From NCBI RefSeq assembly GCF_900327775.1, contig NZ_OUMZ01000007.1, positions 310,115-374,114 of the forward strand: 64,000 nucleotides of DNA, written 5' to 3'. Within the stretch, counting starts at the first letter, position 1. Every line of letters starts with the position of its first letter. Origin of the DNA: Roseovarius sp. EL26 (GTDB lineage: Bacteria; Pseudomonadota; Alphaproteobacteria; Rhodobacterales; Rhodobacteraceae). This document shows positions 1 through 64,000 of the stretch, piece by piece. Position numbers and translations under genes: made by a program. The notes beneath the pieces are model-generated. The model had not been told where the DNA came from. It saw nothing but the letters and a program-made list of their open reading frames with translations, and ran no database searches.

Positions 1-438
1 GCTTTGACAGGCGTAGCGCCAGGCCATCGCTGATCCAAAGGAATAGCCAGAGACAAAGATATTAGTGCGATCAATGGGGTAGTGTTTGGCCACATCATCC
101 AGCACCGCATTGGTAAAGGCCACGTCATCGGTGCGGGCGCTCCAGAAATCCCAGCTTTTGCCCAAGCCATTGGGCGCCACCAGCAAGACGCCGCGTTTGC
201 GCGTGGCCCCGGCGATGCGGCCATGTTTGACAATCAAATCCCCCTGCCGCGCCCAACCGTGGAAATGCAGCAGAACGGGTAGGGGCGTTTTGCCGTCCCA
301 GCCGTCGGGTTCCAGCACGTGGTAGGAACGGTCGCCGAGTTGGCAGGGCACCTCGGCGTGGCAGGGGGTGTCTTGCAGACCCACGGCAAAGGCAGGAGCG
401 GCAGACATAAACAGGGCGGTGAGCAGGGTGCGTATCAT
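1..438 (-). CDS. secreted PHB-depolymerase/feruloyl-esterase-like alpha/beta hydrolase (partial)
   Basis: The reading frame runs off the left edge, so only the N-terminal ~146 residues are present. The protein starts MIRTLLTALFMSAAPAFA, a clear signal peptide, so it should be exported. It then shows the polyhydroxybutyrate depolymerase/LpqC-type pattern: LLHFHGWARQGD (oxyanion-hole region), VAPNGLGKSWDFW and the start of the nucleophile elbow GYSFGSAM, whose Ser is the expected catalytic serine. An in-frame ATG at 450 is an alternative start; 438 is preferred because it places the signal peptide at the very N-terminus. The substrate cannot be told. The Asp and His of the triad lie outside the window. 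Confidence 0.8.
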   Translation of the reverse strand, partial: MIRTLLTALFMSAAPAFAVGLQDTPCHAEVPCQLGDRSYHVLEPDGWDGKTPLPVLLHFHGWARQGDLIVKHGRIAGATRKRGVLLVAPNGLGKSWDFWSARTDDVAFTNAVLDDVAKHYPIDRTNIFVSGYSFGSAMAWRYACQS

Positions 439-678
439 ATGCCCAGACATGGCGGATCAGAGGTGTAATGTCATGTCACATCTCTGTGGGCGTTTTGCGA
501 GGAGCTTTGCCAAGCCAGACCGCGGGATGGCGATGTGTGGTTTGGTAGGTCGGTTTATCCCGGCCAAATCCGTGAAGGCTGGTGCGTGTCGCAGAGGGTG
601 CAAAATCGCCAGCCCTTGCGGGCGGTCTGGCGATACGCGCGGCGGCCTACGGCCTTATTCCGCGCTTAATTATTCGCC

Positions 679-1257
679 TCAAAATAATGAAGTGACGAAC
701 TGTAAGATGAAGGCCACGCCAAACAAGATTAGAAGCCAAATCACACTATATGTAAAATTGGAAAACTGTCGAACTGTAAAAAAATCAACGTCTTTGCCAA
801 CACTTTCTGCGCATCGAACAGACACAAAGAAGGCGGCTCTTTGATTCAGATATATGCAATCCAATGTAATAAGTTCGTTCGCAGCGATATAGGGTAGTTT
901 TATTAAACACTGTCCATTTTCAATGGCTTCGTAACTAACTTTTTGGCCAGGATTGATCGAAACATTTCGTGGAAAGTGGCTCAAGACGAGGCTCACATCA
1001 GTAGCCGGACTCTTTCCTGTATTTTGAACAAAAAATTGTTCATTGAATACTTCCAGAAAATCATCTGACTCAGGTGGTCCATTTTGATTTTGCGAAACAT
1101 TCAGGTTGTGTAGGCTAGAGTGCGCACGGCCATATATTAGGATTGGTCGCAAACGAAATGCGTAAAATACCAGCGCGGCAACAATGGTAAATGCTAGTGC
1201 GATGAACTGATCGCCTAGCGAAGAAATATACCACCAGATTTCGCTTAACACCCCCAT
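679..1257 (-). CDS. hypothetical membrane protein
   Basis: A 192-residue protein that I do not recognise. A hydrophobic segment near residues 14-34 (FIALAFTIVAALVFYAF) and a second at the C-terminus (VIWLLILFGVAFILQFV) suggest two membrane helices with a ~130-residue hydrophilic domain between them. The ATG follows directly after the pheS stop codon (TAG at 1258-1260), so it is probably translated from the same transcript. The stretch is noticeably more AT-rich than pheS, which may mean it was acquired later. The stretch between it and the esterase (451-678) holds only short GC-rich hairpin-like sequence. Confidence 0.6.
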   Translation of the reverse strand: MGVLSEIWWYISSLGDQFIALAFTIVAALVFYAFRLRPILIYGRAHSSLHNLNVSQNQNGPPESDDFLEVFNEQFFVQNTGKSPATDVSLVLSHFPRNVSINPGQKVSYEAIENGQCLIKLPYIAANELITLDCIYLNQRAAFFVSVRCAESVGKDVDFFTVRQFSNFTYSVIWLLILFGVAFILQFVTSLF

Positions 1258-2331
1258 CTACCGCGACAAACCACCATGCAACGTCGGCACGTCCAGCGCA
1301 GAGAAGCCGTAGTGGCGCAGCCAGCGTAGGTCTGAGTCAAAGAAGGCGCGCAGGTCGGGGATGCCGTATTTCAGCATGGCGATGCGGTCGATGCCGACGC
1401 CAAAGGCAAAGCCCTGATATTCATTGGGATCAATGTTGGCGGCTTCCAGCACCTTGGGATGCACCATGCCCGAGCCCAGAACCTCCAGCCAGTCGTCGCC
1501 TTCGCCAACCTTTACGGTGCCATCTTTCCAAGAACAACGAATGTCGACTTCGGCCGAAGGCTCGGTGAAGGGGAAGTGCGAGGCGCGGAAGCGCAGCTCG
1601 ACATCGTCGACCTCGAAGAAGGCTTTGACGAATTCTTCCAGCACCCATTTCAGATTGGCCATAGAGATGTCTTTGTCGATGGCCAGCCCTTCGACCTGAT
1701 GGAACATCGGGGTGTGGGTCTGGTCATAGTCAGCGCGGTACACACGGCCCGGTGCGATAATGCGGATGGGCGCGCCTTGATCCTGCATCGAGCGGATCTG
1801 CACGGGTGATGTGTGCGTGCGCAGCACGTGCGGTGGGCGCTCGTCGCCCTCAGCACGGTGGGTATAGAACGTGTCCATTTCCGCGCGGGCCGGGTGGTGG
1901 CCGGGGATGTTGAGCGCATCAAAGTTGAACCAGTCGCTTTCGACCTGCGGCCCTTCGGCCACGGCAAAGCCCATATCGGCAAAGATCGCGGTGACCTCTT
2001 CGGTGACTTGGCTGATTGGGTGGATGGTGCCCTGACGGCGTGGGCGACCGGGCAGGGTCACGTCCAGCCATTCGGTGCGCAGGCGCGCGTCCAGTGCGGC
2101 ATCTGCAAGGCCAGCTTTCTTGGCGGCGAGTGCCGAATTGATCTCATCCTTCAGCGCATTCAAGGCGGGACCGGCAACCTGACGCTCTTCCGGTGTCATC
2201 TTGCCCAGCTCACGCATCTTCAGGCTGACCTCGCCCTTTTTGCCGACGGCCTGAACGCGCAGCTCTTCGAGCGCGTTTTCATCGGCAGCATCAGCGATTG
2301 CGGTCAGATATTTGTTCTTGAGATCGTCCAT
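1258..2331 (-). CDS. pheS: phenylalanyl-tRNA synthetase alpha subunit
   Basis: Catalytic alpha subunit of the (alpha-beta)2 phenylalanyl-tRNA synthetase, which charges tRNA-Phe in the cytoplasm. The N-terminal ~90 residues form the charged coiled-coil arm. The class II core follows, with motif 2 ([17 protein letters not shown]) and motif 3 ([12 protein letters not shown]). The start at MDDLKNKYL gives 357 residues, the usual family length; upstream codons lengthen the frame but do not look like PheS. The beta subunit gene pheT is not next to it in this window. The gene for the cognate tRNA-Phe lies 30 kb away at 31985-32059. Confidence 0.97.
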
Positions 2332-2391
2332 TGGGCATACCTGTATCAGCGTTTGATGCGGGTTACCGTGCCTGCGGCGGCTGTGCAAGCA

Positions 2392-3282
2392 TTAGCGCAT
2401 GTTAGCGATGTATTCTGTGGTGAATTGGGCATAACCATTTGACGTCACCTGATGCTGTCCCTGCATATGGTCATGCAGATCGGGCAGCTTGTGAAACGGC
2501 ACCTGTGGCAGGGTGTGATGTTCCACATGATAGGGCATGTTCCACGCCAGAAACCGCACAATCCGGTTGGTGTAGGTGGTGCGGGTGTTTTCAAACATAT
2601 TGGCGACAAAGGCGCAGCGGCCATGTTCAGCCAAAAGATACAGCCGCAGGAAGGGTTGCCCCAGCAGGCAGGGCAGTAGCCAGACCCACCACAGCAGCGG
2701 CGTGACGAACAGACTGGCGATGGCAAAGCCGTAGATGACCATCATCCATTTCGCCTCGGACCGTACCCGTGCGTGGGCGCGTTCTGGGACATAGTCACCG
2801 GGGGCGCGGCCAAAGGCGTTGCCGATGGTTTTATCGATGGTGTCGACCCAATAGGGGATGCCAGTGACATGAACGATATAGTTGCCCCAACCCTCGGGCT
2901 TGGCCCCGGCGATCAGCTCGGGGTCTTTGCCGGGGATGTTGGTGAAACGGTGGTGCGCAAGATGAAAATAGCGAAACCATTCAAACGGCAGAAAGATCAG
3001 AAGGCCACAGATGCGCCCGACCCATTCATTGATAGCTTCGGTCTTGAACGGGGTTTTATGTGTAGCCTCATGTTCCAGCGTGAAGAGAAAACAGATGGCG
3101 ATGCCTTGCGCGACCAGCGCCAGTTGCCACAGGGGCCAGCCAAAAGCGATCCAGCAGCCTAGGAACAGGATCAACCCTGCATGCCCTGCCAGATGGCGTA
3201 GTCCGGGGGTGTCCTCGGTCGTGTTTAGAGCCGAGAGCGTTTCGCGGGGTAGGGAGGAGACAAAGGCTTTGTGGTCAGTCAT
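2392..3282 (-). CDS. fatty acid desaturase family protein
   Basis: Integral membrane di-iron desaturase/hydroxylase of the FA_desaturase family. The three histidine boxes are HEATH at residues 71-75, HLAHH at 107-111 and HVEHH near residue 255, and hydrophobic segments separate them. The start MTDHKAF at 3282 is chosen over the upstream in-frame ATG at 3345, because the extra 21 residues carry no family features and the 296-residue length fits. The substrate could be a fatty acid, a carotenoid or another lipid; the sequence does not decide it. It sits upstream of pheS on the same strand, with only ~60 bases between its stop and the pheS start. Confidence 0.85.
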   Translation of the reverse strand: MTDHKAFVSSLPRETLSALNTTEDTPGLRHLAGHAGLILFLGCWIAFGWPLWQLALVAQGIAICFLFTLEHEATHKTPFKTEAINEWVGRICGLLIFLPFEWFRYFHLAHHRFTNIPGKDPELIAGAKPEGWGNYIVHVTGIPYWVDTIDKTIGNAFGRAPGDYVPERAHARVRSEAKWMMVIYGFAIASLFVTPLLWWVWLLPCLLGQPFLRLYLLAEHGRCAFVANMFENTRTTYTNRIVRFLAWNMPYHVEHHTLPQVPFHKLPDLHDHMQGQHQVTSNGYAQFTTEYIANMR

Positions 3283-3453
3283 GGATGGCTCAATGCGTTG
3301 GCTTTGGTGCTGGGCCACTCGACCGGAGACGACGTGATCTGTCAATGGTCATGGCCAATGACCAGCCAAAACACAGAGGAGACGCCGGGTCTGCGTATAT
3401 TCTATTGACAGATGAGCCTGCTGTGTTTCTCTTGATTTAATGAATATTTTTCG

Positions 3454-3858
3454 ATGGGGCCCCTGATGTTTCACCGCGTCTCGCTTATTTTGCTCGCCGG
3501 GGCGTTTGTTCCGGCACTCAATGGTTCGGCTTTGGCCGAAGATGATAGTTTTTTCCTGATGACAGGTGAAAGTCTGGCCTGTGTCACTTCCCACCGAGCG
3601 GATTACGATATCGAGGACGGGAATGTAGCGTTTATTGCGGTTTCAGAATGTGCAGGCGCCTCCGGAGGGGGGCAAGTTAGCATTCTGGATCAGGTCCTCA
3701 ATTCGGCGCCAGATGTTTCTGTTGATGAAACTCAAGGTCCAGACCCCGTTGTCGCGCTGAGCAAGGAAGATTTTGAATGTCTTACGACGTTGGAAATCCC
3801 TGAGAATTCAGACTTGTATGCTTTCTATCCCGAAGGGTGCCGACTTGAGCAAAGATGA
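3454..3858 (+). CDS. hypothetical secreted protein, first of a three-gene run
   Basis: A 134-residue protein without a recognised domain. It has a signal peptide (VSLILLAGAFVPALNGSALA) and a mature acidic domain with four cysteines, which suggests a periplasmic disulfide-bonded protein. The ATG at 3466 (MFHRVSL) is an equally good start. Its end overlaps the start region of the next gene by about 14 bases, so the two are probably translationally coupled. The next two genes, on the same strand, are also a membrane-anchored and a secreted protein of unknown or weakly known function. Confidence 0.55.
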   Translation: MGPLMFHRVSLILLAGAFVPALNGSALAEDDSFFLMTGESLACVTSHRADYDIEDGNVAFIAVSECAGASGGGQVSILDQVLNSAPDVSVDETQGPDPVVALSKEDFECLTTLEIPENSDLYAFYPEGCRLEQR

Positions 3859-4411
3859 AGCGGCTGCGCCACCGGAAGAGGTTGAGAAACCTTCTAAATT
3901 CGACAGTATTGCCAAGGTCGTGACACTGACCATCGCCGTCTTTGGCGTGGCGCAATATGTATATGACCGCGTTGACGCACGATCCAACGACAAAAAAAGC
4001 CGCTCTATCTCTTATATCGAACAATACGCTAATGCCGACATGTTGGAGGCACGGCACACATTGGCCGATTTTTGGAGCCGGCAACAGGGGCTGGTCGGCG
4101 TGTTTCGCAACACCAGTGTGACGCAAAGAACCTATGGTGCGTTGCTGGATGCGAGCGTCTTTCGCAACGATTTGGATGGTGGAATTCAGCCTGCGTTGCT
4201 CAAAGTTGACAGCTTTTACACGCAGGTCGGGTTTTGCCGATCCAGCGGGTTGTGTGAGGCCAAATTGCTGGACGCGTATTTTTGTGAAACTGCACAGAAG
4301 TATGGGTTTGTCTATGGTCCGTTTTATGAGCGGATTTCTGACAGAACCGGGGACACAAGCGTTGGCCGGGAACTTCAAGCCTATGCCGGGGAGTGTCACT
4401 CCAAAGGTTGA
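3845..4411 (+). CDS. hypothetical single-pass membrane protein
   Basis: Not recognised. The frame is open from an ATG at 3773. The most credible start is the TTG at 3845, which has a purine-rich GAAGGG a few bases upstream and overlaps the end of the preceding gene; the ATG at 3818 is an alternative. An acidic N-terminus (about 20 residues) is followed by one hydrophobic segment (VVTLTIAVFGVAQYVYD). A ~150-residue domain with a Cys-containing C-terminus follows, resembling the membrane-anchored helical proteins of the DUF4760 type only in its general layout. The gene lies between two secreted proteins, so it may be the inner-membrane part of one unit. Confidence 0.55.
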   Translation: MSKDEAAAPPEEVEKPSKFDSIAKVVTLTIAVFGVAQYVYDRVDARSNDKKSRSISYIEQYANADMLEARHTLADFWSRQQGLVGVFRNTSVTQRTYGALLDASVFRNDLDGGIQPALLKVDSFYTQVGFCRSSGLCEAKLLDAYFCETAQKYGFVYGPFYERISDRTGDTSVGRELQAYAGECHSKG

Positions 4412-4437
4412 AGGCCAAGTAAGACTGGGGAAATTAC

Positions 4438-5481
4438 ATGATTAAGGTATCTGAGCGATGCCGTGGCTTTCGCGGGATTTTTGTGGTTATGGCATGGTTC
4501 TGTCTGGCTGGGGAAGGCACCGCCGGAGAATGGAACCGAACGAATGTTGTTGATGGCACAGGGTGTATTTTAAAATTTGAAGGCCCTGTTGAAAGAGGTG
4601 ATGCGCAGGAACTTGAGGCTGCTTTAGACGGTTTTCGCGCCCAGATCGAAGAGGTTGACCCGTTTTACTATATGCGGGATTTCACCTCGGACAGCGTGTG
4701 TCTGAACAGCGAAGGCGGCACGTTTTCAGAAGGCGTAAAAATCGCTCAATTTCTGCAACTTAACGGATTAGGTACGGTGGTTGAGGCAGGGGACCGTTGT
4801 CTATCGGCCTGTGCCATTGCCTTTATGGGGGGCAGCTATTCTTCTGAATCTGATCGTGGATCGCAGCCCAGCCGCGCGATTTATCCGACAGCACGGTTGG
4901 GATTTCATTCGCCATCTCTCAATTTGCCCAAAAGCCAGTATTCAGAGGCCATCGTCTCAGATGCTTATGCGGCGGCGTTGTCGTCGATAGCGGATCTGCA
5001 AGTGATCGCGGATGATATCAGGTTCCCGCGATCTTTGCTGGTGACGATGCTGCAGACCCCACCGGAACAGATGATGATTGTAGAGACTGTCGGACAGGCC
5101 GCACAGTGGCGTTTGATTGTTGCGGGTGTCGAGCCAGTAAAAACCCTGCAAACCGACCAACTTGAGCATGCCTGCGAAAACATAGACGCTGGGTTGCTGG
5201 ATGAACCTGCGCGCAAATACGGGTATGCCTTTGGTATCGGGGGCGATCCTTATACTCTCAGGCAAGAAGGTGACAATATATGGTTTGGTGAATACACCGG
5301 ATTTCGTCAGGAGCTCGCCACGCCGTGTTCGCTCACGTACTACACAACCAAGTCAACGGAAACATTACACACAAGCCTGATACAAGGCATTGTTGAGTTG
5401 GTCGAATGGACGGATCTTTATGCGTACCATCTGTTTGCGCCAGAAACCAAGCTTAGCGCGTTGCCGGTACGTGGCGAATAA
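4438..5481 (+). CDS. secreted ClpP/crotonase-fold-like protein with SAC motif
   Basis: A 347-residue exported protein; the N-terminus has a hydrophobic stretch ending near TAGEW. The central part matches the pattern of periplasmic ClpP-like proteins: CLNSEGGTFSEGVKIAQFL, then GLGTVVEAGDRCLSACAIAF with a Ser-Ala-Cys nucleophile region, then a conserved LGFHSPSL that supplies a His. Cysteines flank the Ser, suggesting a disulfide. Family knowledge suggests a serine protease fold, but no substrate is known. The C-terminal ~150 residues are not recognised. It is the last gene of a three-gene run starting at 3454, with 26 bases between it and the preceding stop codon. Confidence 0.75.
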   Translation: MIKVSERCRGFRGIFVVMAWFCLAGEGTAGEWNRTNVVDGTGCILKFEGPVERGDAQELEAALDGFRAQIEEVDPFYYMRDFTSDSVCLNSEGGTFSEGVKIAQFLQLNGLGTVVEAGDRCLSACAIAFMGGSYSSESDRGSQPSRAIYPTARLGFHSPSLNLPKSQYSEAIVSDAYAAALSSIADLQVIADDIRFPRSLLVTMLQTPPEQMMIVETVGQAAQWRLIVAGVEPVKTLQTDQLEHACENIDAGLLDEPARKYGYAFGIGGDPYTLRQEGDNIWFGEYTGFRQELATPCSLTYYTTKSTETLHTSLIQGIVELVEWTDLYAYHLFAPETKLSALPVRGE

Positions 5482-5655
5482 GGCGAGGTACGCCACACCA
5501 GCACTGCAAACGATGAAATGACGAGCATAAACGTTTCGAAGGCGTATCGTGCGAAGCTGTTTGTCTCGAAAACGTGAAATAATTAATGTGAATAAGTCTG
5601 TGCCGTCAGGTGTTGCCTTGCTAGGAGTTGATCGTAGTCAAAGGGGGATCATGAT

Positions 5656-6432
5656 ATGACCACGCAAATTCAAAACGCTGAGGCCTTTGCAGCCCTGCAT
5701 GTTAAGGGGCAGCCAGTGGTCCTATTTAACATCTGGGATGCTGGCAGTGCCAGGGTCGTGTCCGAGGCGGGCGCCACTGCGATTGCAACGGGCAGTGCAC
5801 CTGTGGCCATGGCGCAGGGGTATGCGGATGGGCAGCACATCCCCTTGGAAGAGGCGTTGGCAAATGCAGCAAGGATTGTAAGGGCTGTTGATGTTCCGGT
5901 CAGTCTTGATTTTGAGGGGGCATATGCGACGGATGCCGAAGGGATTAAAGCCAATGTAACCCGCGCATTGGACACTGGTGTTGTGGGCTTTAATTTTGAG
6001 GACCAAGTGATTGGCAGCTCTGATCTGCATCCAGTTGAGGTTCAAGCCACGCGGGTGAAGGCCATGCGCATGGCGTGCGAGGACGCAGGTATTCCTGCCT
6101 TTATCAATGCGCGTACGGATCTGTTTTTGAAAGCAGCGCCCGAGGATCATTCCGAGGCGATGCTGGATGAGGCTATCGCCCGAGCCAAAGCCTATGCGGA
6201 GGCAGGGGCCAGCGGGTTCTTTGCGCCCGCATTGAAAGATGAAGTGATGATTGCCAACCTGTGCGCGGCGGTTGAGTTGCCAGTGAACATCATAGCTCTG
6301 CCGGACACGCCGGAAAATAGTAGGTTGGCAGAGCTGGGAGTTGCTCGGATCAGCTATGGTCCGGTGCCGTACAAGAAAATGACCGCGTGGCTGGGTGATC
6401 AGGCGAAACAGGCGTTGGAAAGCCTGAGCTGA
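5656..6432 (+). CDS. isocitrate lyase/PEP mutase superfamily protein
   Basis: A 258-residue TIM-barrel protein of the isocitrate lyase/phosphonopyruvate mutase superfamily. The seen features are FNIWDAGSARVV near the N-terminus, the metal-binding DFEGAY region and the FINARTD strand. The KKCGH loop of true isocitrate and methylisocitrate lyases is absent, so this belongs to the PEP-mutase-like branch, whose members include oxaloacetate decarboxylases and C-C lyases of unknown substrate. A strong ribosome site (AAAGGGGGATC) precedes the start. The gene stands alone, about 40 bases before the next ORF on the same strand. Confidence 0.85.
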   Translation: MTTQIQNAEAFAALHVKGQPVVLFNIWDAGSARVVSEAGATAIATGSAPVAMAQGYADGQHIPLEEALANAARIVRAVDVPVSLDFEGAYATDAEGIKANVTRALDTGVVGFNFEDQVIGSSDLHPVEVQATRVKAMRMACEDAGIPAFINARTDLFLKAAPEDHSEAMLDEAIARAKAYAEAGASGFFAPALKDEVMIANLCAAVELPVNIIALPDTPENSRLAELGVARISYGPVPYKKMTAWLGDQAKQALESLS

Positions 6433-6471
6433 ATGGGTCATGAAGAGCAGTGAGTTATTGGAGGTAGGGCA

Positions 6472-7110
6472 ATGCGAGGTCCGAAGCTGACCAGGCGGAA
6501 ATGGATTGGGGCAGCTCTTGCCAGCCTTTTTGCAGGGCGTGGAACCGCATTGTTTGCTGCCAATTACCGACGAATTCCAACAAAGTATATTGCGGCGCTG
6601 GCACCCGAGGGGGCGACGTCGGGAAGCGGGGCGGAAACCTGGGGTATTTGGCATCAAGATCCCGGCCCAATCGGGGTTTGGTTGAAGTATTATCAGGCCC
6701 TGCGTAGCGTCGGTGGGATCGGGCCGACAGGCTGGCGGTTTGATATTGATGACTGGTGGTTGGATGAAAACGGCCTGATCATGAAAGCGCCGGAGTTTCC
6801 AATATCTGCGGGGCAATACTATGTCACCAATGGCGAAGAACATATTGCGTTGCTAACGGTTGACCCCCCTGATGAGGAAGGTCGCCAGAGTTGGTCGTTG
6901 AGTGATGATAAAACGATTGCCAATGTGACCCATGGGCCTTGTCGGTCTGCGCGGTATACCCCGGTGGGGGAAACGGAAACCTGCTCTCCTGAGAATGCAA
7001 ACCGTGATGTCTTTCCGCTTAAACCGGGCGAAAGCCCACCTTTGGTGTCTGGGTGTCGCAAGAAAGATTACGCAGTGTTGATTGTCTTTGGTGTGCCCGT
7101 TGCAGGATGA
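6472..7110 (+). CDS. hypothetical Tat-exported protein
   Basis: A 212-residue protein of unknown function. The N-terminus carries a twin-arginine type signal: TRRKWIGAALASLFAG, followed by a small-residue region ending in AA. The mature part is rich in Trp, Gly and Pro and has paired cysteines near residues 150-165 and 200. The pattern GPIGVWLKYYQ and WRFDIDDWWLDENGLIMK is distinctive, but I cannot tie it to a named family. Tat export would suggest folding or cofactor loading before secretion; that is an inference from the signal only. Confidence 0.7.
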   Translation: MRGPKLTRRKWIGAALASLFAGRGTALFAANYRRIPTKYIAALAPEGATSGSGAETWGIWHQDPGPIGVWLKYYQALRSVGGIGPTGWRFDIDDWWLDENGLIMKAPEFPISAGQYYVTNGEEHIALLTVDPPDEEGRQSWSLSDDKTIANVTHGPCRSARYTPVGETETCSPENANRDVFPLKPGESPPLVSGCRKKDYAVLIVFGVPVAG

Positions 7111-7193
7111 TTTTCTGACCGGAATTCTGATGATTTGTGGTAGGTCTGTGTATGATACGAATGTGCCGTCCCTTATAAAGAAACGAGGATACC

Positions 7194-7886
7194 ATGCATA
7201 TCGGGTTGATTGGTGGCATAGGGCCAGCGGCAACAATCGCCTATTATCGCCGACTGGTTGAGGTTTTTAAGGCGGAAGACTTGCCTTTGAAGCTAACCAT
7301 TGTCCATGCGGATGTTTCAGCTTTGGCAAGCAATGCAACATCGGGCCGCCGTAACGCACAGGCCGAGATATTTGTGAAGCACCTTATGCAGTTAAAAGGC
7401 GCGGGGTGCGATATGGCGACGATCACAGCACTGACCGGGCATTTTTGTTATGACGAGGTGGCAGCATTATCGCCCCTGCCAGTCATGAGCGCGATCGATC
7501 CCGTCGATGAGTATTGCGCACAGCAGGGCATAGATCGCATTGGTTTGCTGGGCAGCCCATCTGTTCTAACCACAAAACTGTTTGGACGTTTGCAGAAAGT
7601 GCACGCGGTTGTGCCCCAGACTGGGGTGGCAGAATTGGGAGACACTTATATGAAAGTGGCCCTGTCAGGCGAATGCGCGCAAGCTGATCGTGATCTGTTT
7701 TTTGCTGCGGGCCAACGCATGATTGATGATCAGGGGGCAGAGGCAATTTTGCTTGCTGGCACTGACTTGGGGTTGGCTTTTGAAGGGCAGACCCCGGGGT
7801 TTCCGGTGATTGATGCGCTTGAAATTCATGTGGCTGCAATGGTCGATCTGATCCGTAATGAGCAGGTCGCGCTGCGATCGCATTAG
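7194..7886 (+). CDS. aspartate/glutamate racemase-fold protein lacking both catalytic cysteines
   Basis: The N-terminus IGLIGGIGPAATIAYYRRL is diagnostic of the aspartate/glutamate racemase superfamily, and the length (230) is normal. The two catalytic cysteines are missing. The first motif, normally IPCNTAHYFYDE, reads ITALTGHFCYDE, with Ala in place of Cys. The second, normally LGCTEL, reads LAGTDL, with Gly in place of Cys. A Cys occurs six residues after the first site but is not in the usual position. The two-base acid/base racemisation mechanism therefore cannot operate as in the family. A good ribosome site (ACGAGG) precedes the start. It stands alone and converges on the Hint gene. 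Confidence 0.85.
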   Translation: MHIGLIGGIGPAATIAYYRRLVEVFKAEDLPLKLTIVHADVSALASNATSGRRNAQAEIFVKHLMQLKGAGCDMATITALTGHFCYDEVAALSPLPVMSAIDPVDEYCAQQGIDRIGLLGSPSVLTTKLFGRLQKVHAVVPQTGVAELGDTYMKVALSGECAQADRDLFFAAGQRMIDDQGAEAILLAGTDLGLAFEGQTPGFPVIDALEIHVAAMVDLIRNEQVALRSH

Positions 7887-7894
7887 ATCGCAGT

Positions 7895-9010
7895 TTAGCC
7901 AATTAAACCCAGATTATTCCGTTGGTGACGCTTAATCATTTTACGGGCTTTTGGCCCGGACACCAACGGGAGGGCAGGATTGTCGACCATATCGCCTAAT
8001 GCATCAGCCCCGAAAATCGACAGCAATTCTTCTCTTGCCACGTCAGAAAGTGCAGTCAGTGCCATTGGGCCGGGTAACAAGGTTTCTGCCGTGATGCCCT
8101 CGACCTTGATGAGGCTATGCTGGTCAAGTGCAATGTGCACATAGGAAAAAGGGGATAAGCTGTCGTCGCGAAAAATCCCGGGTAATGGAAGCAGATCCTT
8201 TGCCGCGATCAGTACCTGATCTGCATGAAACATTCGTTTTGCAATCGGGCCAGAGATTGCGATCCGATGTTGTCTGGATACGCGCAGATCACGCTGAGGT
8301 AGTCCTGACCCAAGTGCACCCGCTGAGATCACCACAGGGCGGATGTTGGGTTGCTTGGAAAGGCGGCGAGGGGATATGTACTGCCGTCCTATCCAGCGTA
8401 TTTTCTGCAGCGATTGACCGACTGTCTGAACCGTTGTGCCAATATCAACGGCGCCGATCGGCTGTAACCCAGTGGCTGTTAGGATCTGAACATCATCACA
8501 ATAGCATACGGGCGCCCCTTCGGTTACAGGTTCAAAGATTGGTGATGTCGGGTCGTCGGCAGAAAACTGTATGGTATAGGTCGAGGCATTCGGCCCGGTC
8601 GGCGGGTTGATTGTGGTCGATTGGGCATTCATAGCCGGGCCGTCATTAGCCGTGATTTGCTGAGTGCCGCCACCGATATCCCAAAACTGTTCAACTGTTG
8701 AATTGGCTGTATCCACAAGGGCAACCGCTTCATAGTTGATGCCCGTTGCCCCGCCGTCAGGGTCGGTCAGCAGAATATTGAAATCCGGTCGTCCGATGAC
8801 ATAAACTGTGCTCCCATCCGGCAGAGTGGTTGGTGTCAATGCAGGGTCATTCAATGTGACGACCAGACCAACATTGCCGGTGAAATTGTAAAACCCAACC
8901 TGGAAATCTGCAGGATTTTCGCCGGGCGCAAGCGTGATTTCCACAAATTCACGCGTGCCACTGCTTGCGGCGTAAGCGTTGGAATAGTGAAGTTCACTTA
9001 TAAAGGCCAA
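7895..9010 (-). CDS. Hint-domain protein (Hedgehog/intein-type autoprocessing fold)
   Basis: A 371-residue protein. Residues 1-160 form a lamin-tail-like/beta-rich N-terminal part (ISELHYSNAYAASSGTREFV). Residues ~168-330 form a Hint domain of the kind common in Rhodobacterales: a Cys-containing start (VCYCDDVQILTATG), a central DLRVSRQHRIAI with the family His, and a closing VEGITAETLLPGPMAL. The first motif deviates from the usual CFTPGT pattern, having CYCDD in that place. Family members are thought to be self-processing or secreted proteins, and their role in this group is not known. No signal peptide is evident. The gene has its own promoter region, about 210 bases from the transglycosylase. 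Confidence 0.85.
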   Translation of the reverse strand: MAFISELHYSNAYAASSGTREFVEITLAPGENPADFQVGFYNFTGNVGLVVTLNDPALTPTTLPDGSTVYVIGRPDFNILLTDPDGGATGINYEAVALVDTANSTVEQFWDIGGGTQQITANDGPAMNAQSTTINPPTGPNASTYTIQFSADDPTSPIFEPVTEGAPVCYCDDVQILTATGLQPIGAVDIGTTVQTVGQSLQKIRWIGRQYISPRRLSKQPNIRPVVISAGALGSGLPQRDLRVSRQHRIAISGPIAKRMFHADQVLIAAKDLLPLPGIFRDDSLSPFSYVHIALDQHSLIKVEGITAETLLPGPMALTALSDVAREELLSIFGADALGDMVDNPALPLVSGPKARKMIKRHQRNNLGLIG

Positions 9011-9225
9011 AAGACATGCTCCGCGCGTGCATCCGTGCTTAGGACTGCATATAGCGGTGTTCTTACTGTTATATGTTTAAAATGTCACCATTCCGAATGG
9101 ATATGCATCAGGTCTGATGTAAGTGGATAAGAGAAGCTTTGCTCAATTGTCTGAATTGCCGGACGACACATTGTACGTCCACGTGGGAGTGGTATCACTG
9201 CCATCATTGAACAAAGGTGAGAGAC

Positions 9226-9705
9226 ATGATGCGATATTTAGTGTTGGCAGCAGGGCTGTTTCTTGCGGCGTGCTCGGGTGGGAAGAAGGCAAGCGACGTG
9301 CCACCTGCGCTCTATCCGGGTGAGACCCCAGAGTTGCGCTTGTTGATCAATGAATATGCGGATCTTTATGAAGTGCCACGCCCATTGGTGCACAAGGTGA
9401 TCCAACGCGAAAGCGATTACAGGCCATCAGCGCGCAACGGGCCATATTACGGGTTGATGCAGATCCTGCCAGCGACAGCGGGGCAAATGGGATTTAAGGG
9501 AAAGCCGTCTGGCCTGTTGGATGCTGAAACGAATTTGCGCTGGGCTGTGAAATATTTGCGAGGCGCATGGTTGGTGTCAGATGGTGATATGGATGAGGCC
9601 GTCATGTGGTACGCCCGCGGCTATTACTACGAGGCGCGTAATCGCTGCCAACTGGTTGAAACCGGTCTGCTGAACCGCGAGATCGCGAAACACTGCCGTG
9701 GCTAA
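9226..9705 (+). CDS. lytic transglycosylase SLT-domain lipoprotein
   Basis: A short lytic murein transglycosylase. The lipobox LFLAAC puts it on a membrane lipid anchor after signal peptidase II cleavage. The SLT core is complete: VIQRESDYRPSARNG with the catalytic Glu, then YYGLMQILPATA and NLRWAVKYL. The C-terminal MWYARGYYYEARN takes the place of the usual AYNAG motif. The frame is open from a GTG at 9217, but the ATG at 9226 behind AAAGGTGAGAG is the real start; an ATG at 9229 is also possible. At about 160 residues it is one of the minimal members. Confidence 0.9.
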   Translation: MMRYLVLAAGLFLAACSGGKKASDVPPALYPGETPELRLLINEYADLYEVPRPLVHKVIQRESDYRPSARNGPYYGLMQILPATAGQMGFKGKPSGLLDAETNLRWAVKYLRGAWLVSDGDMDEAVMWYARGYYYEARNRCQLVETGLLNREIAKHCRG

Positions 9706-9715
9706 GGTCGGGTTC

Positions 9716-10345
9716 TCATGGCACCGGTGTTGGGCGTGATGCAAAGCTGCTGGGTTGCGCGTTTAGCACCCAAAACGCGAGCAGAGGCTTCGCGTCCGAA
9801 CGCATCGCATGCGTGATCCCCGGGGGATTGAAAAATGATCCACCCGGCCCAAGCGTGCACCAATCGGCTTCGTCATTTCGGAAAACGCCATCGCTAATCA
9901 CGAGGTAGGTTTCCTCGGGAGGGTGGCAATGGTCGGGATATCTGACATGAGGAGCCAGAAGCGTTACCCCGATCCAGACATCCGTTCTGCGTTCTAGTCC
10001 CGCAGGGCCCATGATCAGGGCATTCGCGTGACTGTCTGCGAAATTGTCACTAGCACCTGTCCAGTCGCCATCCCGTTTGCGCCAGTTGAGCTTGGGTTCA
10101 AGCTGGCGAAACGTATCGCCGACGCGCTGAAGACCTGCGTCTTGATGCTGTAACGGTGCGAGCGCCTGATCGAGATGTTTGCAGACGGGCAGGCGGTGTT
10201 CATTTCGCTCGGATGAGGAGCCTGAGGTTTCAAGGGCTTCAAATATGGTAGCAAGAGACCGCTTAGAAGTGGGTGCCGTTACATGGGTCTGAAAGGCAGC
10301 TTTGAGTGCGTCCAGGAAGTCTTGCAAATATTCTGCACGGTTCAT
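9716..10345 (-). CDS. dddQ: DMSP lyase, DddQ type
   Basis: A cupin-fold enzyme that cleaves dimethylsulfoniopropionate into dimethyl sulfide and acrylate. The first cupin motif is RYPDHCHPPEETYLV: Tyr136, His139, His141, Glu145 and Tyr147 keep exactly the spacing of the metal- and substrate-binding residues of DddQ. His179 in NPPGITHAMRS provides the last metal ligand at the matching offset. The length of 209 fits DddQ rather than the longer DddL or DddP enzymes. A ribosome site AGGAG precedes the start. It diverges from the aminotransferase at 10573, and the TetR-type palindrome at 10504-10535 lies between them, so it may belong to the same regulon. No acrylate-handling genes (acuI, acuN, acuK) are nearby. 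Confidence 0.85.
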   Translation of the reverse strand: MNRAEYLQDFLDALKAAFQTHVTAPTSKRSLATIFEALETSGSSSERNEHRLPVCKHLDQALAPLQHQDAGLQRVGDTFRQLEPKLNWRKRDGDWTGASDNFADSHANALIMGPAGLERRTDVWIGVTLLAPHVRYPDHCHPPEETYLVISDGVFRNDEADWCTLGPGGSFFNPPGITHAMRSDAKPLLAFWVLNAQPSSFASRPTPVP

Positions 10346-10503
10346 TGTCGTTGGCTCCTGTCAGCGTGAGGGTATCCCCCTGTAAGTACACAAAGCATAA
10401 CCACGCAAAATAACAAGGTTTTAGTCCGCTGAATCGGAAAGAGCAGTGGAAGGAAGCTGCGTTATGTATTTCTTTCGCGGGGCTGATGCTTTCGACTCTT
10501 CAT

Positions 10504-10535
10504 AAATAAAAATGGACGATCGTCCATTTTTATTT
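10504..10535. promoter_or_regulatory. 32-bp perfect palindrome, candidate TetR operator (copy 1)
   Basis: A perfect inverted repeat centred between 10519 and 10520, with the core ATGGACGATCGTCCAT and A/T-rich flanks that continue the symmetry. The same core, with AA/TT on either side, recurs at 19251-19270 in front of the ABC transporter operon beside a TetR-family regulator. It lies 38 bases upstream of the aminotransferase start and about 160 bases upstream of dddQ, which is read the other way. Confidence 0.85.
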
Positions 10536-10572
10536 TATCCTTCTGCAAAATGACATTTTGAAGGGGGTGACC

Positions 10573-11967
10573 ATGCTGACGAACGGGACCGAATTTGACA
10601 CGCTGCGAGAGTGGGATGGAGATAATGTATTGCACCCTTGGGAAAACTCAGCCGGGGTGCGTGACCGATCTAGAACGTTTGTTGAGAATGCAAAGGGGAT
10701 CTATGTTTACGCAGAAGATGGCAAACGGTTGCTGGATGGGCCGGGCGGCATGTGGTGCGTTCAGGTCGGCTATGGCCGACAGGATCTGGCGCAGGCAATG
10801 GCGGATCAGGCTATGCAGCTGGGATATTATTCTGCCTTCAATAATTCCAACTCTGCCGCGGCACAACTGGCGCATGAGATTGCGCAGCGCACACCGGGGG
10901 ATTTGAATACCGTTTTCTTTACGACGGGTGGATCCACAGCCGTAGATAGCGCACTGCGGTTTATTCATTACCGCAACAATGTGCTGGGACAGCCGAACAA
11001 GAAGAAGGTGATTTCCAGGCAAAAAGCCTATCACGGTAGTACCTATCTTGCTGCAACGATGAGCGGCAAGGAACGCGACAAAGGCTGGATGGATGTGGCC
11101 CATGACTTGGTGCACTTCCTGCCAGATGTGAACCCGTACCGGCGTGATCTCAACCTGAGCATAGAGCAATTTTTAGACGAAAAGGTTGCTGATCTTGAGG
11201 CCGCGATTGTTGATCTTGGCGCAGACAATGTTGCAGCGTTTATAGCTGAACCGATCTTGTCCTCTGGCGGAGTTATCGTGCCGCCTGCGGGCTATCATCA
11301 GCGCTGCCTTGAGGTGTGTCACAAGCATGATGTGCTTTATATCTCGGATGAAGTGGTTACTGGTTTTGGCCGTTTGGGACATTGGTTTGCCAGCGAAGAG
11401 GTGTTCGGCATCGTGCCCGATATCATCACTTGCGCCAAAGGCATGACATCGGGGTATGTTCCCATGGGCGCAGCCATTATCGCAGACCATTTGGTACAAG
11501 ACATTGTTGATGCGGGTCAGGATGCGACGTTTAGCAATGGCTATACCTATTCTGGTCACCCGGTGAGCGCTGCGGCCGGGTTGAAAAATATTCAGATATT
11601 CGAGGATGAAAACATTCTGGATCACGTGCGCGAGGTCACACCCCATTTTCAGGCACGTCTACATGCGTTGCGTGATATGCCAATCGTTGGCGATACGCGG
11701 GGAATGGGTCTGGTCGGATGTGTGGAATGTGTGGCAGACGAAAACTCACCGAATCCACTGGCGCTTGACCATGCGGTCGGTGCCCGTATCGATGCACGTT
11801 GTCAGGAGCTGGGGCTGTTGGTGCGTCCGATTGTGAATATGTGTGTGTTTTCGCCACCTCTCATCATTACCAAAGGCCAGATTGATGAGATGTTTGACCT
11901 GCTGGAACAAGGGATTTCGCTTGCGACAGAGGATTTGCGCCGCGAAGGTCTTTGGCAGGCGAGTTAA
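10573..11967 (+). CDS. class III PLP-dependent aminotransferase
   Basis: A fold-type I omega-aminotransferase of about 464 residues. Visible elements are [14 protein letters not shown] near residue 60, the PLP phosphate-binding [26 protein letters not shown] with the PLP-contacting Asp, and the Schiff-base lysine in [15 protein letters not shown]. The start ATG is chosen for the excellent AAGGGGGTGA upstream; an in-frame TTG at 10558 is not needed. Family members act on putrescine, beta-alanine, taurine or other omega-amino compounds. Its operator is shared with the transport and demethylation operon, so it probably acts on the amine or amino acid left after N-demethylation. A strong hairpin terminator follows. 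Confidence 0.9.
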
Positions 11968-11972
11968 GCCAA

Positions 11973-12001
11973 AGCGCCTGACGGCAGGATCGTCAGGCGC
12001 T
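11973..12001. terminator. bidirectional hairpin terminator
   Basis: A 10-bp perfect stem, GCGCCTGACG / CGTCAGGCGC, extended by one A-T pair, with a 7-base loop. It lies between the convergent aminotransferase and Rieske genes and is followed by a short T-rich run (ACGTTTTAA). It can serve both transcripts. Confidence 0.8.
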
Positions 12002-12021
12002 ACGTTTTAAATGGTGAAACT

Positions 12022-13221
12022 TCAGATCATGCTGAGATAGCTGTGGTAGAACGTCAAAATTCCCCATTCCATTTCTGATAACGGACCCGGTTCAAACCGG
12101 TGCGAATTGACGCCCTCTTGGTTATGACGAATGATCCGCTCGTCGTCCTGAGAGGTGACATGCCAGAGCCATGTCAGATCCTCCTTGTTATAGTCTTTGC
12201 CGTCATCGGCATCGCCGCGGACATACCAAACGATCTGAATATCCGTTTCCTGCAATGCCGTAGGTACAAAGCGGTAGCCGACAACATGATCTGCGTAGAT
12301 TAAGAAGTTGTTTAGTGGTCCGATTTGCATGTCAGTGGCCCCACCATCAAATCCGGTGAGATGCCCCAGAATGGGAGCAAGAGGCTCGCCACCTTTGCTG
12401 CCGGTTTGATAGCCTTCGAACAGTGGATAGCGCCGCCAGTAGACATCTGCGGCTGGGCCTGCAGAATTTTCACCGGTTTGATCAATTTCGTCGATCTTTA
12501 GCCCAATGGCGTTTGAGCGTTCGCGCAAGGGCTCTACCAAACCCTCCATCTCAGTCGGGTCTTTCAGGCTATGGCTGCGCGAATATTCCTTATGCGACGG
12601 CGCGCAATGGTAACACTCCATGTAGTTTTCAAGCGCGAGCTTCCAGTTGGCAGGCACGGGGTACGACGCCTCGTGCGCAATTTTCATATTGGCAAAATCG
12701 AATGGCGCAGCATGAGATTGCAGCTCTGCCAATCCCGCATCAATTGGCGGTGCTTGGTCCGAGGCGCAGACAAAAATGAGGCCCTCAAAAATGCGGATCT
12801 GTGCCGGGAACAACCCATATTTCGAGGGATCAAAGTCAGGCCCCATAGCCCGGCCACCACGCAGCTTGCCGCTTAGATCAAAAGTCCAGGCGTGGTAAGG
12901 GCAGGAAAACACACGGGCATTGCCCTGCTTTTCAGTGCACACACGCGAACCCCGATGGCGACACACATTCATATGTGCGTGCACTTCGCCTTCACGGTCG
13001 CGGACCACGATGATGCTTTCCTTTGCATAATCGAACAGGAAATAATCACCGGGATGGGGCACCTGACTGACATGACCAACCCAGATCCAACTGTGGTTCC
13101 AGTAGGCCTTGATGTCATTCTCATAGACATCTTCAGATGTATAAAAATGGCGTGGCAGGGCGAACCCGTCTTGCCGGGCTTCAACTAAGTCACGCATCAG
13201 TTGCAAATCATCTTGCGCCAT
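12022..13221 (-). CDS. Rieske non-heme iron oxygenase, alpha subunit (N-demethylase-like)
   Basis: A 399-residue ring-hydroxylating-oxygenase alpha subunit. The Rieske 2Fe-2S ligands are Cys87-x-His89 and Cys107-x2-His110 (VCRHRG and SCPYHAW). The catalytic iron site shows ENYMECYHCAPSHKEY with His206 and His211. Relatives such as GbcA, Stc2 and carnitine monooxygenase remove methyl groups from quaternary amines, and the neighbours fit that role. It is the last gene of the six-gene operon. Its ATG overlaps the stop of the upstream flavoprotein by one base, so translation is coupled. A separate reductase is not seen in the operon; the upstream flavoprotein or an unlinked reductase could supply electrons. 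Confidence 0.9.
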   Translation of the reverse strand: MAQDDLQLMRDLVEARQDGFALPRHFYTSEDVYENDIKAYWNHSWIWVGHVSQVPHPGDYFLFDYAKESIIVVRDREGEVHAHMNVCRHRGSRVCTEKQGNARVFSCPYHAWTFDLSGKLRGGRAMGPDFDPSKYGLFPAQIRIFEGLIFVCASDQAPPIDAGLAELQSHAAPFDFANMKIAHEASYPVPANWKLALENYMECYHCAPSHKEYSRSHSLKDPTEMEGLVEPLRERSNAIGLKIDEIDQTGENSAGPAADVYWRRYPLFEGYQTGSKGGEPLAPILGHLTGFDGGATDMQIGPLNNFLIYADHVVGYRFVPTALQETDIQIVWYVRGDADDGKDYNKEDLTWLWHVTSQDDERIIRHNQEGVNSHRFEPGPLSEMEWGILTFYHSYLSMI

Positions 13222-15290
13222 CAGAGCACCTCATCCGTTTCTAAAGAGATCAGTTCGCGTTGGAAGTATTGTTGATCCACCTCTTCAGGGGATCGTTCGA
13301 AATCACGTGCGGCTTGATGGCCTGCAAAAACAGCGTCGACGATCAACCCGGGTGCTGCGGCGTCGCCGATCAGCTCCAAAGTCGTCAGGCCCAGATTTTG
13401 TAGTGACGTGAAAAGGCCTGTTTCCCGGTGGCGTTCTGTGACCAGAACGGCCGAGGCACACTGGATGTCAGTTGTTCGTCCGGTATAGGCACAGCTCAGT
13501 TGCGCCCCCTCTGGATTAAGCTTCGCCAAAGACTGGTTGCAATGGATCTCAACGCCGATCTCAATCAGCCGGGCTTGGATGCGGTGTTGCTCTAACGTGT
13601 TGGCAGTGAAGCCCGAAACCATGGTGTCAGGGGTCACAAAGATAACCCTTCGACCTTGGGCGGCCAGCTTTTCGGCGATGACACCGGCAAGATAAATCTG
13701 GTCATCATCATAGACCATGACCGGACCATCGGGAGGTGTTTTACCAATCATGATGTCATCTGGCGTCAGGATATGCGCGTCTGTGGCAACATGCGGTCGG
13801 TGCCGCTGCGTGCTGCGCCCGATCCCGTCGGTGCGCCATGTTGCGCCTGTGGCGACAAAGACGTGTTTGATCCCCAGTTCGGCGACTTGTTCGGCGTCCA
13901 GTTTACTGTCAGTGAACATCTGCACGTTGGCACGTTGTTTGAGATCATTCAGGCGATAATCCATCACCCGTGCCCAGGCATTCAGGCCCGGGAGCTGGCT
14001 TTCACGCAGGACACGCCCGCCGTACTCTGACCGGGCTTCGGCCAGAGTGACGCCATAACCGCGACGGGCCAGTTGCATGGCACATTCGAGGCCCGCAGGG
14101 CCGCTACCAATGACCAATGTATCAGTGTCTGATACTTTTGGAGCGATCACCTCTGGATGCCAGCCGCGACGCCATTCTTCGCCCATAGTTGGGTTCTGGG
14201 TGCAGCGGATCGGGATTCCGATATTGTCAGAGGCGACACAAATGTTGCAACCGATGCATTCGCGAATTTCGTCAATCCGACCTTCTTTTATCTTGTTTGG
14301 TATAAAGGGATCCGCGATCGAGGGGCGCGCCGCACCGATCAGATCGACAATACCTTTTTTGACCATTGATAGCATCATGTCAGGCGAGGTCAGGCGGCCA
14401 ACGCCAACCACAGGCTTGTTCGTAACCTTTTTTACATAAGCTAAATAGTCGTTTTGATACCCATCTTGCGGCTGAAACCGGGTAGTGGCGGAATCGTTTG
14501 ACCAATCGGCGATGTTCACATCCCATAGGTCAGGAAGGTCAGCGAGCAACTCAACAACAGCGCGGCCTTCCTCGGAGGCCTGCATACCGTCGGGGCCCTG
14601 CATTTCATCGATGGCAAAGCGGAGGGCAACGGCGCAATCCCCGCCTGCGATTTCGAGCGTATCTTCAAGCAGCTCACGGGTCAGGCGAACACGATTTTCC
14701 AGTGATCCGCCGTATTCGTCGCTGCGTTGGTTCATGTGTGGCAGCATGAAGTGTTGCGCGATTGTCATGTTGTGACCGGCGTAGACGTAGATGATGTCAA
14801 ACCCGGCCTCTTTGGCGCGTTTTGCAGCGTCACGGTGCCATTGTCGCAAATTGCGAATATCGGCTTTGTCCATGGCGCGAGCCTGTTTGGGATGCGCCAT
14901 GTCGATGGACATTTCGGATGGCGCAAGAATAGGCGCACGGCTCAGGTGGTTTTGCGCGTGATTGCCGTTGTGGACCAGCTGAACGGCGGCAAGCGCGTCA
15001 TGGGCGTGCACCGCCTCAGTCATCAGACGCAGGGCGGGCACATCGCGCGCATCCCAAAGCCGTCCTTCGGCAAAAGGCGCCAGGTCCGATGTTGGGTGGA
15101 TTTCCGTTTCTTGATTTGAGACCACTGCCCAGCCGCCGGCTGCTTTCATGCCGCGCACGCCGGCATCAGCACGGGGGCGGACATGCCCCAGACCGGTGCA
15201 ATGCGGGACCTGATAGAAACGGTTCTTGGCCGTTACCGGCCCAATTTTAACCGGTTCAAACAGCAGGCCATATGGATTTGCGTCAGACAT
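13221..15290 (-). CDS. TMADH-family iron-sulfur flavoprotein (amine N-demethylase/dehydrogenase type)
   Basis: A 689-residue fusion of an Old-Yellow-Enzyme-like FMN barrel (1-~370), a 4Fe-4S site and an FAD/NAD-binding domain (from ~390; VIGSGPAGLECAMQLARRG). The cluster ligands are Cys345, Cys348, Cys351 and Cys363 (ECIGCNICVASD...IRCTQN). Cys31 in NRFYQVPHCTGLG matches the cysteine that forms the covalent 6-S-cysteinyl-FMN in trimethylamine dehydrogenase. That makes it a TMADH, dimethylamine/histamine dehydrogenase or DgcA-like enzyme rather than a 2,4-dienoyl-CoA reductase. It probably removes methyl groups after the Rieske enzyme; the exact amine cannot be told. Confidence 0.88.
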   Translation of the reverse strand: MSDANPYGLLFEPVKIGPVTAKNRFYQVPHCTGLGHVRPRADAGVRGMKAAGGWAVVSNQETEIHPTSDLAPFAEGRLWDARDVPALRLMTEAVHAHDALAAVQLVHNGNHAQNHLSRAPILAPSEMSIDMAHPKQARAMDKADIRNLRQWHRDAAKRAKEAGFDIIYVYAGHNMTIAQHFMLPHMNQRSDEYGGSLENRVRLTRELLEDTLEIAGGDCAVALRFAIDEMQGPDGMQASEEGRAVVELLADLPDLWDVNIADWSNDSATTRFQPQDGYQNDYLAYVKKVTNKPVVGVGRLTSPDMMLSMVKKGIVDLIGAARPSIADPFIPNKIKEGRIDEIRECIGCNICVASDNIGIPIRCTQNPTMGEEWRRGWHPEVIAPKVSDTDTLVIGSGPAGLECAMQLARRGYGVTLAEARSEYGGRVLRESQLPGLNAWARVMDYRLNDLKQRANVQMFTDSKLDAEQVAELGIKHVFVATGATWRTDGIGRSTQRHRPHVATDAHILTPDDIMIGKTPPDGPVMVYDDDQIYLAGVIAEKLAAQGRRVIFVTPDTMVSGFTANTLEQHRIQARLIEIGVEIHCNQSLAKLNPEGAQLSCAYTGRTTDIQCASAVLVTERHRETGLFTSLQNLGLTTLELIGDAAAPGLIVDAVFAGHQAARDFERSPEEVDQQYFQRELISLETDEVL

Positions 15291-15353
15291 TCGCGCGCAT
15301 TCTTTCTTGTGGAGAGCTGGGAACCCAAAAGGGTTCCCGATGTTATATTGAGA

Positions 15354-16412
15354 TCAAAATCCGGCTTTGATCCGCTCGAATTCTTTCAACATGCGACCTT
15401 CAAGTTTGGGCTCAACAGCGTCAAAGAACAGGCTTTTTTCAAAGAAGCTGTCAACATCGGCAAACCCGTAGGTTTCAATCAGGCTTTGATCGGCTGATTT
15501 GAAGGCCTCCGCATTCGAGTGCGCGTAGCCCCAATTTTCGATGATGTACTTGCCGCTTGCTTCGTCGCTCAGGGCGTTGAGCATGTCGTAGATTTGATCA
15601 TCGGATTGTTTTGCACTCTTCAGATGGACATAGCCGCAGACCCAGGTTGCGATGCCCTTGTCAGTGTCGCGCATCATCACGGCAGGCGTTTCGTTCCAGA
15701 TGAGGTTCAGCTCGGATTGGTTCCAGCCCCAACCCATGGTGACCTCACCGCTGGCAATCGCTTGATCCAGTTGACCCGCATCAGACCAGTAAAACCGGAC
15801 ATTTTGATGTATTGAGCGCAAGAAATCAGAGGCCTTTTGGAACTCTTCATCGTTCATGTTGGTGTAGCTGGAGGCCCCGGTTGCCAATGCTGCCAGAGCA
15901 TAGGCGCTGGATGCTGCATCCGGCACTGCAATCTTTCCCTGATAGGCGGGATCTGCCATCAGTTGAATAGATACGTCGTCGCCAGAAATCATATCCGTGC
16001 GATAGATCAGCCCGGTGTTTCCCCACTCAAACGGTACCATGTAAGTTTCACCATCAATGATCACGCCGTCGACATCCTTGATCTGCGGCAAAAGCTTGTC
16101 CCAGTTGTCCAGACGGCTCGTGTCGATGGGCATTATCAGATCGGCAGCAACCCATTTACGCAAAGCATCGGTACAAGGGTGGGCAAGGTCGGCCTCAAAG
16201 CCTGATTGCAGCTTGGTAAAGGCTTCTTCGACGCTGCCAAAATAGGTATAGCTTGGCGCGCCGCCGTGCTTTTCCACGTAAGAGCCATAAAAGCCCTGAT
16301 CCTCATAACCAGACCAATCGAAGATCACCAAATCTTCGGCCCCGGCGTAGGCAATTGAACTGGTTAGCCCTGCCACAGCAGCGCTGACGAGTGATAATGA
16401 TGTTTTTGTCAT
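15354..16412 (-). CDS. ABC transporter periplasmic substrate-binding protein (PotD/SBP_bac_8 type)
   Basis: The periplasmic receptor of the island's importer. The signal peptide is MTKTSLSLVSAAVAGLTSSIAYA. The mature protein starts DLVIFDWSGYEDQGFYGSYVEK, the typical opening of polyamine-like binding proteins, and later has VPFEWGNTGLIYRTD. The start at 16412 has a perfect GGGAGG ribosome site; an upstream in-frame ATG at 16436 is unlikely. Length 352 fits PotD. The name does not prove a polyamine ligand, because binding proteins of this group also carry other cationic amines. Its neighbours argue for an N-methylated compound. Confidence 0.88.
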   Translation of the reverse strand: MTKTSLSLVSAAVAGLTSSIAYAGAEDLVIFDWSGYEDQGFYGSYVEKHGGAPSYTYFGSVEEAFTKLQSGFEADLAHPCTDALRKWVAADLIMPIDTSRLDNWDKLLPQIKDVDGVIIDGETYMVPFEWGNTGLIYRTDMISGDDVSIQLMADPAYQGKIAVPDAASSAYALAALATGASSYTNMNDEEFQKASDFLRSIHQNVRFYWSDAGQLDQAIASGEVTMGWGWNQSELNLIWNETPAVMMRDTDKGIATWVCGYVHLKSAKQSDDQIYDMLNALSDEASGKYIIENWGYAHSNAEAFKSADQSLIETYGFADVDSFFEKSLFFDAVEPKLEGRMLKEFERIKAGF

Positions 16413-16432
16413 GATTTTTCCTCCCAGATGTT

Positions 16433-17533
16433 TCATGTATCGCGTTTGCCAAGATCGATGACCGAGGCGCTTTGAACACCCAGCCAGACCGCGTCTCCGC
16501 GCTTGTGGTCGACTGTGTGAAAATAGTTTGGAACAGCAACGGAAATTGGGTCAGGGACGCCATCAATCCGCACATAGTAGTGAACACTTTCACCGTAAAA
16601 GGCGACGTCACTGATGCTGCCTTGGGCATAGGCATCGTACCCATCTGGTTGCGCCGCAGCAATTTCCAGCTGTTCCGGCCTGACCCCTACCAGCAGGGCG
16701 CGGTCATGGGTGGCAACATTTGGGTTCACGCTGATGTCCAGCGCCCCAAACCCCTGCAGGTCGATATTCAGCGTTTCGTTTTTTTCAGACAGAACATTGG
16801 CGTGCAAAAAATTCATGCCGCCAATAAACGACGCCACTTCGCGATTGCAGGGCCGGGCATAGAGCACTTCTGGCTTATCAACCTGCTTGAGCTCGCCTGC
16901 GAACATCACGCCAATTCGGTCGGACATGGTCATCGCTTCATATTGGTCATGGGTGACCATCACAAACGTGATACCAAGCTTTTGCTGAAGCCGCCGCATT
17001 TCCAGCTGCATGGCTTCGCGCAGGTTTTTGTCCAGGGCAGATAGGGGTTCATCCAGCAGCAATACCTTGGGCCGCATGACAAGCGCCCGTGCCAGCGCGA
17101 CCCGCTGGCGTTGTCCGCCGGATAACTCATTTGCCTTGCGGTTTTCCAGCCCGCCCAGCTCCACCATTTCCAAGGCTTCTGCCACACGTTCTTTGATATC
17201 CTGCTTGGTCAACCCGCCTTTGCGCAGGCCAAAGGCCACGTTATCGCCGACATTCAGATGCGGGAAAATCGCATAGCTTTGAAAGACCATATTGGTGGGG
17301 CGTTTGTTGGCGGGAATATCCTCCATCAACTGGCCATCGATGCGAATTTCACCCTCTTCATGGTCTTGAAAACCAGCGATCATTCGCAACGCGGTGGTTT
17401 TACCACATCCTGATGGCCCGAGCAGTGAAAAGAACTCACCCTCACGCAGGTTCAGGTTCATATTGCGCACGGCAACAAAGGAACCGAACCGCTTTTCCAC
17501 TCCCTGGATCTCGATGATGTTCTGGTCACTCAT
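16433..17533 (-). CDS. ABC transporter ATP-binding protein (PotA type)
   Basis: The energising subunit of the importer, on the cytoplasmic face. The Walker A motif GPSGCGKTTALRMIAG, signature LSGGQRQRVALARAL, Walker B VLLLDEPLSALD and switch VMVTHDQYEAM are all intact. A C-terminal TOBE regulatory domain (about residues 280-360) contains LLVGVRPEQL. Length 366 is normal. It is third in the order permease, permease, ATPase, binding protein; the binding-protein start lies 20 bases downstream of its stop. Confidence 0.93.
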   Translation of the reverse strand: MSDQNIIEIQGVEKRFGSFVAVRNMNLNLREGEFFSLLGPSGCGKTTALRMIAGFQDHEEGEIRIDGQLMEDIPANKRPTNMVFQSYAIFPHLNVGDNVAFGLRKGGLTKQDIKERVAEALEMVELGGLENRKANELSGGQRQRVALARALVMRPKVLLLDEPLSALDKNLREAMQLEMRRLQQKLGITFVMVTHDQYEAMTMSDRIGVMFAGELKQVDKPEVLYARPCNREVASFIGGMNFLHANVLSEKNETLNIDLQGFGALDISVNPNVATHDRALLVGVRPEQLEIAAAQPDGYDAYAQGSISDVAFYGESVHYYVRIDGVPDPISVAVPNYFHTVDHKRGDAVWLGVQSASVIDLGKRDT

Positions 17534-17552
17534 AGGGTTGAGGTCCTTTGTT

Positions 17553-18347
17553 TCATTGCGTTGATTTGGTGGAACGACGGCGGAAATACTCTGCGACCAG
17601 CAGCAAGATCACTGAGGACAACAAAAGCAGTGAACCTAGCGCCAATGTGTTGGGCAGCTTTGCAGGAAAGCGGATCTGGCTCCAGATATAGACGGGTAGG
17701 GTGGGTTGATTGCCCGACAAGAAGAAGGCCAGCACAAATTCATCGAAAGAGACAGTGAATGTCACCAAAAGGCTGGCAATAATGCCCGGCGACACGATCG
17801 GTAAGGTGACACGGCGAAAGACACCAACGACTGTTTCACCCAGATCAAATGCGGCTTCTTCAAGCGATTGATCAAAGTCATCAAAGGCTGACTTCATGAT
17901 TGAAACGGCGAAAGGTAAGGCCAAAAAGACATGGCCCAATATGACGGTGGTCAGGCTGGGCTTCAGCCCCATGCTGATGAACATGACAAGCATCGAGCTG
18001 GCGACAATAATGCCGGGAATGACCAGCGGCAGCATAACCAGACCCTCAGACAGCTCGCGTGCTTTAAAACGGTATCGTACATAGGCCCGTGCAGCGAACA
18101 GTCCAAGAGATGTCGACATCACCGCCGTGACACTGCCAACGATGAGTGAATTGACCATAGCCTGCAGCAAGGTTTCCTGCGCGCCCAACTGTCCATACCA
18201 TTTGAGCGTAAAGCCCTTGAGCGGGAAGGCGACAATAGTGCCATCATTGAATGAGAACAGCGGCAGCAGCAGCACCGGCAGGTATAGAAACACCAGATAG
18301 AGCAGGGCGTATAGATAAAGCCCGGAAATACGCGGAAGCCCAATCAT
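17553..18347 (-). CDS. ABC transporter permease (PotC type)
   Basis: Inner-membrane permease of about 264 residues with six predicted helices. It opens with YALLYLVFLYLPVLLLPLFSF. The ATPase-contact EAA loop is EEAAFDLGETVVGVFRRVTLPIVSPG. The start MIGLPRIS at 18347 is chosen because it gives an ATGA overlap with the stop of the upstream permease, and the 34 residues upstream do not belong to the family. Coupled translation keeps the two permeases in balance. Confidence 0.92.
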   Translation of the reverse strand: MIGLPRISGLYLYALLYLVFLYLPVLLLPLFSFNDGTIVAFPLKGFTLKWYGQLGAQETLLQAMVNSLIVGSVTAVMSTSLGLFAARAYVRYRFKARELSEGLVMLPLVIPGIIVASSMLVMFISMGLKPSLTTVILGHVFLALPFAVSIMKSAFDDFDQSLEEAAFDLGETVVGVFRRVTLPIVSPGIIASLLVTFTVSFDEFVLAFFLSGNQPTLPVYIWSQIRFPAKLPNTLALGSLLLLSSVILLLVAEYFRRRSTKSTQ

Positions 18348-19207
18348 CGGATACGTCTCCCCAACATTCTGACCAGAAGAACGTAACCAATGGCAACCAG
18401 TCCGACGGACATCATGGCCATCAGTGAAAGCGTGGCCCCCAAGGGCCAATTGTTCGCCGCGCCAAATTGCACCTGAATGAGATTGGCGATCATCTTACCT
18501 TGCGATCCACCCACAAGGGCAGGGGTTACATAATCGCCGACAGTCGGAATAAAGATGATCAGGCTCGCGGCGATGATGCCGGGCAGCGTTAGCGGAAGGG
18601 TGACGCGCAAAAACCGCTCCAACTTGTTGCAGCCAAGATCAGTTGCCGCTTCCAGAAAACTGCGATCAATTTTTTGCAGGCTGACGTAGATTGGCAGGAT
18701 GGCGAAAGGGGCCCAAGCATGTGCCAGCGTCAGCATGACCGCGAACTCATTATAGAGCAAAAATGTCAGGGGTTCAGAAATGACACCAACAGACAATAGG
18801 GCTGAGTTCATCACTCCGTTAAATCCAAGGATCAGCTTCCAACTGAAAACCCGAAGCAGGTAGCTGCTCCAGAATGGAATGGTGATCAGCAACAGCCATG
18901 TGGTTTTTTTCTGTGTGCGAAAGGCAATGAAATACGCGATCGGATAAGCCAGCGCGACCGTGATCATGGTCACGCCGCCTGCGATCATAATGGAGCGTAG
19001 CAATAAAAACCGAACAAGCGGGTCGTTTATCGCCTCTTTGTAGTTGGCAAGCGTGAAGGTGCGGTCAATTTCTACATAGGTTTGCGTCCAGAACGAATAG
19101 ACCACCAGAATGCCCAGAGGGATCACCACCAGCAGCCCAACATACAGCGATGCAGGCGCGCTTAGCGCGATGCCCTTGGCGGCCTCAGTTTTCAGATACC
19201 GGCTCAT
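18344..19207 (-). CDS. ABC transporter permease (PotB type)
   Basis: First gene of the six-gene operon; 287 residues with six helices, starting with a cytoplasmic tail (MSRYLKTEAAKG) and then LYVGLLVVIPLGILVVYSF. The EAA loop is LEAATDLGCNKLERFLRVTLPLTLPG. The ATG lies 44 bases downstream of the palindrome at 19251-19270, so the whole operon is probably controlled there. Confidence 0.92.
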   Translation of the reverse strand: MSRYLKTEAAKGIALSAPASLYVGLLVVIPLGILVVYSFWTQTYVEIDRTFTLANYKEAINDPLVRFLLLRSIMIAGGVTMITVALAYPIAYFIAFRTQKKTTWLLLITIPFWSSYLLRVFSWKLILGFNGVMNSALLSVGVISEPLTFLLYNEFAVMLTLAHAWAPFAILPIYVSLQKIDRSFLEAATDLGCNKLERFLRVTLPLTLPGIIAASLIIFIPTVGDYVTPALVGGSQGKMIANLIQVQFGAANNWPLGATLSLMAMMSVGLVAIGYVLLVRMLGRRIR

Positions 19208-19250
19208 GAAACCTCATTGGCTTGGTGTCATTCTGCATCATGAAAACACA

Positions 19251-19270
19251 AAATGGACGATCGTCCATTT
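19251..19270. promoter_or_regulatory. 20-bp perfect palindrome, candidate TetR operator (copy 2)
   Basis: AAATGGACGATCGTCCATTT, perfectly symmetric about 19260/19261. The 16-bp core is identical to the one at 10512-10527. It sits in the divergent region between the transporter operon (start 19207) and the TetR gene (start 19398). One dimer bound here could repress both the operon and the regulator's own gene. Confidence 0.85.
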
Positions 19271-19397
19271 AAAGATGGTATTTTCAACACCCTTGAGTCA
19301 AGGATAAAGTTCAGGCGTGATCTTGCGAAAGCACAGACAGATGCGCATAACTACCAATAAAAGATAGAAAAAGACTATAAAAATAGGCTTCAAGCTC

Positions 19398-20048
19398 GTG
19401 GAACAAAGCGGAAAACGTCAACAAACCAGAGAGAACAATCGTCTTGCGCTGATTGAAGCCACGCTGGATTCTGTTGCTGAATTGGGGGTGTCCGCCACAT
19501 CAGTCAGTGAGATTATCCAACGGGCGGAATTATCGCGCGGCATGGTTCACTTGCATTTTGGTGGCAAGGATAACCTGATCGATCAGGCTGTGCGCCACTC
19601 AAGCGAGCAATACTATAATGGTCTGGAAGAGCTGCTGCAGTTGGCCGGGCCCAGTGGTCAGGAACGCATCGCGATGATTGTGAGGGGGGACCTTGGTGAA
19701 GAGGTGCTCAACCATCGAAACGTAAGCATCTGGTACGCCTTTCGTGGCGAGGCCCGCAATCGAGCGGCGGTTGCCGCATACTCGGATACCCGCGATGGTA
19801 AACTACGCAACATGGTGCACAATGCTTTCCTGCGTATTGCGGGTGAAACGCAATCTTCTGATCCCGCGTCGGTGGCCCGCGACGCAACACATGGGACACT
19901 GGCAATGCTCGAAGGGATGTGGACGGACTATTTATTACACCCGACCTCTTTTGATCGCCAAGAAGCAATGCGCATCGTTTTTCGCTTTTTGAGTGCAATG
20001 TTCCCAAAACATTTTGATCTGCAAGGTGCCATTCTGGGTAAGGGATAA
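19398..20048 (+). CDS. TetR-family transcriptional regulator, BetI-like
   Basis: A 216-residue repressor. Residues ~12-58 form the TetR DNA-binding helix-turn-helix (TLDSVAELGVSATSVSEIIQ ... LSRGMVHLHFGGKDNLI). The C-terminal ligand domain resembles that of BetI, with VSIWYAFRGEARNRAAVAAY matching the family's conserved tryptophan-rich helix. The start is a GTG. It is divergent from the transporter operon, with the palindrome between them, the usual arrangement for autoregulation. The likely inducer is the imported amine or a breakdown product; this is inferred from BetI and the context. Confidence 0.9.
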   Translation: MEQSGKRQQTRENNRLALIEATLDSVAELGVSATSVSEIIQRAELSRGMVHLHFGGKDNLIDQAVRHSSEQYYNGLEELLQLAGPSGQERIAMIVRGDLGEEVLNHRNVSIWYAFRGEARNRAAVAAYSDTRDGKLRNMVHNAFLRIAGETQSSDPASVARDATHGTLAMLEGMWTDYLLHPTSFDRQEAMRIVFRFLSAMFPKHFDLQGAILGKG

Positions 20049-20228
20049 ATGTGGGGTAGTTGGGCACTGGCTACTATGATCATTGGGGTAAGTGGCAAGC
20101 AATGGTGACCAAACAGCGCGAAATTATATGCGAAAGCCCCTGAGAGGGCATTGTTAAGTTGACCGCTTGCCCCTGCGATAGGGCAGGGATAGTTTTCGAT
20201 TATGACCAGTAAATGCCCGTTTTAGTAT

Positions 20229-20378
20229 TTCAAATCCAGCCGTGATATTATCTGTTTTGAAGTGAAATTGCGCATCCACTATGGCCTATCCTTGCGGCAA
20301 TGCGAAGATATGCCGGCTGAACGTGGGATTGATGTCAGGTATGAGGCGAGTTGGAATTCGTCTGACATCGCCGCCTAA
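20229..20378 (+). pseudogene. IS6-family transposase fragment
   Basis: A ~49-codon frame that ends in TAA and has no start codon. It reads FKSSRDIICFEVKLRIHYG then LSLRQCEDMPAERGIDVRYE, matching the N-terminal region of IS6/IS26-type transposases (FK..RDII, LS.RD.E.ML.ERGI.V). Nothing of the DDE core remains. It lies in the otherwise gene-free stretch 20049-20548, in which I see nothing else. It marks the left edge of the accessory zone. Confidence 0.6.
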
Positions 20379-20548
20379 CGGTATCGTCTACTTTTCCAAA
20401 TTGATCTAAAATCACAATTGTTACATTGAAAGTTCCCAACTACTTCACGCTTAATCAAACCAACCAGATGTGCCGAATTCCCTTTTTGTTTCAGTCGCTT
20501 TTGATTCCAAAAACCTGACGGCAGACAAAACACATTATATTTGGCTAC

Positions 20549-21430
20549 TTAAGAATGAGGCGGGTATTTCGAGTGTTTGCATACCGTTTTGCGGCACATT
20601 GTGCTGTAGCCCATCAAAATTGGTGCGTGGAATAGAAAGTAGCCGACGAAAAAACCCACGATAGTGAGATCGTCAAAGGCGTTGCTCATCACGATAACCG
20701 CCACGGGGACGTTTCTGACAGCACATTCGATTGTGACAGCTGGGCGATCCCTTGGGTCGATCCCGCGAGTAACAAGCGCCCCGACACCTAAAGCCGCAGT
20801 TGTAAAGAGTGCGCTGGCAAGTGCGATTTCAGGCAATGACAGCTTGAGAATCGGCCAACCAACCCAGGTCGAAACGCCGACCAGAGCCAAAACAAGCAGA
20901 TTGGCCAAAATGTCCAGACGGTGCCGCGCCAATTCTACGGCGTTTACAAACCGGTTGCGTATCCACATTCCTATGGCCATAGGCACCGCTACAAAGAATA
21001 AAATCTGCTGCGTCATTTTCATGACAGGAAGGTTGAGGTTTCCAGAGATGGGTTCGAAAACCGAAGAGACGACTGCGATCAGAAAGGGAAACGCGACGGC
21101 ATAGACAAACACGCCGATGGCCGTCAGCGCCACCGACAGTTCTACGTTTTCACGACCGAAGTAGGTATAAAAGTTTGACAATGTACCACCTGGTGAAATT
21201 GACAGTATGACAAGGCCTACTGCGACCAGAGGTGACAAACCTAGAACGCTGGCAATCGAGACTGCGATCAATGGCAGCAAAACCAACTGAGCAGAAAAAC
21301 AAATCAACACGGTCATGAGCTTGCTGCGTATCGCAGAAAAGCCCCTGACATCGGCGCCCGTGCCGGTAATGAGCATGATCGCAAATGTAATGGCAGGAAA
21401 AAATATGTTTACAATGACCGATCCGGACAT
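20549..21430 (-). CDS. bile acid:sodium symporter (BASS) family transporter
   Basis: About 293 residues, almost all membrane-embedded, with around nine hydrophobic segments. The BASS core motifs are visible: SPGGTLSNFYTYFGRENVELSV and, in the second half, ECAVRNVPVAVIVMSNAF with the crossover-helix Glu. Family members carry bile acids, pantoate, pyruvate or other organic acids with sodium. The substrate here is not evident. The C-terminus ends in a short basic tail. The gene stands alone between the IS6 fragment and a pseudogene. Confidence 0.85.
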   Translation of the reverse strand: MSGSVIVNIFFPAITFAIMLITGTGADVRGFSAIRSKLMTVLICFSAQLVLLPLIAVSIASVLGLSPLVAVGLVILSISPGGTLSNFYTYFGRENVELSVALTAIGVFVYAVAFPFLIAVVSSVFEPISGNLNLPVMKMTQQILFFVAVPMAIGMWIRNRFVNAVELARHRLDILANLLVLALVGVSTWVGWPILKLSLPEIALASALFTTAALGVGALVTRGIDPRDRPAVTIECAVRNVPVAVIVMSNAFDDLTIVGFFVGYFLFHAPILMGYSTMCRKTVCKHSKYPPHS

Positions 21431-21556
21431 GTGCACCCGCTTTCTAAATGATGTTACGCTAATTTCATCTAGGGTCAGCGATAGCTAACCGTATGTTTTA
21501 CGTTTGCCGATGCAATTGAAAATGACCAGAATATTTTGCAAAAATCACACGTAGAC

Positions 21557-21586
21557 ACAAAAAAGGCCACTCTCATAAGCGGCCTT
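21557..21586 (-). terminator. rho-independent terminator for the minus strand
   Basis: On the minus strand, AAGGCC (21586-21581) pairs with GGCCTT (21568-21563) and is followed directly by a run of T (from the A-rich stretch 21556-21562). It lies at the 3' end of the alkylsulfatase pseudogene and was probably its terminator. Confidence 0.6.
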
Positions 21587-22300
21587 GATTATTGGTATCC
21601 CGCTTAACCGCCAGAGCTACTGGTTGGGACAGAGGTTTAGCTTCTGGCGTCAAGTTCGGAGTACCTATGCTGGGTAGGGCTTCGAAACCTACATCGAACT
21701 GTACCAGCGTTGATCTCATCTGATCTAGAATAACCAGATCGCCCTCCATCGTGGCGGTGCCTGCCTCAACCAGATTTTCTGGTGTAGCATTGCTGAACTC
21801 TACAATGTGTCGCTATTCGATATCTGGGAGGTTCAGGTTTACCACAAAGTTCACGCCGACAACCTTGCTGCTGCCCCGACGGATGGCTATAAAATCCAAC
21901 CACATTGAAGTAGACATCGTCCGGATGATATCCGGCCTTGCAAGGTCGGCGACGAAACCAGCCGGCACGCCATAACGCAGCTCAGATGCGCCCTCCAGAA
22001 AGCTGTTGCGCACGCTTGGGCTTTCTTGTTGATAGCCAATTTGCTCGAACGCATCTGCCAGCAAGTGCTTACCGGTCTAGTTGTCGGCTTCCGCATAGAC
22101 AAGTTTGTTCAGGATTTCGGTCGTTTCCAGATATTTCCCCAACCTCGATCAGCTCGTGACCTTTGGCAATGATCGGTTCTGCACCACGCATTATTTCAAC
22201 ACACAATGGCGCGCTATCGGCAGGCGACAGTGGGATCAATGTTGTTGGTTTCGCAGGCTTTGTGGTACCTTACTTCATTGTGGATCTCGTTGATTATCAC
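21573..22300 (-). pseudogene. decayed alkylsulfatase (SdsA1/BDS1-like), C-terminal part only
   Basis: Read on the minus strand, the pieces match the C-terminal half of linear alkylsulfatases. In order they are VEIMRGAEPIIAKGHELIEV, then (after a frameshift) KYLETTEILNKLVYAEADN, a stop codon, and LLADAFEQIGYQQESPSVRN with SFLEGASELRYGV. These continue into TSMWLDFIAIRRGSS, another stop codon, and RHIVEFSNATPENLV. At least one frameshift and two in-frame stops make it non-functional. The metallo-beta-lactamase catalytic domain that should precede it is missing. The gene loses similarity close to the point where the Crp/Fnr fragment begins on the other strand. Confidence 0.65.
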
Positions 22301-22428
22301 GCCCTGAGACACTCAGAGGTGCTATCATCAGCGATATCGCTGCAACATCCAAGTTAAGTCTGTGGGCCAGATGGCGAAAGGGCGGTGAAATCTATCAAAT
22401 TGGCGACCCAAAAGGATCGATCATTGCG

Positions 22429-22959
22429 ATGGTAGATGGGTGGAGCAACATCATGATCGCGCCTTTGAGTACACCTCCGATATTACTCCATGTCTCTTGT
22501 GCCGGGGCTTGGGGCGGAGATACTGCCTACACTTTGGACATTGATCGGGTTATAAGGGTAACTGCCAGAACAGATTGTAAAGTGGCGCATTTCCCCTTTC
22601 ATAAACTGCAAGTTCTCACCCAGCATATGCCAGAAGTCTGGGCCGGTTTGGCACGGTTAACAGCAGGGCATATCAAGCACATGATGACCATTGTCGCCTG
22701 CGGTTTGGAGAAGAATTCCAACAATCGTGTTTCGCTAAACCTTCTTAGGCTAATCGGTGATGGTCAGATGTTTGGATTAGGAAGCGAGGGTGATCCTAAG
22801 GAGCTGCCACTTAGCCAAAGCGAATTGGCCGAAATGACATCGCTATCGCGGAATTCTGTTGGGATTATCTTAAAAGATCTGGAAGCAATAGGTGCGATTG
22901 AAGTGAGCTATCGCAACATCAAAATCCTAAATCGCAAATTGTTACTTATACCTTCATAA
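22429..22959 (+). CDS. Crp/Fnr-family regulator, 5'-truncated
   Basis: From the first ATG the frame gives 176 residues with an intact helix-turn-helix (LSQSELAEMTSLSRNSVGII) near the C-terminus. Similarity clearly extends upstream of this ATG: back to ~22312 the same frame reads LSLWARWRKGGEIYQIGDPK, the usual first strands of a cyclic-nucleotide-binding domain. No ATG, GTG or TTG exists there, and a stop codon lies at 22291-22293. The gene has therefore probably lost its start and promoter and is likely a pseudogene, although a shortened protein from 22429 remains possible. The stretch 22960-23273 after it holds no gene I recognise. Confidence 0.6.
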   Translation: MVDGWSNIMIAPLSTPPILLHVSCAGAWGGDTAYTLDIDRVIRVTARTDCKVAHFPFHKLQVLTQHMPEVWAGLARLTAGHIKHMMTIVACGLEKNSNNRVSLNLLRLIGDGQMFGLGSEGDPKELPLSQSELAEMTSLSRNSVGIILKDLEAIGAIEVSYRNIKILNRKLLLIPS

Positions 22960-23273
22960 GGCACCAAACGGATGATCCCGGGGCTGGTCATGAAGTATTT
23001 GAATGGAGAGCGTTTGCTCATCTCTGAAGGTTATAAAAGCCTGCGCACGCATCAAGCCAAGTTAATCTAGCAAGACCTAGCAGAGATTGTATAGTGTAAA
23101 ATTCTCTATGCGGCAGACAGCTTTGGTTACGGGCGGTCTGGCTGGGGGTCCTATGAAACTCGAGACTACCAGCATCTAACTAATGTTTGTACACTGGTAG
23201 AATGCAAAGGGGAATTTATGCGGCCCCGGAGTGCTTACACGGTGATGGCCGGCCCAATTATGAGACATTTGAG

Positions 23274-24692
23274 ATGACAACCGGGAAAAACGCGATTTAT
23301 ACCACTGGCAGCATTATGCGTCACGTTTCGGTGTCATCTTTCACGGCTAGCATAGGCCTGATGGCGATCTATGCGGTAGATCTGATCGACTTGATATTCA
23401 TTTCGATGCTTGGGTATGAGGAGATGGCCGCCGCGGCGGGTTATGCCAGTGCTCTCATGTTCTTTACCAGCGCAATCAACATTGGTCTGTCGGTCGCAGC
23501 CGGCGTTTTGGTGTCGCGGTCAATCGGCGAGGATGATGAGCTGGAGGCCCGAGAATATGCCACAAGTACAGCCATGCTTGTCATGGTGACCGGGGTCGCC
23601 ATACCTCTGATATTATTGTTCAACATTGAGTTTTTCGTAGGCCTTCTCGGTGCTACGGGACAGGTGGCTGAACTGGCGGCAACCTATCTTTGGATTGTCG
23701 TGCCATTCACCTGGGTTTCGGGCCTGTCCATGGTTACCGTCGCAGCGCTGCGGTGCCGCGGAGAGAACCGGCTGGCGATGTATCCAGCCCTTTTCGGGGC
23801 GTTGACCAATGCGGTGCTTGACCCGATCTTCATCTTCGCCCTGAACATGGGCTTGCCAGGCGCGGCCTGGGCAACGGTGGCGGCGCGATTCGTGACGCTA
23901 GGCCTTGCCCTTTATCCGGCGTTGCGCAAGCACAATACGTTTGTTTCCCCAGGCTTGCGCTTGCTCTGGCGTGATCTCCAGACAGTGACGCATTTTGCCA
24001 GTCGGGCCGTGCTGGCCAATGTGGCCACGCCCATTGGTACGGCGATCGTGACCCGCGAAATGTCAAAATTCGGATCTGAGGCGGTGGCTGGGATGGCTGT
24101 GATCGGGAGGATGACACCCGTCGCCTTCTCCGTCATTTGGGCGTTGTCGGGTGCCATCGGGCCAATTATCGGGCAGAATTTCGGTGCTGGCCATGTTGAT
24201 CGGGTCAGGCGCGCTTATCTCGATGCCATTAAGTTCGTTGCGATCTATGTGTTCTGTGTAACCATGATCTTGTTGGCCTTACGTGGTCCGATTGCTGATC
24301 TCTTTAATGCTGAGAACCTGACGAGGGAACTGATTTACCTCTACTGCTTCCCCGTTGCGCTGTCATCGTTCTTCAGTGGCTCGGTCTTTGTGGCGAGCGC
24401 GTCATTCAACACGCTAGGCCGCCCGTCTTATTCGACGTGGTTGAATTGGGGGCAGAACACTCTGGGCACTTGGCCGTTTGTTGTCGCTGGTGGGTTCTTG
24501 ATGGGCGCGCAGGGGGTTTTAATTGGACAGGCGCTCGGAAGCGTCCTCTTTGCATCAGTCGCGATATGGTTGGGTTGGCGGCTGATAAAGAACCCACCGC
24601 AAGAAAACATGCGGCACCGCAGCCATAGCGCGCTCTTTGGCCATGGCAGCCTCATTGCCCATACCCTCCAGAAGCATGTGGGAGACAAATGA
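23274..24692 (+). CDS. MATE-family efflux transporter
   Basis: A multidrug-and-toxin-extrusion type exporter of ~472 residues with twelve membrane helices in two homologous halves. The family pattern GSIMRHVSVSSFTASIGLMA, then AVDLIDLIFISMLG, opens the first half, and GQNFGAGHVDRVRRAYLDA marks the second. The start MTTGKNAIYTTGS is preferred to the frame's first ATG at 23187, because the extra 29 residues do not resemble MATE proteins. Such pumps use sodium or proton gradients to expel cationic drugs or metabolites. It lies between truncated genes and a transposase relic, so it may have come in with them. Confidence 0.85.
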   Translation: MTTGKNAIYTTGSIMRHVSVSSFTASIGLMAIYAVDLIDLIFISMLGYEEMAAAAGYASALMFFTSAINIGLSVAAGVLVSRSIGEDDELEAREYATSTAMLVMVTGVAIPLILLFNIEFFVGLLGATGQVAELAATYLWIVVPFTWVSGLSMVTVAALRCRGENRLAMYPALFGALTNAVLDPIFIFALNMGLPGAAWATVAARFVTLGLALYPALRKHNTFVSPGLRLLWRDLQTVTHFASRAVLANVATPIGTAIVTREMSKFGSEAVAGMAVIGRMTPVAFSVIWALSGAIGPIIGQNFGAGHVDRVRRAYLDAIKFVAIYVFCVTMILLALRGPIADLFNAENLTRELIYLYCFPVALSSFFSGSVFVASASFNTLGRPSYSTWLNWGQNTLGTWPFVVAGGFLMGAQGVLIGQALGSVLFASVAIWLGWRLIKNPPQENMRHRSHSALFGHGSLIAHTLQKHVGDK

Positions 24693-24827
24693 CCCTGGCC
24701 TAAGAACCAAAACTCTGACGTCGACTAAAACTGTACATTTAGCATGGAAGCGGCAACATGGCCGTAGCGTTTGACCAAGTCCTTGATCTGGCTATTGGCT
24801 CGAGAGGTGCATTAGGAGAATAAGCCA

Positions 24828-25451
24828 ATGGAATTTATCACCACACACCACATCATTGAGGCCGTTGGCTGGCTCGCTGTTTTGTTCAAATTGGCGACGT
24901 TCTCTATGAATTCGATGATCTGGCTGCGTGTCCTCGTGATTTTATCGTCGGTCTGCTTCATCATCTATAGCGCTTTGTTTCAGATCTGGCCGCTTCTGGC
25001 GATTGAAGCCATCTTGCTCTCCATCAACGCCTATCGTCTCTACGAACTCATCGCGCTACGCAGATTGGTGACGCATATGACGGACGAGTCAGAACCTGAT
25101 TTTTCCGGCGCCATGGCTTACGGAAAAAAGCGTATTATCCAGTCGGGCGATGTTGTTTTCGAAAAGGGCGATCCGGTTGACAGCCTTTATTATCTGGCCG
25201 AGGGCCTCGTTGAAATCGAGGGTCAGAATGTGACCGTGCCTGCGGGAAAGATTTTTGGCGAGATGGCTTTCTTCAACAGCAGTGCTGAGCGAATGGCGTC
25301 GGTTCGTTGCGTAGAGGATACGGTTGTTTACGAACTCAACGAGAAACGCTTTACGCGACTGCAATATGAAGACCCTAAATTCGCCATGGCCGTGATGCGC
25401 TTGGTCACCAGGCGGCTCGTGGCGAATGCCGCGCAAACGCAGGAGGCTTAA
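24828..25451 (+). CDS. membrane protein with C-terminal cyclic-nucleotide-binding domain
   Basis: A 207-residue protein. The first ~80 residues form about three membrane helices (AVGWLAVLFKLATF, LRVLVILSSVCFIIYSALF, LLAIEAILLSINAY). Residues ~95-200 form a cNMP-binding domain. Its phosphate-binding cassette GEMAFFNSSAERMASV keeps the Gly-Glu and the Arg that hold the cyclic phosphate, so binding is plausible. There is no helix-turn-helix, so it is not a DNA-binding regulator. The layout is that of a small membrane sensor of cAMP or cGMP, comparable to Popeye-type proteins in eukaryotes. A class III cyclase gene lies 200 bases away on the other strand. Confidence 0.85.
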   Translation: MEFITTHHIIEAVGWLAVLFKLATFSMNSMIWLRVLVILSSVCFIIYSALFQIWPLLAIEAILLSINAYRLYELIALRRLVTHMTDESEPDFSGAMAYGKKRIIQSGDVVFEKGDPVDSLYYLAEGLVEIEGQNVTVPAGKIFGEMAFFNSSAERMASVRCVEDTVVYELNEKRFTRLQYEDPKFAMAVMRLVTRRLVANAAQTQEA

Positions 25452-25459
25452 CCCGAGTA

Positions 25460-25649
25460 ATGTCGCGTGGCTTCATATCGCTCCATTGCCCTGGCTTAGT
25501 CGTAAACCGGGTGGCTATGCCCAAGGAATCCACAGCGGCATAGATCTTCGTTGTCAGGCCGCCTTTGGAACGCTCGGGTTCGAGCGTCATTCCCCTTTTG
25601 AGACGTGGGCATCGGCGGGGTGTCCACCAAGGCATATTCGAGGTCAGGG
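25460..25649 (-). pseudogene. IS5-family transposase fragment
   Basis: On the minus strand, [12 protein letters not shown] and, after a frameshift, ERSKGGLTTKIYAAVDSLG then IATRFTTKPGQWSDMK match the central part of IS5-type DDE transposases (D.EYA.VD..., SKGG.TTKI.A..DALG, GQ..D). The ends of the element are gone. The fragment abuts the stop codon of the cyclase gene. Confidence 0.65.
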
Positions 25650-26906
25650 TTAAGACATCTCAACGTCGACATTGATTGCTCCCGAAAGTGCCCGTCGCAA
25701 GTGCAGTAGCGTTAAGGGGTCGTCAGGCAAGTCCGCAATCAACGCGGCAAAGAGCTGGCGCGCCGTATCGGATCCTTCCGCCAGTTTGCTATATGCCGTC
25801 CGATAATTTGCCATAGCAGGAAGGGCATCACGCTCTTTTGTGAGCGGCTCAAAAGCCGCCAAAGGTTGGGACTTTCCCGGAAGCAGGAGATTTCCGGAAG
25901 GTCGTCCATGAAAATCAGGTATTTGGGCGCGCGTCGTCTCGCTCATGCAAATTCGAGTGCCAAGCGATTTGTTGGCGGCCTCAAGACGCGCAGCAACATT
26001 TACCGCATCCCCATAAGCCGTGAAATCGAAGAACGACTTGCCACCGAAATTTCCAATCACAGCCTCGCCGGTGTTCAGGCCGATCCGCGTTAGTCCAAGA
26101 TCTACGCCTTTGTCCTTCCAGGTTTTTCGAAACTTTTCGGAAAACGCATCAATTTCCAGCGCCGCATTAACGGATCGCGCTGCATGATCAGGTTGCGGCA
26201 CCGGCGCGCCAAATGTTGCGTGAAACGCATCGCCGATGATCTTCATGACGGTGCCTTCATGCGCGAAAATCACGCTGGCGACGCCTTCTATGTAGTCGTT
26301 CAGCAGCGCGACGATCGTGTCAGAATCTGTGGATTCTACCAGCGGTGTGAAACCGGCCAGATCTGTGAACAGAAATGTCGCCTCACAGCGTTTACCGCCG
26401 GCTTCGATCTCGCCTCCCCCTTCGGAGAGCGTTTTCACAACATTTGGGGAAAAATACCGAGAAAGAGTTGCGCGGGCCAGTTCGGCTTCGGTTTTCTCGC
26501 GCTGTAGTTTCTGAAAAGCTTCAAGATGCGACAGCGTCTTACTTATCGTGGCCTCAAGATCGTCAAATTCAATGGGCTTCGTTAGAAAGTCGAACGCGCC
26601 GCGGTTCATGGCGATACGAATGTTTTCCATATCGCCATAAGCGGAAACAACAACAGTTTTAAGATCCTGATAATCTTCACCCAGATGTGTCAGTAGGGTT
26701 AGGCCGTCCATCTTGGGCATATTTATGTCAGACAAAACCATCATCACGTCAGTGTCTATAGCCAGATGATCAAGCGCCTCTTGGCCATTCTGCGCAAAAA
26801 CAAATTCCATCTGGCCTTTGCGAATTTCGCGACGGAATTTTTGAGTAATCAGCGCCTCTACATCCGGCTCATCATCGACCACGAGGATACGTGCTGTGTT
26901 TGTCAT
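25650..26906 (-). CDS. response regulator with class III adenylate/guanylate cyclase output
   Basis: A 418-residue fusion. Residues 5-120 form a receiver domain: VVDDEPD acidic pair, phospho-acceptor Asp in [11 protein letters not shown], and Lys in LTKPIEF. A ~35-residue linker with a helical stretch follows. From ~170 a class III cyclase domain is intact: metal-binding Asp residues in [10 protein letters not shown] and [12 protein letters not shown], then [12 protein letters not shown] and [17 protein letters not shown]. Phosphorylation by the neighbouring kinase probably controls cyclic-nucleotide synthesis. The Lys before IIGD and the Thr in FTAYGD fit ATP use. It overlaps the upstream receiver gene by four bases (ATGA), and the kinase lies just before that. 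Confidence 0.93.
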
Positions 26907-27292
26907 TGTGAGATTTCATCCACCATAATGGCCAACGAATTTTTAAGGTCCTCAAAATTGACGGGCTTGGAGACCAACCCTCTGGCGCCGCGCCTGACCG
27001 CTTCGGTTTCTGTTCCCTTATCTCCGTATGCAGTGACCATGATTACAGGGAGATCAGGGGCCCTGGATTTAACTTCGTCTAGCAATTCAAGACCGGACAT
27101 TCCGGGCATATTGATATCAGACAAGACCAGAAGAACATCTGGCGGAATCGGCGAAACCAGTATTTCAAGGGCCTCATGTCCGGATTGTGCGTACATGAAT
27201 TCGTATTGGTTCTTTCGTATCTCGCGCCGGAAGTTCTGCCGGAAGAGCGCTTCTGCGTCGGGTTCGTCATCGACCAGCAGTATCTTTGGCAT
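26903..27292 (-). CDS. stand-alone response regulator receiver
   Basis: A ~129-residue receiver domain: [18 protein letters not shown], phospho-acceptor Asp in [13 protein letters not shown], and Lys in [10 protein letters not shown]. The start MPKILLV at 27292 has a GAAAGGA ribosome site; the longer frame (27394) runs back into the kinase and is not credible. It is closely related to the receiver of the next gene (shared VDDEPD and FRREIRK), suggesting a duplication followed by fusion to the cyclase. With no output domain, it may compete for phosphate or relay it. Confidence 0.92.
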
Positions 27293-27311
27293 CACGCAAT
27301 CCTTTCGCAGA

Positions 27312-29042
27312 TTATTCATCATTTGGCGCAGGTAGGTAGAACAGGAATGTAGTCCCTTGGCCCAACTCAGTTTCAAAAGATAGCCCACCATCATGCTGTT
27401 TGATAATATCGAAACTCATGGAAAGACCCAGCCCGGTGCCTTCACCCGTGGGTTTGGTGGTGAAAAACGGGTTAAAAATTTTGTCACGCATATCTTCAGG
27501 GATACCGCCACCATTGTCTGTGACCCTCACCTCATAACGCCTTCCCATACGTTGGGTCGATACTTTCAAAATAGGTTCTCGGCCATAAGAGCCCGCGTTT
27601 CTCGCGGCTTCGTACATGCCATTGGAACACATATTCAGCACAACGCGCTGCAACTCTTGCGGCAAGCATTCCACATCGCCGACCTCACCGTCAAAATCCG
27701 TCTGGACGTCCACGTTAAAGGTTTTGTCCGTTGCACGCGCACCATGATACGCAAGATTGGCGGCTTCCTGCACGAGCGTATTTAGACCTACACGCTGCTT
27801 CTCTGTCGTCCCCTCGCGCGAGTGCAAAAGCATGTTTTTGACGATGCTGTCTGCGCGATGACCGTGTACGCCTATTTTTTGCAAGTTACCTACCACGGTC
27901 TGAATCAAGTCTTCGGCGTCTTCCCGGTCGTCCTCTTTCAGAGAGCCGAGCGGTTCTTTCAAAACGTCGACAAGTTCATCCATCATTTCCATGGAAAGCT
28001 TGGAGAAGTTATTCACGAAATTCAGCGGATTTTTGATCTCGTGCGCGATGCCAGCCGTCAGCTGACCCAGACTTGCCATTTTCTCTGCATGGATAAGGGA
28101 GCTTTGCGTCTTTTTGAGAGTGGTAATATCCCGGCCGTAAATGTTCACGTACCCGCCTTCTGGAACCGGCCAAAGCAAAAGAGCATAGATCTGACCATCG
28201 GCCTCGTACTCGAAATCTTGCCGTTGATCCCCATTCAAACCCGTGATGACGCGCTTACTCCAATCCGTTCCTACTCGGTCACCAACCTTCAGCTGCAGTG
28301 CTTCGATCAATGGAGAGCTTGCCTTATTGGCATAAGCGAGTTCGCCCTGTTCTGTAACACGCAAGACTGGGTTGGGGTTCTCTTCGGGAATGCGCGCCAG
28401 CTCGCGCATTTGGTTTTCGGCCTTAAGCTGATCGTTCAGCGCCTTAGTGTTGGCCAGCGTCAACTTGATGCCATTGATGGCGCTTTTTCGCGTAAGGAAT
28501 GTCAACTGCGTAATTGCAAAAACAGTGCCCAGAATGGTTATTGTGTTAATGTACCATTCGAGCGACCCCCAAAGCAGCATGGCCACCCATGTCAAGAAGA
28601 GGATTGGACCGGAAAAACCCCATGACACCCTTAATGAAAATGTTGTGGCCCCGCCAAATGCCCCGATGAATGCAAAAAGATACAGCAACATTTGCGAATG
28701 CGGCTCCAGATACGGTATCATGAAAAAATTGAAGCTGCCCCAACTGGCCCCCAGGATCAGCGAAGTAATCAGAATTACTTTTAGCCGCCGCTTGGAAATG
28801 GATTTAGGTCGGGATTTCTTACGCAGGGCGTAATAGCTCTTCATTCCCATCAGATTAATAAACAACTGCAGAGCCACGGCTGTGATAGCAGGTATTGTCA
28901 GGTTTGAGGGGCCGATCTGAAAGATCATGACTGAAAAGGCCAAAAGAGTGTAGAAAGCAAAAACCGGTGTTGTCGACGCGACGTCCAGTGCCTCGTGTAT
29001 ACGAAGCTCACCCTCGAATTCCTGATTGTCGGTTTCCTGCAA
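27312..29042 (-). CDS. membrane sensor histidine kinase with PAS domain
   Basis: A 576-residue kinase. About six hydrophobic segments occupy residues 25-195. A PAS-like domain (~215-320) contains NPNPVLRVTEQGELAYAN. The dimerisation helix carries the phospho-acceptor His in GQLTAGIAHEIKNPLNFV. The ATPase domain is intact: N box VVLNMCSNGMYEA, DNGGGIPED, and the lid motif GEGTGLGLSMSFDII. It is first in an operon with the receiver and the receiver-cyclase; its stop lies 20 bases from the receiver start. The input signal is unknown, but the many-helix sensor suggests something in the membrane or a small molecule. Confidence 0.94.
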   Translation of the reverse strand: MQETDNQEFEGELRIHEALDVASTTPVFAFYTLLAFSVMIFQIGPSNLTIPAITAVALQLFINLMGMKSYYALRKKSRPKSISKRRLKVILITSLILGASWGSFNFFMIPYLEPHSQMLLYLFAFIGAFGGATTFSLRVSWGFSGPILFLTWVAMLLWGSLEWYINTITILGTVFAITQLTFLTRKSAINGIKLTLANTKALNDQLKAENQMRELARIPEENPNPVLRVTEQGELAYANKASSPLIEALQLKVGDRVGTDWSKRVITGLNGDQRQDFEYEADGQIYALLLWPVPEGGYVNIYGRDITTLKKTQSSLIHAEKMASLGQLTAGIAHEIKNPLNFVNNFSKLSMEMMDELVDVLKEPLGSLKEDDREDAEDLIQTVVGNLQKIGVHGHRADSIVKNMLLHSREGTTEKQRVGLNTLVQEAANLAYHGARATDKTFNVDVQTDFDGEVGDVECLPQELQRVVLNMCSNGMYEAARNAGSYGREPILKVSTQRMGRRYEVRVTDNGGGIPEDMRDKIFNPFFTTKPTGEGTGLGLSMSFDIIKQHDGGLSFETELGQGTTFLFYLPAPNDE

Positions 29043-29402
29043 ACGCTAGCCCCAAAGAGTTTACTTTACTTAGGGTCACTAAATCAGATGCAACGCAAAT
29101 CTTGCAAGACCTATCTAGGGTCAGGCCCCGCTATTCCTTCACCACTGATTTGACGACTTTCCTGTCTGATTACAAACATTTCTGCAGGAATAGCGGTTTT
29201 ATTTCAAAGCAGTGTGAGGCGATCTGGTGGGGAAAGTCATCAACTCCTTCGGGCGCCAAGCCCACTTCATCTCAGCGGCCTGCCGCGTTTGCAAATAGAG
29301 CTACTATACACGACACGCATCGAGACGAGTTCGAATTCGCCTGACAACACCCTATAACATGTCAGGGCTGAACTAGCTGAAGTTGTAAATCCCTCAGTCA
29401 GC
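29043..29402. other. intergenic region without a recognised gene
   Basis: 360 bases between the kinase start and the HD-protein stop. Only short open frames occur, and none resembles a known protein. The kinase promoter must lie in the part nearest 29043. Confidence 0.5.
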
Positions 29403-30275
29403 TCAGGTGGCGTCGCCATTGTTTGAGGGACCGGGGAATGGCCCAAGGCGACGACTGTGACGAGCATTCAGGGAAGCGTGGTCGTTTAGTTGCTCCACCC
29501 ATTTTTTACCCTCTATCGTTTGTGTCAGATGCTTTAGCGCAGGGCCAATCAACGGCTGCACCTGCCCGTGATAGAAGTCTGGAAACTGCTCCATCAAATC
29601 CATGGGCGTATCACACCCAAGCTTCTGCGCATAACCAGTTTCGACAAACTCGTGATAAAGACCACTAATCTTGCGGAAGTAATATGGGTCAGCGATCTGA
29701 CCGATTAGGTCTGCCGCCCGTACCAAGGCAGGTTCACTTTCGGTGCAGGCATAGGTTGCGTCGCTTGGCACGGGAAATCGGGTGAATTCAATGGATTGCG
29801 CGATGCGTTCTGCGTCGATCAGGTTAGAGTCAGCAAAGCGATGGCGAACATAAATCTTGCCACGGTCAACATGGTAAGGGGCAAGAAACGCATCTGTAGC
29901 ACCGCGGGGTGGGCAAATCCTGTTTCCTGTTTCGTTGGTAACGACTTCGCTTTCGGTATCGCCATCGCAGACGCCACGGGTAAAGCCGATGTCATGAAGC
30001 AAGAGCGCTAAAATATAATGCAGCCAGTCCTCAGGTTTCACGGTGCGGGTTTCAAGCATGCCGCGAATGATTTGCTGACCAACCAAGGTAACCATCATCG
30101 TATGTTCGGCGTTGTGGTAAGGCGCGTCGGAGCAGCTCAGGTGTTCCAGTGCTTCTCTGGCATAGTCATTTAAGAAAGCTGCGTACTCGGGCTTCTTATC
30201 TGGAAAAAATTCCAGATAAGTTTCTGCAAGGTGATCGCCAAATTCAGCAGCTACCACAGTGGCGAGATTGAACAT
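29403..30275 (-). CDS. HD-domain metalloprotein (Npun_R2479-like), possible phosphodiesterase
   Basis: About 290 residues. The HD metal site is complete: SDAPYHNAEHTMMVTLVGQQ gives the first histidines, and ILALLLHDIGFTRGVCDGD gives the HD pair. GATDAFLAPYHVDRGKIYV and SIEFTRFPVP are further marks of the Npun_R2479-type family. The start MFNLATVV at 30275 is chosen because family members begin MFN and because GAGG stands eight bases upstream; ATG at 30320 is an alternative. The YHN..H and HD spacing is like class I cyclic-nucleotide phosphodiesterases. The activity is unproven. Confidence 0.85.
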   Translation of the reverse strand: MFNLATVVAAEFGDHLAETYLEFFPDKKPEYAAFLNDYAREALEHLSCSDAPYHNAEHTMMVTLVGQQIIRGMLETRTVKPEDWLHYILALLLHDIGFTRGVCDGDTESEVVTNETGNRICPPRGATDAFLAPYHVDRGKIYVRHRFADSNLIDAERIAQSIEFTRFPVPSDATYACTESEPALVRAADLIGQIADPYYFRKISGLYHEFVETGYAQKLGCDTPMDLMEQFPDFYHGQVQPLIGPALKHLTQTIEGKKWVEQLNDHASLNARHSRRLGPFPGPSNNGDAT

Positions 30276-30451
30276 GATAGTGTCCTCGACTGGCCGAAGA
30301 AATCCGGTGTACTTTAGCATAAAACATTGCCTTATCAACTAACCTTGAAGTGGTATAAAGTGTAAACTACGCTTGTTTTATTTTGATCGCACGTCCCGTT
30401 ACTTTTTATATTTATTTCAATGATTTGGATGTATAATCAGGTTCGTGATAT

Positions 30452-30643
30452 CGACCCAAAAGCAAGGCTGTTGAGCTGCTTTATCCCGATCTGAATACCC
30501 AGTTCACAATCGCGTATGACTACGGCGTAAGAAATGTTGCGGATCGGAAGCAACGCGATCAGATTACTGCTGCACGAACAGACATGATGGTCAATGTAAT
30601 TGCTCCCTTTTTATCAAGTATGCACAATTATCATTTCGACCAA
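30452..30643 (+). other. unassigned open frame in a gene-poor gap, possibly a gene remnant
   Basis: Between the HD protein and the DUF3095 gene, the plus strand is open from 30452 past 30670. It reads, in part, VELLYPDLNTQFTIAYDYG and AARTDMMVNVIAPF. It has no convincing start codon or ribosome site and overlaps the end of the DUF3095 gene. I do not recognise it; it may be the tail of a lost gene or chance. Confidence 0.25.
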
Positions 30644-31933
30644 CTACACCTTGGTTGTGCCTTTCATACGCAGCTTTAAATCACTAGCAGCCATTGCATA
30701 TCCTCCGTCAGCGCCATCTATGAAATGAACGTGTTTACTTTCTGATAGGCTGAACAGGAGGCAAGTCATCATGGCCTGGTCAGCTTTCCATGTCCCATAA
30801 ATCACTTTTTTCGCTTGGTATTCCAATTCCAGAAAATCCTCGATCCTAGCGGCCTGCTGCGGGCTCACATCGAGAACCATTCGTAACGCGCCATCGTATT
30901 TGCGATAGTCGGTGTTGGATTTTAGCTCCTCACGATAAGTCGCACCGTTATAGTCACCAACTGAAACACCAAATCGTTCGCAAAAGTATTGTATTAAAGC
31001 GGTCAGATAGGCCCAAATAGTACGCTTAAAACGATTCGAGCTGTGCGCACCTGCGGCTATTTCGAGCGACAGGCCTGATGGCGGAAACCGAAACTTCAAT
31101 GTTGAATCATGGGCTGGCGCGAAATTTGAGATTTGATCGCCTAGTATATCACCTATCGCATCGGTAATGGTCTGTATTTCCTTAGTCGCGTCAATATTGT
31201 ATGGGAGCAATATTGTCGTGAGCATGGTGCCGTTCTTGGCTTTCAAAGGCTCCCACCGGCATGAGAGGCCTTGCAAGTCGGGATATTTATTATCTTCATT
31301 TGGTAAGAGTGCATAGCCTTTGCTATGGACGTCCGCTTTGAGCCATTCATCAGCCATAGCAACACCATTGCCCGCGAACATCGCAAGGTGGTTTCCTTCC
31401 GACAAATGGTATTTTCCAACAAGTATGTCTGCGCCAGAAGATCGCAGTGCGGACACAGGAATTGCAGCGGTTCGTAACGACAACCCGAAAAGGTTCAAGG
31501 ATGCCGCCTGCAGTTTCCCTGCTTCTTCACATGCGCTATTCAACAAACTTGGCGGGACTGCGATCACCCCCCCATCACCACCAAAGACGAATGGCAATGA
31601 CACCCCTTCGCTAACATTGATTACTGCTGTCAGAAACGCTGCGCCAACCATGTTAACGTTTTTGTATTCACCCCTTTTTATCGCTCTCGTGGATTCTACT
31701 ACATCCGAAACGATCAGGGTCCAGTCATCAGGCAGCGCTTGGTAATGTTTCAAATCAGCGACTTCCCGGAAATCAACAAAAGCTGGAAGACCCGAATAGA
31801 AATCCTGTGTAGCCTTTTGCGGTGTCAAACTGATGATGAGCCTTCCAATAGCTGTTCGCTGATTGCAAATGATATTGACTTGAAATCCCGAGCCAAAATT
31901 CACTCTTTCAAAGTGTATAGCATGTTTGTGCAT
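30644..31933 (-). CDS. DUF3095-family protein, divergent cyclase-like
   Basis: About 430 residues. The family core starts at FYSGLPAFVDFREVADLKHY and continues with YQALPDDWTLIVSDVVESTR, then LPFVFGGDGGVIAVPPSLL. The Asp in SDVVEST and the Asp in GGDGG occupy the places of the two metal-binding aspartates of class III nucleotide cyclases, so the fold is probably the same. The second half (FCERFGVSVGDYNGATYREEL onward) is a separate domain. The ATG at 31933 is taken as the start. An in-frame TTG at 31828, just before the family core, is also possible, and the longest frame (from 32029) wrongly runs into tRNA-Phe. It stands beside tRNA-Phe and a cyclic-nucleotide gene set. Confidence 0.8.
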   Translation of the reverse strand: MHKHAIHFERVNFGSGFQVNIICNQRTAIGRLIISLTPQKATQDFYSGLPAFVDFREVADLKHYQALPDDWTLIVSDVVESTRAIKRGEYKNVNMVGAAFLTAVINVSEGVSLPFVFGGDGGVIAVPPSLLNSACEEAGKLQAASLNLFGLSLRTAAIPVSALRSSGADILVGKYHLSEGNHLAMFAGNGVAMADEWLKADVHSKGYALLPNEDNKYPDLQGLSCRWEPLKAKNGTMLTTILLPYNIDATKEIQTITDAIGDILGDQISNFAPAHDSTLKFRFPPSGLSLEIAAGAHSSNRFKRTIWAYLTALIQYFCERFGVSVGDYNGATYREELKSNTDYRKYDGALRMVLDVSPQQAARIEDFLELEYQAKKVIYGTWKADQAMMTCLLFSLSESKHVHFIDGADGGYAMAASDLKLRMKGTTKV

Positions 31934-31984
31934 TTTTAATAACACAAAAGAGGTGCATTCGAGTCTGTAAAATAGGGGGAGAAG

Positions 31985-32059
31985 TGGTGCCCAGGGGCGG
32001 AATCGAACCACCGACACGAGGATTTTCAATCCACTGCTCTACCCCTGAGCTACCCGGGC
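31985..32059 (-). tRNA. tRNA-Phe (GAA)
   Basis: 75 bases including an encoded CCA. The acceptor GCCCGGG pairs with CCTGGGC, the D arm is GCTC...GAGC, the anticodon loop TTGAAAA carries GAA, and the T arm is GGTGG TTCGATT CCGCC. There is a single T-T mismatch in the anticodon stem. The 3' end faces the accessory zone on the left. Confidence 0.97.
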
Positions 32060-32137
32060 ACGGGGAACGTTTTCACGTTCGGGTGTTGGCCTTCTAGGCG
32101 AGCGAGGAGGGGCTGTCCAGAGGGTTCGGCGAAAAAA

Positions 32138-32320
32138 TTAGTGTGGTCTTGTGATTTGTTGAGCCAGCTCTTCTGCAACCCGCTCTTCATCGTCTGGATC
32201 CTGTGAGGGCAGGGCGTAATCGCCGTTCATCCAGCGGCCCAGATCGACGTCTGCGCAGCGTTTTGAGCAGAATGGGCGAAACGTTTTCTGGGTTGGTTTT
32301 CCGCACCCCGGGCAGCTCAT
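32138..32320 (-). CDS. yacG: DNA gyrase inhibitor YacG
   Basis: A 60-residue zinc protein with the ligand set CPGC and CSKRCADVDLGRW, the YacG signature, followed by an acidic C-terminal tail. In E. coli YacG binds GyrB and blocks DNA binding. The ATG overlaps the RNase stop by four bases. It is the last gene of the infA-maf-RNase-yacG operon, a conserved order in alphaproteobacteria. tRNA-Phe follows on the same strand. Confidence 0.93.
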   Translation of the reverse strand: MSCPGCGKPTQKTFRPFCSKRCADVDLGRWMNGDYALPSQDPDDEERVAEELAQQITRPH

Positions 32321-33345
32321 GACAAAGCCTCATGATAGGGCAGGCGGTCGCGTTTACGTTGTAACTCAAAGTGTCCCAACGGGGTCCAACCAACCAATGC
32401 CGTTTCCACCGTATCGGTGCGGAATGCGGTGCGCAGAGCGTTTTCAAATTGGCGACGGTGTTTTTTCGACATCGGTGCCAGATCCAGCGTGATTTGGCCA
32501 CCTATGCCACGGATCCGGCAATGGCGGGGCAGGTCGGCCGCAGCGGCCAGATTGGCCTTGAGGCCCGCGGCGGGTGACATGTCGTTGCCGGTGTTGATGT
32601 CGACGGCGGTTAGGGCGCGGGTCGGCTCGATATACATGCTGGAACCAGCCCCCAGAGGCACCTGTGCACTTTCCAGTTCGGCCAGATGGTCGGCCACGCC
32701 CGTGACTTCAAAGCTGCCGTCTTCGGTCTCAATCTGTGCCGGATCGACCCATTCACGCCACGCCAACGCATGTGGTCCATCACCTTCGGTTAGCTTTTCA
32801 GCGCTGTCGCCCTCGGCCTCGGACATAATTGCGGTGGCCAGATCTACCATCGTCTCGATGTCATCAGAGATTTCATCCATATCTGCTGCTGCACAGGAGG
32901 AACGTATAATCAGCCCCACGTTAGATCCTTCGGGCATCGCGGCCTTGGCCAAGCCTTGCAAGGTATCGCGCAGGTCGTCATCCTTGATACTGCGTGAGAC
33001 ATTGATACCGGGTGCGTCAGGTGTGACAATAGCATAGCGGCTTTTGAACAGAATTTTGGTGGTTACTGGGATGGCTTTACCCGGTTCGGCATAACCGGTG
33101 ACCTGCACCAAGATTGGTTGTCCGGGGGATAACCCTTTGACCTGGCGTAGAAAGGCAGATCCATCCGGGGTTTTCACGAACATGCCGCCCTGGCCTTTGA
33201 CCGGACGGTCGGCAATGGCGCGGTAGATCGCGCCGGGGCGCGGTGCGTCGTGGTCCAGGTAAAGATCTTCCAGCTTGCCATCGACCATCAATGCGGCGGC
33301 TTCGCCTCCGGCATATTGATCCAGAACGATCATTTGACCCTTCAT
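32317..33345 (-). CDS. ribonuclease E/G family protein, short form
   Basis: A 342-residue RNase E/G-type endoribonuclease. The C-terminal part has VDINTGND, with the catalytic metal-binding aspartate and asparagine, followed by [14 protein letters not shown]. It is much shorter than RNase E (~900) or RNase G (~490): it lacks the zinc-link and the long scaffold, as is usual for the small paralogue found in this operon in Rhodobacterales. The start at 33345 gives an ATGA overlap with maf; an ATG at 33363 is less likely. Targets are unknown. Confidence 0.88.
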
Positions 33346-33923
33346 GATGATGCACCTTTCCAAACGGGGTATCCGGCAGCCTGTAATAGTGCTGCGGTTT
33401 CAGTGATGGGCAATCCTACCACAGACGTAAAAGAGCCCTGTATCCATGGCACAAAAGCCCCGGCAGGGCCTTGGATGCCATAGCCGCCAGCCTTGCCCTG
33501 CCAATCATTGGTGGCCAAATAGCTGTTGAGCTCCTCATCACTGAGGCGTTTCATTTTCACAGCCGTGACAACATCACGTTGCCAAAGACGATCACTTGTG
33601 CGCACGGCCACGGCCGTAATCACCGAATGGCGACGTCCGGACATGGCGCGCAAGAATCGTGTGGCTTCATTGGCGTCTTCGGGTTTGCCAAGAATGCGAC
33701 GGCCAAGTGCCACCGTGGTATCGGCAGAGAGCACAACTTCCCCCGCGTTCAGTGTAATGGCTTGTGCTTTCTCAGCGGCCATTCGAATGCAATAAGGGCG
33801 AGGTAACTCGCCCTTGTGCGGGGTCTCATCAATCTCGGGCGGGCGAATTTCATCCGCCACAACGCCAATCTGCGCCAGCAGATCACGACGGCGCGGGCTT
33901 CCCGATCCGAGAATTAAACGCAT
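33342..33923 (-). CDS. maf: Maf-like nucleotide pyrophosphatase
   Basis: A 193-residue house-cleaning enzyme of the Maf family, which hydrolyses non-canonical or methylated nucleotides to monophosphates. The N-terminal [15 protein letters not shown] is the substrate-binding loop; [20 protein letters not shown] carries the catalytic Asp; [11 protein letters not shown] is the last conserved segment. It lies 13 bases after infA and overlaps the RNase gene by four bases. Confidence 0.95.
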
Positions 33924-33936
33924 TGATTTCAGTCGC

Positions 33937-34155
33937 TTACTTAAAGCGATAGTTGATGCGGCCCTTGGTCAGGTCATAGGGGGTCATTTCGACCTGCACC
34001 TTGTCGCCTGCCAGAACACGGATCCGGTTCTTGCGCATTTTTCCTGCCGTATGTGCGATGATCTCATGGCCGTTTTCAAGCTCGACCCGAAATGTCGCAT
34101 TGGGCAGGAGTTCCTTCACAACACCGGGAAATTCGAGCGTATCTTCCTTGGCCAT
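33937..34155 (-). CDS. infA: translation initiation factor IF-1
   Basis: The 72-residue S1-fold protein that blocks the A site of the small ribosomal subunit during initiation. [33 protein letters not shown] and KGRINYRFK are almost invariant. The upstream bases contain a good ribosome site (GGAGAG). It opens the infA-maf-RNase E/G-yacG operon. Confidence 0.98.
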
Positions 34156-34237
34156 GGTCTCTCCTTAGTTTTCTAATCCGCCTGTTCGCGGACAGGGCAC
34201 TAAATGCGCCTATTGATCGTGGTTTTCAAGGGGATAA

Positions 34238-35122
34238 TCAGCCTAATCGCTTAGGTGTGACCGTCTTGTCGCGACCGGACTGTTCGGCCCAGTGAGTGCG
34301 GTTGAGCACACGACCATCCGCACGCACATGTGCGATGGCGTTCAGGTCAACCTCGGCATAGGTCCAGCCGGGGGCATTCAGCGTGCCTTCGGCCAATACA
34401 CCGGTTGCTGGAAAGCCCACGTCTGGTGGGCCAAAGATACCGCCCATTCCCGTATTTGCATCGGCCACCTGATTCCACGCGGCCTCGCCAACGATCGATG
34501 CCATCACAGTCACACACTGATTTTCAAGCGCTCTGCTCATGGCACCGATGCGCACGCGCCAATAGCCCGAAAGCGCCTCGGTGCAGGAGGGGACAAGGAT
34601 CAGATCAGCATCCTGCAAGGCTCGACCCAGCAGGGGGAATTCGCTGTCATAGCAGGTGAGAATACCAATCTTGCCAAGAGCCGTTTCGAATAATCGCAAT
34701 GGCCCGCCTGAAGCCATCTCCATTGGGGTGCGCTCATACCGTGTCATGATTTGCTTATCCTGAACGCCACAGCCACCATCGGGGCTGAACAGCCGGGCAC
34801 GGTTTACAGGTCGCGCACCTAAAGCAGGGTCATAAACCGGCGCAGAGGCGGCGCAGATGTGCACATTGTATTTAGCCGCCAGATCGGAATGCAGGGCATC
34901 CGCATCGGGGGTCAGGTCTGAGACTGCTTTCAGGCTGCATTCCAGATCACCTGCAACTTCGGGGCCCGACAACATGGCCAGCTCCATTGATCCGTATTCG
35001 GGAAAAACGAGAAGCTCCGCACCTTGACCCGCGGCGGTACGCACCCAGTCTTCGATCTTGGTGACGTAATTGGCCCAGCTTGTCAGCGGATTAAGCGGAT
35101 AGGCGGCGGTCGCGATTTTCAT
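34238..35122 (-). CDS. carbon-nitrogen hydrolase (nitrilase superfamily)
   Basis: A 294-residue amidohydrolase with the full Glu-Lys-Cys triad: LVFPEYGSMEL (Glu), VQDKQIMTRYERT (Lys) and GILTCYDSEFPL (Cys). The length and the lack of a second domain suggest a stand-alone omega-amidase or aliphatic amidase-like enzyme. The substrate cannot be told. It lies downstream of a DUF4177 gene, with a nine-base gap, so the two are probably cotranscribed. Confidence 0.9.
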   Translation of the reverse strand: MKIATAAYPLNPLTSWANYVTKIEDWVRTAAGQGAELLVFPEYGSMELAMLSGPEVAGDLECSLKAVSDLTPDADALHSDLAAKYNVHICAASAPVYDPALGARPVNRARLFSPDGGCGVQDKQIMTRYERTPMEMASGGPLRLFETALGKIGILTCYDSEFPLLGRALQDADLILVPSCTEALSGYWRVRIGAMSRALENQCVTVMASIVGEAAWNQVADANTGMGGIFGPPDVGFPATGVLAEGTLNAPGWTYAEVDLNAIAHVRADGRVLNRTHWAEQSGRDKTVTPKRLG

Positions 35123-35131
35123 GGCTGCGGC

Positions 35132-35548
35132 TCAGGATTTGATTTCAGCGCTGGCGTCGTTTTGTATCTCTTCCGAAGCTTTCAGCGTTTCGCCGTAAGA
35201 TTCTGGGTCATATTCCGGCTCCGGCTCTCTAACCGGGGGCACTGGTTTCTTGATCTCTGGTTCGCTGCGATCTGCGGTGAGCTTGGCTGTTTCCGCCTTC
35301 GGCGCATCGACGTTAGCCACTTCGCGCCGGAACACCAAAACCGAGCGATAGATTTTTTGTGTCGAGGTTAGCCCCTGACGTTCTTCACTGGGCAGAATGT
35401 CCGAGCGTTGATACTCCCACCCGTCTTTAGCCAGCTCATTCATTTGCTCTTCCAGTGCATGGGCAAAGCGCGCTTCACCGGTTTTCACGCCGGGGGCTTT
35501 CTTGCCTTTGGTAGGGGCAGGGATGATTTTATATTCGAACTGGGGCAT
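35132..35548 (-). CDS. DUF4177 domain protein
   Basis: A ~138-residue cytoplasmic protein. Residues 1-75 form the DUF4177 module (FEYKIIPAPTKG, EEQMNELAKDGWEYQRSDIL). The remaining tail is rich in Pro, Glu and Lys and probably disordered. The function is unknown. ATGs at 35551 and 35548 are both possible starts. Confidence 0.8.
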   Translation of the reverse strand: MPQFEYKIIPAPTKGKKAPGVKTGEARFAHALEEQMNELAKDGWEYQRSDILPSEERQGLTSTQKIYRSVLVFRREVANVDAPKAETAKLTADRSEPEIKKPVPPVREPEPEYDPESYGETLKASEEIQNDASAEIKS

Positions 35549-35700
35549 CATTTTTCCATCTTTAGCAGTGGCGCGTATCCTACCCGGCTATCCCCGCAGC
35601 GCAAGGCGAATGTGGTGATCGGATTTGTGTACCAAACACGGGTACAGTCTGTACCACTTGTACGCAAATTTGCCAGAGTGAACCCTGGCGTGGATGTGGG

Positions 35701-36603
35701 TTAGCCCCGCAGATTTCGTTGCCGTGGATCCAGTGCATCGCGCAGGCCATCGCCCAGATAATTGACGCTGAGCACAGTCAACGAAATCGCCAAACCGGGC
35801 CAGAACACGCGGCCCGGATAATCTTGCATGTAAATTGTCGCATCACTCAGTTGCCGTCCCCATGTTGGGAAATCAGGCGGAAAGCCAAGGCCAAGGAAGG
35901 AGAGCGCTGATTCTGTGATGATTGCGGTGGCGATCCCCAAGGTGGCCGAGACGATAATCGGTGACAGGATGTTGGGTGCAATATGTTGTTTTAAAATGGT
36001 AAAGTCCGTCGCCCCGATCGCACGAGCGGCGCGAATGAAGTCGCGCTCTTTCAGAGCAAGAACTTCACCGCGCACGACGCGGGCGGTTGGCATCCAACTG
36101 GTGATGCCAATGGCGAATACGATCAGCACAAAGATCCCTGCCTGTGGGCCAATTGTCCGACCAAGAGGTTCCCGAAACAGCATCATGATGACTAACAAAA
36201 GCGGCAAAAGGGGCAAGGCGAGAAACAAGTCGGTCAGTCGCATCAAGGGCCCGTCCAGCCGTTTGAAAAAACCGGCCGCCATCCCGATGAGACACCCCAG
36301 TCCAATCGACAAAATCATTGCCATCATGCCGACCGAGATCGAGCTTCGCCCCCCCGCCATCAGACGGGCCAGTGTGTCGCGCCCTAATTGATCCGTGCCG
36401 AGGGGATGGGCCCAGCTTGCCCCTTGATTTCGTGCGCGAATATCAGGATAGCCTGGGTCGAGCGTCCAGATCATCGGCCCTAGTAGCACCCCCAGAACAA
36501 TCACCGCAAAAACAATGCCACCAATCAATGCACCACGGTGTTTGCTGAACTGGCGCCAGAACTTCTGGTGGCGCGTAGAGGGTGAGGAGAAACGCTCAGT
36601 CAT
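35701..36603 (-). CDS. peptide/nickel-type ABC transporter permease (DppC-like)
   Basis: A 300-residue inner-membrane permease with an N-terminal helix (GALIGGIVFAVIVLGVLLG) and the binding-protein-dependent domain after it. Features are HPLGTDQLGRDTLARLMAGG, the EAA loop IRAARAIGATDFTILKQHI, and ALSFLGLGFPPDFPTWG. The start MTERFSS at 36603 is used; it overlaps the stop of the upstream permease by eight bases. It is the last gene of the importer operon. No ATPase gene is attached, so the ATPases must be elsewhere. Confidence 0.92.
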   Translation of the reverse strand: MTERFSSPSTRHQKFWRQFSKHRGALIGGIVFAVIVLGVLLGPMIWTLDPGYPDIRARNQGASWAHPLGTDQLGRDTLARLMAGGRSSISVGMMAMILSIGLGCLIGMAAGFFKRLDGPLMRLTDLFLALPLLPLLLVIMMLFREPLGRTIGPQAGIFVLIVFAIGITSWMPTARVVRGEVLALKERDFIRAARAIGATDFTILKQHIAPNILSPIIVSATLGIATAIITESALSFLGLGFPPDFPTWGRQLSDATIYMQDYPGRVFWPGLAISLTVLSVNYLGDGLRDALDPRQRNLRG

Positions 36604-37603
36604 AGCGGATCCTTGGATCAAGCACGCCATAAAGGATATCGGCCACAATATTGGCGAATACGATCAAAACCGCAAATATGAATGTCAGGGTTTGCACGGT
36701 CGGCAGATCATTGGCCTGAATTGCGCTGATCAGCTGTGCACCGATGCCGTTCACGCCGAAGACTTTCTCGGTAATGATTGCGCCGCCAAAAACTGCGGGT
36801 AGGCCCAAAGCAATTACCGTCACCACCGGGATCAGTGAATTGCGCAGCACATGGCGGATCACAACGCGGGCTTCTGACAAGCCCTTGGCGCGTGCCGTGC
36901 GTACATAATCTTGATCCAGATTGTCGAGCACTGCTGATCGCATGTAGCGGCTAATCTGTGCTGTGGTTTGCAGCGACAGGACCATCACGGGCAAGATCAT
37001 TTGATTAACCTGAAATTTAAAACCCTGCCAATCGTTTATCTGATGCGTTGTATCATAGACGAAAGGAAACCAACCAAGTTGCACTGAGAACAGTACAATT
37101 AGCAATGGTCCGGTGAAAAAGGGTGGGATGGAATAGCCGATCAGGGTGATAAAGGTTCCAGCCTGATCAAAGACCGAATATTGCCGATATGCCTGATAAA
37201 TACCGATCGGCAGCGCGATTAAAATACCGATGATATAGGCTGTACCAACCACCCACAGTGTTTGCGGCAGGCGTTGCAGGATCACATCCATTACAGGGGC
37301 GTGGTGCTGCCAGCTGATGATGCGTGGTTTGCCAGCAGAAAATTCGGTGCCGAACAGGCTGTCGATCATAACCAGTGGCTCAACCCAGAAAAACTGCACC
37401 AACCAGTTCCAGAAGCGAATGGGGGCAGGTTCCCCTAACCCAAGCGCCTGACGCATTTGTTCACGCACTTCAGCGGAAATGGTCAATGGCATTTGCGCCA
37501 TCGGGTCTCCCGGTGCAAGTTCCAGCAAAAGAAAAATGATCAGTGCAATGAGTAGAAGAGTGGGTACCGACAATACCAGCCGACGAATGATATAAGTCAG
37601 CAT
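36596..37603 (-). CDS. peptide/nickel-type ABC transporter permease (DppB-like)
   Basis: A 335-residue membrane permease with the usual first helix RRLVLSVPTLLLIALIIFLLL, the LELAPGDP motif and the EAA-like loop YVRTARAKGLSEARVVIRHVL. It pairs with the downstream permease, which it overlaps. A long periplasmic loop after residue 60 is typical of the DppB side. Confidence 0.93.
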   Translation of the reverse strand: MLTYIIRRLVLSVPTLLLIALIIFLLLELAPGDPMAQMPLTISAEVREQMRQALGLGEPAPIRFWNWLVQFFWVEPLVMIDSLFGTEFSAGKPRIISWQHHAPVMDVILQRLPQTLWVVGTAYIIGILIALPIGIYQAYRQYSVFDQAGTFITLIGYSIPPFFTGPLLIVLFSVQLGWFPFVYDTTHQINDWQGFKFQVNQMILPVMVLSLQTTAQISRYMRSAVLDNLDQDYVRTARAKGLSEARVVIRHVLRNSLIPVVTVIALGLPAVFGGAIITEKVFGVNGIGAQLISAIQANDLPTVQTLTFIFAVLIVFANIVADILYGVLDPRIRYD

Positions 37604-37681
37604 TGGGACCCTTTGAGGTTACTGCAGTGCCTTGATTGATCCGTAGATTAATCTGTTGGTGCTGTTCATATCAAGGTCATA

Positions 37682-39382
37682 TCAATCCTTGATGCGATAC
37701 CAATCTGCGATATTCCAGATTTCACTATCCCAAGTGTTGAGAATGACGCCTCCCAAGCTGTTGGATTTCGCTGAAACACGGCCGCGGTCGACCAGTGGCA
37801 GGATGATGAAATCCTGCATCAACATGTCATTCATCGCCTTGGCCAGCGCGGCCCGTTCCTCCAAAACCGCAGTTTGCTGCAATTTCTTGGACATTTCATC
37901 ATACGCAGGATTGCAATGGCGTGGCATATTGTTGCCTTGCCACTGATTTTCTGGCGATGGGATCTGGTCGCAAGCCCAGTTCGCCATATATGCCTCAGGA
38001 TCAGTGCCGTCGAAATTGTTGGCGTACATCTCAACATCGGCATAGAATTTCTGGAACGTGTCAGGGCTGTCAGCATTGCCGCCAAAAAAGACCGAAGCAT
38101 CAATATTGCGCAATTCGGTTTCAACGCCGATCTCGGACCACCATTGTTTCAAGATAACCTGAAAATCCTGGCGGACGGCATTTGTGGAAGTCTGGAACAG
38201 CAGCGACAGGCGTTGACCATCTTTGACCCGAACACCATCAGCCCCTTTTTCCCAACCGGCCTGATCCAGAAGAGCGTTCGCACCAGCGATATCTGGCGTT
38301 TTGCAGGATTCATTTGCGGTTGAGGTATAGATTTCCGGTGCGGGCAGAACATTGCATGTGGCACGCCCCGCGTCACCGTAGCCAATTTCGACCAACAGTT
38401 CACGATCGATTGCCAGGCTCAATGCTTGACGCACGGCCTTGTCTGACAAGATAGGGTGCGGGTGGGCAATGGTTGAACGCTCAGCGCCCAGTTCGCTGGA
38501 CGGGTCAGTCATGTTAATCATGATCCGCTCAACCAACGTGCCAAAGCCGGAAATGACCTCACCTTTGCCTGCTTGCTCCATACTGCTCAGCACATCGGGT
38601 GCTAATTGCAAGTTCCATGCATAATCAAACTGGCCGGTTTCCAGCACGGCGCGTCCGGCTGAGGCGGCGTCGCCACCGCCTTTCAAGACCACATTGGCAA
38701 AGGAAGGTTTGGCAGGGTCACGATAGTTTGGGTTTGCATCATATAAAGCAACGTCATTTGGGCGAAACTCAGAAATTACGAATGGGCCAGTGCCAATCGG
38801 GGCGAGGTTTTGCTCTGAACAACTTACGGCGTTGGAACCCATGCACTCTGCGAACTGCTCTTTTTGCAAGATCGGAGCCTGAGCACCTACAAAGGCCGTA
38901 TAGGGGTAGGGTTTGGGTGAGGTGAAATGAACGATGATTGTGCGATCATCCGGTGTTTCCACCGATGAAATGCCGCCATATTTTTCAATCTGCGCACAAC
39001 CGCCACCATCTGCGGTGCAATATTCCCACGTGAACTTAACATCTTCGGATGTCAGAGGTGTGCCATCGGACCACTTTAGGCCTTCTTTGAGTGTCCAAGT
39101 GATTTGCTTGAGATCCTCCGATACGCCGCCATTTTTGACGGTGGGTATCGCCTCTGCCAGCCAAGGGGTAAGGGCTCCAGTCTGAGTATAGCGCGCTAAG
39201 GGTTCAACGATCAAACTCGCGGCTTGCAAATCTTTTGTGCCACCAGACAGATAAGGGTTCAATGTGCTGGGGGCTTGCCAATAGATAATGTTTAGCTGCC
39301 CATCCGAGGCACGCTCTGCATATGCGTAACTGCTTACAGCCAGAAACGCTGCTGTGCAGTGAAGTAAAGCCTTCATGTTCAT
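37682..39382 (-). CDS. peptide ABC transporter substrate-binding protein (SBP_bac_5)
   Basis: A ~566-residue periplasmic receptor with signal peptide MKALLHCTAAFLAVSSYAYA. The family core includes YWQAPSTLNPYLSGGTKD, QITWTLKEGLKWSDGTPLTS and SDKAVRQALSLAIDRELLVE. A strong GGGGAGG ribosome site precedes the ATG at 39382; the extra 47 codons upstream in the frame are not part of the gene. The ligand is probably a peptide or an acylated amino compound. It diverges from an M20 amidohydrolase that could cleave the imported compound. Confidence 0.92.
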   Translation of the reverse strand: MNMKALLHCTAAFLAVSSYAYAERASDGQLNIIYWQAPSTLNPYLSGGTKDLQAASLIVEPLARYTQTGALTPWLAEAIPTVKNGGVSEDLKQITWTLKEGLKWSDGTPLTSEDVKFTWEYCTADGGGCAQIEKYGGISSVETPDDRTIIVHFTSPKPYPYTAFVGAQAPILQKEQFAECMGSNAVSCSEQNLAPIGTGPFVISEFRPNDVALYDANPNYRDPAKPSFANVVLKGGGDAASAGRAVLETGQFDYAWNLQLAPDVLSSMEQAGKGEVISGFGTLVERIMINMTDPSSELGAERSTIAHPHPILSDKAVRQALSLAIDRELLVEIGYGDAGRATCNVLPAPEIYTSTANESCKTPDIAGANALLDQAGWEKGADGVRVKDGQRLSLLFQTSTNAVRQDFQVILKQWWSEIGVETELRNIDASVFFGGNADSPDTFQKFYADVEMYANNFDGTDPEAYMANWACDQIPSPENQWQGNNMPRHCNPAYDEMSKKLQQTAVLEERAALAKAMNDMLMQDFIILPLVDRGRVSAKSNSLGGVILNTWDSEIWNIADWYRIKD

Positions 39383-39803
39383 CGCGGCCTCCCCTGAATG
39401 GCTGCCAAACCTTAAGCAGTTGATGCACCGCTTTGTTGAGTGTTTCGGTCTAACGCCGAATTGTTTTTTAAATCCGCAACCGAGTAATGTTACAAACTTA
39501 TAAATATTCAGGAATGGCACCATATCATCTCATCACTGCCGAAAAAGCAAGTCTTGTGTCCGTATAAAGTGGATTTTTTAATTTATTTTTATGTGCTTAT
39601 GGGTGTTTCTTCAGATTTTAGCACGTCAGGATGGTTCGGGTGCTTTGATGTTCTCCTAGACGGTGTGTTTGGTGTGTCGGGCGAAATTCATTGATTTCAG
39701 TACAGAGCGCGATGATTCAGTGGTGGTTCTTGAGGTGTCAAAAACAGGCAATGAACCCGATCACATCAAAGATGTTTTGCGCTTCGCACAAAAAGGGATA
39801 TGA

Positions 39804-39819
39804 CATATCTCATGATATG
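39804..39819. promoter_or_regulatory. inverted repeat before the amidohydrolase
   Basis: CATATC-TCAT-GATATG, an exact 6-bp inverted repeat with a four-base spacer, eight bases before the amidohydrolase ATG. It lies in the 445-base divergent region between the transporter and the amidohydrolase (39383-39827). It could be an operator, or a hairpin that influences initiation. No -35/-10 pair is obvious nearby. Confidence 0.35.
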
Positions 39820-39827
39820 AGGATTGC

Positions 39828-40991
39828 ATGATGCCTGTGAAAAACCGCTTTGCCGAATTGCACGATGACATTACGGCCTGGCGCCGGGATCTTCATCAAA
39901 ACCCTGAAATCCTTTTTGAGACCCATCGCACCAGCGCATTGGTCGCCGAGAAATTGAAAGCCTTTGGTTGCGACGACGTTGTCACCGGGATCGGGCGCAC
40001 TGGTGTCGTCGGGGTCATTCACGGAAAGTCACGGGCGTCGGATAAGGTCATCGCTTTGCGGGCTGATATGGATGCCCTGCCAATCCATGAACAAACCGGA
40101 TTGGATTACGCCTCCAATACAGATGGGGCAATGCACGCCTGCGGCCATGACGGACATACCGCCATGTTGCTGGGGGCGGCGCAGTATCTGGCAGAGACGC
40201 GGAACTTTGATGGCACCTGTGTGGTGATTTTCCAGCCTGCTGAAGAGGGCGGCGGCGGCGGTCGCGAGATGTGCGAAGATGGCATGATGGCCCGGTTTGG
40301 CATTCAGGAAGTTTACGGCATGCACAATTGGCCGGGCATGCCTGTGGGGACGTTTGCCATTCGTCCCGGCGCTTTTTTTGCGGCCACAGACAAATTTGAT
40401 ATTGAGATCGAGGGCAAAGGTGGGCACGCCGCCAAACCGCACGAAACGGTAGATCCAACCGTTCTGGCCAGCCATCTGATCGTCGCGTTGCAAACGATTG
40501 CAAGCCGTAACGCTGATCCGATTGAGCAGGTTGTTGTGTCAGTCACCTCGATGCAGAGCTCATCGAACACATTTAATGTTATCCCTCAGAGCGTCAGCTT
40601 GATGGGTACGGTCCGGACGCTCAGCGCAGAGATGCGTGATCTGGCCGAAGAACGGATGCAAAGCCTATGCGAACATATTGGCGAGGCATTTGGTGGTCGT
40701 GCAATATTGAATTTTGAGCGCAACTATCCTGTGATGGTCAATCATACCGACCAGACGGATTTTGCAGCACAGGTTGCAAATAGTGTCAGCGGCGATTGTT
40801 CAGAGGCACCTTTGATCATGGGCGGCGAAGACTTTGCCTTTATGCTCGAAGAACGCCCCGGCGCGTATATTTTGGTGGGCAATGGTGATAGCGCCGCGGT
40901 GCACCATCCGGAATATAACTTTAATGATGATGCAATCCCGGCTGGATGTAGTTGGTGGGCCGAATTGATCGAGCGTAGAATGCCAGCCTGA
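39828..40991 (+). CDS. M20-family amidohydrolase (hippurate hydrolase-like)
   Basis: A 387-residue zinc/manganese-dependent aminoacylase/carboxypeptidase. Metal ligands appear in GAMHACGHDGHTAMLLG, FQPAEEGGGGGREM, YGMHNWPGMPVG and near the C-terminus in MGGEDFAFMLEERPGAY. The dimerisation domain starts at FDIEIEGKGGHAAKPHETVD. Such enzymes remove acyl groups from N-acyl amino acids or open amide bonds. Transcription diverges from the peptide-type transporter, which suggests that import and cleavage are linked. Confidence 0.92.
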   Translation: MMPVKNRFAELHDDITAWRRDLHQNPEILFETHRTSALVAEKLKAFGCDDVVTGIGRTGVVGVIHGKSRASDKVIALRADMDALPIHEQTGLDYASNTDGAMHACGHDGHTAMLLGAAQYLAETRNFDGTCVVIFQPAEEGGGGGREMCEDGMMARFGIQEVYGMHNWPGMPVGTFAIRPGAFFAATDKFDIEIEGKGGHAAKPHETVDPTVLASHLIVALQTIASRNADPIEQVVVSVTSMQSSSNTFNVIPQSVSLMGTVRTLSAEMRDLAEERMQSLCEHIGEAFGGRAILNFERNYPVMVNHTDQTDFAAQVANSVSGDCSEAPLIMGGEDFAFMLEERPGAYILVGNGDSAAVHHPEYNFNDDAIPAGCSWWAELIERRMPA

Positions 40992-40999
40992 ACCGGTTT

Positions 41000-42043
41000 C
41001 TAGCCCTGAGCCCAGAGCTGCTCATATACGGCATTGATCCCATCGGCCTCACCGCGAATGCCAAAGGCGGTTTCGGCGGCTATACGGGCAGAGCACGCCA
41101 TGGCGGCGTGTCGATCCGGATCACTTAAAATGGCTGCGAGCTGTGCCGCAGTATCTTGCACGATATTATCACCGACGATTATGCCGTTTGCACCCTGACA
41201 GGAAAAGCTGCGGTAATATCCGGCATCAGTGGTCACGAACGGCACGCCACTTGCCATGCCTTCCAGCGGTGTCATTCCGTATCCTTCGTACTGTGGTAGC
41301 TGTACAACGGCAGACAGGGCCGGAAGGAGTGGGACAAGATCATCGGCCGGAACTTCCCCAAGGAAAAGCACGCGGTCAGCCAAGCCTGCCTTGGCAATTT
41401 TGGTTTTTTGTTCGGCCAAAAATGCGGCGTTTGATTTTCCCGCCCGGCCGATGACAAGGGCGGTTACATCGGGATGGCCCGGCAGAAGTGTCAACATGGA
41501 ATCGACAAATCTGTCGGTCCCTTTCTCTGGGCGAATACGTCCAATAGTGGCAATGCCGCGTGCCCCCGGATGGCCGGTTGCTGCCCATGCGGCGGCACGA
41601 TCGCTTACAGGGGTGAAACGCTCTATATCGACACCGTGAGGCACAACCGCCCGAACATTGGGCACAAAAGTTGCCGCCTTTTTCGTTGTGGCGATCACCG
41701 CATCCATTCTTGAGATCAGCCAACGCGGATAAACCGAATGGCGGCGCTGTGCGGCGGAGGTAAAGACAATTTTGATTGGCAGGTTCAGTACATCACGAGC
41801 CCACAGGGCCACGCGCATTTCAGGATTGCGTCGCACATGCCAGATCGTGAATAGTTTGCCCTTTGATGGTTGGGCAGAGAGGTTCCGCGCTTTTGGCCTT
41901 GTGACAGGGGCAGGGCAGCCAGGCAGGGCAACATCACATAGGTGCAGATCATAATCATGCATCTGCTGCCGAATGACGGCGGCCGCCGTTGATGAGACCC
42001 CGGTAAAGTTCCGGTTGAAATTTGTGACGATCAGCTCGGGCAC
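41000..42043 (-). CDS. glycosyltransferase family 4 protein, probably for LPS core
   Basis: A 347-residue GT-B glycosyltransferase. The C-terminal half has IATIGRIRPEKGTDRFVDSM, then DRVLFLGEVPADDLVPLLPA and YEGYGMTPLEGMASGVPFVT with the donor-binding glutamates. The sugar and acceptor cannot be told. The Kdo transferase gene waaA lies immediately upstream on the same strand, which points to an early LPS-core sugar. Confidence 0.88.
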   Translation of the reverse strand: MPELIVTNFNRNFTGVSSTAAAVIRQQMHDYDLHLCDVALPGCPAPVTRPKARNLSAQPSKGKLFTIWHVRRNPEMRVALWARDVLNLPIKIVFTSAAQRRHSVYPRWLISRMDAVIATTKKAATFVPNVRAVVPHGVDIERFTPVSDRAAAWAATGHPGARGIATIGRIRPEKGTDRFVDSMLTLLPGHPDVTALVIGRAGKSNAAFLAEQKTKIAKAGLADRVLFLGEVPADDLVPLLPALSAVVQLPQYEGYGMTPLEGMASGVPFVTTDAGYYRSFSCQGANGIIVGDNIVQDTAAQLAAILSDPDRHAAMACSARIAAETAFGIRGEADGINAVYEQLWAQG

Positions 42044-42077
42044 TGTGGCGGTCCTGTTGAAGGCAGATATAATGTGC

Positions 42078-43364
42078 CTACCTTAGAGCCAAAGCTTTGG
42101 AAAGGCTTTCAGATAGCACGTCCAGCATGTTGTCTTGAGCCGTCGCAAAGGCCAAAGATCGCGTTTGAAGTTTTTGCAGGTCTTGCTGGGCTGACATCAG
42201 ATTGACAATGGTCTGCGACAGTTCCGCAGCATCCGTGACCTGTAGCGCGCCACCGTGGGCATCGAAATCGGCATAGGTCTGGGCGAAATTTGCATAGAGA
42301 GGCCCATGAACCACTGCCGATCCTGCATAGGCAGGCTCATAAGGGTTATGCCCGCCAACCGGAGAGAACGAGCCGCACAGGCAGGTGATCGGACAAAGCG
42401 CATACCACAGGCCCGTTTCGCCAAGCGTATCAGCAAGATAGACATGTGCGTTGGTCGTGATCTCTCCGCCATTGGAGCGGCGAGCAAGTGAAAGGGATCT
42501 GTCCGTAATCAGCATTTCAATCGTAGTGGCGCGTTCCGGGTGTCGAGGGACAAGGATCAGCAGCGCGTTTCCATGGGTTTGAAGTACAGATTGATGCGCA
42601 TCCAGCATAATCTCATCTTCACCGGGATGCGTTGAGCTGGCAATCCAGACTGGACGTTGGTCCAATTGGGCGTTGATATTGGCAAACTCCGCCACGTCAT
42701 ACGGCAGTGGCCCAGAGACAGATTTAAGATTTTGCCCAGTAAAGGCGTGGGTAAATCCCATTTCATGTAAATGGGCTGTGGTTCGGTCGTCTTGTGTGTG
42801 AATGAGGGTGAAATGCCCCAGCACAAATTGCGCGATGGTGATGAATTTCTTCCACCGGCCAAAAGATCGCTCCGAGATACGGGCATTGACCAAGGCCAAG
42901 GGAATGCCGCGCGTTTGGGTTTGTTGCAACATCTGTGGCCATAGCTCGCTTTCCACAAAGACGGCGGCGCTGGGTTTCCAGTGATCGAGAAAACGGCGTA
43001 GCGCTTTGCGACAGTCTAAGGGAGCGAACTGATGCTGACATCGTGGTGGAAGACGTTTGGCCACAATCTGAGCAGAGGTGGCCGTACCGGAAGTGATTAG
43101 AAAAGAATAGCTCGGGTGAACCTCTCCCAAGTGGGTGATCAACCGCAAAACAGACAGGGTTTCCCCGACCGAGGCGGCATGAAACCAAAGCAGTGGGCCG
43201 TCTGCGCGGGACTTGCTGGCATAGCCCATACGTTCCCTGCACCGGGTAGCATCGACGCCCTGGGCCATCAGTTTTTTGCGCACACGGCGATAGGCCAAAG
43301 AGGCAATCAGGTTGGCTCCGGCATTATATAACCGGACCAGAAAAGGTGTAGAGGGTAATGTCAT
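42078..43364 (-). CDS. waaA: 3-deoxy-D-manno-octulosonic acid transferase
   Basis: A 428-residue membrane-associated GT-B enzyme that adds Kdo from CMP-Kdo to lipid A precursors. Conserved features are WFHAASVGETLSVLRL, FVESELWPQML, the ASSTHPGEDEIMLDAH segment and the C-terminal FSPVGGHNPYEPAYAGSAVV. The ATG overlaps the moaA stop by one base. The neighbouring glycosyltransferase probably continues the same core. Confidence 0.95.
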   Translation of the reverse strand: MTLPSTPFLVRLYNAGANLIASLAYRRVRKKLMAQGVDATRCRERMGYASKSRADGPLLWFHAASVGETLSVLRLITHLGEVHPSYSFLITSGTATSAQIVAKRLPPRCQHQFAPLDCRKALRRFLDHWKPSAAVFVESELWPQMLQQTQTRGIPLALVNARISERSFGRWKKFITIAQFVLGHFTLIHTQDDRTTAHLHEMGFTHAFTGQNLKSVSGPLPYDVAEFANINAQLDQRPVWIASSTHPGEDEIMLDAHQSVLQTHGNALLILVPRHPERATTIEMLITDRSLSLARRSNGGEITTNAHVYLADTLGETGLWYALCPITCLCGSFSPVGGHNPYEPAYAGSAVVHGPLYANFAQTYADFDAHGGALQVTDAAELSQTIVNLMSAQQDLQKLQTRSLAFATAQDNMLDVLSESLSKALALR

Positions 43365-44371
43365 CAGCCGCCGGTGTGGCTCATGTGGCGGGTCATTCTG
43401 CCGGCCACATCCTGACGTGAATAGTCAAAATCGTGACCTTTGGGTTTGCGTAGAATGGCGCCGCGAATGGCCTCTTGCAGGGCTGTCGTATCGTCAGGAT
43501 TGTTACGCAAAGGCGCGCGCAGATCTGCCATGTCTTCTTGACCCAAACACATATACAGCTCGCCTGTGCAGGTCAGACGTACGCGGTTACAGCTTTCGCA
43601 GAAATTATGCGTGAGGGGCGTGATGAAACCGATTTTCTGCCCAGTTTCAGTCAGTTGCACATAACGTGCCGGGCCACCAGTGCGTTCGGCCAGATCCAGC
43701 AGGGTATATTGTTCCGCCAGTTTTGCACGCAAGTCTTTCAAGGGCCAGTATTGATCTAGGCGATCTTCATTGCCGATGTCTCCCATAGGCATGACCTCAA
43801 TAAAGGTCAGGTCGATGTCGCGTGTGTTGCACCATTCTACAAGCGTGAACAGTTCATCCTCATTAAAGCCTTTTAGGGCAACGACGTTCAATTTGACCCG
43901 AAGGCCAGCATTTTGCGCGGCATCAATACCCTTGAGTACCTGTTGCAGACGGCCCCAACGGGTGATGTCTGCGAATTTCTGCTCGTCTAGCGTATCAAGC
44001 GAAACATTCACCCTGCGTACACCTGCGGCATACAAATCATCGGCAAACCTAGCAAGTTGCGAGCCGTTGGTGGTCAGGGTCAACTCTTTCAACGTGCCGC
44101 TGTCCAAATGTCTGGTCATGGAATTGAAAAAGCCCATGATGCCACGGCGGACTAACGGTTCCCCTCCGGTAATGCGCAGCTTTTCAACACCCATGTCGAT
44201 GAAGGTTGTGCACATCTGGTCCAACTCCTCCAAGGTTAGCAATTCTTTCTTGGGCAAGAAGGTCATATTTTCCGACATGCAATAGACGCAACGAAAATCG
44301 CAGCGGTCCGTCACAGAAACGCGCAGATAAGAAATCGGGCGCTGGAAAGGGTCAATCAAGGGTGCACTCAT
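43364..44371 (-). CDS. moaA: GTP 3',8-cyclase (molybdopterin biosynthesis)
   Basis: A 335-residue radical SAM enzyme that starts molybdenum cofactor synthesis from GTP. The first cluster motif is CDFRCVYC near residue 25, the second is in [27 protein letters not shown] is the SAM-binding GGEP motif. The C-terminal GG motif is kept as the last residues (HTGG), needed for activity. The gene is the first of a three-gene run with waaA and the glycosyltransferase, an arrangement without an obvious functional link. Confidence 0.97.
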
Positions 44372-44458
44372 GGATCAGAACCTAAATCGCGGGCGGCATG
44401 GGGGCAAGACCGTTCTTGGGTGATTGAATTCAAGCCTTGGTGACAATATGTTGGTGAG

Positions 44459-44974
44459 ATGAGGGTTTGCCAGATTTTAATGATCTCTACGGTTGTGCTG
44501 TCCGGTTGTGCAGATGTCCGTGATGCGTTTCAGAACATGCGCGGGAAGAGTACACAATCTGCTGATGGCGAAGGTACAGCAGAGGTGCAGGCAGAGTCGG
44601 CGATTCTGACCGATGCACCACCACCGCCATCCAATGCCAATAGCGTTGAAGAATTTGATACAACCACTGCATCAGCGCGGGCTGAAGCCGTGGCAGAGGC
44701 GGAAAAATCAAGTGGTGCCAAATATCTGGGAAACACTATCGCTTCGCTTGGGCCACCGAGCGAGCCGGGCATCTGGATGAAAACACCGTTGGTCAAATCA
44801 ATGACAAAAGGGCGAGTGGACTATCCGGCCAAGGGTACGTCAGTTGTGCTGGAACTGGTGCCACTGGATGCTAGTACGGGCGCGGGAAGTCAAATATCGC
44901 TGGCCGCCATGCGCCTAATCGAGGCGGATCTGACCAGCCTGCCTGAGGTGAAGGTTTATCAGCTACGTGAGTGA
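44459..44974 (+). CDS. hypothetical lipoprotein
   Basis: A 171-residue lipoprotein with lipobox VVLSGC at residues 12-17. The middle is a low-complexity linker rich in Ala, Glu and Pro. The C-terminal ~75 residues form a conserved-looking domain (KYLGNTIASLGPPSEPGIWM) common in Rhodobacterales, often miscalled D-galactarate dehydratase. The function is unknown. It diverges from moaA. Confidence 0.75.
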   Translation: MRVCQILMISTVVLSGCADVRDAFQNMRGKSTQSADGEGTAEVQAESAILTDAPPPPSNANSVEEFDTTTASARAEAVAEAEKSSGAKYLGNTIASLGPPSEPGIWMKTPLVKSMTKGRVDYPAKGTSVVLELVPLDASTGAGSQISLAAMRLIEADLTSLPEVKVYQLRE

Positions 44975-45258
44975 TGCAAAGACTGTATATCTTGGCCATT
45001 CGTCCATGCACAAATAGTGGTTCAGGAAAGCGATCACATCGTTTCCGAAGTCTCGAGGCACGCCTTCATGGTGTTCCAGTTGGGGGTATTTGTTCTTAAT
45101 GCAGCAAGGTGTGTTGGAGTTTTTAGTAGGTGGAGTAATGAGCTGGGCACATATTCTGCAATGGACGGTATGTGATTTGATTCGACGCCTTTTTGCACCT
45201 GAAGCGCATTTAAATTGCGAGGCTGGATTTTATTCCAATAGGTGACGCGACGTCATGT

Positions 45259-45624
45259 ATGTTTGTGATGGTGAAAATTTTGCCGCCATATCAGAATATT
45301 AAACAGCCGTATGAAAATTTGAATTTCAGATTGTGTTTGGGCGCGGAATTTTCTTCTTTCTTAGATACGGGATTGAAATATATGAGCCGCGAGGTGGTGG
45401 AGGGAGATTTTGATATGAGCATTATTTGTGGCGTCAAAAAATATTTTACGCGAGATTGCGCAGCGATTTCTGTTGCGCCTTGGAAACAAAAAACGCTTGG
45501 GATCAAGCGATCTGAAATCGAATTGATATTCGAGGGTGAGTTGTTGAATCGTGATAATAATCAGGCTCTCGAGGCGAACAAATTATGCGACGCAAAAATG
45601 CATGATAAATTGGGTTTAGATTGA
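45259..45624 (+). CDS. hypothetical protein in an AT-rich stretch
   Basis: A 121-codon frame with no recognised domain. Base composition and codons (many AAT, AAA, GAT) differ from neighbouring housekeeping genes. No convincing ribosome site precedes the ATG at 45259; the ATG at 45268 is also possible. The frame may be real but horizontally acquired, or may be chance. Between 44975 and 45258 I see nothing. Confidence 0.3.
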   Translation: MFVMVKILPPYQNIKQPYENLNFRLCLGAEFSSFLDTGLKYMSREVVEGDFDMSIICGVKKYFTRDCAAISVAPWKQKTLGIKRSEIELIFEGELLNRDNNQALEANKLCDAKMHDKLGLD

Positions 45625-45765
45625 GCGAACCGTGTCAATTTGACAAAGCGAACATAGGCAAATTCCTCAAGCGCATTTCGGATGAGGACATTATGACATC
45701 AGTGAAACACATTCGATCAAGGATAGAATTTTGATAAACTGGATCTATCTGATGAGCACGGATCA

Positions 45766-46152
45766 ATGAGCCTTAATCTACGAGCGGGTAGGGCCGCTTT
45801 GAATGTGATGCTCCACGAGGTTAGAAAAGATGGCCGCTGGTTGCATTGGGAGATCACCGACATTTTGAGCGCCGCAATGAAACACAATTCATCCCATGAT
45901 CTAAAGTTTGTGGAACAGTACCAAGAATTACATTGCTTCATTTACCATGACGGGAAAGATGTGTTGCTTAGCAGAACGTTGTTTGAAGCCAATTCTAATG
46001 CGTGGGTTGTTCATGATGCTTTCGGTCGAATTGAGTATACACAACCGGGTACACTGACTGAACTTGTAGACGCTATCTTTCGCCTTAACGAAAGAGCCAG
46101 AGATTGCGTTGTAAAGTCAGATCTGAATTGTCAGCAGATCTCAATCGTCTAG
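45766..46152 (+). CDS. hypothetical protein
   Basis: A 128-residue frame, not recognised. It reads like a small soluble protein (ITDILSAAMKHNSSHDLKF, VDAIFRLNERARDCVVKSD) without signal peptide or membrane segment. It is in the same AT-rich stretch as the previous frame and has no clear promoter or partner. Confidence 0.45.
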   Translation: MSLNLRAGRAALNVMLHEVRKDGRWLHWEITDILSAAMKHNSSHDLKFVEQYQELHCFIYHDGKDVLLSRTLFEANSNAWVVHDAFGRIEYTQPGTLTELVDAIFRLNERARDCVVKSDLNCQQISIV

Positions 46153-46732
46153 TCTTTCATACCGTTGTTGCAGAGCTGGTCTCCACCTGAGATGCGTGCA
46201 AGATTGCCTGGCTGAGCGTTAAACTTTCCTATCCTACACTTCTTTGTCAATTTGTTCGTTATGTGCGGTTTGAAGTTATCGTTCTTGGATTGATGACCTC
46301 ATGCGAGGGCAACTTAACGCGCTGCTTTGAGCATATGACAGTTTGGTGGTTTGGATATTTTCTGGATTCGAGGTTCTCATCGTTTGAGATCAAGTTCAGC
46401 GTATCTGTCATCTTTATGGGGAGCGTGTGCAATAAATTCACCTAATTGGTGTATTTAATTGTGGTGAAATGCAAGAAGCTCTTTCAATTAATTAAGTATT
46501 GTTGTGTTTAATTTGATTGAAAATATTGATAATAGGCAATGCAAAACAATACCTTAAACAACAATTCTTTACGCGCACAATAATGTGTCAGAAATCCATA
46601 AGTACATGAAAATAAGGGGCAGTATGCTTGTTTCGGTCTGAATTGTTTACCTAGAAAAGTCGCACTTCAATAAATTTAGCCGGGCGTGCTTGTTCGCGTG
46701 TTGGCCAGAAAAGTCTAACAGAGGGACTGACT
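46153..46732. other. AT-rich intergenic region before the Tsx-like gene
   Basis: 580 bases, strongly AT-rich, with short opposing open frames that look like chance. The final part must carry the promoter of the porin gene. I see no RNA gene or repeat. Confidence 0.5.
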
Positions 46733-47530
46733 ATGAAACGACTATTTGGGAATCTATTCGCTGGGGCTGCTTTGACCGCAAGCCTTTCAATGGCCGCACC
46801 CGCACAGGCCGATTTTTCGCAAACGGAAATTCAGTTGCACTATGGCGACGAATACAAGATGGGACGCAACGCCAACTTCCCAACTTTTGACAACACCACA
46901 TCACGCCAGACAATCACGTTGGAACATTTTTCCACCAATGCCATTGGCGATTTGTTCTTCTTTGTCGACTTCTTTCAGGACAACGACAAGCTGCCAAATA
47001 ACTCTGGCCGCAAAAGTGACCAATATGGCGAGATCTATTACCACCTACATGGCAGTCAACTTGGCCTTGATTTCGGTGATTCCAGCCCGATCAGCGGGTT
47101 GGATTTTGGTGGTGGTTTGAACCAGGGCACTGATTTTTCCGTGGCGCTAGCTGGTCCACGTCTGAACTTTGACGTAAAAGGCTTTCGGGTTCTGAGCCTT
47201 GGTGTCTACGCATACAACAACTTCGTCGACCCGTTTAGCCGTAGTCTGGACACTACGTATCAAGCGACAATCGTCTGGGACTATCCGTTTGAGCTGGGCA
47301 AGCAGAAGTTTCTTGCCAAAGGTTTTGTCGACTTCATCGGTGATCAAGGTTCCAATGTTGAAGAGCAGATTGTGTTCTCGCCCCAGTTTCGCTGGGACCT
47401 TGGCAATGCTGTCGGTATGAATGAAAACAAGCTACACTTGGGTGCCGAATACACGCACTTCAACAACAAGTTTGGCGTACGCGGTGTGGATGAAAACTCC
47501 TACAGCCTGTTCTTGGGATTCAAGTTTTAA
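46733..47530 (+). CDS. Tsx/OmpK-family outer membrane channel
   Basis: A 265-residue beta-barrel protein. The signal peptide ends at AAPAQA and the chain finishes with FLGFKF, an outer-membrane insertion signal ending in Phe. FSQTEIQLHYGDEYKMG, ITLEHFSTNAIGDLFFFVDF and LHLGAEYTHFNNKFG are the Tsx/OmpK pattern. Tsx passes nucleosides. A GAGGGA ribosome site precedes the start, and a terminator follows. Confidence 0.88.
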   Translation: MKRLFGNLFAGAALTASLSMAAPAQADFSQTEIQLHYGDEYKMGRNANFPTFDNTTSRQTITLEHFSTNAIGDLFFFVDFFQDNDKLPNNSGRKSDQYGEIYYHLHGSQLGLDFGDSSPISGLDFGGGLNQGTDFSVALAGPRLNFDVKGFRVLSLGVYAYNNFVDPFSRSLDTTYQATIVWDYPFELGKQKFLAKGFVDFIGDQGSNVEEQIVFSPQFRWDLGNAVGMNENKLHLGAEYTHFNNKFGVRGVDENSYSLFLGFKF

Positions 47531-47555
47531 GGCACCCAGTAGATTGCGAATATGG

Positions 47556-47580
47556 AAAGGCGGGGTAACCCGCCTTTTTT
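47556..47580 (+). terminator. rho-independent terminator after the Tsx-like gene
   Basis: GGCGGG (47559-47564), loop GTAA, CCCGCC (47569-47574), then six T. Three further A-T pairs extend the stem. Confidence 0.92.
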
Positions 47581-47640
47581 GCCTGGTAATAGTAGATTGA
47601 AAGCCCATCCTAAGTCGCGAATTGGTGGTTTTTGAATGTG

Positions 47641-47729
47641 CGCCTGCGGCGCGATTCATATCTCGCTGTCGGCCTTTGGCCTCCGCCTCTGGCGGAGATA
47701 GTTGGGGGCAGATGAAGGGGGCAGATGAA
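47641..47729. repeat. short hairpins and a 13-bp tandem duplication
   Basis: CTCCGCC-TCT-GGCGGAG forms a perfect 7-bp hairpin at 47681-47697, and GGCC-TTT-GGCC precedes it. At 47704-47729 the unit GGGGGCAGATGAA is present twice in tandem. The stretch lies between the convergent porin and AlkD genes and may act in termination or be REP-like. Confidence 0.5.
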
Positions 47730-47768
47730 GGGGGGACCTTTGCTGATAGGTAAGGTCGTTTCCTTGAT

Positions 47769-48449
47769 TTACTCACCCAAATACTTCTCAGCCTCTTTGC
47801 GGGCAAAGCGTTTCATGTGTTTGCCATTCTCATTCATGAAGGCGCGAGTGCGATCGGGGGCGTGTTTCGACAGGTCACGCAGCCACCAGGCGACAGATTT
47901 TTGGATGAACCACTCGGGATCCTGCACGTAAGTCGCGGCCCAGCCCAGAACGCGCTCGCGGATTTCCAGCTCAACCGGTTTGGGGTTGTTGGATTTGGTG
48001 AAAGGCAGGGTGATGACCATGGCAGCGCGGCGGGTCCAGTGGTTATCGGATTTGGTCCATGCCTCGACCTGATCAATTCGGCTGGGGGCGGCGATCAGGC
48101 GTTTTTGTCCGGCTGTCATGGCGTGATCTGCGATGGCCCAGCTGTCGAGATCAGGCAGCCAGGAGGTGATCAAATCCCAAGCGGCTTGGTCAGGGTTGAT
48201 ACGGGCCTGGGTGAGCAGTTTGGCGGCGGCAACGCGGCCTTCGAACACGTTTGATTGCCATAGACCATCAGCCAGCGCGATGCGATCCTCAAGGCTCAGG
48301 CTTTGACGCCATTCCTTGGTCAGATCGTTGAGGACCGGGTTGGTTACGCCAAGGTATGTGCGTGGCACTTTGTGATAGTCAGCCATGCCCTCGGCGCGAC
48401 CGGGTTCGGCTTGGGCTTTGAGTGTCTCAATCGCGTGTTCTGGGGTCAT
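47769..48449 (-). CDS. DNA alkylation repair protein, AlkD-like
   Basis: A 226-residue all-helical HEAT-like repeat protein of the AlkD family, which removes bulky or cationic alkylated bases. LGVTNPVLNDLTKEWRQSL, DSWAIADHAM and DNHWTRRAAMVITLPFTK are family segments, with the DxW aspartate and the aromatic/basic DNA-contacting residues visible. It overlaps the upstream oxidase-fold gene by four bases (ATGA). Confidence 0.9.
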   Translation of the reverse strand: MTPEHAIETLKAQAEPGRAEGMADYHKVPRTYLGVTNPVLNDLTKEWRQSLSLEDRIALADGLWQSNVFEGRVAAAKLLTQARINPDQAAWDLITSWLPDLDSWAIADHAMTAGQKRLIAAPSRIDQVEAWTKSDNHWTRRAAMVITLPFTKSNNPKPVELEIRERVLGWAATYVQDPEWFIQKSVAWWLRDLSKHAPDRTRAFMNENGKHMKRFARKEAEKYLGE

Positions 48450-48991
48450 TTGTCTTCAAATCCTGTGGGAAAGCCGTCGAGCGTTTGTGCGTTACGCTCG
48501 GACCAGTAGGTGCGAATGGCGTCTTCGCCCTTGTCATCGGCCCAGTGTTTCAATGTGTCGCGGTCGCCGGCGTGTTCAAAGAACGGCACGGCATAACCGC
48601 AGGAGGTTTGCACCATATTGATGTGCATATCGTAGATCTGCCGCATGCCCAGCTGGGGAGGGAAATGGGCAGAGAGTTCATTCCAGTCGGCATCGCCTTC
48701 GCGGATGGTCTTAGCCGTGCCATAGGTGCGCATGATCATCGGTTGTTTGGTGAACGAGCACCACATCAAGGTCATTCTGTCATTTAGCGCAAGATGACCA
48801 GCGGTTTCATTACCGCTGCCGGTGAAGTTTCGCCAGATGATGCGATTGGGCCCCAGCACGCGCAGGCTGTCCATGCCTTTTGGTGAGATGTTGACCTTGC
48901 CCTCTGGGGCGGCAGTGCCGGTGAAAAACATATGCTGTTTTTCGATGAAGGCGATCTGGCGTTCGTCCAGTGCGTCAAATTGTTTGCCCAT
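48446..48991 (-). CDS. pyridoxamine 5'-phosphate oxidase-fold protein
   Basis: A 181-residue split-barrel flavoprotein of the PNPOx-like family. FFTGTAAPEGKVNISPKGMDS, IIWRNFTGSGNETAGHLAL and RMTLMWCSF form the flavin-binding barrel. It lacks the PLP-specific C-terminus, so it is probably not a true PdxH. The substrate is unknown. It lies between glmS and alkD-like on the same strand, with four bases separating it from glmS. Confidence 0.88.
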   Translation of the reverse strand: MGKQFDALDERQIAFIEKQHMFFTGTAAPEGKVNISPKGMDSLRVLGPNRIIWRNFTGSGNETAGHLALNDRMTLMWCSFTKQPMIMRTYGTAKTIREGDADWNELSAHFPPQLGMRQIYDMHINMVQTSCGYAVPFFEHAGDRDTLKHWADDKGEDAIRTYWSERNAQTLDGFPTGFEDK

Positions 48992-48994
48992 GTT

Positions 48995-50818
48995 TTATTC
49001 GACCGTCACGGATTTGGCGAGGTTGCGCGGCTGATCCACATCAGTGCCTTTGGCGACAGCGGTATGATAGGCCAATAGTTGCGCGGGCAGGGCATAGAGG
49101 ATCGGGGTCAGAATTGGGTCGATCTCGGGCATGATCAGAGATTGCCAGACGCCTTCGCCGGCCTCACTTGCACCGTCGCGGTCGGTGATCAACAGAACCT
49201 TCCCACCACGTGCCATGACCTCTTGCATGTTAGACACGGTCTTGTCGAACAGCTGGTCCTTGGGGGCCATGACGACAACGGGCATCTTTTTGTCGATGAG
49301 CGCGATCGGGCCGTGTTTGAGTTCGCCTGACGCATAGGCTTCAGCGTGTATATAGCTGATTTCTTTGAGTTTCAACGCGCCTTCATAGGCCAGCGGGAAC
49401 ATTAACCCACGGCCCAAAAACAGTGCGCTGTCAGATTCCGCCAACAGACGTGTGGCTGATTGAAAGGTCTGGTCTGCCTCAAGCACCTGATTGATTGCGC
49501 CGGGCACGCCACGCAACAGCGATAGCTTGTCGGCAAGGTCGTCCGAGCTGATTCGGCCTTTGGCCTCGGCGGCTTTGAGGGCGAGCAACAGCAGCACGGT
49601 CAGCTGACAGGTGAAGGCCTTGGTCGAGGCGACGCCAATCTCTGCGCCAGCATGAATTGGAAAGACGATGTTGCTTTCACGTGCAATCGAGCTTTCTGGA
49701 ACGTTGACCACTGACAAGATGCTGTCAGCGCGGCCTTCGCAATAGCGCAGAGCGGCCAGTGTGTCGGCGGTTTCGCCCGATTGGCTGACAAACAGTGCGG
49801 CGGTGCGGGCGGGGATGGGCGGTTCGCGGTAGCGGAATTCAGAGGCGATATCGACCTCAACCGGAATGCCGGCCAGCTGTTCGAACCAGTATTTTGCAGT
49901 CAGGCAGGCGTAAAACGCCGTGCCGCAGGCCACCATTGTCAGGCGGTCGATTTTGCCAAAGTCAATGCCGTCATCTGGTAGGGTGATGTTTTGGCCATCC
50001 TGGCTTAGGTAGGCTTGTAGCAATTCGCTGATCACCATCGGCTGTTCGGCGATTTCCTTGGCCATGAAATGTTTGTGACCGGCCTTGTCGACACGGGTAT
50101 TGTCGATACGGACGGTTTTGATGGGGCGGTTGGCCAGTTCACCGTTGATATCAATAATCTTTAGATTGGTGCGGGTGATGACAGCGCAGTCACCTTCCTC
50201 GAGGTATGTGATCCGATTGGTGACAGGCGACAATGCGATAGCGTCAGAGCCCACGAACATTTCACCATCGCCATGACCGACCGCCAGAGGGCTGCCTTTG
50301 CGGGCGGCTATCAGTAGGTCCTCTTCACCGTCAAACAGGAAACACAGCGCATAAGCTCCCTCTAGCCGGGACAAGGTTTCTTTGACAGCGTCTTCAGCAG
50401 ATGATCCCTGATCCATGAAATGTTTGGTCAAAAGAGCAACGGTTTCAGTATCAGTATCTGTTTCATGGCCGATGCCGTTGCTGGCGAGCTCTGTACGCAG
50501 GTCGCGGTAGTTTTCAATAATGCCGTTATGGACAACCGCAACAGAGCCTGCGCGGTGCGGGTGAGTGTTGGACAGGTTCGCCGCACCGTGTGTGGCCCAA
50601 CGGGTGTGACCGATGCCAGCTTTGCCTGCGAGAGGTTCATGAACCAGAAGGTCCGAGAGATTGACCAGTTTGCCTACGGCACGGCGGCGGTCTAACTTGC
50701 CGTTGTTGACCGTAGCGATGCCGGCGCTGTCGTAGCCGCGATATTCAAGCAGTTTCAGAGATTCGACCAGTATGGGCGCGGCTTCGTGATTTCCGAGTAC
50801 TCCAACAATTCCACACAT
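48995..50818 (-). CDS. glmS: glutamine-fructose-6-phosphate aminotransferase (isomerizing)
   Basis: A 607-residue enzyme that makes glucosamine-6-phosphate for peptidoglycan and LPS. The N-terminal glutaminase domain starts MCGIVGVLG with the nucleophile Cys2 and contains HTRWATHGAANLSNTHPHRA. Two SIS domains follow (LFVSQSGETADTLAALRY). The C-terminus ends in NLAKSVTVE, the family signature. The ATG overlaps the glmU stop by one base, so the two steps of UDP-GlcNAc synthesis are coupled. Confidence 0.97.
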   Translation of the reverse strand: MCGIVGVLGNHEAAPILVESLKLLEYRGYDSAGIATVNNGKLDRRRAVGKLVNLSDLLVHEPLAGKAGIGHTRWATHGAANLSNTHPHRAGSVAVVHNGIIENYRDLRTELASNGIGHETDTDTETVALLTKHFMDQGSSAEDAVKETLSRLEGAYALCFLFDGEEDLLIAARKGSPLAVGHGDGEMFVGSDAIALSPVTNRITYLEEGDCAVITRTNLKIIDINGELANRPIKTVRIDNTRVDKAGHKHFMAKEIAEQPMVISELLQAYLSQDGQNITLPDDGIDFGKIDRLTMVACGTAFYACLTAKYWFEQLAGIPVEVDIASEFRYREPPIPARTAALFVSQSGETADTLAALRYCEGRADSILSVVNVPESSIARESNIVFPIHAGAEIGVASTKAFTCQLTVLLLLALKAAEAKGRISSDDLADKLSLLRGVPGAINQVLEADQTFQSATRLLAESDSALFLGRGLMFPLAYEGALKLKEISYIHAEAYASGELKHGPIALIDKKMPVVVMAPKDQLFDKTVSNMQEVMARGGKVLLITDRDGASEAGEGVWQSLIMPEIDPILTPILYALPAQLLAYHTAVAKGTDVDQPRNLAKSVTVE

Positions 50819-52167
50819 TACTTGGCCTCTTTTTTCTTTTTCTTGGCTTTTAGCATCTCAACCAGTTTGCGTGCCATGCCGGGTTTGGTTTCTTGCCGGG
50901 CGCGGGCAAGGGCCAGAGCGCCGTCGGGCACGTTTGACGTGATGACCGAGCCGGAACCGGTCATTGCATCATCGCCCAGTGAAACGGGTGCGACAAGCAT
51001 AGTATTGGAGCCGACAAACACGCGATTACCGATCTCGGTTCGGTGTTTCATGACGCCGTCGTAGTTGCAGGTGATGGTTCCTGCGCCGATATTGCTGGCC
51101 TCGCCAATACTGGCGTCTCCGATGTAGCTGAGGTGGTTGACCTTGCTGCCTTCACCGATGGTGGCGTTCTTGACCTCGACAAAGTTACCGATGTGGGTGT
51201 CTTCGGCCAGCTCGGCACCGGGGCGCAGGCGGGCGTAGGGGCCAACGATAGCGCCACGCGAGACATGAGCACCTTCAAAATGGCTGAAGGCGCGCAGGCG
51301 GGCGCCTGATTCCACTGTCACGCCGGGGCCGAAGATGACATTCGGTTCGATGATTGTGTCTCGGCCAACATGGGTGTCATGGGCGAAGTGCACGGTTTCG
51401 GGCGCGTGCATGGTGATGCCGTTTTCCAGCGCTTCATTGCGGGCGGCGGTCTGAAAGGCGGCTTCGGCCTGAGCGAGCTCCGCGCGGGAGTTGATGCCCA
51501 TGGTTTCAGATTCATCACATGCGACGGCCGTGGCCGAGAGCCCCTTAGCGCGGGCGATGCCGATTATATCGGTCAGGTAGTATTCTTCGGCCGCGTTGTT
51601 GTTTTTGACCTCACTAATCAGATCGAACAACAGTTTGGCCGGGGCGGCGATGACGCCGCTGTTGCAAAAATTAATGGCGCGCTCTTGTTCAGACGCGTCC
51701 TTGAATTCGACGATGCGTTCCAGCGTGTCACCCTGCATGACAAGGCGACCATAGCGACCGGGATCTTTCGCCTCGAACCCCAGCACAACAACGTCATGCT
51801 GTGCGCGAGCCTTGGTCATTTGCTCGAGCGTTTCTGGGCGAATGAACGGTGTATCGCCGTAAAGAACAATGGCGTCACCCTCAAACCCATCAAGGTGCGA
51901 GCCAGCTTGTGCGACAGCATGGGCTGTTCCGAGTTGCTCACTTTGATGCGCAATCAGGGCTGTTTCGTCCCACTCCAGTGCGGCGCGCTCAACCTGATCG
52001 GCACCGTGGCCTGCGACCACAACGATTTTCTCGGGTTCCAACACCTGACCGGCCTTCATCGCATGGACCAGCATTGGGGCATGGGCGATTTGGTGTAGCA
52101 CCTTGGGCAGGTCGGATTTCATACGGGTGCCTTGACCTGCTGCCAAAATAATCAGTGCTGTGTTCAT
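50818..52167 (-). CDS. glmU: bifunctional GlcN-1-P acetyltransferase / GlcNAc-1-P uridyltransferase
   Basis: A 449-residue enzyme with two activities. The N-terminal uridyltransferase domain has LAAGQGTRMKSDLPKVLH. The C-terminal left-handed beta-helix has hexapeptide repeats (ARLRPGAELAEDTHIGNFVE, KNATIGEGSKVNHLSYIGDA). UDP-GlcNAc is the product. It precedes glmS with a one-base overlap. A Lys/Ala-rich tail closes the protein. Confidence 0.97.
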   Translation of the reverse strand: MNTALIILAAGQGTRMKSDLPKVLHQIAHAPMLVHAMKAGQVLEPEKIVVVAGHGADQVERAALEWDETALIAHQSEQLGTAHAVAQAGSHLDGFEGDAIVLYGDTPFIRPETLEQMTKARAQHDVVVLGFEAKDPGRYGRLVMQGDTLERIVEFKDASEQERAINFCNSGVIAAPAKLLFDLISEVKNNNAAEEYYLTDIIGIARAKGLSATAVACDESETMGINSRAELAQAEAAFQTAARNEALENGITMHAPETVHFAHDTHVGRDTIIEPNVIFGPGVTVESGARLRAFSHFEGAHVSRGAIVGPYARLRPGAELAEDTHIGNFVEVKNATIGEGSKVNHLSYIGDASIGEASNIGAGTITCNYDGVMKHRTEIGNRVFVGSNTMLVAPVSLGDDAMTGSGSVITSNVPDGALALARARQETKPGMARKLVEMLKAKKKKKEAK

Positions 52168-52320
52168 GCGAATTCTCTTTGTCTTTTCGATCTGCCCGTT
52201 TTATCCGGTTATAAGGGCGGCGCAAGTCGATGAGCGATCAAAGTTGATTGCGACATGTGACAGTTGTTGGCGTGGATGCGCGGATGTTCGCCCGAAAGAG
52301 ACTTGGAAGGTAGGGTAAAG

Positions 52321-52986
52321 ATGCGCACGGTAGTATTTGATCTGGATGGAACTTTGGCAGATACCAGCGGTGATTTGATCGCGGCGGCCAATGCCTGCTT
52401 TCGAGCGATGGGTGAGGGGAACCAGCTGGAGGCTAGTCAGGATGCAGGCACTGCGTTGCGCGGGGGGCGAGCGATGCTGCAACTGGGGTTGAGCCGTCTG
52501 GGTCGCGGTGATGATGTGGCTGAGATTGACCGTCAGTACCCTTTGTTGCTTGAACATTACGCGCAGGCGATTGATCACCACACGGTGTTTTACCCGGGCG
52601 CGATTGAGGCGGTGAAAGTCTTGCGCGACAATGGATATAAGGTAGCCGTGTGTACCAACAAGCCAGAACATCTGGCGCGGATACTGTTAGAGAACCTTGA
52701 GGTTCTTGGTCATTTTGATGCTCTGATTGGGGCGGATACCTTGCCAGTGCGTAAACCAGACCCGAGCCCCTATTATGCGGCGGTGGAGCGCTCGGGCGGG
52801 GATGTCGCCAAAAGCGTGATGATTGGCGATACAAAAACCGACCATGATACTGCGCGGGCGGCGGGTGTGGCCTCAGTTTTGGTGACATTTGGGCCGGGGG
52901 CGTTTGATGTGTCGTCGCTGGGCCCGGATGCGTTACTATCGCATTTTGATGATCTTCATGGTGTTGTGGTTGAATTGATCGGCTGA
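52321..52986 (+). CDS. gph: phosphoglycolate phosphatase (HAD family)
   Basis: A 221-residue HAD phosphatase. VVFDLDGTLADTSGDLIAAA holds the nucleophile Asp. VAVCTNKPEHLA is motif II; VRKPDPSPYYAAVERSGG holds the motif III Lys; and VMIGDTKTDHDTARAAG is motif IV. It dephosphorylates 2-phosphoglycolate. The start at 52321 has GGAAGGTAGGG upstream; an earlier ATG at 52264 is not needed. It diverges from glmU. Confidence 0.93.
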   Translation: MRTVVFDLDGTLADTSGDLIAAANACFRAMGEGNQLEASQDAGTALRGGRAMLQLGLSRLGRGDDVAEIDRQYPLLLEHYAQAIDHHTVFYPGAIEAVKVLRDNGYKVAVCTNKPEHLARILLENLEVLGHFDALIGADTLPVRKPDPSPYYAAVERSGGDVAKSVMIGDTKTDHDTARAAGVASVLVTFGPGAFDVSSLGPDALLSHFDDLHGVVVELIG

Positions 52987-53120
52987 ACCAGTGTTCTGAT
53001 CATTTCAAAATTTGACATTGCTTCAGAGCGGCTTCGGGAAGTCTGAAAAGCGCTGGGATTGCATTGAAATTTTGCGCCCCGGCATTGACGACGGCGGATG
53101 GCGTTGCCACAACACGTAGC

Positions 53121-54314
53121 ATGACAGAGATATTTACCGGCAGTTTCACCCAGCAAGAACCCATCTCTCCGGAGGCAATTGCCGCCGCAGTCGAGGTGAT
53201 GCAGAGCGGTCGTCTGCACCGCTATAACCTTTCACCTGACGAAGTTGGGGAAACCGGTCTGCTGGAGCAGGAGTTTGCCGCCTACGTTGGGGCGAAATAC
53301 GCGCTGGCGGTGGCCTCTGGCGGCTATGCGTTGGCGACGGCCTTGCGGGCCATTGGGGTAAAGCCCGGCGAGAAGGTCCTGACCAATGCCTTTACACTGG
53401 CCCCGGTGCCCGGAGCTATTGCCAGCATGGGCGGTGTGCCGGTGTTTGTCGGTGTGACTGAAGATCTGACGATTGATCTGGAAGATCTGGCCGCCAAAGT
53501 GAGCCAAGCCAAGGTGCTGATGCTCAGCCATATGCGCGGGCATCTGTGCGACATGGACCGGTTGATGGAGATCTGCAATGCCGCCGGTGTGACCGTGGTT
53601 GAGGATTGTGCCCACACCATGGGGGGCAGCTGGAATGGCGTGCCATCAGGTCGCCATGGGCTAATCGGGTGTTATTCAACGCAGACCTACAAGCATATGA
53701 ACTCGGGCGAGGGTGGGCTGTTTGTCACTGACGATGATGAAGTCATGGCACGGGCATTGATCCTGTCGGGATCGTATATGCTTTATGGCCGCAATGGGAC
53801 TGTGCCACCGGCCGAGGTGATGGAACGCGTGAAATACGACACGCCGAATGTGTCGGGCCGGATGGATCATCTGCGCGCGGCGATCTTACGGCCGCAACTG
53901 GCCAATTTGGCTGCGAAATGTGCGACGTGGAATGCGCGCTATGATGTGGTGGAAGCCGAGTTGCGGGGTACACCCGGTCTGGCCATCGTGGAGCGGCCAG
54001 AACAAGAGATCTATGTCGGATCGTCCATTCAGTTTTTGCTGCTGGATTGGTCAGATGTGGCGATTGCCGATGTGATTGATCGCTGCCTGCAGCGCGGGGT
54101 CGAGTTGAAGTGGTTTGGCGGGGCAGAACCCACCGGATTTACCAGCCGCTATGATAGTTGGCGTTATGCGCCGTCTGAACGGATGCCGGCCAGTGACCGC
54201 GTGTTGAAGGGCATTGTCGATATGCGCCTGCCGCTGACTTTCAGTGTTGAAGATTGCGGATTAATTGCGCGGATCATTAGATCAGAGGTAAGTGCCGTCT
54301 ATCAGGCAATGTGA
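53121..54314 (+). CDS. DegT/DnrJ/EryC1/StrS-family aminotransferase
   Basis: A 397-residue PLP enzyme of the sugar-aminotransferase type. GKYALAVASGG-like residues (GAKYALAVASGGYALATAL) bind PLP phosphate. VVEDCAHTMGG has the PLP-contacting Asp, and the Schiff-base Lys is in YSTQTYKHMNSGEGG. Such enzymes transaminate nucleotide-linked keto sugars, but the gene is not in a sugar cluster here. The start at 53121 (MTEIFTG) is the most plausible; the ribosome site is weak. A further in-frame ATG at 53064 exists. Confidence 0.88.
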   Translation: MTEIFTGSFTQQEPISPEAIAAAVEVMQSGRLHRYNLSPDEVGETGLLEQEFAAYVGAKYALAVASGGYALATALRAIGVKPGEKVLTNAFTLAPVPGAIASMGGVPVFVGVTEDLTIDLEDLAAKVSQAKVLMLSHMRGHLCDMDRLMEICNAAGVTVVEDCAHTMGGSWNGVPSGRHGLIGCYSTQTYKHMNSGEGGLFVTDDDEVMARALILSGSYMLYGRNGTVPPAEVMERVKYDTPNVSGRMDHLRAAILRPQLANLAAKCATWNARYDVVEAELRGTPGLAIVERPEQEIYVGSSIQFLLLDWSDVAIADVIDRCLQRGVELKWFGGAEPTGFTSRYDSWRYAPSERMPASDRVLKGIVDMRLPLTFSVEDCGLIARIIRSEVSAVYQAM

Positions 54315-54356
54315 GCTGTGCCATCCCTATTAATGTTTTCTTGCGGACAGGTTGTG

Positions 54357-54400
54357 TTGACCTGATGAAAGATTTTGCCCTATAAATGAACAAGTGTTCA
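54357..54400 (+). promoter_or_regulatory. promoter and overlapping operator of the leucine-degradation operon
   Basis: TTGACC at 54357-54362 and TATAAA at 54381-54386 are spaced by 18 bases and read as sigma-70-type -35 and -10 elements. Immediately downstream, TGAACA-AG-TGTTCA (54387-54400) is an inverted repeat with perfect 6-bp arms, overlapping the expected transcription start. That is the usual place for a TetR-family repressor of acyl-CoA catabolism. The ivd start follows 20 bases later. Confidence 0.6.
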
Positions 54401-54419
54401 ATAATGGCGAGGCGGGTTC

Positions 54420-55577
54420 ATGTTCAATGCGGTAATGCGGTTCGACCTGGGGGAAGATGTCGGTGCCCTGCGCGATGTAGTGCATCGCTGGGCGCAGGAG
54501 CGTGTGAAGCCCTTGGCGGCGCAGATTGACCAGAGCAATGCGTTTCCGAATGAGTTGTGGCGTGAGATGGGCGACTTGGGCTTGCTGGGGATCACTGTAC
54601 CCGAGGAATACGGTGGCGCGGGTATGGGCTATCTGGCGCATGTGGTCGCGGTGGAAGAGATCGCTCGGACCTCAGCTTCGGTTTCGTTATCCTATGGCGC
54701 ACATTCCAACCTGTGCGTGAACCAGATTAAGCTGAATGGAACAGACGCGCAAAAGGCCAAGTATCTGCCGGGATTGGTATCTGGTGAGCATGTCGGTGCG
54801 CTGGCAATGTCGGAAAGCGGCGCAGGCAGCGACGTGGTGTCGATGTCCTTGCGGGCGGAAAAGCGCAATGATCATTACCGGCTGAACGGACATAAATATT
54901 GGATCACTAATGGGCCGGATGCTGAAACGCTGGTGGTTTATGCCAAGACAGATCCTGAGGCTGGATCCAAAGGCATCACGGCATTTTTGATTGAAAAATC
55001 CATGGCGGGGTTTTCCACCAGCCCGCATTTTGACAAGCTGGGTATGCGTGGTTCAAACACCGCCGAGTTGATTTTTGACGACGTGCAGGTGCCGTTTGAA
55101 AACGTGCTGGGCGAAGAGGGCAAGGGCGTGCGCGTACTGATGTCGGGCCTTGACTACGAGCGCGTGGTGCTGGCCGGGATCGGCACCGGGATCATGGCCG
55201 CCTGTCTGGACGAGGTCATGCCTTATCTTGCGGAGCGCAAGCAGTTTGGCCAACCGATTGGGAATTTTCAGCTGATGCAGGGCAAGATCGCCGATATGTA
55301 TACGGCGATGAATTCGGCGCGGGCCTATGTCTATGAGGTCGCCAAGGCCTGTGACCGCGGTGATGTGACCCGGCAAGATGCGGCGGCCTGTTGTCTGTAT
55401 TCATCTGAGCAGGCCATGGTGCAAGCGCATCAGGCCGTGCAGGCGCTGGGCGGGGCTGGTTTCTTGAGTGACGCCCCTGTCGCGCGGCTGTTCCGCGATG
55501 CCAAGCTGATGGAGATCGGGGCAGGCACCTCGGAAATTCGCCGCATGCTGGTGGGGCGTGAGATGATGGGGCGATGA
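54420..55577 (+). CDS. ivd: isovaleryl-CoA dehydrogenase
   Basis: A 385-residue acyl-CoA dehydrogenase, first gene of the leucine-degradation operon. The family segments are [52 protein letters not shown] and the C-terminal [17 protein letters not shown] Glu in [16 protein letters not shown] lies in the position that serves as catalytic base in isovaleryl-CoA dehydrogenases, rather than at the C-terminal position of other acyl-CoA dehydrogenases. It oxidises isovaleryl-CoA to 3-methylcrotonyl-CoA and passes electrons to ETF. Confidence 0.93.
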
Positions 55578-55581
55578 GTTA

Positions 55582-57132
55582 ATGCTCGAGCGTTCTGATC
55601 ATTATGACGGGCTAGTCCGTTCGTTTACTTGGGATTTCCCCAAACACCTGAACATGGCTGCGCAGGTTTGCGATGACTGGGCTGAAACCGACCCAGAGCG
55701 GGTGGCTATCATTGACTTGAATGACGGGCGGCGAGATGTCAATTATGACGAGTTGCGGCGGCTGGCGGATGGATTGGCGCATGAGCTTGTAGCACGGGGT
55801 GTACAACGTGGTGACCGAGTGGGTGTTCTGCGCACGCAAGGCATCTGGTGCGCTGTTGCGCATATCGCGATCTGGAAAATTGGGGCAATTTCCATCCCTT
55901 TGTTCAAGCTGTTTAAGCGTGATGCGCTACTGAGCCGGGTGGGGGACGCCGGGGCGCAGATTGTGGTCACCGACTTGGATGGCGTGCAGATGTTGGAGGG
56001 GCAGGAGGGTCTGATCCCGGAGGATCTGGTGCTCTCAGACATACCGTTTGAGACGGTGCAAACCAGTGCGGAAGATCCTGCGGTATTGATCTATACCAGC
56101 GGGACCACCGGCAGCCCCAAGGGGGCGTTGCATGCGCATCGGGTGTTGACCGGGCATTTGCCAGGGGTTGAGGTCAGCCATGATTTTCTGGGGCAGAAGG
56201 GTGATTGTCTGTGGACGCCCGCCGATTGGGCTTGGATTGGCGGGTTGTTTGATGTGCTGATGCCAGGGTTGGCGTTGGGCGTGCCGGTGGTGGCAGCACG
56301 GATGGGTAAGTTCAGCGTGGAGGAGTGTCAGCGGATCGTGCGTGAAGGCGGCGTGCGCAACGTCTTTTTCCCACCCACCGCGCTGCGGATGCTTAAGGCT
56401 GAGGAGGCTGTCATCGACGGTATGCGCTCAGTCGCGAGCGGGGGCGAGCCGTTGGGTGCCAAGATGCTGAGCTGGGGGCGGGAGGCCTTTGCTCTGACAA
56501 TCAATGAATTCTATGGCCAGACCGAATGCAATATGGTGGCGTCAAGTTGTGCCACGCTGTTTGAGCCACGTCCGGGGTGTATTGGTAAACCGGTGCCGGG
56601 GCATGAGATTGCGGTGTTGGATGACGCAGGAGCGTCAGTTTCAGGCGAAGGTGATGTGGCGATCCGTCGTGGATCGGCCAGCATGATGCTGGGCTATTGG
56701 AACCGACCCGAGGCGACGGCGGAGAAATTCAAAGGTGACTGGATGCTGACCGGCGACCGGGGGCGCTGGCATGGGGATTATCTTGAGTTTATCGGACGCG
56801 AGGATGATGTGATTACTTCAGCTGGATACCGAATTGGCCCGGCAGAGATTGAAGATTGCATGCTGAAACACCCGGCAGTGGCCACGGTGGGGGTGGTGGG
56901 CAAGCCTGATCCACTGCGCACTGAGATTGTGAAGGCCTATGTCGTGCTGAAGGAGGGCGCGCAAGCCTCGGAAGACTTGGCGCAGGAATTGCAGGTGTTC
57001 GTCAAGACACGCTTGGCTACGTATTCCTATCCACGCGAAATCGGGTTTTTAGAGGCCTTGCCAATGACTGTGACGGGCAAGGTTATTCGCAAGGATTTGA
57101 AGGCCAGAGCAAAAGCGGAGGCCAATTCGTGA
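55582..57132 (+). CDS. AMP-forming acyl-CoA synthetase (medium-chain/short-chain type)
   Basis: A 516-residue adenylate-forming ligase. YTSGTTGSPKGALHAHRVL is the P-loop-like A3 motif, NEFYGQTECNM is A5, and MLTGDRGRWHGDYLEFIGRE with DVITSAGYRIGPAEIED are A7-A8. The Lys in MTVTGKVIRKDLKARA is the catalytic A10 lysine. It probably activates a branched or short acid feeding the leucine pathway, such as isovalerate or a related acid. It begins four bases after the ivd stop. Confidence 0.92.
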   Translation: MLERSDHYDGLVRSFTWDFPKHLNMAAQVCDDWAETDPERVAIIDLNDGRRDVNYDELRRLADGLAHELVARGVQRGDRVGVLRTQGIWCAVAHIAIWKIGAISIPLFKLFKRDALLSRVGDAGAQIVVTDLDGVQMLEGQEGLIPEDLVLSDIPFETVQTSAEDPAVLIYTSGTTGSPKGALHAHRVLTGHLPGVEVSHDFLGQKGDCLWTPADWAWIGGLFDVLMPGLALGVPVVAARMGKFSVEECQRIVREGGVRNVFFPPTALRMLKAEEAVIDGMRSVASGGEPLGAKMLSWGREAFALTINEFYGQTECNMVASSCATLFEPRPGCIGKPVPGHEIAVLDDAGASVSGEGDVAIRRGSASMMLGYWNRPEATAEKFKGDWMLTGDRGRWHGDYLEFIGREDDVITSAGYRIGPAEIEDCMLKHPAVATVGVVGKPDPLRTEIVKAYVVLKEGAQASEDLAQELQVFVKTRLATYSYPREIGFLEALPMTVTGKVIRKDLKARAKAEANS

Positions 57133-57161
57133 CCCCCGCTTTTCAAGATTATATGCGTCGA

Positions 57162-57779
57162 TCAAAACTTGAAGACGTAAGCCGCGCCAAAGATCCATGG
57201 GTCGATGTTGACATCGCCAATCGAGGTGCCGTTGACTTTGGCCTCGGTATCGATGTCGATCCAACGCACGTCGGCACGCAGCGACCCGCGTTCAGAGATC
57301 TCGTAGTCGAGACCTGCGTGCAGGGCCAGCCCCCAGGAATCGTCGAGCGAGAGCGAGGCACCGGACAAGGCACCGCTGGTGCTTTCGTCAAAGAAGGTGG
57401 TGTAGTTCAGGCCGGCGCCAACGAAGGGGGTGAACTTCGACGAATTGCTGAAGTGGTATTGCAGCGATACGGTGGGCGGCAGGTGTTTGGCAGAGCCAAT
57501 TTTCCCGGCGCCACCGAGGTTGATGTCATGTTCAAAAGGCCATGCTGCCAGAACTTCGATACCGATGTTGTCGGCGATGAAGTATTCGAATGTGATGGTC
57601 GCGCTGGTTGCACCGTCTACGTCAACAGGTCCGGCGGTAGTGGTGCTGGCGCTGTCTTTTGGCGAAACGTAGTGTACGCCCAGTCCCAAGAGCATATCGC
57701 CTTTTTCCTGTGCGACGACGGGGGCAGCTGCAAGTGCGCAAAGCGCAGTGGCAAGCGAGAATACAGTGATGTTTTTCAT
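57162..57779 (-). CDS. OmpW-family outer membrane protein
   Basis: A 205-residue outer-membrane barrel with signal peptide (SLATALCALAAAPVVAQ). Features are LLGLGVHYVSPKDSAS, NIGIEVLAAWPFEHDI and the C-terminal VNIDPWIFGAAYVFKF, with the terminal Phe. OmpW forms a small channel for hydrophobic compounds. It is read against the leucine operon and interrupts it between the synthetase and mccB. A perfect FNR-type box lies 58 bases upstream of the start, which fits the oxygen-dependent control of ompW known from E. coli. Confidence 0.92.
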   Translation of the reverse strand: MKNITVFSLATALCALAAAPVVAQEKGDMLLGLGVHYVSPKDSASTTTAGPVDVDGATSATITFEYFIADNIGIEVLAAWPFEHDINLGGAGKIGSAKHLPPTVSLQYHFSNSSKFTPFVGAGLNYTTFFDESTSGALSGASLSLDDSWGLALHAGLDYEISERGSLRADVRWIDIDTEAKVNGTSIGDVNIDPWIFGAAYVFKF

Positions 57780-57836
57780 GGCAGTCTTCTTTCTAAAGTG
57801 ATGCGTGTATTTTGCGTCGCAGCATCACGAAATGCC

Positions 57837-57850
57837 TTGATTTGGATCAA
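57837..57850. promoter_or_regulatory. FNR/FnrL box
   Basis: TTGATTTGGATCAA is a perfect TTGAT-N4-ATCAA palindrome. It lies 58 bases before the ompW ATG (57779, minus strand) and 55 bases before the mccB ATG (57905, plus strand). It can therefore control ompW, mccB or both in response to oxygen. Confidence 0.85.
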
Positions 57851-57904
57851 TTTTACGCGATCATGCTGCGATGCGGCAAAATTGCAACAAGGCAGGAGAG
57901 TAGC

Positions 57905-59509
57905 ATGAAGCTGACGTCAAATGTGATCAGTGGATCAGAGCAATTTGAAGCCAATCGTGCGGGGCATCTTGAAGCCTTGGATGTGGTACGAAAGGCTGCT
58001 GAATTGGCAGCTGCGGGTGGTGGTGAGTCTTCACGAAAGCGCCACCTGAGCCGGGGTAAGATGTTGCCGCGGGACCGGGTGGCCAACTTGCTGGATTCAG
58101 GCAGCGCCTTTCTGGAAGTAGGCGCGACAGCGGCGTATGGCATGTACGGCGGTGTTGCCCCCTGTGCCGGGGTGATCGCGGGCATTGGAATGGTGTCGGG
58201 CGTGCGCTGCATGGTGGTGTGCAATGATGCCACTGTCAAAGGTGGCACCTACTATCCGATGACGGTGAAAAAGCATCTGCGTGCGCAGGAGATTGCGCAG
58301 GAAAACCGGCTGCCGTGCATCTATCTGGTCGACAGTGGCGGTGCCAACCTGCCTAATCAGGATGAGGTGTTTCCGGACCGCGATCACTTTGGACGGATAT
58401 TTTACAATCAGGCGCAGATGAGCGCACAAGGCATTCCGCAGATCGCGGTGGTCATGGGCTCGTGCACGGCGGGCGGGGCCTATGTTCCGGCAATGTCTGA
58501 CGTGTCGATCATCGTCAAAGAACAAGGCACGATTTTTCTGGCCGGCCCGCCGCTGGTCAAGGCGGCGACGGGGGAAGAAGTCAGCGCCGAAGATCTGGGC
58601 GGGGGCGATGTGCATACCCGACTGTCTGGCGTGGCAGATTATCTGGCAGAGGATGATGCCCATGCATTGGCACTAGCGCGGCAGGCCGTGGCGGGGTTGA
58701 ACTGGCAGACTGCGGGTGATGCGAACTGGGCCACGCCTGAACCGCCTGCTTACGATCCCGAGGAGCTGCTCGGAGTGGTGCCTGCCGATCTGCGCACGCC
58801 CTATGATATTCGCGAGGTGATCATGCGGGTGGTGGATGGCTCGCGCTTTGATGAATTCAAGGCACGGTTTGGCGAAACGCTTGTGTGTGGTTTTGCCCAT
58901 ATCGAGGGCTGCCCGGTGGGGATCATTGCCAACAACGGCGTGCTGTTCTCGGAAGCCGCACAAAAAGGCGCGCATTTTGTAGAATTGTGCAGCCAGCGCC
59001 GCATTCCGCTGGTGTTTTTGCAAAATATCACCGGCTTCATGGTCGGGCGGAAATACGAAAACGAGGGCATTGCCCGCCACGGCGCCAAGATGGTGACAGC
59101 GGTGGCCACAACATCGGTGCCCAAGGTGACGATGGTGGTAGGTGGGTCATTTGGCGCGGGTAATTATGGTATGGCCGGGAGGGCGTATAGCCCGCGCTTC
59201 ATGTGGTCCTGGCCCAATGCGCGGATCTCGGTCATGGGCGGGGAACAGGCGGCGGGGGTTCTGGCCACGGTGAAACGCGATGCGATCGAGCGAAAGGGTG
59301 GCGACTGGTCGGCCGAGGAAGAAGCCGCGTTCAAGCAGCCAACAATTGATATGTTCAAAGAGCAAAGTCACCCGCTTTATGCCAGTGCCCGGTTGTGGGA
59401 TGATGGGATCGTGGATCCACGTAAATCGCGACAGGTGCTGGCATTGTCCCTGCAAGCCGCACTGTGTGTCCCAATTGAAGAGACACGCTTTGGCGTGTTT
59501 CGGATGTAG
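57905..59509 (+). CDS. mccB: methylcrotonoyl-CoA carboxylase, carboxyltransferase (beta) subunit
   Basis: A 534-residue carboxyltransferase that transfers CO2 from biotin to 3-methylcrotonyl-CoA. Oxyanion and acyl-CoA binding segments are [36 protein letters not shown] and [20 protein letters not shown] followed by [15 protein letters not shown], the MCC pattern. The ATG behind AGGAGAGTAGC is the start; the longer frame from 57812 runs into the FNR box. It is separated from mccA by a thermonuclease-like gene. Confidence 0.95.
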
Positions 59510-59520
59510 CGGGGTGTGTG

Positions 59521-60054
59521 ATGCTGCGTAGAGCGCGCTTTGCTCCATCTTACCGACGTCGGCCTTGGCGCTATTCCCGGCGCAATCGGTTTTTAGACCC
59601 ACGGTTTTACCTTAAGACGATTGTGGTTCTTGGGGTGATGGGGATGTTTGTGCTTCCGTTTCTGGCCGATGCCTATGTGGCCGTAGCCAAGCCCGCACAT
59701 GATAGCCGGTGTCGGGTGTTGAGCGTCACTGATGGAGATACGGTCAAGGTCTATTGTCCGGGCTACGGATTTGAGAGCGCACGGCTGGTCGGACTGGATA
59801 CGCCGGAAATCTTTAGTCCCAAGTGTTTCTCTGAATGGGCACGGGGGACGGTGGCCAGTTGGAAGTTGCGACAGATGCTTTGGACAGCTGACGCGCTCAG
59901 CATCGAGCGACGTGGTACAGACCGTTACAGGCGCGTGTTGGTGCAGCTTTCAATGGACGGTGAAAGGATTGCTGATTTGATGGTCAATAGCGGCGTGGCG
60001 CGTGCCTATGATGGTAGCAAACGACAGGGATGGTGTGATGGCTGGCTTGTCTGA
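59521..60054 (+). CDS. thermonuclease-like (SNase) protein with N-terminal membrane anchor
   Basis: A 177-residue protein. A basic N-terminus (RRARFAPSYRRRPWRYSRRN) and one hydrophobic segment (IVVLGVMGMFVLPFLADAYVA) suggest membrane attachment or export. The SNase domain has SVTDGDTVKVYCPGYG, ARLVGLDTPEIFSPKC and DRYRRVLVQL, keeping the active-site Asp, Arg and Glu positions. It starts with ATG at 59521; a GTG at 59518 is one codon earlier. It lies inside the leucine operon, a place where a nuclease has no known function. Confidence 0.85.
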   Translation: MLRRARFAPSYRRRPWRYSRRNRFLDPRFYLKTIVVLGVMGMFVLPFLADAYVAVAKPAHDSRCRVLSVTDGDTVKVYCPGYGFESARLVGLDTPEIFSPKCFSEWARGTVASWKLRQMLWTADALSIERRGTDRYRRVLVQLSMDGERIADLMVNSGVARAYDGSKRQGWCDGWLV

Positions 60055-60077
60055 ATTTCGAAAAGCGAGGACCGAAG

Positions 60078-62024
60078 ATGTTCACTAAAATCCTCATTGC
60101 CAATCGGGGCGAGATTGCTTGCCGGGTTATTGAAACTGCGCGTCAGCTGGGTGTGGCGACGGTGGCGGTGTATTCCGACGCTGACCGGGACGCCAAGCAT
60201 GTGGCACTGGCGGATGAGGCGGTGCATATAGGTGGGGCGGCCCCGGCAGAGAGTTATCTGCGGGGGGAACGGATTGTGGAGGCGGCGCTTGCAACAGGCG
60301 CGCAGGCAATTCACCCAGGCTACGGTTTTCTCAGCGAAAACCCCGAATTTGTGGAGATGGTTGAGACGGCGGGGCTGGTGTTTATCGGTCCGTCGGCCAG
60401 TGCCATTCGCAAGATGGGGCTGAAAGATGCGGCCAAGGCGTTGATGCAAGAGGCCGGCATTCCGGTGGTGCCGGGCTATCATGGCGACGCTCAAGATCCG
60501 GTCTTTTTGGCGCAGCAGGCCGCAAAGATCGGCTATCCGGTGTTGATTAAGGCTGTCGCCGGTGGCGGGGGTAAGGGCATGCGGTTGGTTGAAGAACCAG
60601 CCGCGTTTTCTGCCGCGTTGGAAAGTGCGCAGGGCGAGGCAACAACCGCCTTTGGCAATGCTGATGTGCTGATTGAAAAGTACATCCAGCACCCGCGCCA
60701 TATTGAGGTGCAGGTGTTTGGTGATGGTGAACGCGCCGTGCATCTGTTTGAGCGAGATTGTTCATTGCAGCGGCGGCATCAAAAGGTAATCGAGGAAGCG
60801 CCTGCACCCGGCATGACCGAAAAAATGCGTGCGGTCATGGGGCAGGCGGCGGTGCGTGCGGCTGAGGCGATTGGTTACAGGGGCGCGGGCACGGTGGAGT
60901 TCATCGTTGACGGGAATGACAGCCTACGTGCAGACGGATTCTGGTTCATGGAGATGAATACGCGGTTGCAGGTGGAGCATCCGGTGACTGAGGCCATCAC
61001 CGGTGTTGATCTGGTGGAATGGCAATTACGGGTGGCATCGGGAGAGGCCCTGCCAGCCACTCAAGAGTGGCTGACGATCACTGGCCACAGCTTCGAAGTG
61101 CGGCTTTATGCCGAGGATGTGCCAAAGGGATTTTTACCGGCCACGGGTACATTGGAACATCTGGTCTTTCCACAGGGTGCCCGTGTGGATTCGGGCGTAC
61201 AGTCAGGCGATGCGATCAGCCCTTTTTATGATCCGATGATTGCCAAAATTATCACCCATGGGGCCAGCCGCGAAATTGCGTTGGGCAAGATGCAGCAGGC
61301 AATCGGGGCCTGTCAGATTGCAGGATTGCAAACCAATCTGGCCTTTCTGGGGGCGCTGTGTCGACACGAGGGATTTGCGCGTGGCGAGGTTGATACAGGA
61401 TTGATCGCACGGGATCTGGAGGCGTTGGTGCAAGAACCCGAAGTGACACCACAACACTGGGCGCAGGCGGCGCTGGCCGGGCTGGGGTTGATGGGGGAGG
61501 TTGCGCCTGAAACCGGCTTTGCCCTATGGCAGCCTTTGACATGGTCGATCAACCTACAGCAGGAAGAGGAACACCGAGAGATCGCAGTGACTGTGCAGTC
61601 GGCGGTTCACCATGAGGTAGATGTTGGCGAGACGCGGGTGCGCGCGCAAAGGTTGGCAGCGGGCTGGCGGTTTGATGAAGCTCACGCCCCGGCGCAGGTG
61701 ATGATTGGCGATGAAATCACTCTTTTCGGGCCACGTGCCGTGACTTTTACTCGACACGATCCGCTGGCGCGAGGTACGGAAGAGGCGGGCACGGGCAATG
61801 TGGTTGAAGCGCCGATGCCGGGGTTGGTCAAGGCTGTGTTTGCCTCTGCCGGGCAGGTGGTGACAAAAGGCGACCGTTTGGCCATTCTGGAGGCAATGAA
61901 AATGGAACATACCCTGTTGGCGATGCGCGATGGGGTGATTTCAGATATTTTGGTGAATGAGGGCGCGCAGGTTGAAGCTGGCGCTGCGTTGATTGCACTA
62001 GAGACAGAGGAGGACACGCAATGA
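60078..62024 (+). CDS. mccA: methylcrotonoyl-CoA carboxylase, biotin-carrying (alpha) subunit
   Basis: A 648-residue biotin carboxylase and biotin carrier. The ATP-grasp domain has GGGGKGMRLVEEPAAF and the metal-binding FMEMNTRLQVEHPVTEAITG. Its C-terminal carrier domain has the biotinylated Lys in ILEAMKMEHTLLA. The intact linker and full length match MCC alpha. It ends with an ATGA overlap to the GST gene. Confidence 0.96.
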   Translation: MFTKILIANRGEIACRVIETARQLGVATVAVYSDADRDAKHVALADEAVHIGGAAPAESYLRGERIVEAALATGAQAIHPGYGFLSENPEFVEMVETAGLVFIGPSASAIRKMGLKDAAKALMQEAGIPVVPGYHGDAQDPVFLAQQAAKIGYPVLIKAVAGGGGKGMRLVEEPAAFSAALESAQGEATTAFGNADVLIEKYIQHPRHIEVQVFGDGERAVHLFERDCSLQRRHQKVIEEAPAPGMTEKMRAVMGQAAVRAAEAIGYRGAGTVEFIVDGNDSLRADGFWFMEMNTRLQVEHPVTEAITGVDLVEWQLRVASGEALPATQEWLTITGHSFEVRLYAEDVPKGFLPATGTLEHLVFPQGARVDSGVQSGDAISPFYDPMIAKIITHGASREIALGKMQQAIGACQIAGLQTNLAFLGALCRHEGFARGEVDTGLIARDLEALVQEPEVTPQHWAQAALAGLGLMGEVAPETGFALWQPLTWSINLQQEEEHREIAVTVQSAVHHEVDVGETRVRAQRLAAGWRFDEAHAPAQVMIGDEITLFGPRAVTFTRHDPLARGTEEAGTGNVVEAPMPGLVKAVFASAGQVVTKGDRLAILEAMKMEHTLLAMRDGVISDILVNEGAQVEAGAALIALETEEDTQ

Positions 62025-62680
62025 TCCGTTTACACCACGTGCCGTTTTCGCGCTCTTTCAGGGTTTTGTGGCTGCTTGAGGAACTGGGGTTTGATTGCGA
62101 TGTAGTGGAGTATTCCATCCGTAACGGATCGTTGCGGGATCCGGCATTTCTGGCGATTTCCCCGGCGGGGCGGGTGCCCGCGTTGGAGATCGATGGCAGA
62201 GTGTTGTTCGAAAGTGGGGCCATTGTGCAGACCCTGTGCGAGGAACATGCGGGTGGTGGTCTGGCACCGGGTATTGGCGAGGCTGAACGCGCGCATTATC
62301 TTGAATTGCTGTCTTACGCTGAAACCATGGCCAGCCTGATCGAGCAGCTGAACATGCAGCATTTGTTTTTGCGTGATCTGACGCAAGCTTCGCCGGTGGT
62401 GATCAAGCTGACCACGGCGCGATTGGCGGCAACCTTGGCCGGTTTCGAGCGCATGCTAGGCGCGCAGGATTATGTTTTGACCCGCGGGTTTTCTGCCGCA
62501 GACATCATGATGGGGTTCAACCTGTTTGCCGCGCCATATTATGTCAAGATGGATGCTTACCCGGTCCTGACCGAGTATGCCAATCGCCTTGCCGCACGCT
62601 CGGCTTACCAACTGGCCCGTGACAAGGATGGTGCGCAGGATTTTTATACGCAAGACTTCTACCCTGTACCGGAGGGTTGA
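62021..62680 (+). CDS. glutathione S-transferase family protein
   Basis: A 219-residue GST with a thioredoxin-like N-terminal half (HVPFSRSFRVLWLLEELGFD, AGRVPALEIDGRVLFESGAI), in which Ser/Arg in place of Tyr is common in bacterial GSTs. A helical C-terminal half includes RGFSAADIMMGFNLFAAPYY. It sits between mccA and mvaB, as in other Rhodobacterales leucine clusters, but its role there is unknown. The next gene starts directly after its stop codon. Confidence 0.88.
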   Translation: MIRLHHVPFSRSFRVLWLLEELGFDCDVVEYSIRNGSLRDPAFLAISPAGRVPALEIDGRVLFESGAIVQTLCEEHAGGGLAPGIGEAERAHYLELLSYAETMASLIEQLNMQHLFLRDLTQASPVVIKLTTARLAATLAGFERMLGAQDYVLTRGFSAADIMMGFNLFAAPYYVKMDAYPVLTEYANRLAARSAYQLARDKDGAQDFYTQDFYPVPEG

Positions 62681-63547
62681 ATGGCCGAGCGTGTTGAGAT
62701 TTTCGAGGTTGGTCCGCGAGATGGGTTGCAAAACGAAGCGCAACAGATTGCCACAGCAGATAAAATCGCCCTAGTTGATTGTTTGAACCGCGCCGGGTTC
62801 TCTCGCATTGAAGTGGCCAGCTTTGTCAGCCCCAAGTGGGTGCCGCAGATGGCGGATGGGGCGGATGTGCTGGCGGGGATCCAGCGTATGCCGGGTGTGC
62901 GGTATGCGGCCCTGACCCCCAATATACGCGGCTATAATGGTGCAGTTGCAGCAAAGGCAGATGAGATTGCCGTCTTTGCTTCAGCCTCGGAAGGGTTTTC
63001 AAAGGCAAATATCAACGCGACGATTTCCGAGAGTTTCGAGCGGTTTGCACCGATTATGCAAGCGGCGCGGCAGACTAACATTCCGGTTCGGGGGTATGTG
63101 TCCTGTGTGACCGATTGCCCCTATGACGGAAAGGTTGCGCCCGCCGCTGTGACACGGGTGGCTGAACATTTATACAAGGCTGGCTGCTATGAGGTGAGCC
63201 TGGGCGATACCATCGGGCAGGCAATGCCAGAGCGTTTGGATGCGATGTTGTCAGCCGTTCTGATGCAAGTTCCTGTCGCGCATTTGGCCGGGCATTATCA
63301 CGACACAGCGGGGCGTGCATTGGAGAATATCGAAGTATCTCTGGCACAGGGGGTGCGGGTCTTTGATGCAGCGGTTGGTGGCTTGGGGGGATGCCCTTAT
63401 GCGCCGGGTGCGGCAGGTAATGTCGCCACTGAAGCCGTGCATGATCGGTTAACGGCGCTGGGTTATGACACGGGTCTTGATCGTGATGTGCTAATTGAGG
63501 CCGCGCAGATGGCGTGTGCGATGAGAACGGGACCTGAAAATGTTTGA
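62681..63547 (+). CDS. mvaB: hydroxymethylglutaryl-CoA lyase
   Basis: A 288-residue TIM-barrel lyase that splits HMG-CoA into acetoacetate and acetyl-CoA. EVGPRDGLQNE carries the Arg-Asp pair, AGHYHDTAGRA has the metal-binding His residues, and GLGGCPYAPGAAGNVATE is the signature with the catalytic Cys. The ATG follows directly after the GST stop. Its end overlaps the next gene by eight bases. Confidence 0.96.
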   Translation: MAERVEIFEVGPRDGLQNEAQQIATADKIALVDCLNRAGFSRIEVASFVSPKWVPQMADGADVLAGIQRMPGVRYAALTPNIRGYNGAVAAKADEIAVFASASEGFSKANINATISESFERFAPIMQAARQTNIPVRGYVSCVTDCPYDGKVAPAAVTRVAEHLYKAGCYEVSLGDTIGQAMPERLDAMLSAVLMQVPVAHLAGHYHDTAGRALENIEVSLAQGVRVFDAAVGGLGGCPYAPGAAGNVATEAVHDRLTALGYDTGLDRDVLIEAAQMACAMRTGPENV

Positions 63548-64000
63548 AACGATTTCCATCGAGCAAGATGACCGAGGTGTCGCAACCTTGTGGTTGGACC
63601 GGGCAGAGAAACACAACGCCATGTCCGCGCAGATGATGGCAGAGCTGACTGAGGCCGCAGGCCAACTGGGTGCGAATGACGCGGTTCGGGTCGTGGTGCT
63701 GGCCGCTAAAGGGCGGACGTTTTGCGCAGGTGGCGATCTGGGTTGGATGCGTGACCAATTTGAGGCAACCCTGGAGGTGCGCGCCAAGGAAGCGGCCAAG
63801 CTGGCCTATATGTTGCAGGCGCTCAATACGTTGTCCAAACCCCTGATTGGGCGGTTGCATGGCAATGCTTTTGGCGGTGGGGTTGGTTTAGCGTCAGTCT
63901 GTGATGTGGCCATCGGGGTGGAGCATCTGCAGATGGCGTTGACTGAAACCCGGTTGGGCCTGATTCCGGCAACAATTGGCCCCTATGCGGCGGCCCGTAT
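63540..64000 (+). CDS. liuC: enoyl-CoA hydratase/isomerase family protein (methylglutaconyl-CoA hydratase, partial)
   Basis: The window ends inside this gene; about 153 residues are present. The crotonase features seen are KHNAMSAQMMAELTEA, FCAGGDLGWM with the oxyanion-hole Gly residues, and GNAFGGGVGLASVCDVAIG. TRLGLIPATIGPY is typical of methylglutaconyl-CoA hydratases. Position directly after mvaB also favours that step, the hydration of 3-methylglutaconyl-CoA to HMG-CoA. Confidence 0.85.
   Translation, partial: MFETISIEQDDRGVATLWLDRAEKHNAMSAQMMAELTEAAGQLGANDAVRVVVLAAKGRTFCAGGDLGWMRDQFEATLEVRAKEAAKLAYMLQALNTLSKPLIGRLHGNAFGGGVGLASVCDVAIGVEHLQMALTETRLGLIPATIGPYAAAR

Follow-up and report, generated by a model that had tools for sequence, protein, structure and literature searches.

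Genes and palindromes of the locus

The window, meaning here the whole 64,000-nt stretch analysed, comes from Roseovarius sp. EL26 (GCF_900327775.1, contig NZ_OUMZ01000007.1, forward positions 310,115-374,114). It carries a six-gene operon, an aminotransferase gene, a TetR gene and two palindromes. Profile matches bear out the gene kinds named in a preliminary description of this DNA (DddQ, class III aminotransferase, Rieske oxygenase, TMADH-type flavoprotein, Pot-type transporter and BetI-like TetR). The features are as follows.

10504..10535, no strand: predicted operator site 1, a perfect 32-nt palindrome, AAATAAAAATGGACGATCGTCCATTTTTATTT, with its core at 10512-10527
10573..11967, plus strand: class III aminotransferase of the PRK07036 group (NF005447, 675.6 bits, above the cut-off of 618)
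12022..13221, minus strand: GbcA/Stc2-like Rieske oxygenase (PF00355 and PF00848), predicted quaternary-amine demethylase, last gene of the operon
13221..15290, minus strand: flavoprotein resembling TMADH and histamine dehydrogenase (closest PDB entry 3k30), predicted tertiary/secondary N-methyl dehydrogenase
15354..16436, minus strand: solute-binding protein related to PotD/PotF (profile matches and pocket comparison)
16433..17533, minus strand: PotA-type ABC transporter ATPase (TIGR01187, 364 bits, cut-off 355.6)
17553..18347, minus strand: PotC-type ABC permease (permease 2; PF00528; open frame to 18449)
18344..19207, minus strand: PotB-type ABC permease, first gene of the operon, adjoining the operator in many orthologous loci
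19251..19270, no strand: predicted operator site 2, a perfect 20-nt palindrome with its core at 19253-19268, between the permease and TetR genes
19296..19301, minus strand: -35 box (TTGACT) of the operon promoter, its start lying 33 nt ahead of the operator core
19398..20048, plus strand: BetI-like TetR-family repressor (PF00440 and PF13977 above cut-off)

Both copies of the 16-mer ATGGACGATCGTCCAT lie where the preliminary description had placed them, and the 3,907,904 bases of the genome contain no further exact copy. The palindrome at site 1 is longer than first described, and its core is separated by 45 nt from the most likely start of the aminotransferase (ATG 10573, behind GAAGGGGG; the open frame runs from TTG 10558). 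The start of permease 2 is most likely ATG 18347, as judged from an ATGA overlap after checking the codon. Allowing up to 3 mismatches, the window contains 3 matches to the 16-mer, against a mean of 0.26 and a maximum of 2 in 100 dinucleotide shuffles. The third of these matches, at 54013, has 3 mismatches and was treated as chance.

A consensus promoter scan called neither promoter. The -35 box of the operon was recognized by comparison across loci, in which a TTGAC box stands 29-34 nt before the operator in 28 of 29 operon promoters; no clear -35 box was found at site 1. It is extremely improbable that terminators of transcription or mobile repeats, instead of operators, account for the palindromes. 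A terminator-like flag does fall on the minus strand at site 2, and such flags are not commoner in the window than in shuffles (13 against 12.4). The position of the palindromes at promoters, their two exact copies genome-wide, a conservation that covers the bases beyond the hairpin alone and their covariation with the repressor all argue against this explanation.

Operator and repressor in related genomes

We searched 533 distinct genomes, made up of 146 relatives and a family sample of 394, with 7 common to both. The exact 16-mer occurs at 13 sites in 12 of them: 9 of the 146 relatives, including the genome studied here (backward control, 0), and 3 new genomes from the family sample. Orthologues of this TetR, of the operon or of the aminotransferase adjoin it at all 13 sites; in one relative (L006/L132) it stands upstream of the same aminotransferase alone. 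The preliminary description had expected related genomes to keep the palindrome with these genes. This holds for the exact form; of the 15 new sites with at most one mismatch in the family sample, 7 lie apart from the regulon genes. Two of these 7 (L211 and L212) have both half-sites intact, yet none of the regulon genes was found within 15-17.5 kb around the site. As the backward control gave just 2 sites across these genomes, it does not fully account for the 7; the control sequence contains CTAG, a word often rare in bacteria. When up to two mismatches are allowed, 10 of the 30 loci are away from the regulon genes, compared with 10 backward-control sites.

The TetR protein has a helix-turn-helix TetR_N domain and a C-terminal ligand domain, both above cut-off. 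Its residues 46-54, which we take from the family to be the recognition helix, read SRGMVHLHF and include His51. Before counting, TetR rows were required to have at least 100 aligned residues (at least 120 in one comparison). Loci from the named collection and from the remaining genomes may be the same strains; L046 and L134 are one stretch and count once, and the window's own locus is one row. Among 34 rows with the helix SRG[ML][IV]H[LF]HF (SRGM[IV]HLHF type), 33 have an ATGGAC-type site matching at least 13 of 16 positions. The sole miss (L188) is a locus cut by a contig end, and an operator borders permease B at the end of another contig of the same genome (L197). All 7 rows with the helix S[RQ]GM[IV]NLHF have an ATGAAC-type site, and 12 of the 14 with SQGVAVFYF have the exact sequence TTGAGCGCTCAA. 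Scored against the window operator, the 30 TetRs belonging to neither of the first two helix classes reach only 8-11 of 16 positions. Residue 51 alone is not decisive, since none of nine other TetRs with Asn51 in different helices has an ATGAAC-type site. The operator changes along with the recognition helix, which points indirectly to binding of the palindrome by this TetR.

The preliminary description had also placed dddQ at the edge of the regulon. Site 1 does lie in the intergenic region that it shares with dddQ, its core standing 166 nt ahead of the start of that gene; it is near the start of the aminotransferase and far from that of dddQ. In 80 loci with a flavoprotein homologue, no match to dddQ was found at E values up to 1e-3. 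PF16867 matches above the family cut-off were located in 100 of the 146 relatives, and in the six that carry both on one contig the distance to the operon is 266 kb or more. One match under the cut-off is situated 174 kb from the site in G051. A link between DMSP cleavage and the pathway through dddQ is therefore very unlikely. Conserved linkage of dddQ with the operon or the aminotransferase was not found, and we rejected dddQ as a regulon member: it looks like a chance neighbour of site 1, judging from these genome comparisons.

Putative demethylation genes and candidate substrates

In one comparison of gene content across loci, matches covering less than 40% of the query were discarded; the contig scan retained the best 80 of 584 relatives. 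The aminotransferase gene lies within the operon in four loci (L122, L123, L135 and L139) and also in L042, there behind MttB. Some relatives add an MttB-type methyltransferase to the operon; in others a transporter of this kind has sarcosine-oxidase-type genes as neighbours. Rhizobium sp. SL42 combines Rieske, aminotransferase and transporter genes with GcvT-like and FAD oxidoreductase genes. Sarcosine-oxidase- or GcvT-type genes can replace the flavoprotein in relatives. The operon in the window combines two lineages as a mosaic. A homologue on S. meliloti pSymA was seen in a record without annotation. An N-methylated, probably quaternary, substrate, as the preliminary description proposed, is well supported by the kinds of Rieske and flavoprotein genes and by the interchangeable demethylase genes (MttB, sarcosine-oxidase-type, GcvT-like) that co-occur with the system.

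The flavoprotein, which scores 726 bits against 3k30 (histamine dehydrogenase, its closest solved relative), has the residues of TMADH: the FMN cysteine (C31), the Fe-S cysteines (C345/C348/C351/C363) and the catalytic Tyr/His/Asp (Y170/H173/D266). The pockets differ. The aromatic bowl of TMADH consists of Tyr60/Trp264/Trp355, at which positions the window protein has E61/W263/D355; histamine dehydrogenase has Gln65/Trp267/Asp358. The histamine-binding residues proposed in PMC10180351 (Gln65, Ile74, Phe77, Glu79, Asn115, Tyr181, Trp267 and Asp358) correspond to E61, L70, F73, E75, H111, M175, W263 and D355, with 4 of 8 identical. The trio E61/W263/D355 at first resembled a diamine pocket. It is found in 79 of 93 homologous stretches, so the pocket does not identify the substrate, and we abandoned it as a guide. 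A separate search for flavoproteins covered 120 of 8000.

The ATPase is above the potA subfamily cut-off and under the PotA equivalog cut-off (375.8 against 482 bits). The binding protein retains aromatic pocket residues and has lost the acids that hold the amine ends in PotF and PotD (E185/E171 and D278/D257), PotF E185 being replaced by Ser and D278 by Cys. This pocket agrees with an omega-amino-acid betaine (such as beta-alanine betaine or gamma-butyrobetaine) as substrate, the aminotransferase then acting on beta-alanine or GABA. The BetI-like regulator, the GbcA/Stc2-like Rieske protein and the MttB partner also belong to betaine chemistry; PMC12478193 describes Ruegeria MttB-family proteins as glycine-betaine demethylases. 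We nevertheless consider an omega-betaine rather unlikely. In the part of the neighbours scanned, no dehydrogenase for malonate or succinate semialdehyde turned up, and the aldehyde dehydrogenases that lie close to the aminotransferase (in L164 and L180) score highest, though under cut-offs, with the betaine-aldehyde and PuuC types. The automatic annotation of close aminotransferases is contradictory: of the 120 listed (of 6066), 3 are called putrescine aminotransferase and others adenosylmethionine-8-amino-7-oxononanoate aminotransferase. Nothing in the analysis singles out beta-alanine betaine, the compound favoured earlier.

An N-methylated diamine or polyamine, handled by a putrescine-type aminotransferase and a flavoprotein like histamine dehydrogenase, is possible, if well short of probable. 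The Pot-type transporter and the closest solved relative of the flavoprotein point this way, and histamine-dehydrogenase-type enzymes accept agmatine and putrescine according to PMC10180351. In two Leisingera loci (L050 and L159), genes for agmatinase (over cut-off) and a PotF-like binding protein directly adjoin the operon. Related gamma-proteobacterial clusters (L071/L073) have an agmatinase, a PotF-like protein and a gene like glutamine synthetase or gammaglutamylputrescine synthetase (under cut-offs). Because of these neighbours, a methylated diamine or polyamine is at least as likely as beta-alanine betaine. On the other hand, binding proteins of the window type have lost the amine-binding acids of PotF, the agmatinase link is confined to Leisingera and distant clusters, and E61/D355 is common across the flavoprotein family.

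A proposed regulon and known systems

One TetR acting at two palindromes very probably unites the six-gene operon and the aminotransferase in a regulon for an N-methylated amine, as first proposed; the association of the exact palindrome with these genes and an operator that follows the helix strengthen this reading. The sites, their conservation with the genes, the promoter geometry, the covariation of helix and operator and the co-occurrence of interchangeable demethylase genes were established by computation; what we infer is binding to DNA, the sequence of the reactions, and which compounds serve as inducer and substrate. TetR would be a ligand-responsive repressor on ATGGAC-N4-GTCCAT, lying over or just behind the -10 region at the operon promoter and, at its second place, directly upstream of the aminotransferase, so that both transcripts would be off without substrate. 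The N-methylated, very likely quaternary, amine would be imported by the Pot-type ABC transporter, and the substrate or a derivative would release TetR. The Rieske enzyme would remove the first methyl group and the flavoprotein further N-methyl groups; the aminotransferase may then turn the primary amine so uncovered into an aldehyde or a keto compound that enters central metabolism.

Among the titles and abstracts listed from the open-licence literature searched, none describes this operon. Within the dissolved organic nitrogen of the sea, the methylated compounds are poorly mapped, and the regulon offers a concrete gene set together with an operator whose exact form marked these genes at every site. 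Ruegeria arenilitoris, Leisingera caerulea and others are named organisms in which induction could reveal the substrate. With considerable doubt, we suggest that the operon gives access to quaternary N-methylated diamines or polyamines, a pool of marine dissolved nitrogen for which genes have yet to be assigned. On this reading the repressors would form a natural series: the exchange of His51 for Asn51 within SRGM-I/V-x-LHF, together with that of a single base in each half-site (ATGGAC to ATGAAC), would have divided one ancestral regulon between a regulator of the operon and another dedicated to the aminotransferase. The switch from His to Asn in the helix, and the operators that go with it, provide a clean test case of how DNA specificity changes in the TetR family.

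The pseudomonad glycine betaine route (gbcAB/dgcAB/sox) resembles the window operon in its Rieske oxygenase, its flavoprotein and its successive N-demethylations. In contrast, the window has a class III aminotransferase as end step, a Pot-type transporter and no sarcosine oxidase in the operon; its Rieske protein is far under the GbcA cut-off (NF058607, 294.5 against 670 bits), and the operon contains no Rieske reductase. The closest solved relatives of this protein are 3n0q and 3vca/4qup, the latter presumably the stachydrine demethylase Stc2, which aligns with only about 232 bits and differs in operon and transporter. Histamine dehydrogenase and trimethylamine dehydrogenase share with the window flavoprotein whole-length homology, the FMN and Fe-S cysteines and the catalytic triad. 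Homarine catabolism (Nat Microbiol 2026, via PMC13390433) also concerns a marine N-methylated compound; we set homarine aside because PMC13390433 names Mgd for its route, a gene that the window operon does not have. The choline-responsive repressor BetI1 of R. pomeroyi differs by its box ATTGACG-CGTCAAT (PMC12442346), where the window operator reads ATGGACG-AT-CGTCCAT; moreover, the window operon contains no bet genes and its TetR is under the curated BetI cut-offs (TIGR03384, 89.3 against 201.3 bits; PRK00767, 92.7 against 118). The two repressors share the TetR fold and a BetI-type C-terminal domain, and both operators are palindromes with a GACG..CGTC core near the promoter boxes.

Palindromes and their neighbouring genes

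The 16-mer ATGGACGATCGTCCAT occurs at both places where the preliminary description had put it, a frequency far above chance. It forms the core of two perfect palindromes of different length:

10504-10535, site 1: perfect palindrome of 32 nt with the 16-mer at 10512-10527, before the aminotransferase gene
19251-19270, site 2: perfect palindrome of 20 nt with the 16-mer at 19253-19268, between the permease B and TetR genes
54013-54028: third copy with 3 mismatches, probably due to chance

The remainder of the genome (3,907,904 bases in all) holds no further exact copy and a single one with 2 mismatches, on another contig. Profile searches with NCBIfam and Pfam bore out the gene kinds around both sites: a class III aminotransferase, a Rieske oxygenase, a TMADH-type flavoprotein, a solute-binding protein, an ATPase, two permeases, a BetI-like TetR and DddQ (PF16867, 191.5 bits).

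We searched related genomes for the 16-mer and the gene set. The exact 16-mer is present in 9 of 146 relatives, this genome included, and the reversed motif in none of the 146. In the other eight relatives, five sites separate the TetR ortholog from permease B, one separates it from the flavoprotein and one from the Rieske gene; the last is directly upstream of the aminotransferase. A second sample of 394 family genomes, nearly all from different genera, added three genomes with the exact site, each time between TetR and permease B. Orthologs of the TetR, operon or aminotransferase genes thus adjoin 13 of 13 exact sites, which are carried by 12 of 533 distinct genomes.

Related genomes that keep the palindrome apart from these genes would speak against a common regulon. 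No exact site does so; at one mismatch, orthologs adjoin 5 of the 12 new sites of the family sample and are missing from 7. Two of these 7 argue against the regulon reading, since both half-sites, ATGGAC and GTCCAT, are intact and no window genes were found within the surrounding 15.0 kb (L211, position 9111) and 17.5 kb (L212, position 8830), while across those 394 genomes the reversed motif turned up just twice. They may be chance copies or further targets. An 18-mer allowing up to 2 mismatches found orthologs at 20 of 30 loci (10 control sites), and sites with at most 1 mismatch adjoin orthologs in 8 genomes that the family sample added. The distribution of the regulon is patchy.

The proposal that dddQ marks the edge of the regulon did not hold. 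Of 100 relatives, 49 have PF16867 matches, over cut-off in 44. No dddQ match (E ≤ 1e-3) was found at the 80 flavoprotein-homologue loci, covering up to 10 kb per side and less at contig ends. In the six relatives with the operon site and an over-cut-off gene on one contig (G003, G009, G016, G029, G050, G051), the nearest such gene is at least 266 kb from the site; in the others the two are on different contigs, some of them short. Only in this genome was dddQ seen to adjoin the aminotransferase. Its own surroundings include:

5656-7886: PEP-mutase-type and Asp/Glu-racemase-type genes, upstream of dddQ
7895-9010: Hint-domain protein adjoining the racemase-type gene

Recognition helix, operator and promoter

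The regulator classes separate cleanly by recognition helix and operator. In 33 of 34 rows the helix SRGM[IV]HLHF (SRGLIHFHF in one case) is paired with an upstream ATGGAC-N4-GTCCAT-like site matching at least 13 of 16 positions, even though most of these TetRs share only 42-76% identity with that of the window. The sole miss, L188, sits at a contig end; on another contig of the same genome, an operator is found next to permease B, again at the end. TetRs with the helix S[RQ]GM[IV]NLHF (five plus two) are private regulators adjoining stand-alone aminotransferase genes, with ATGAAC-type sites in 7 of 7 cases (L047, L048, L163, L164, L165, L185, L186) that score 13-15 of 16 against ATGAACGATCGTTCAT. 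A third class, SQGVAVFYF, beside or near an aminotransferase, has an exact TTGAGCGCTCAA in 12 of 14 rows; L053 and L127 carry imperfect versions. For the 30 TetRs that belong to neither of the first two classes, the match to the window operator is only 8-11 of 16. Asn51 occurs in nine of these, within other helices and with no ATGAAC-type site at any, so operator type follows the helix as a whole rather than residue 51 by itself.

An aminotransferase with its own regulator also has a different operator, matching that regulator; the window aminotransferase stands apart, has no own regulator and bears the operator of the operon. This covariation, together with the 13 exact sites, supports the proposed regulon of TetR, operon and aminotransferase, with binding of the regulator predicted. 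A second BetI-like class beside or near aminotransferase genes, with operator TTTGAGCGCTCAA(A) and its own binding-protein subclass, appears to form a sister regulon (L124, L136, L140, L166-L168, L170-L172, L176, L178).

When the operon promoters are aligned at the operator, TTGAC begins 29-34 nt upstream of the core in 28 of 29, L051 being the exception; the operator therefore covers or follows the -10 region. This is the position of a repressor, the binding of which is predicted. TTGAC is absent at both stand-alone aminotransferase sites (window site 1 and L132).

Operon function and candidate substrates

The aminotransferase gene follows the Rieske gene at four loci (L122, L123, L135, L139), and at L042 an MttB-family methyltransferase gene sits between the two. 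Leisingera caerulea has a methyltransferase of the same cluster. The MttB-family protein scores below the trimethylamine model cut-off; among solved structures it is closest to 2qne and the glycine betaine methyltransferase 9yce. For Ruegeria pomeroyi, proteins of this kind have been described in the demethylation of glycine betaine (PMC12478193). The related transporter of Parasedimentitalea marina (66% identity in the binding protein) has sarcosine-oxidase-type genes and an MttB-family gene as neighbours; that of Rhizobium sp. SL42 (45%) lies, together with a Rieske gene and an aminotransferase gene, beside GcvT-like and FAD oxidoreductase genes. Because import, methyl-group removal and, in most loci, transamination recur while the demethylating enzyme changes, the substrate is very probably N-methylated, as first proposed, and probably quaternary; the pattern would be hard to explain otherwise. 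This genome encodes 13 MttB-family (PF06253) proteins, none within the window operon.

Histamine dehydrogenase is the nearest solved relative of the flavoprotein, but the pocket E61/W263/D355 of the latter is common to 79 of 93 homologues and is therefore a poor guide to the substrate. Tandem flavoprotein paralogues lie beside Pot-type transporters at L091, L092 and L112, one of them with the pocket Tyr61/Tyr263/Glu266. The binding protein keeps the five aromatic PotF/PotD pocket residues in 21 of 21 orthologs compared, but in the window type Ser and Cys replace Glu185 and Asp278, the acids with which PotF binds the amine ends. These replacements would favour a ligand with a single quaternary charge over a free diamine and fit an omega-amino-acid betaine, a tentative and rather unlikely candidate. 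The loss of both acidic residues counts against a methylated diamine or polyamine, a tentative candidate of only slightly higher probability, to which gene neighbourhoods point: an agmatinase (over cut-off) and a PotF-like protein adjoin the operon in Leisingera, and related gamma-proteobacterial clusters hold an agmatinase and a glutamine-synthetase/glutamylputrescine-synthetase-like gene. Beta-alanine betaine, the original guess, is possible and not favoured.

Mosaic origin and relation to known systems

The TetR, transporter genes and binding protein of the window are 74-86% identical to those of L047, L048, L050 and L159 (Ruegeria, Leisingera), and identity to L123 is 90-91% for the flavoprotein and the Rieske enzyme. 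The change-over in nucleotide identity falls at about 15.1-15.4 kb, where the binding protein and flavoprotein genes meet:

15100-15400: apparent recombination junction between a Leisingera/Ruegeria-type regulator/transport block and an L123-type (Roseovarius albus-like) demethylase block

Exchange of the demethylase block under a shared operator would fit the regulon reading.

The system resembles BetI-type repressor systems, but its TetR falls below the curated BetI cut-off, and its operator and operon partners differ. Likewise, it resembles betaine demethylation routes in mode of action, whereas its Rieske enzyme falls below the curated GbcA cut-off and its operon partners are others.
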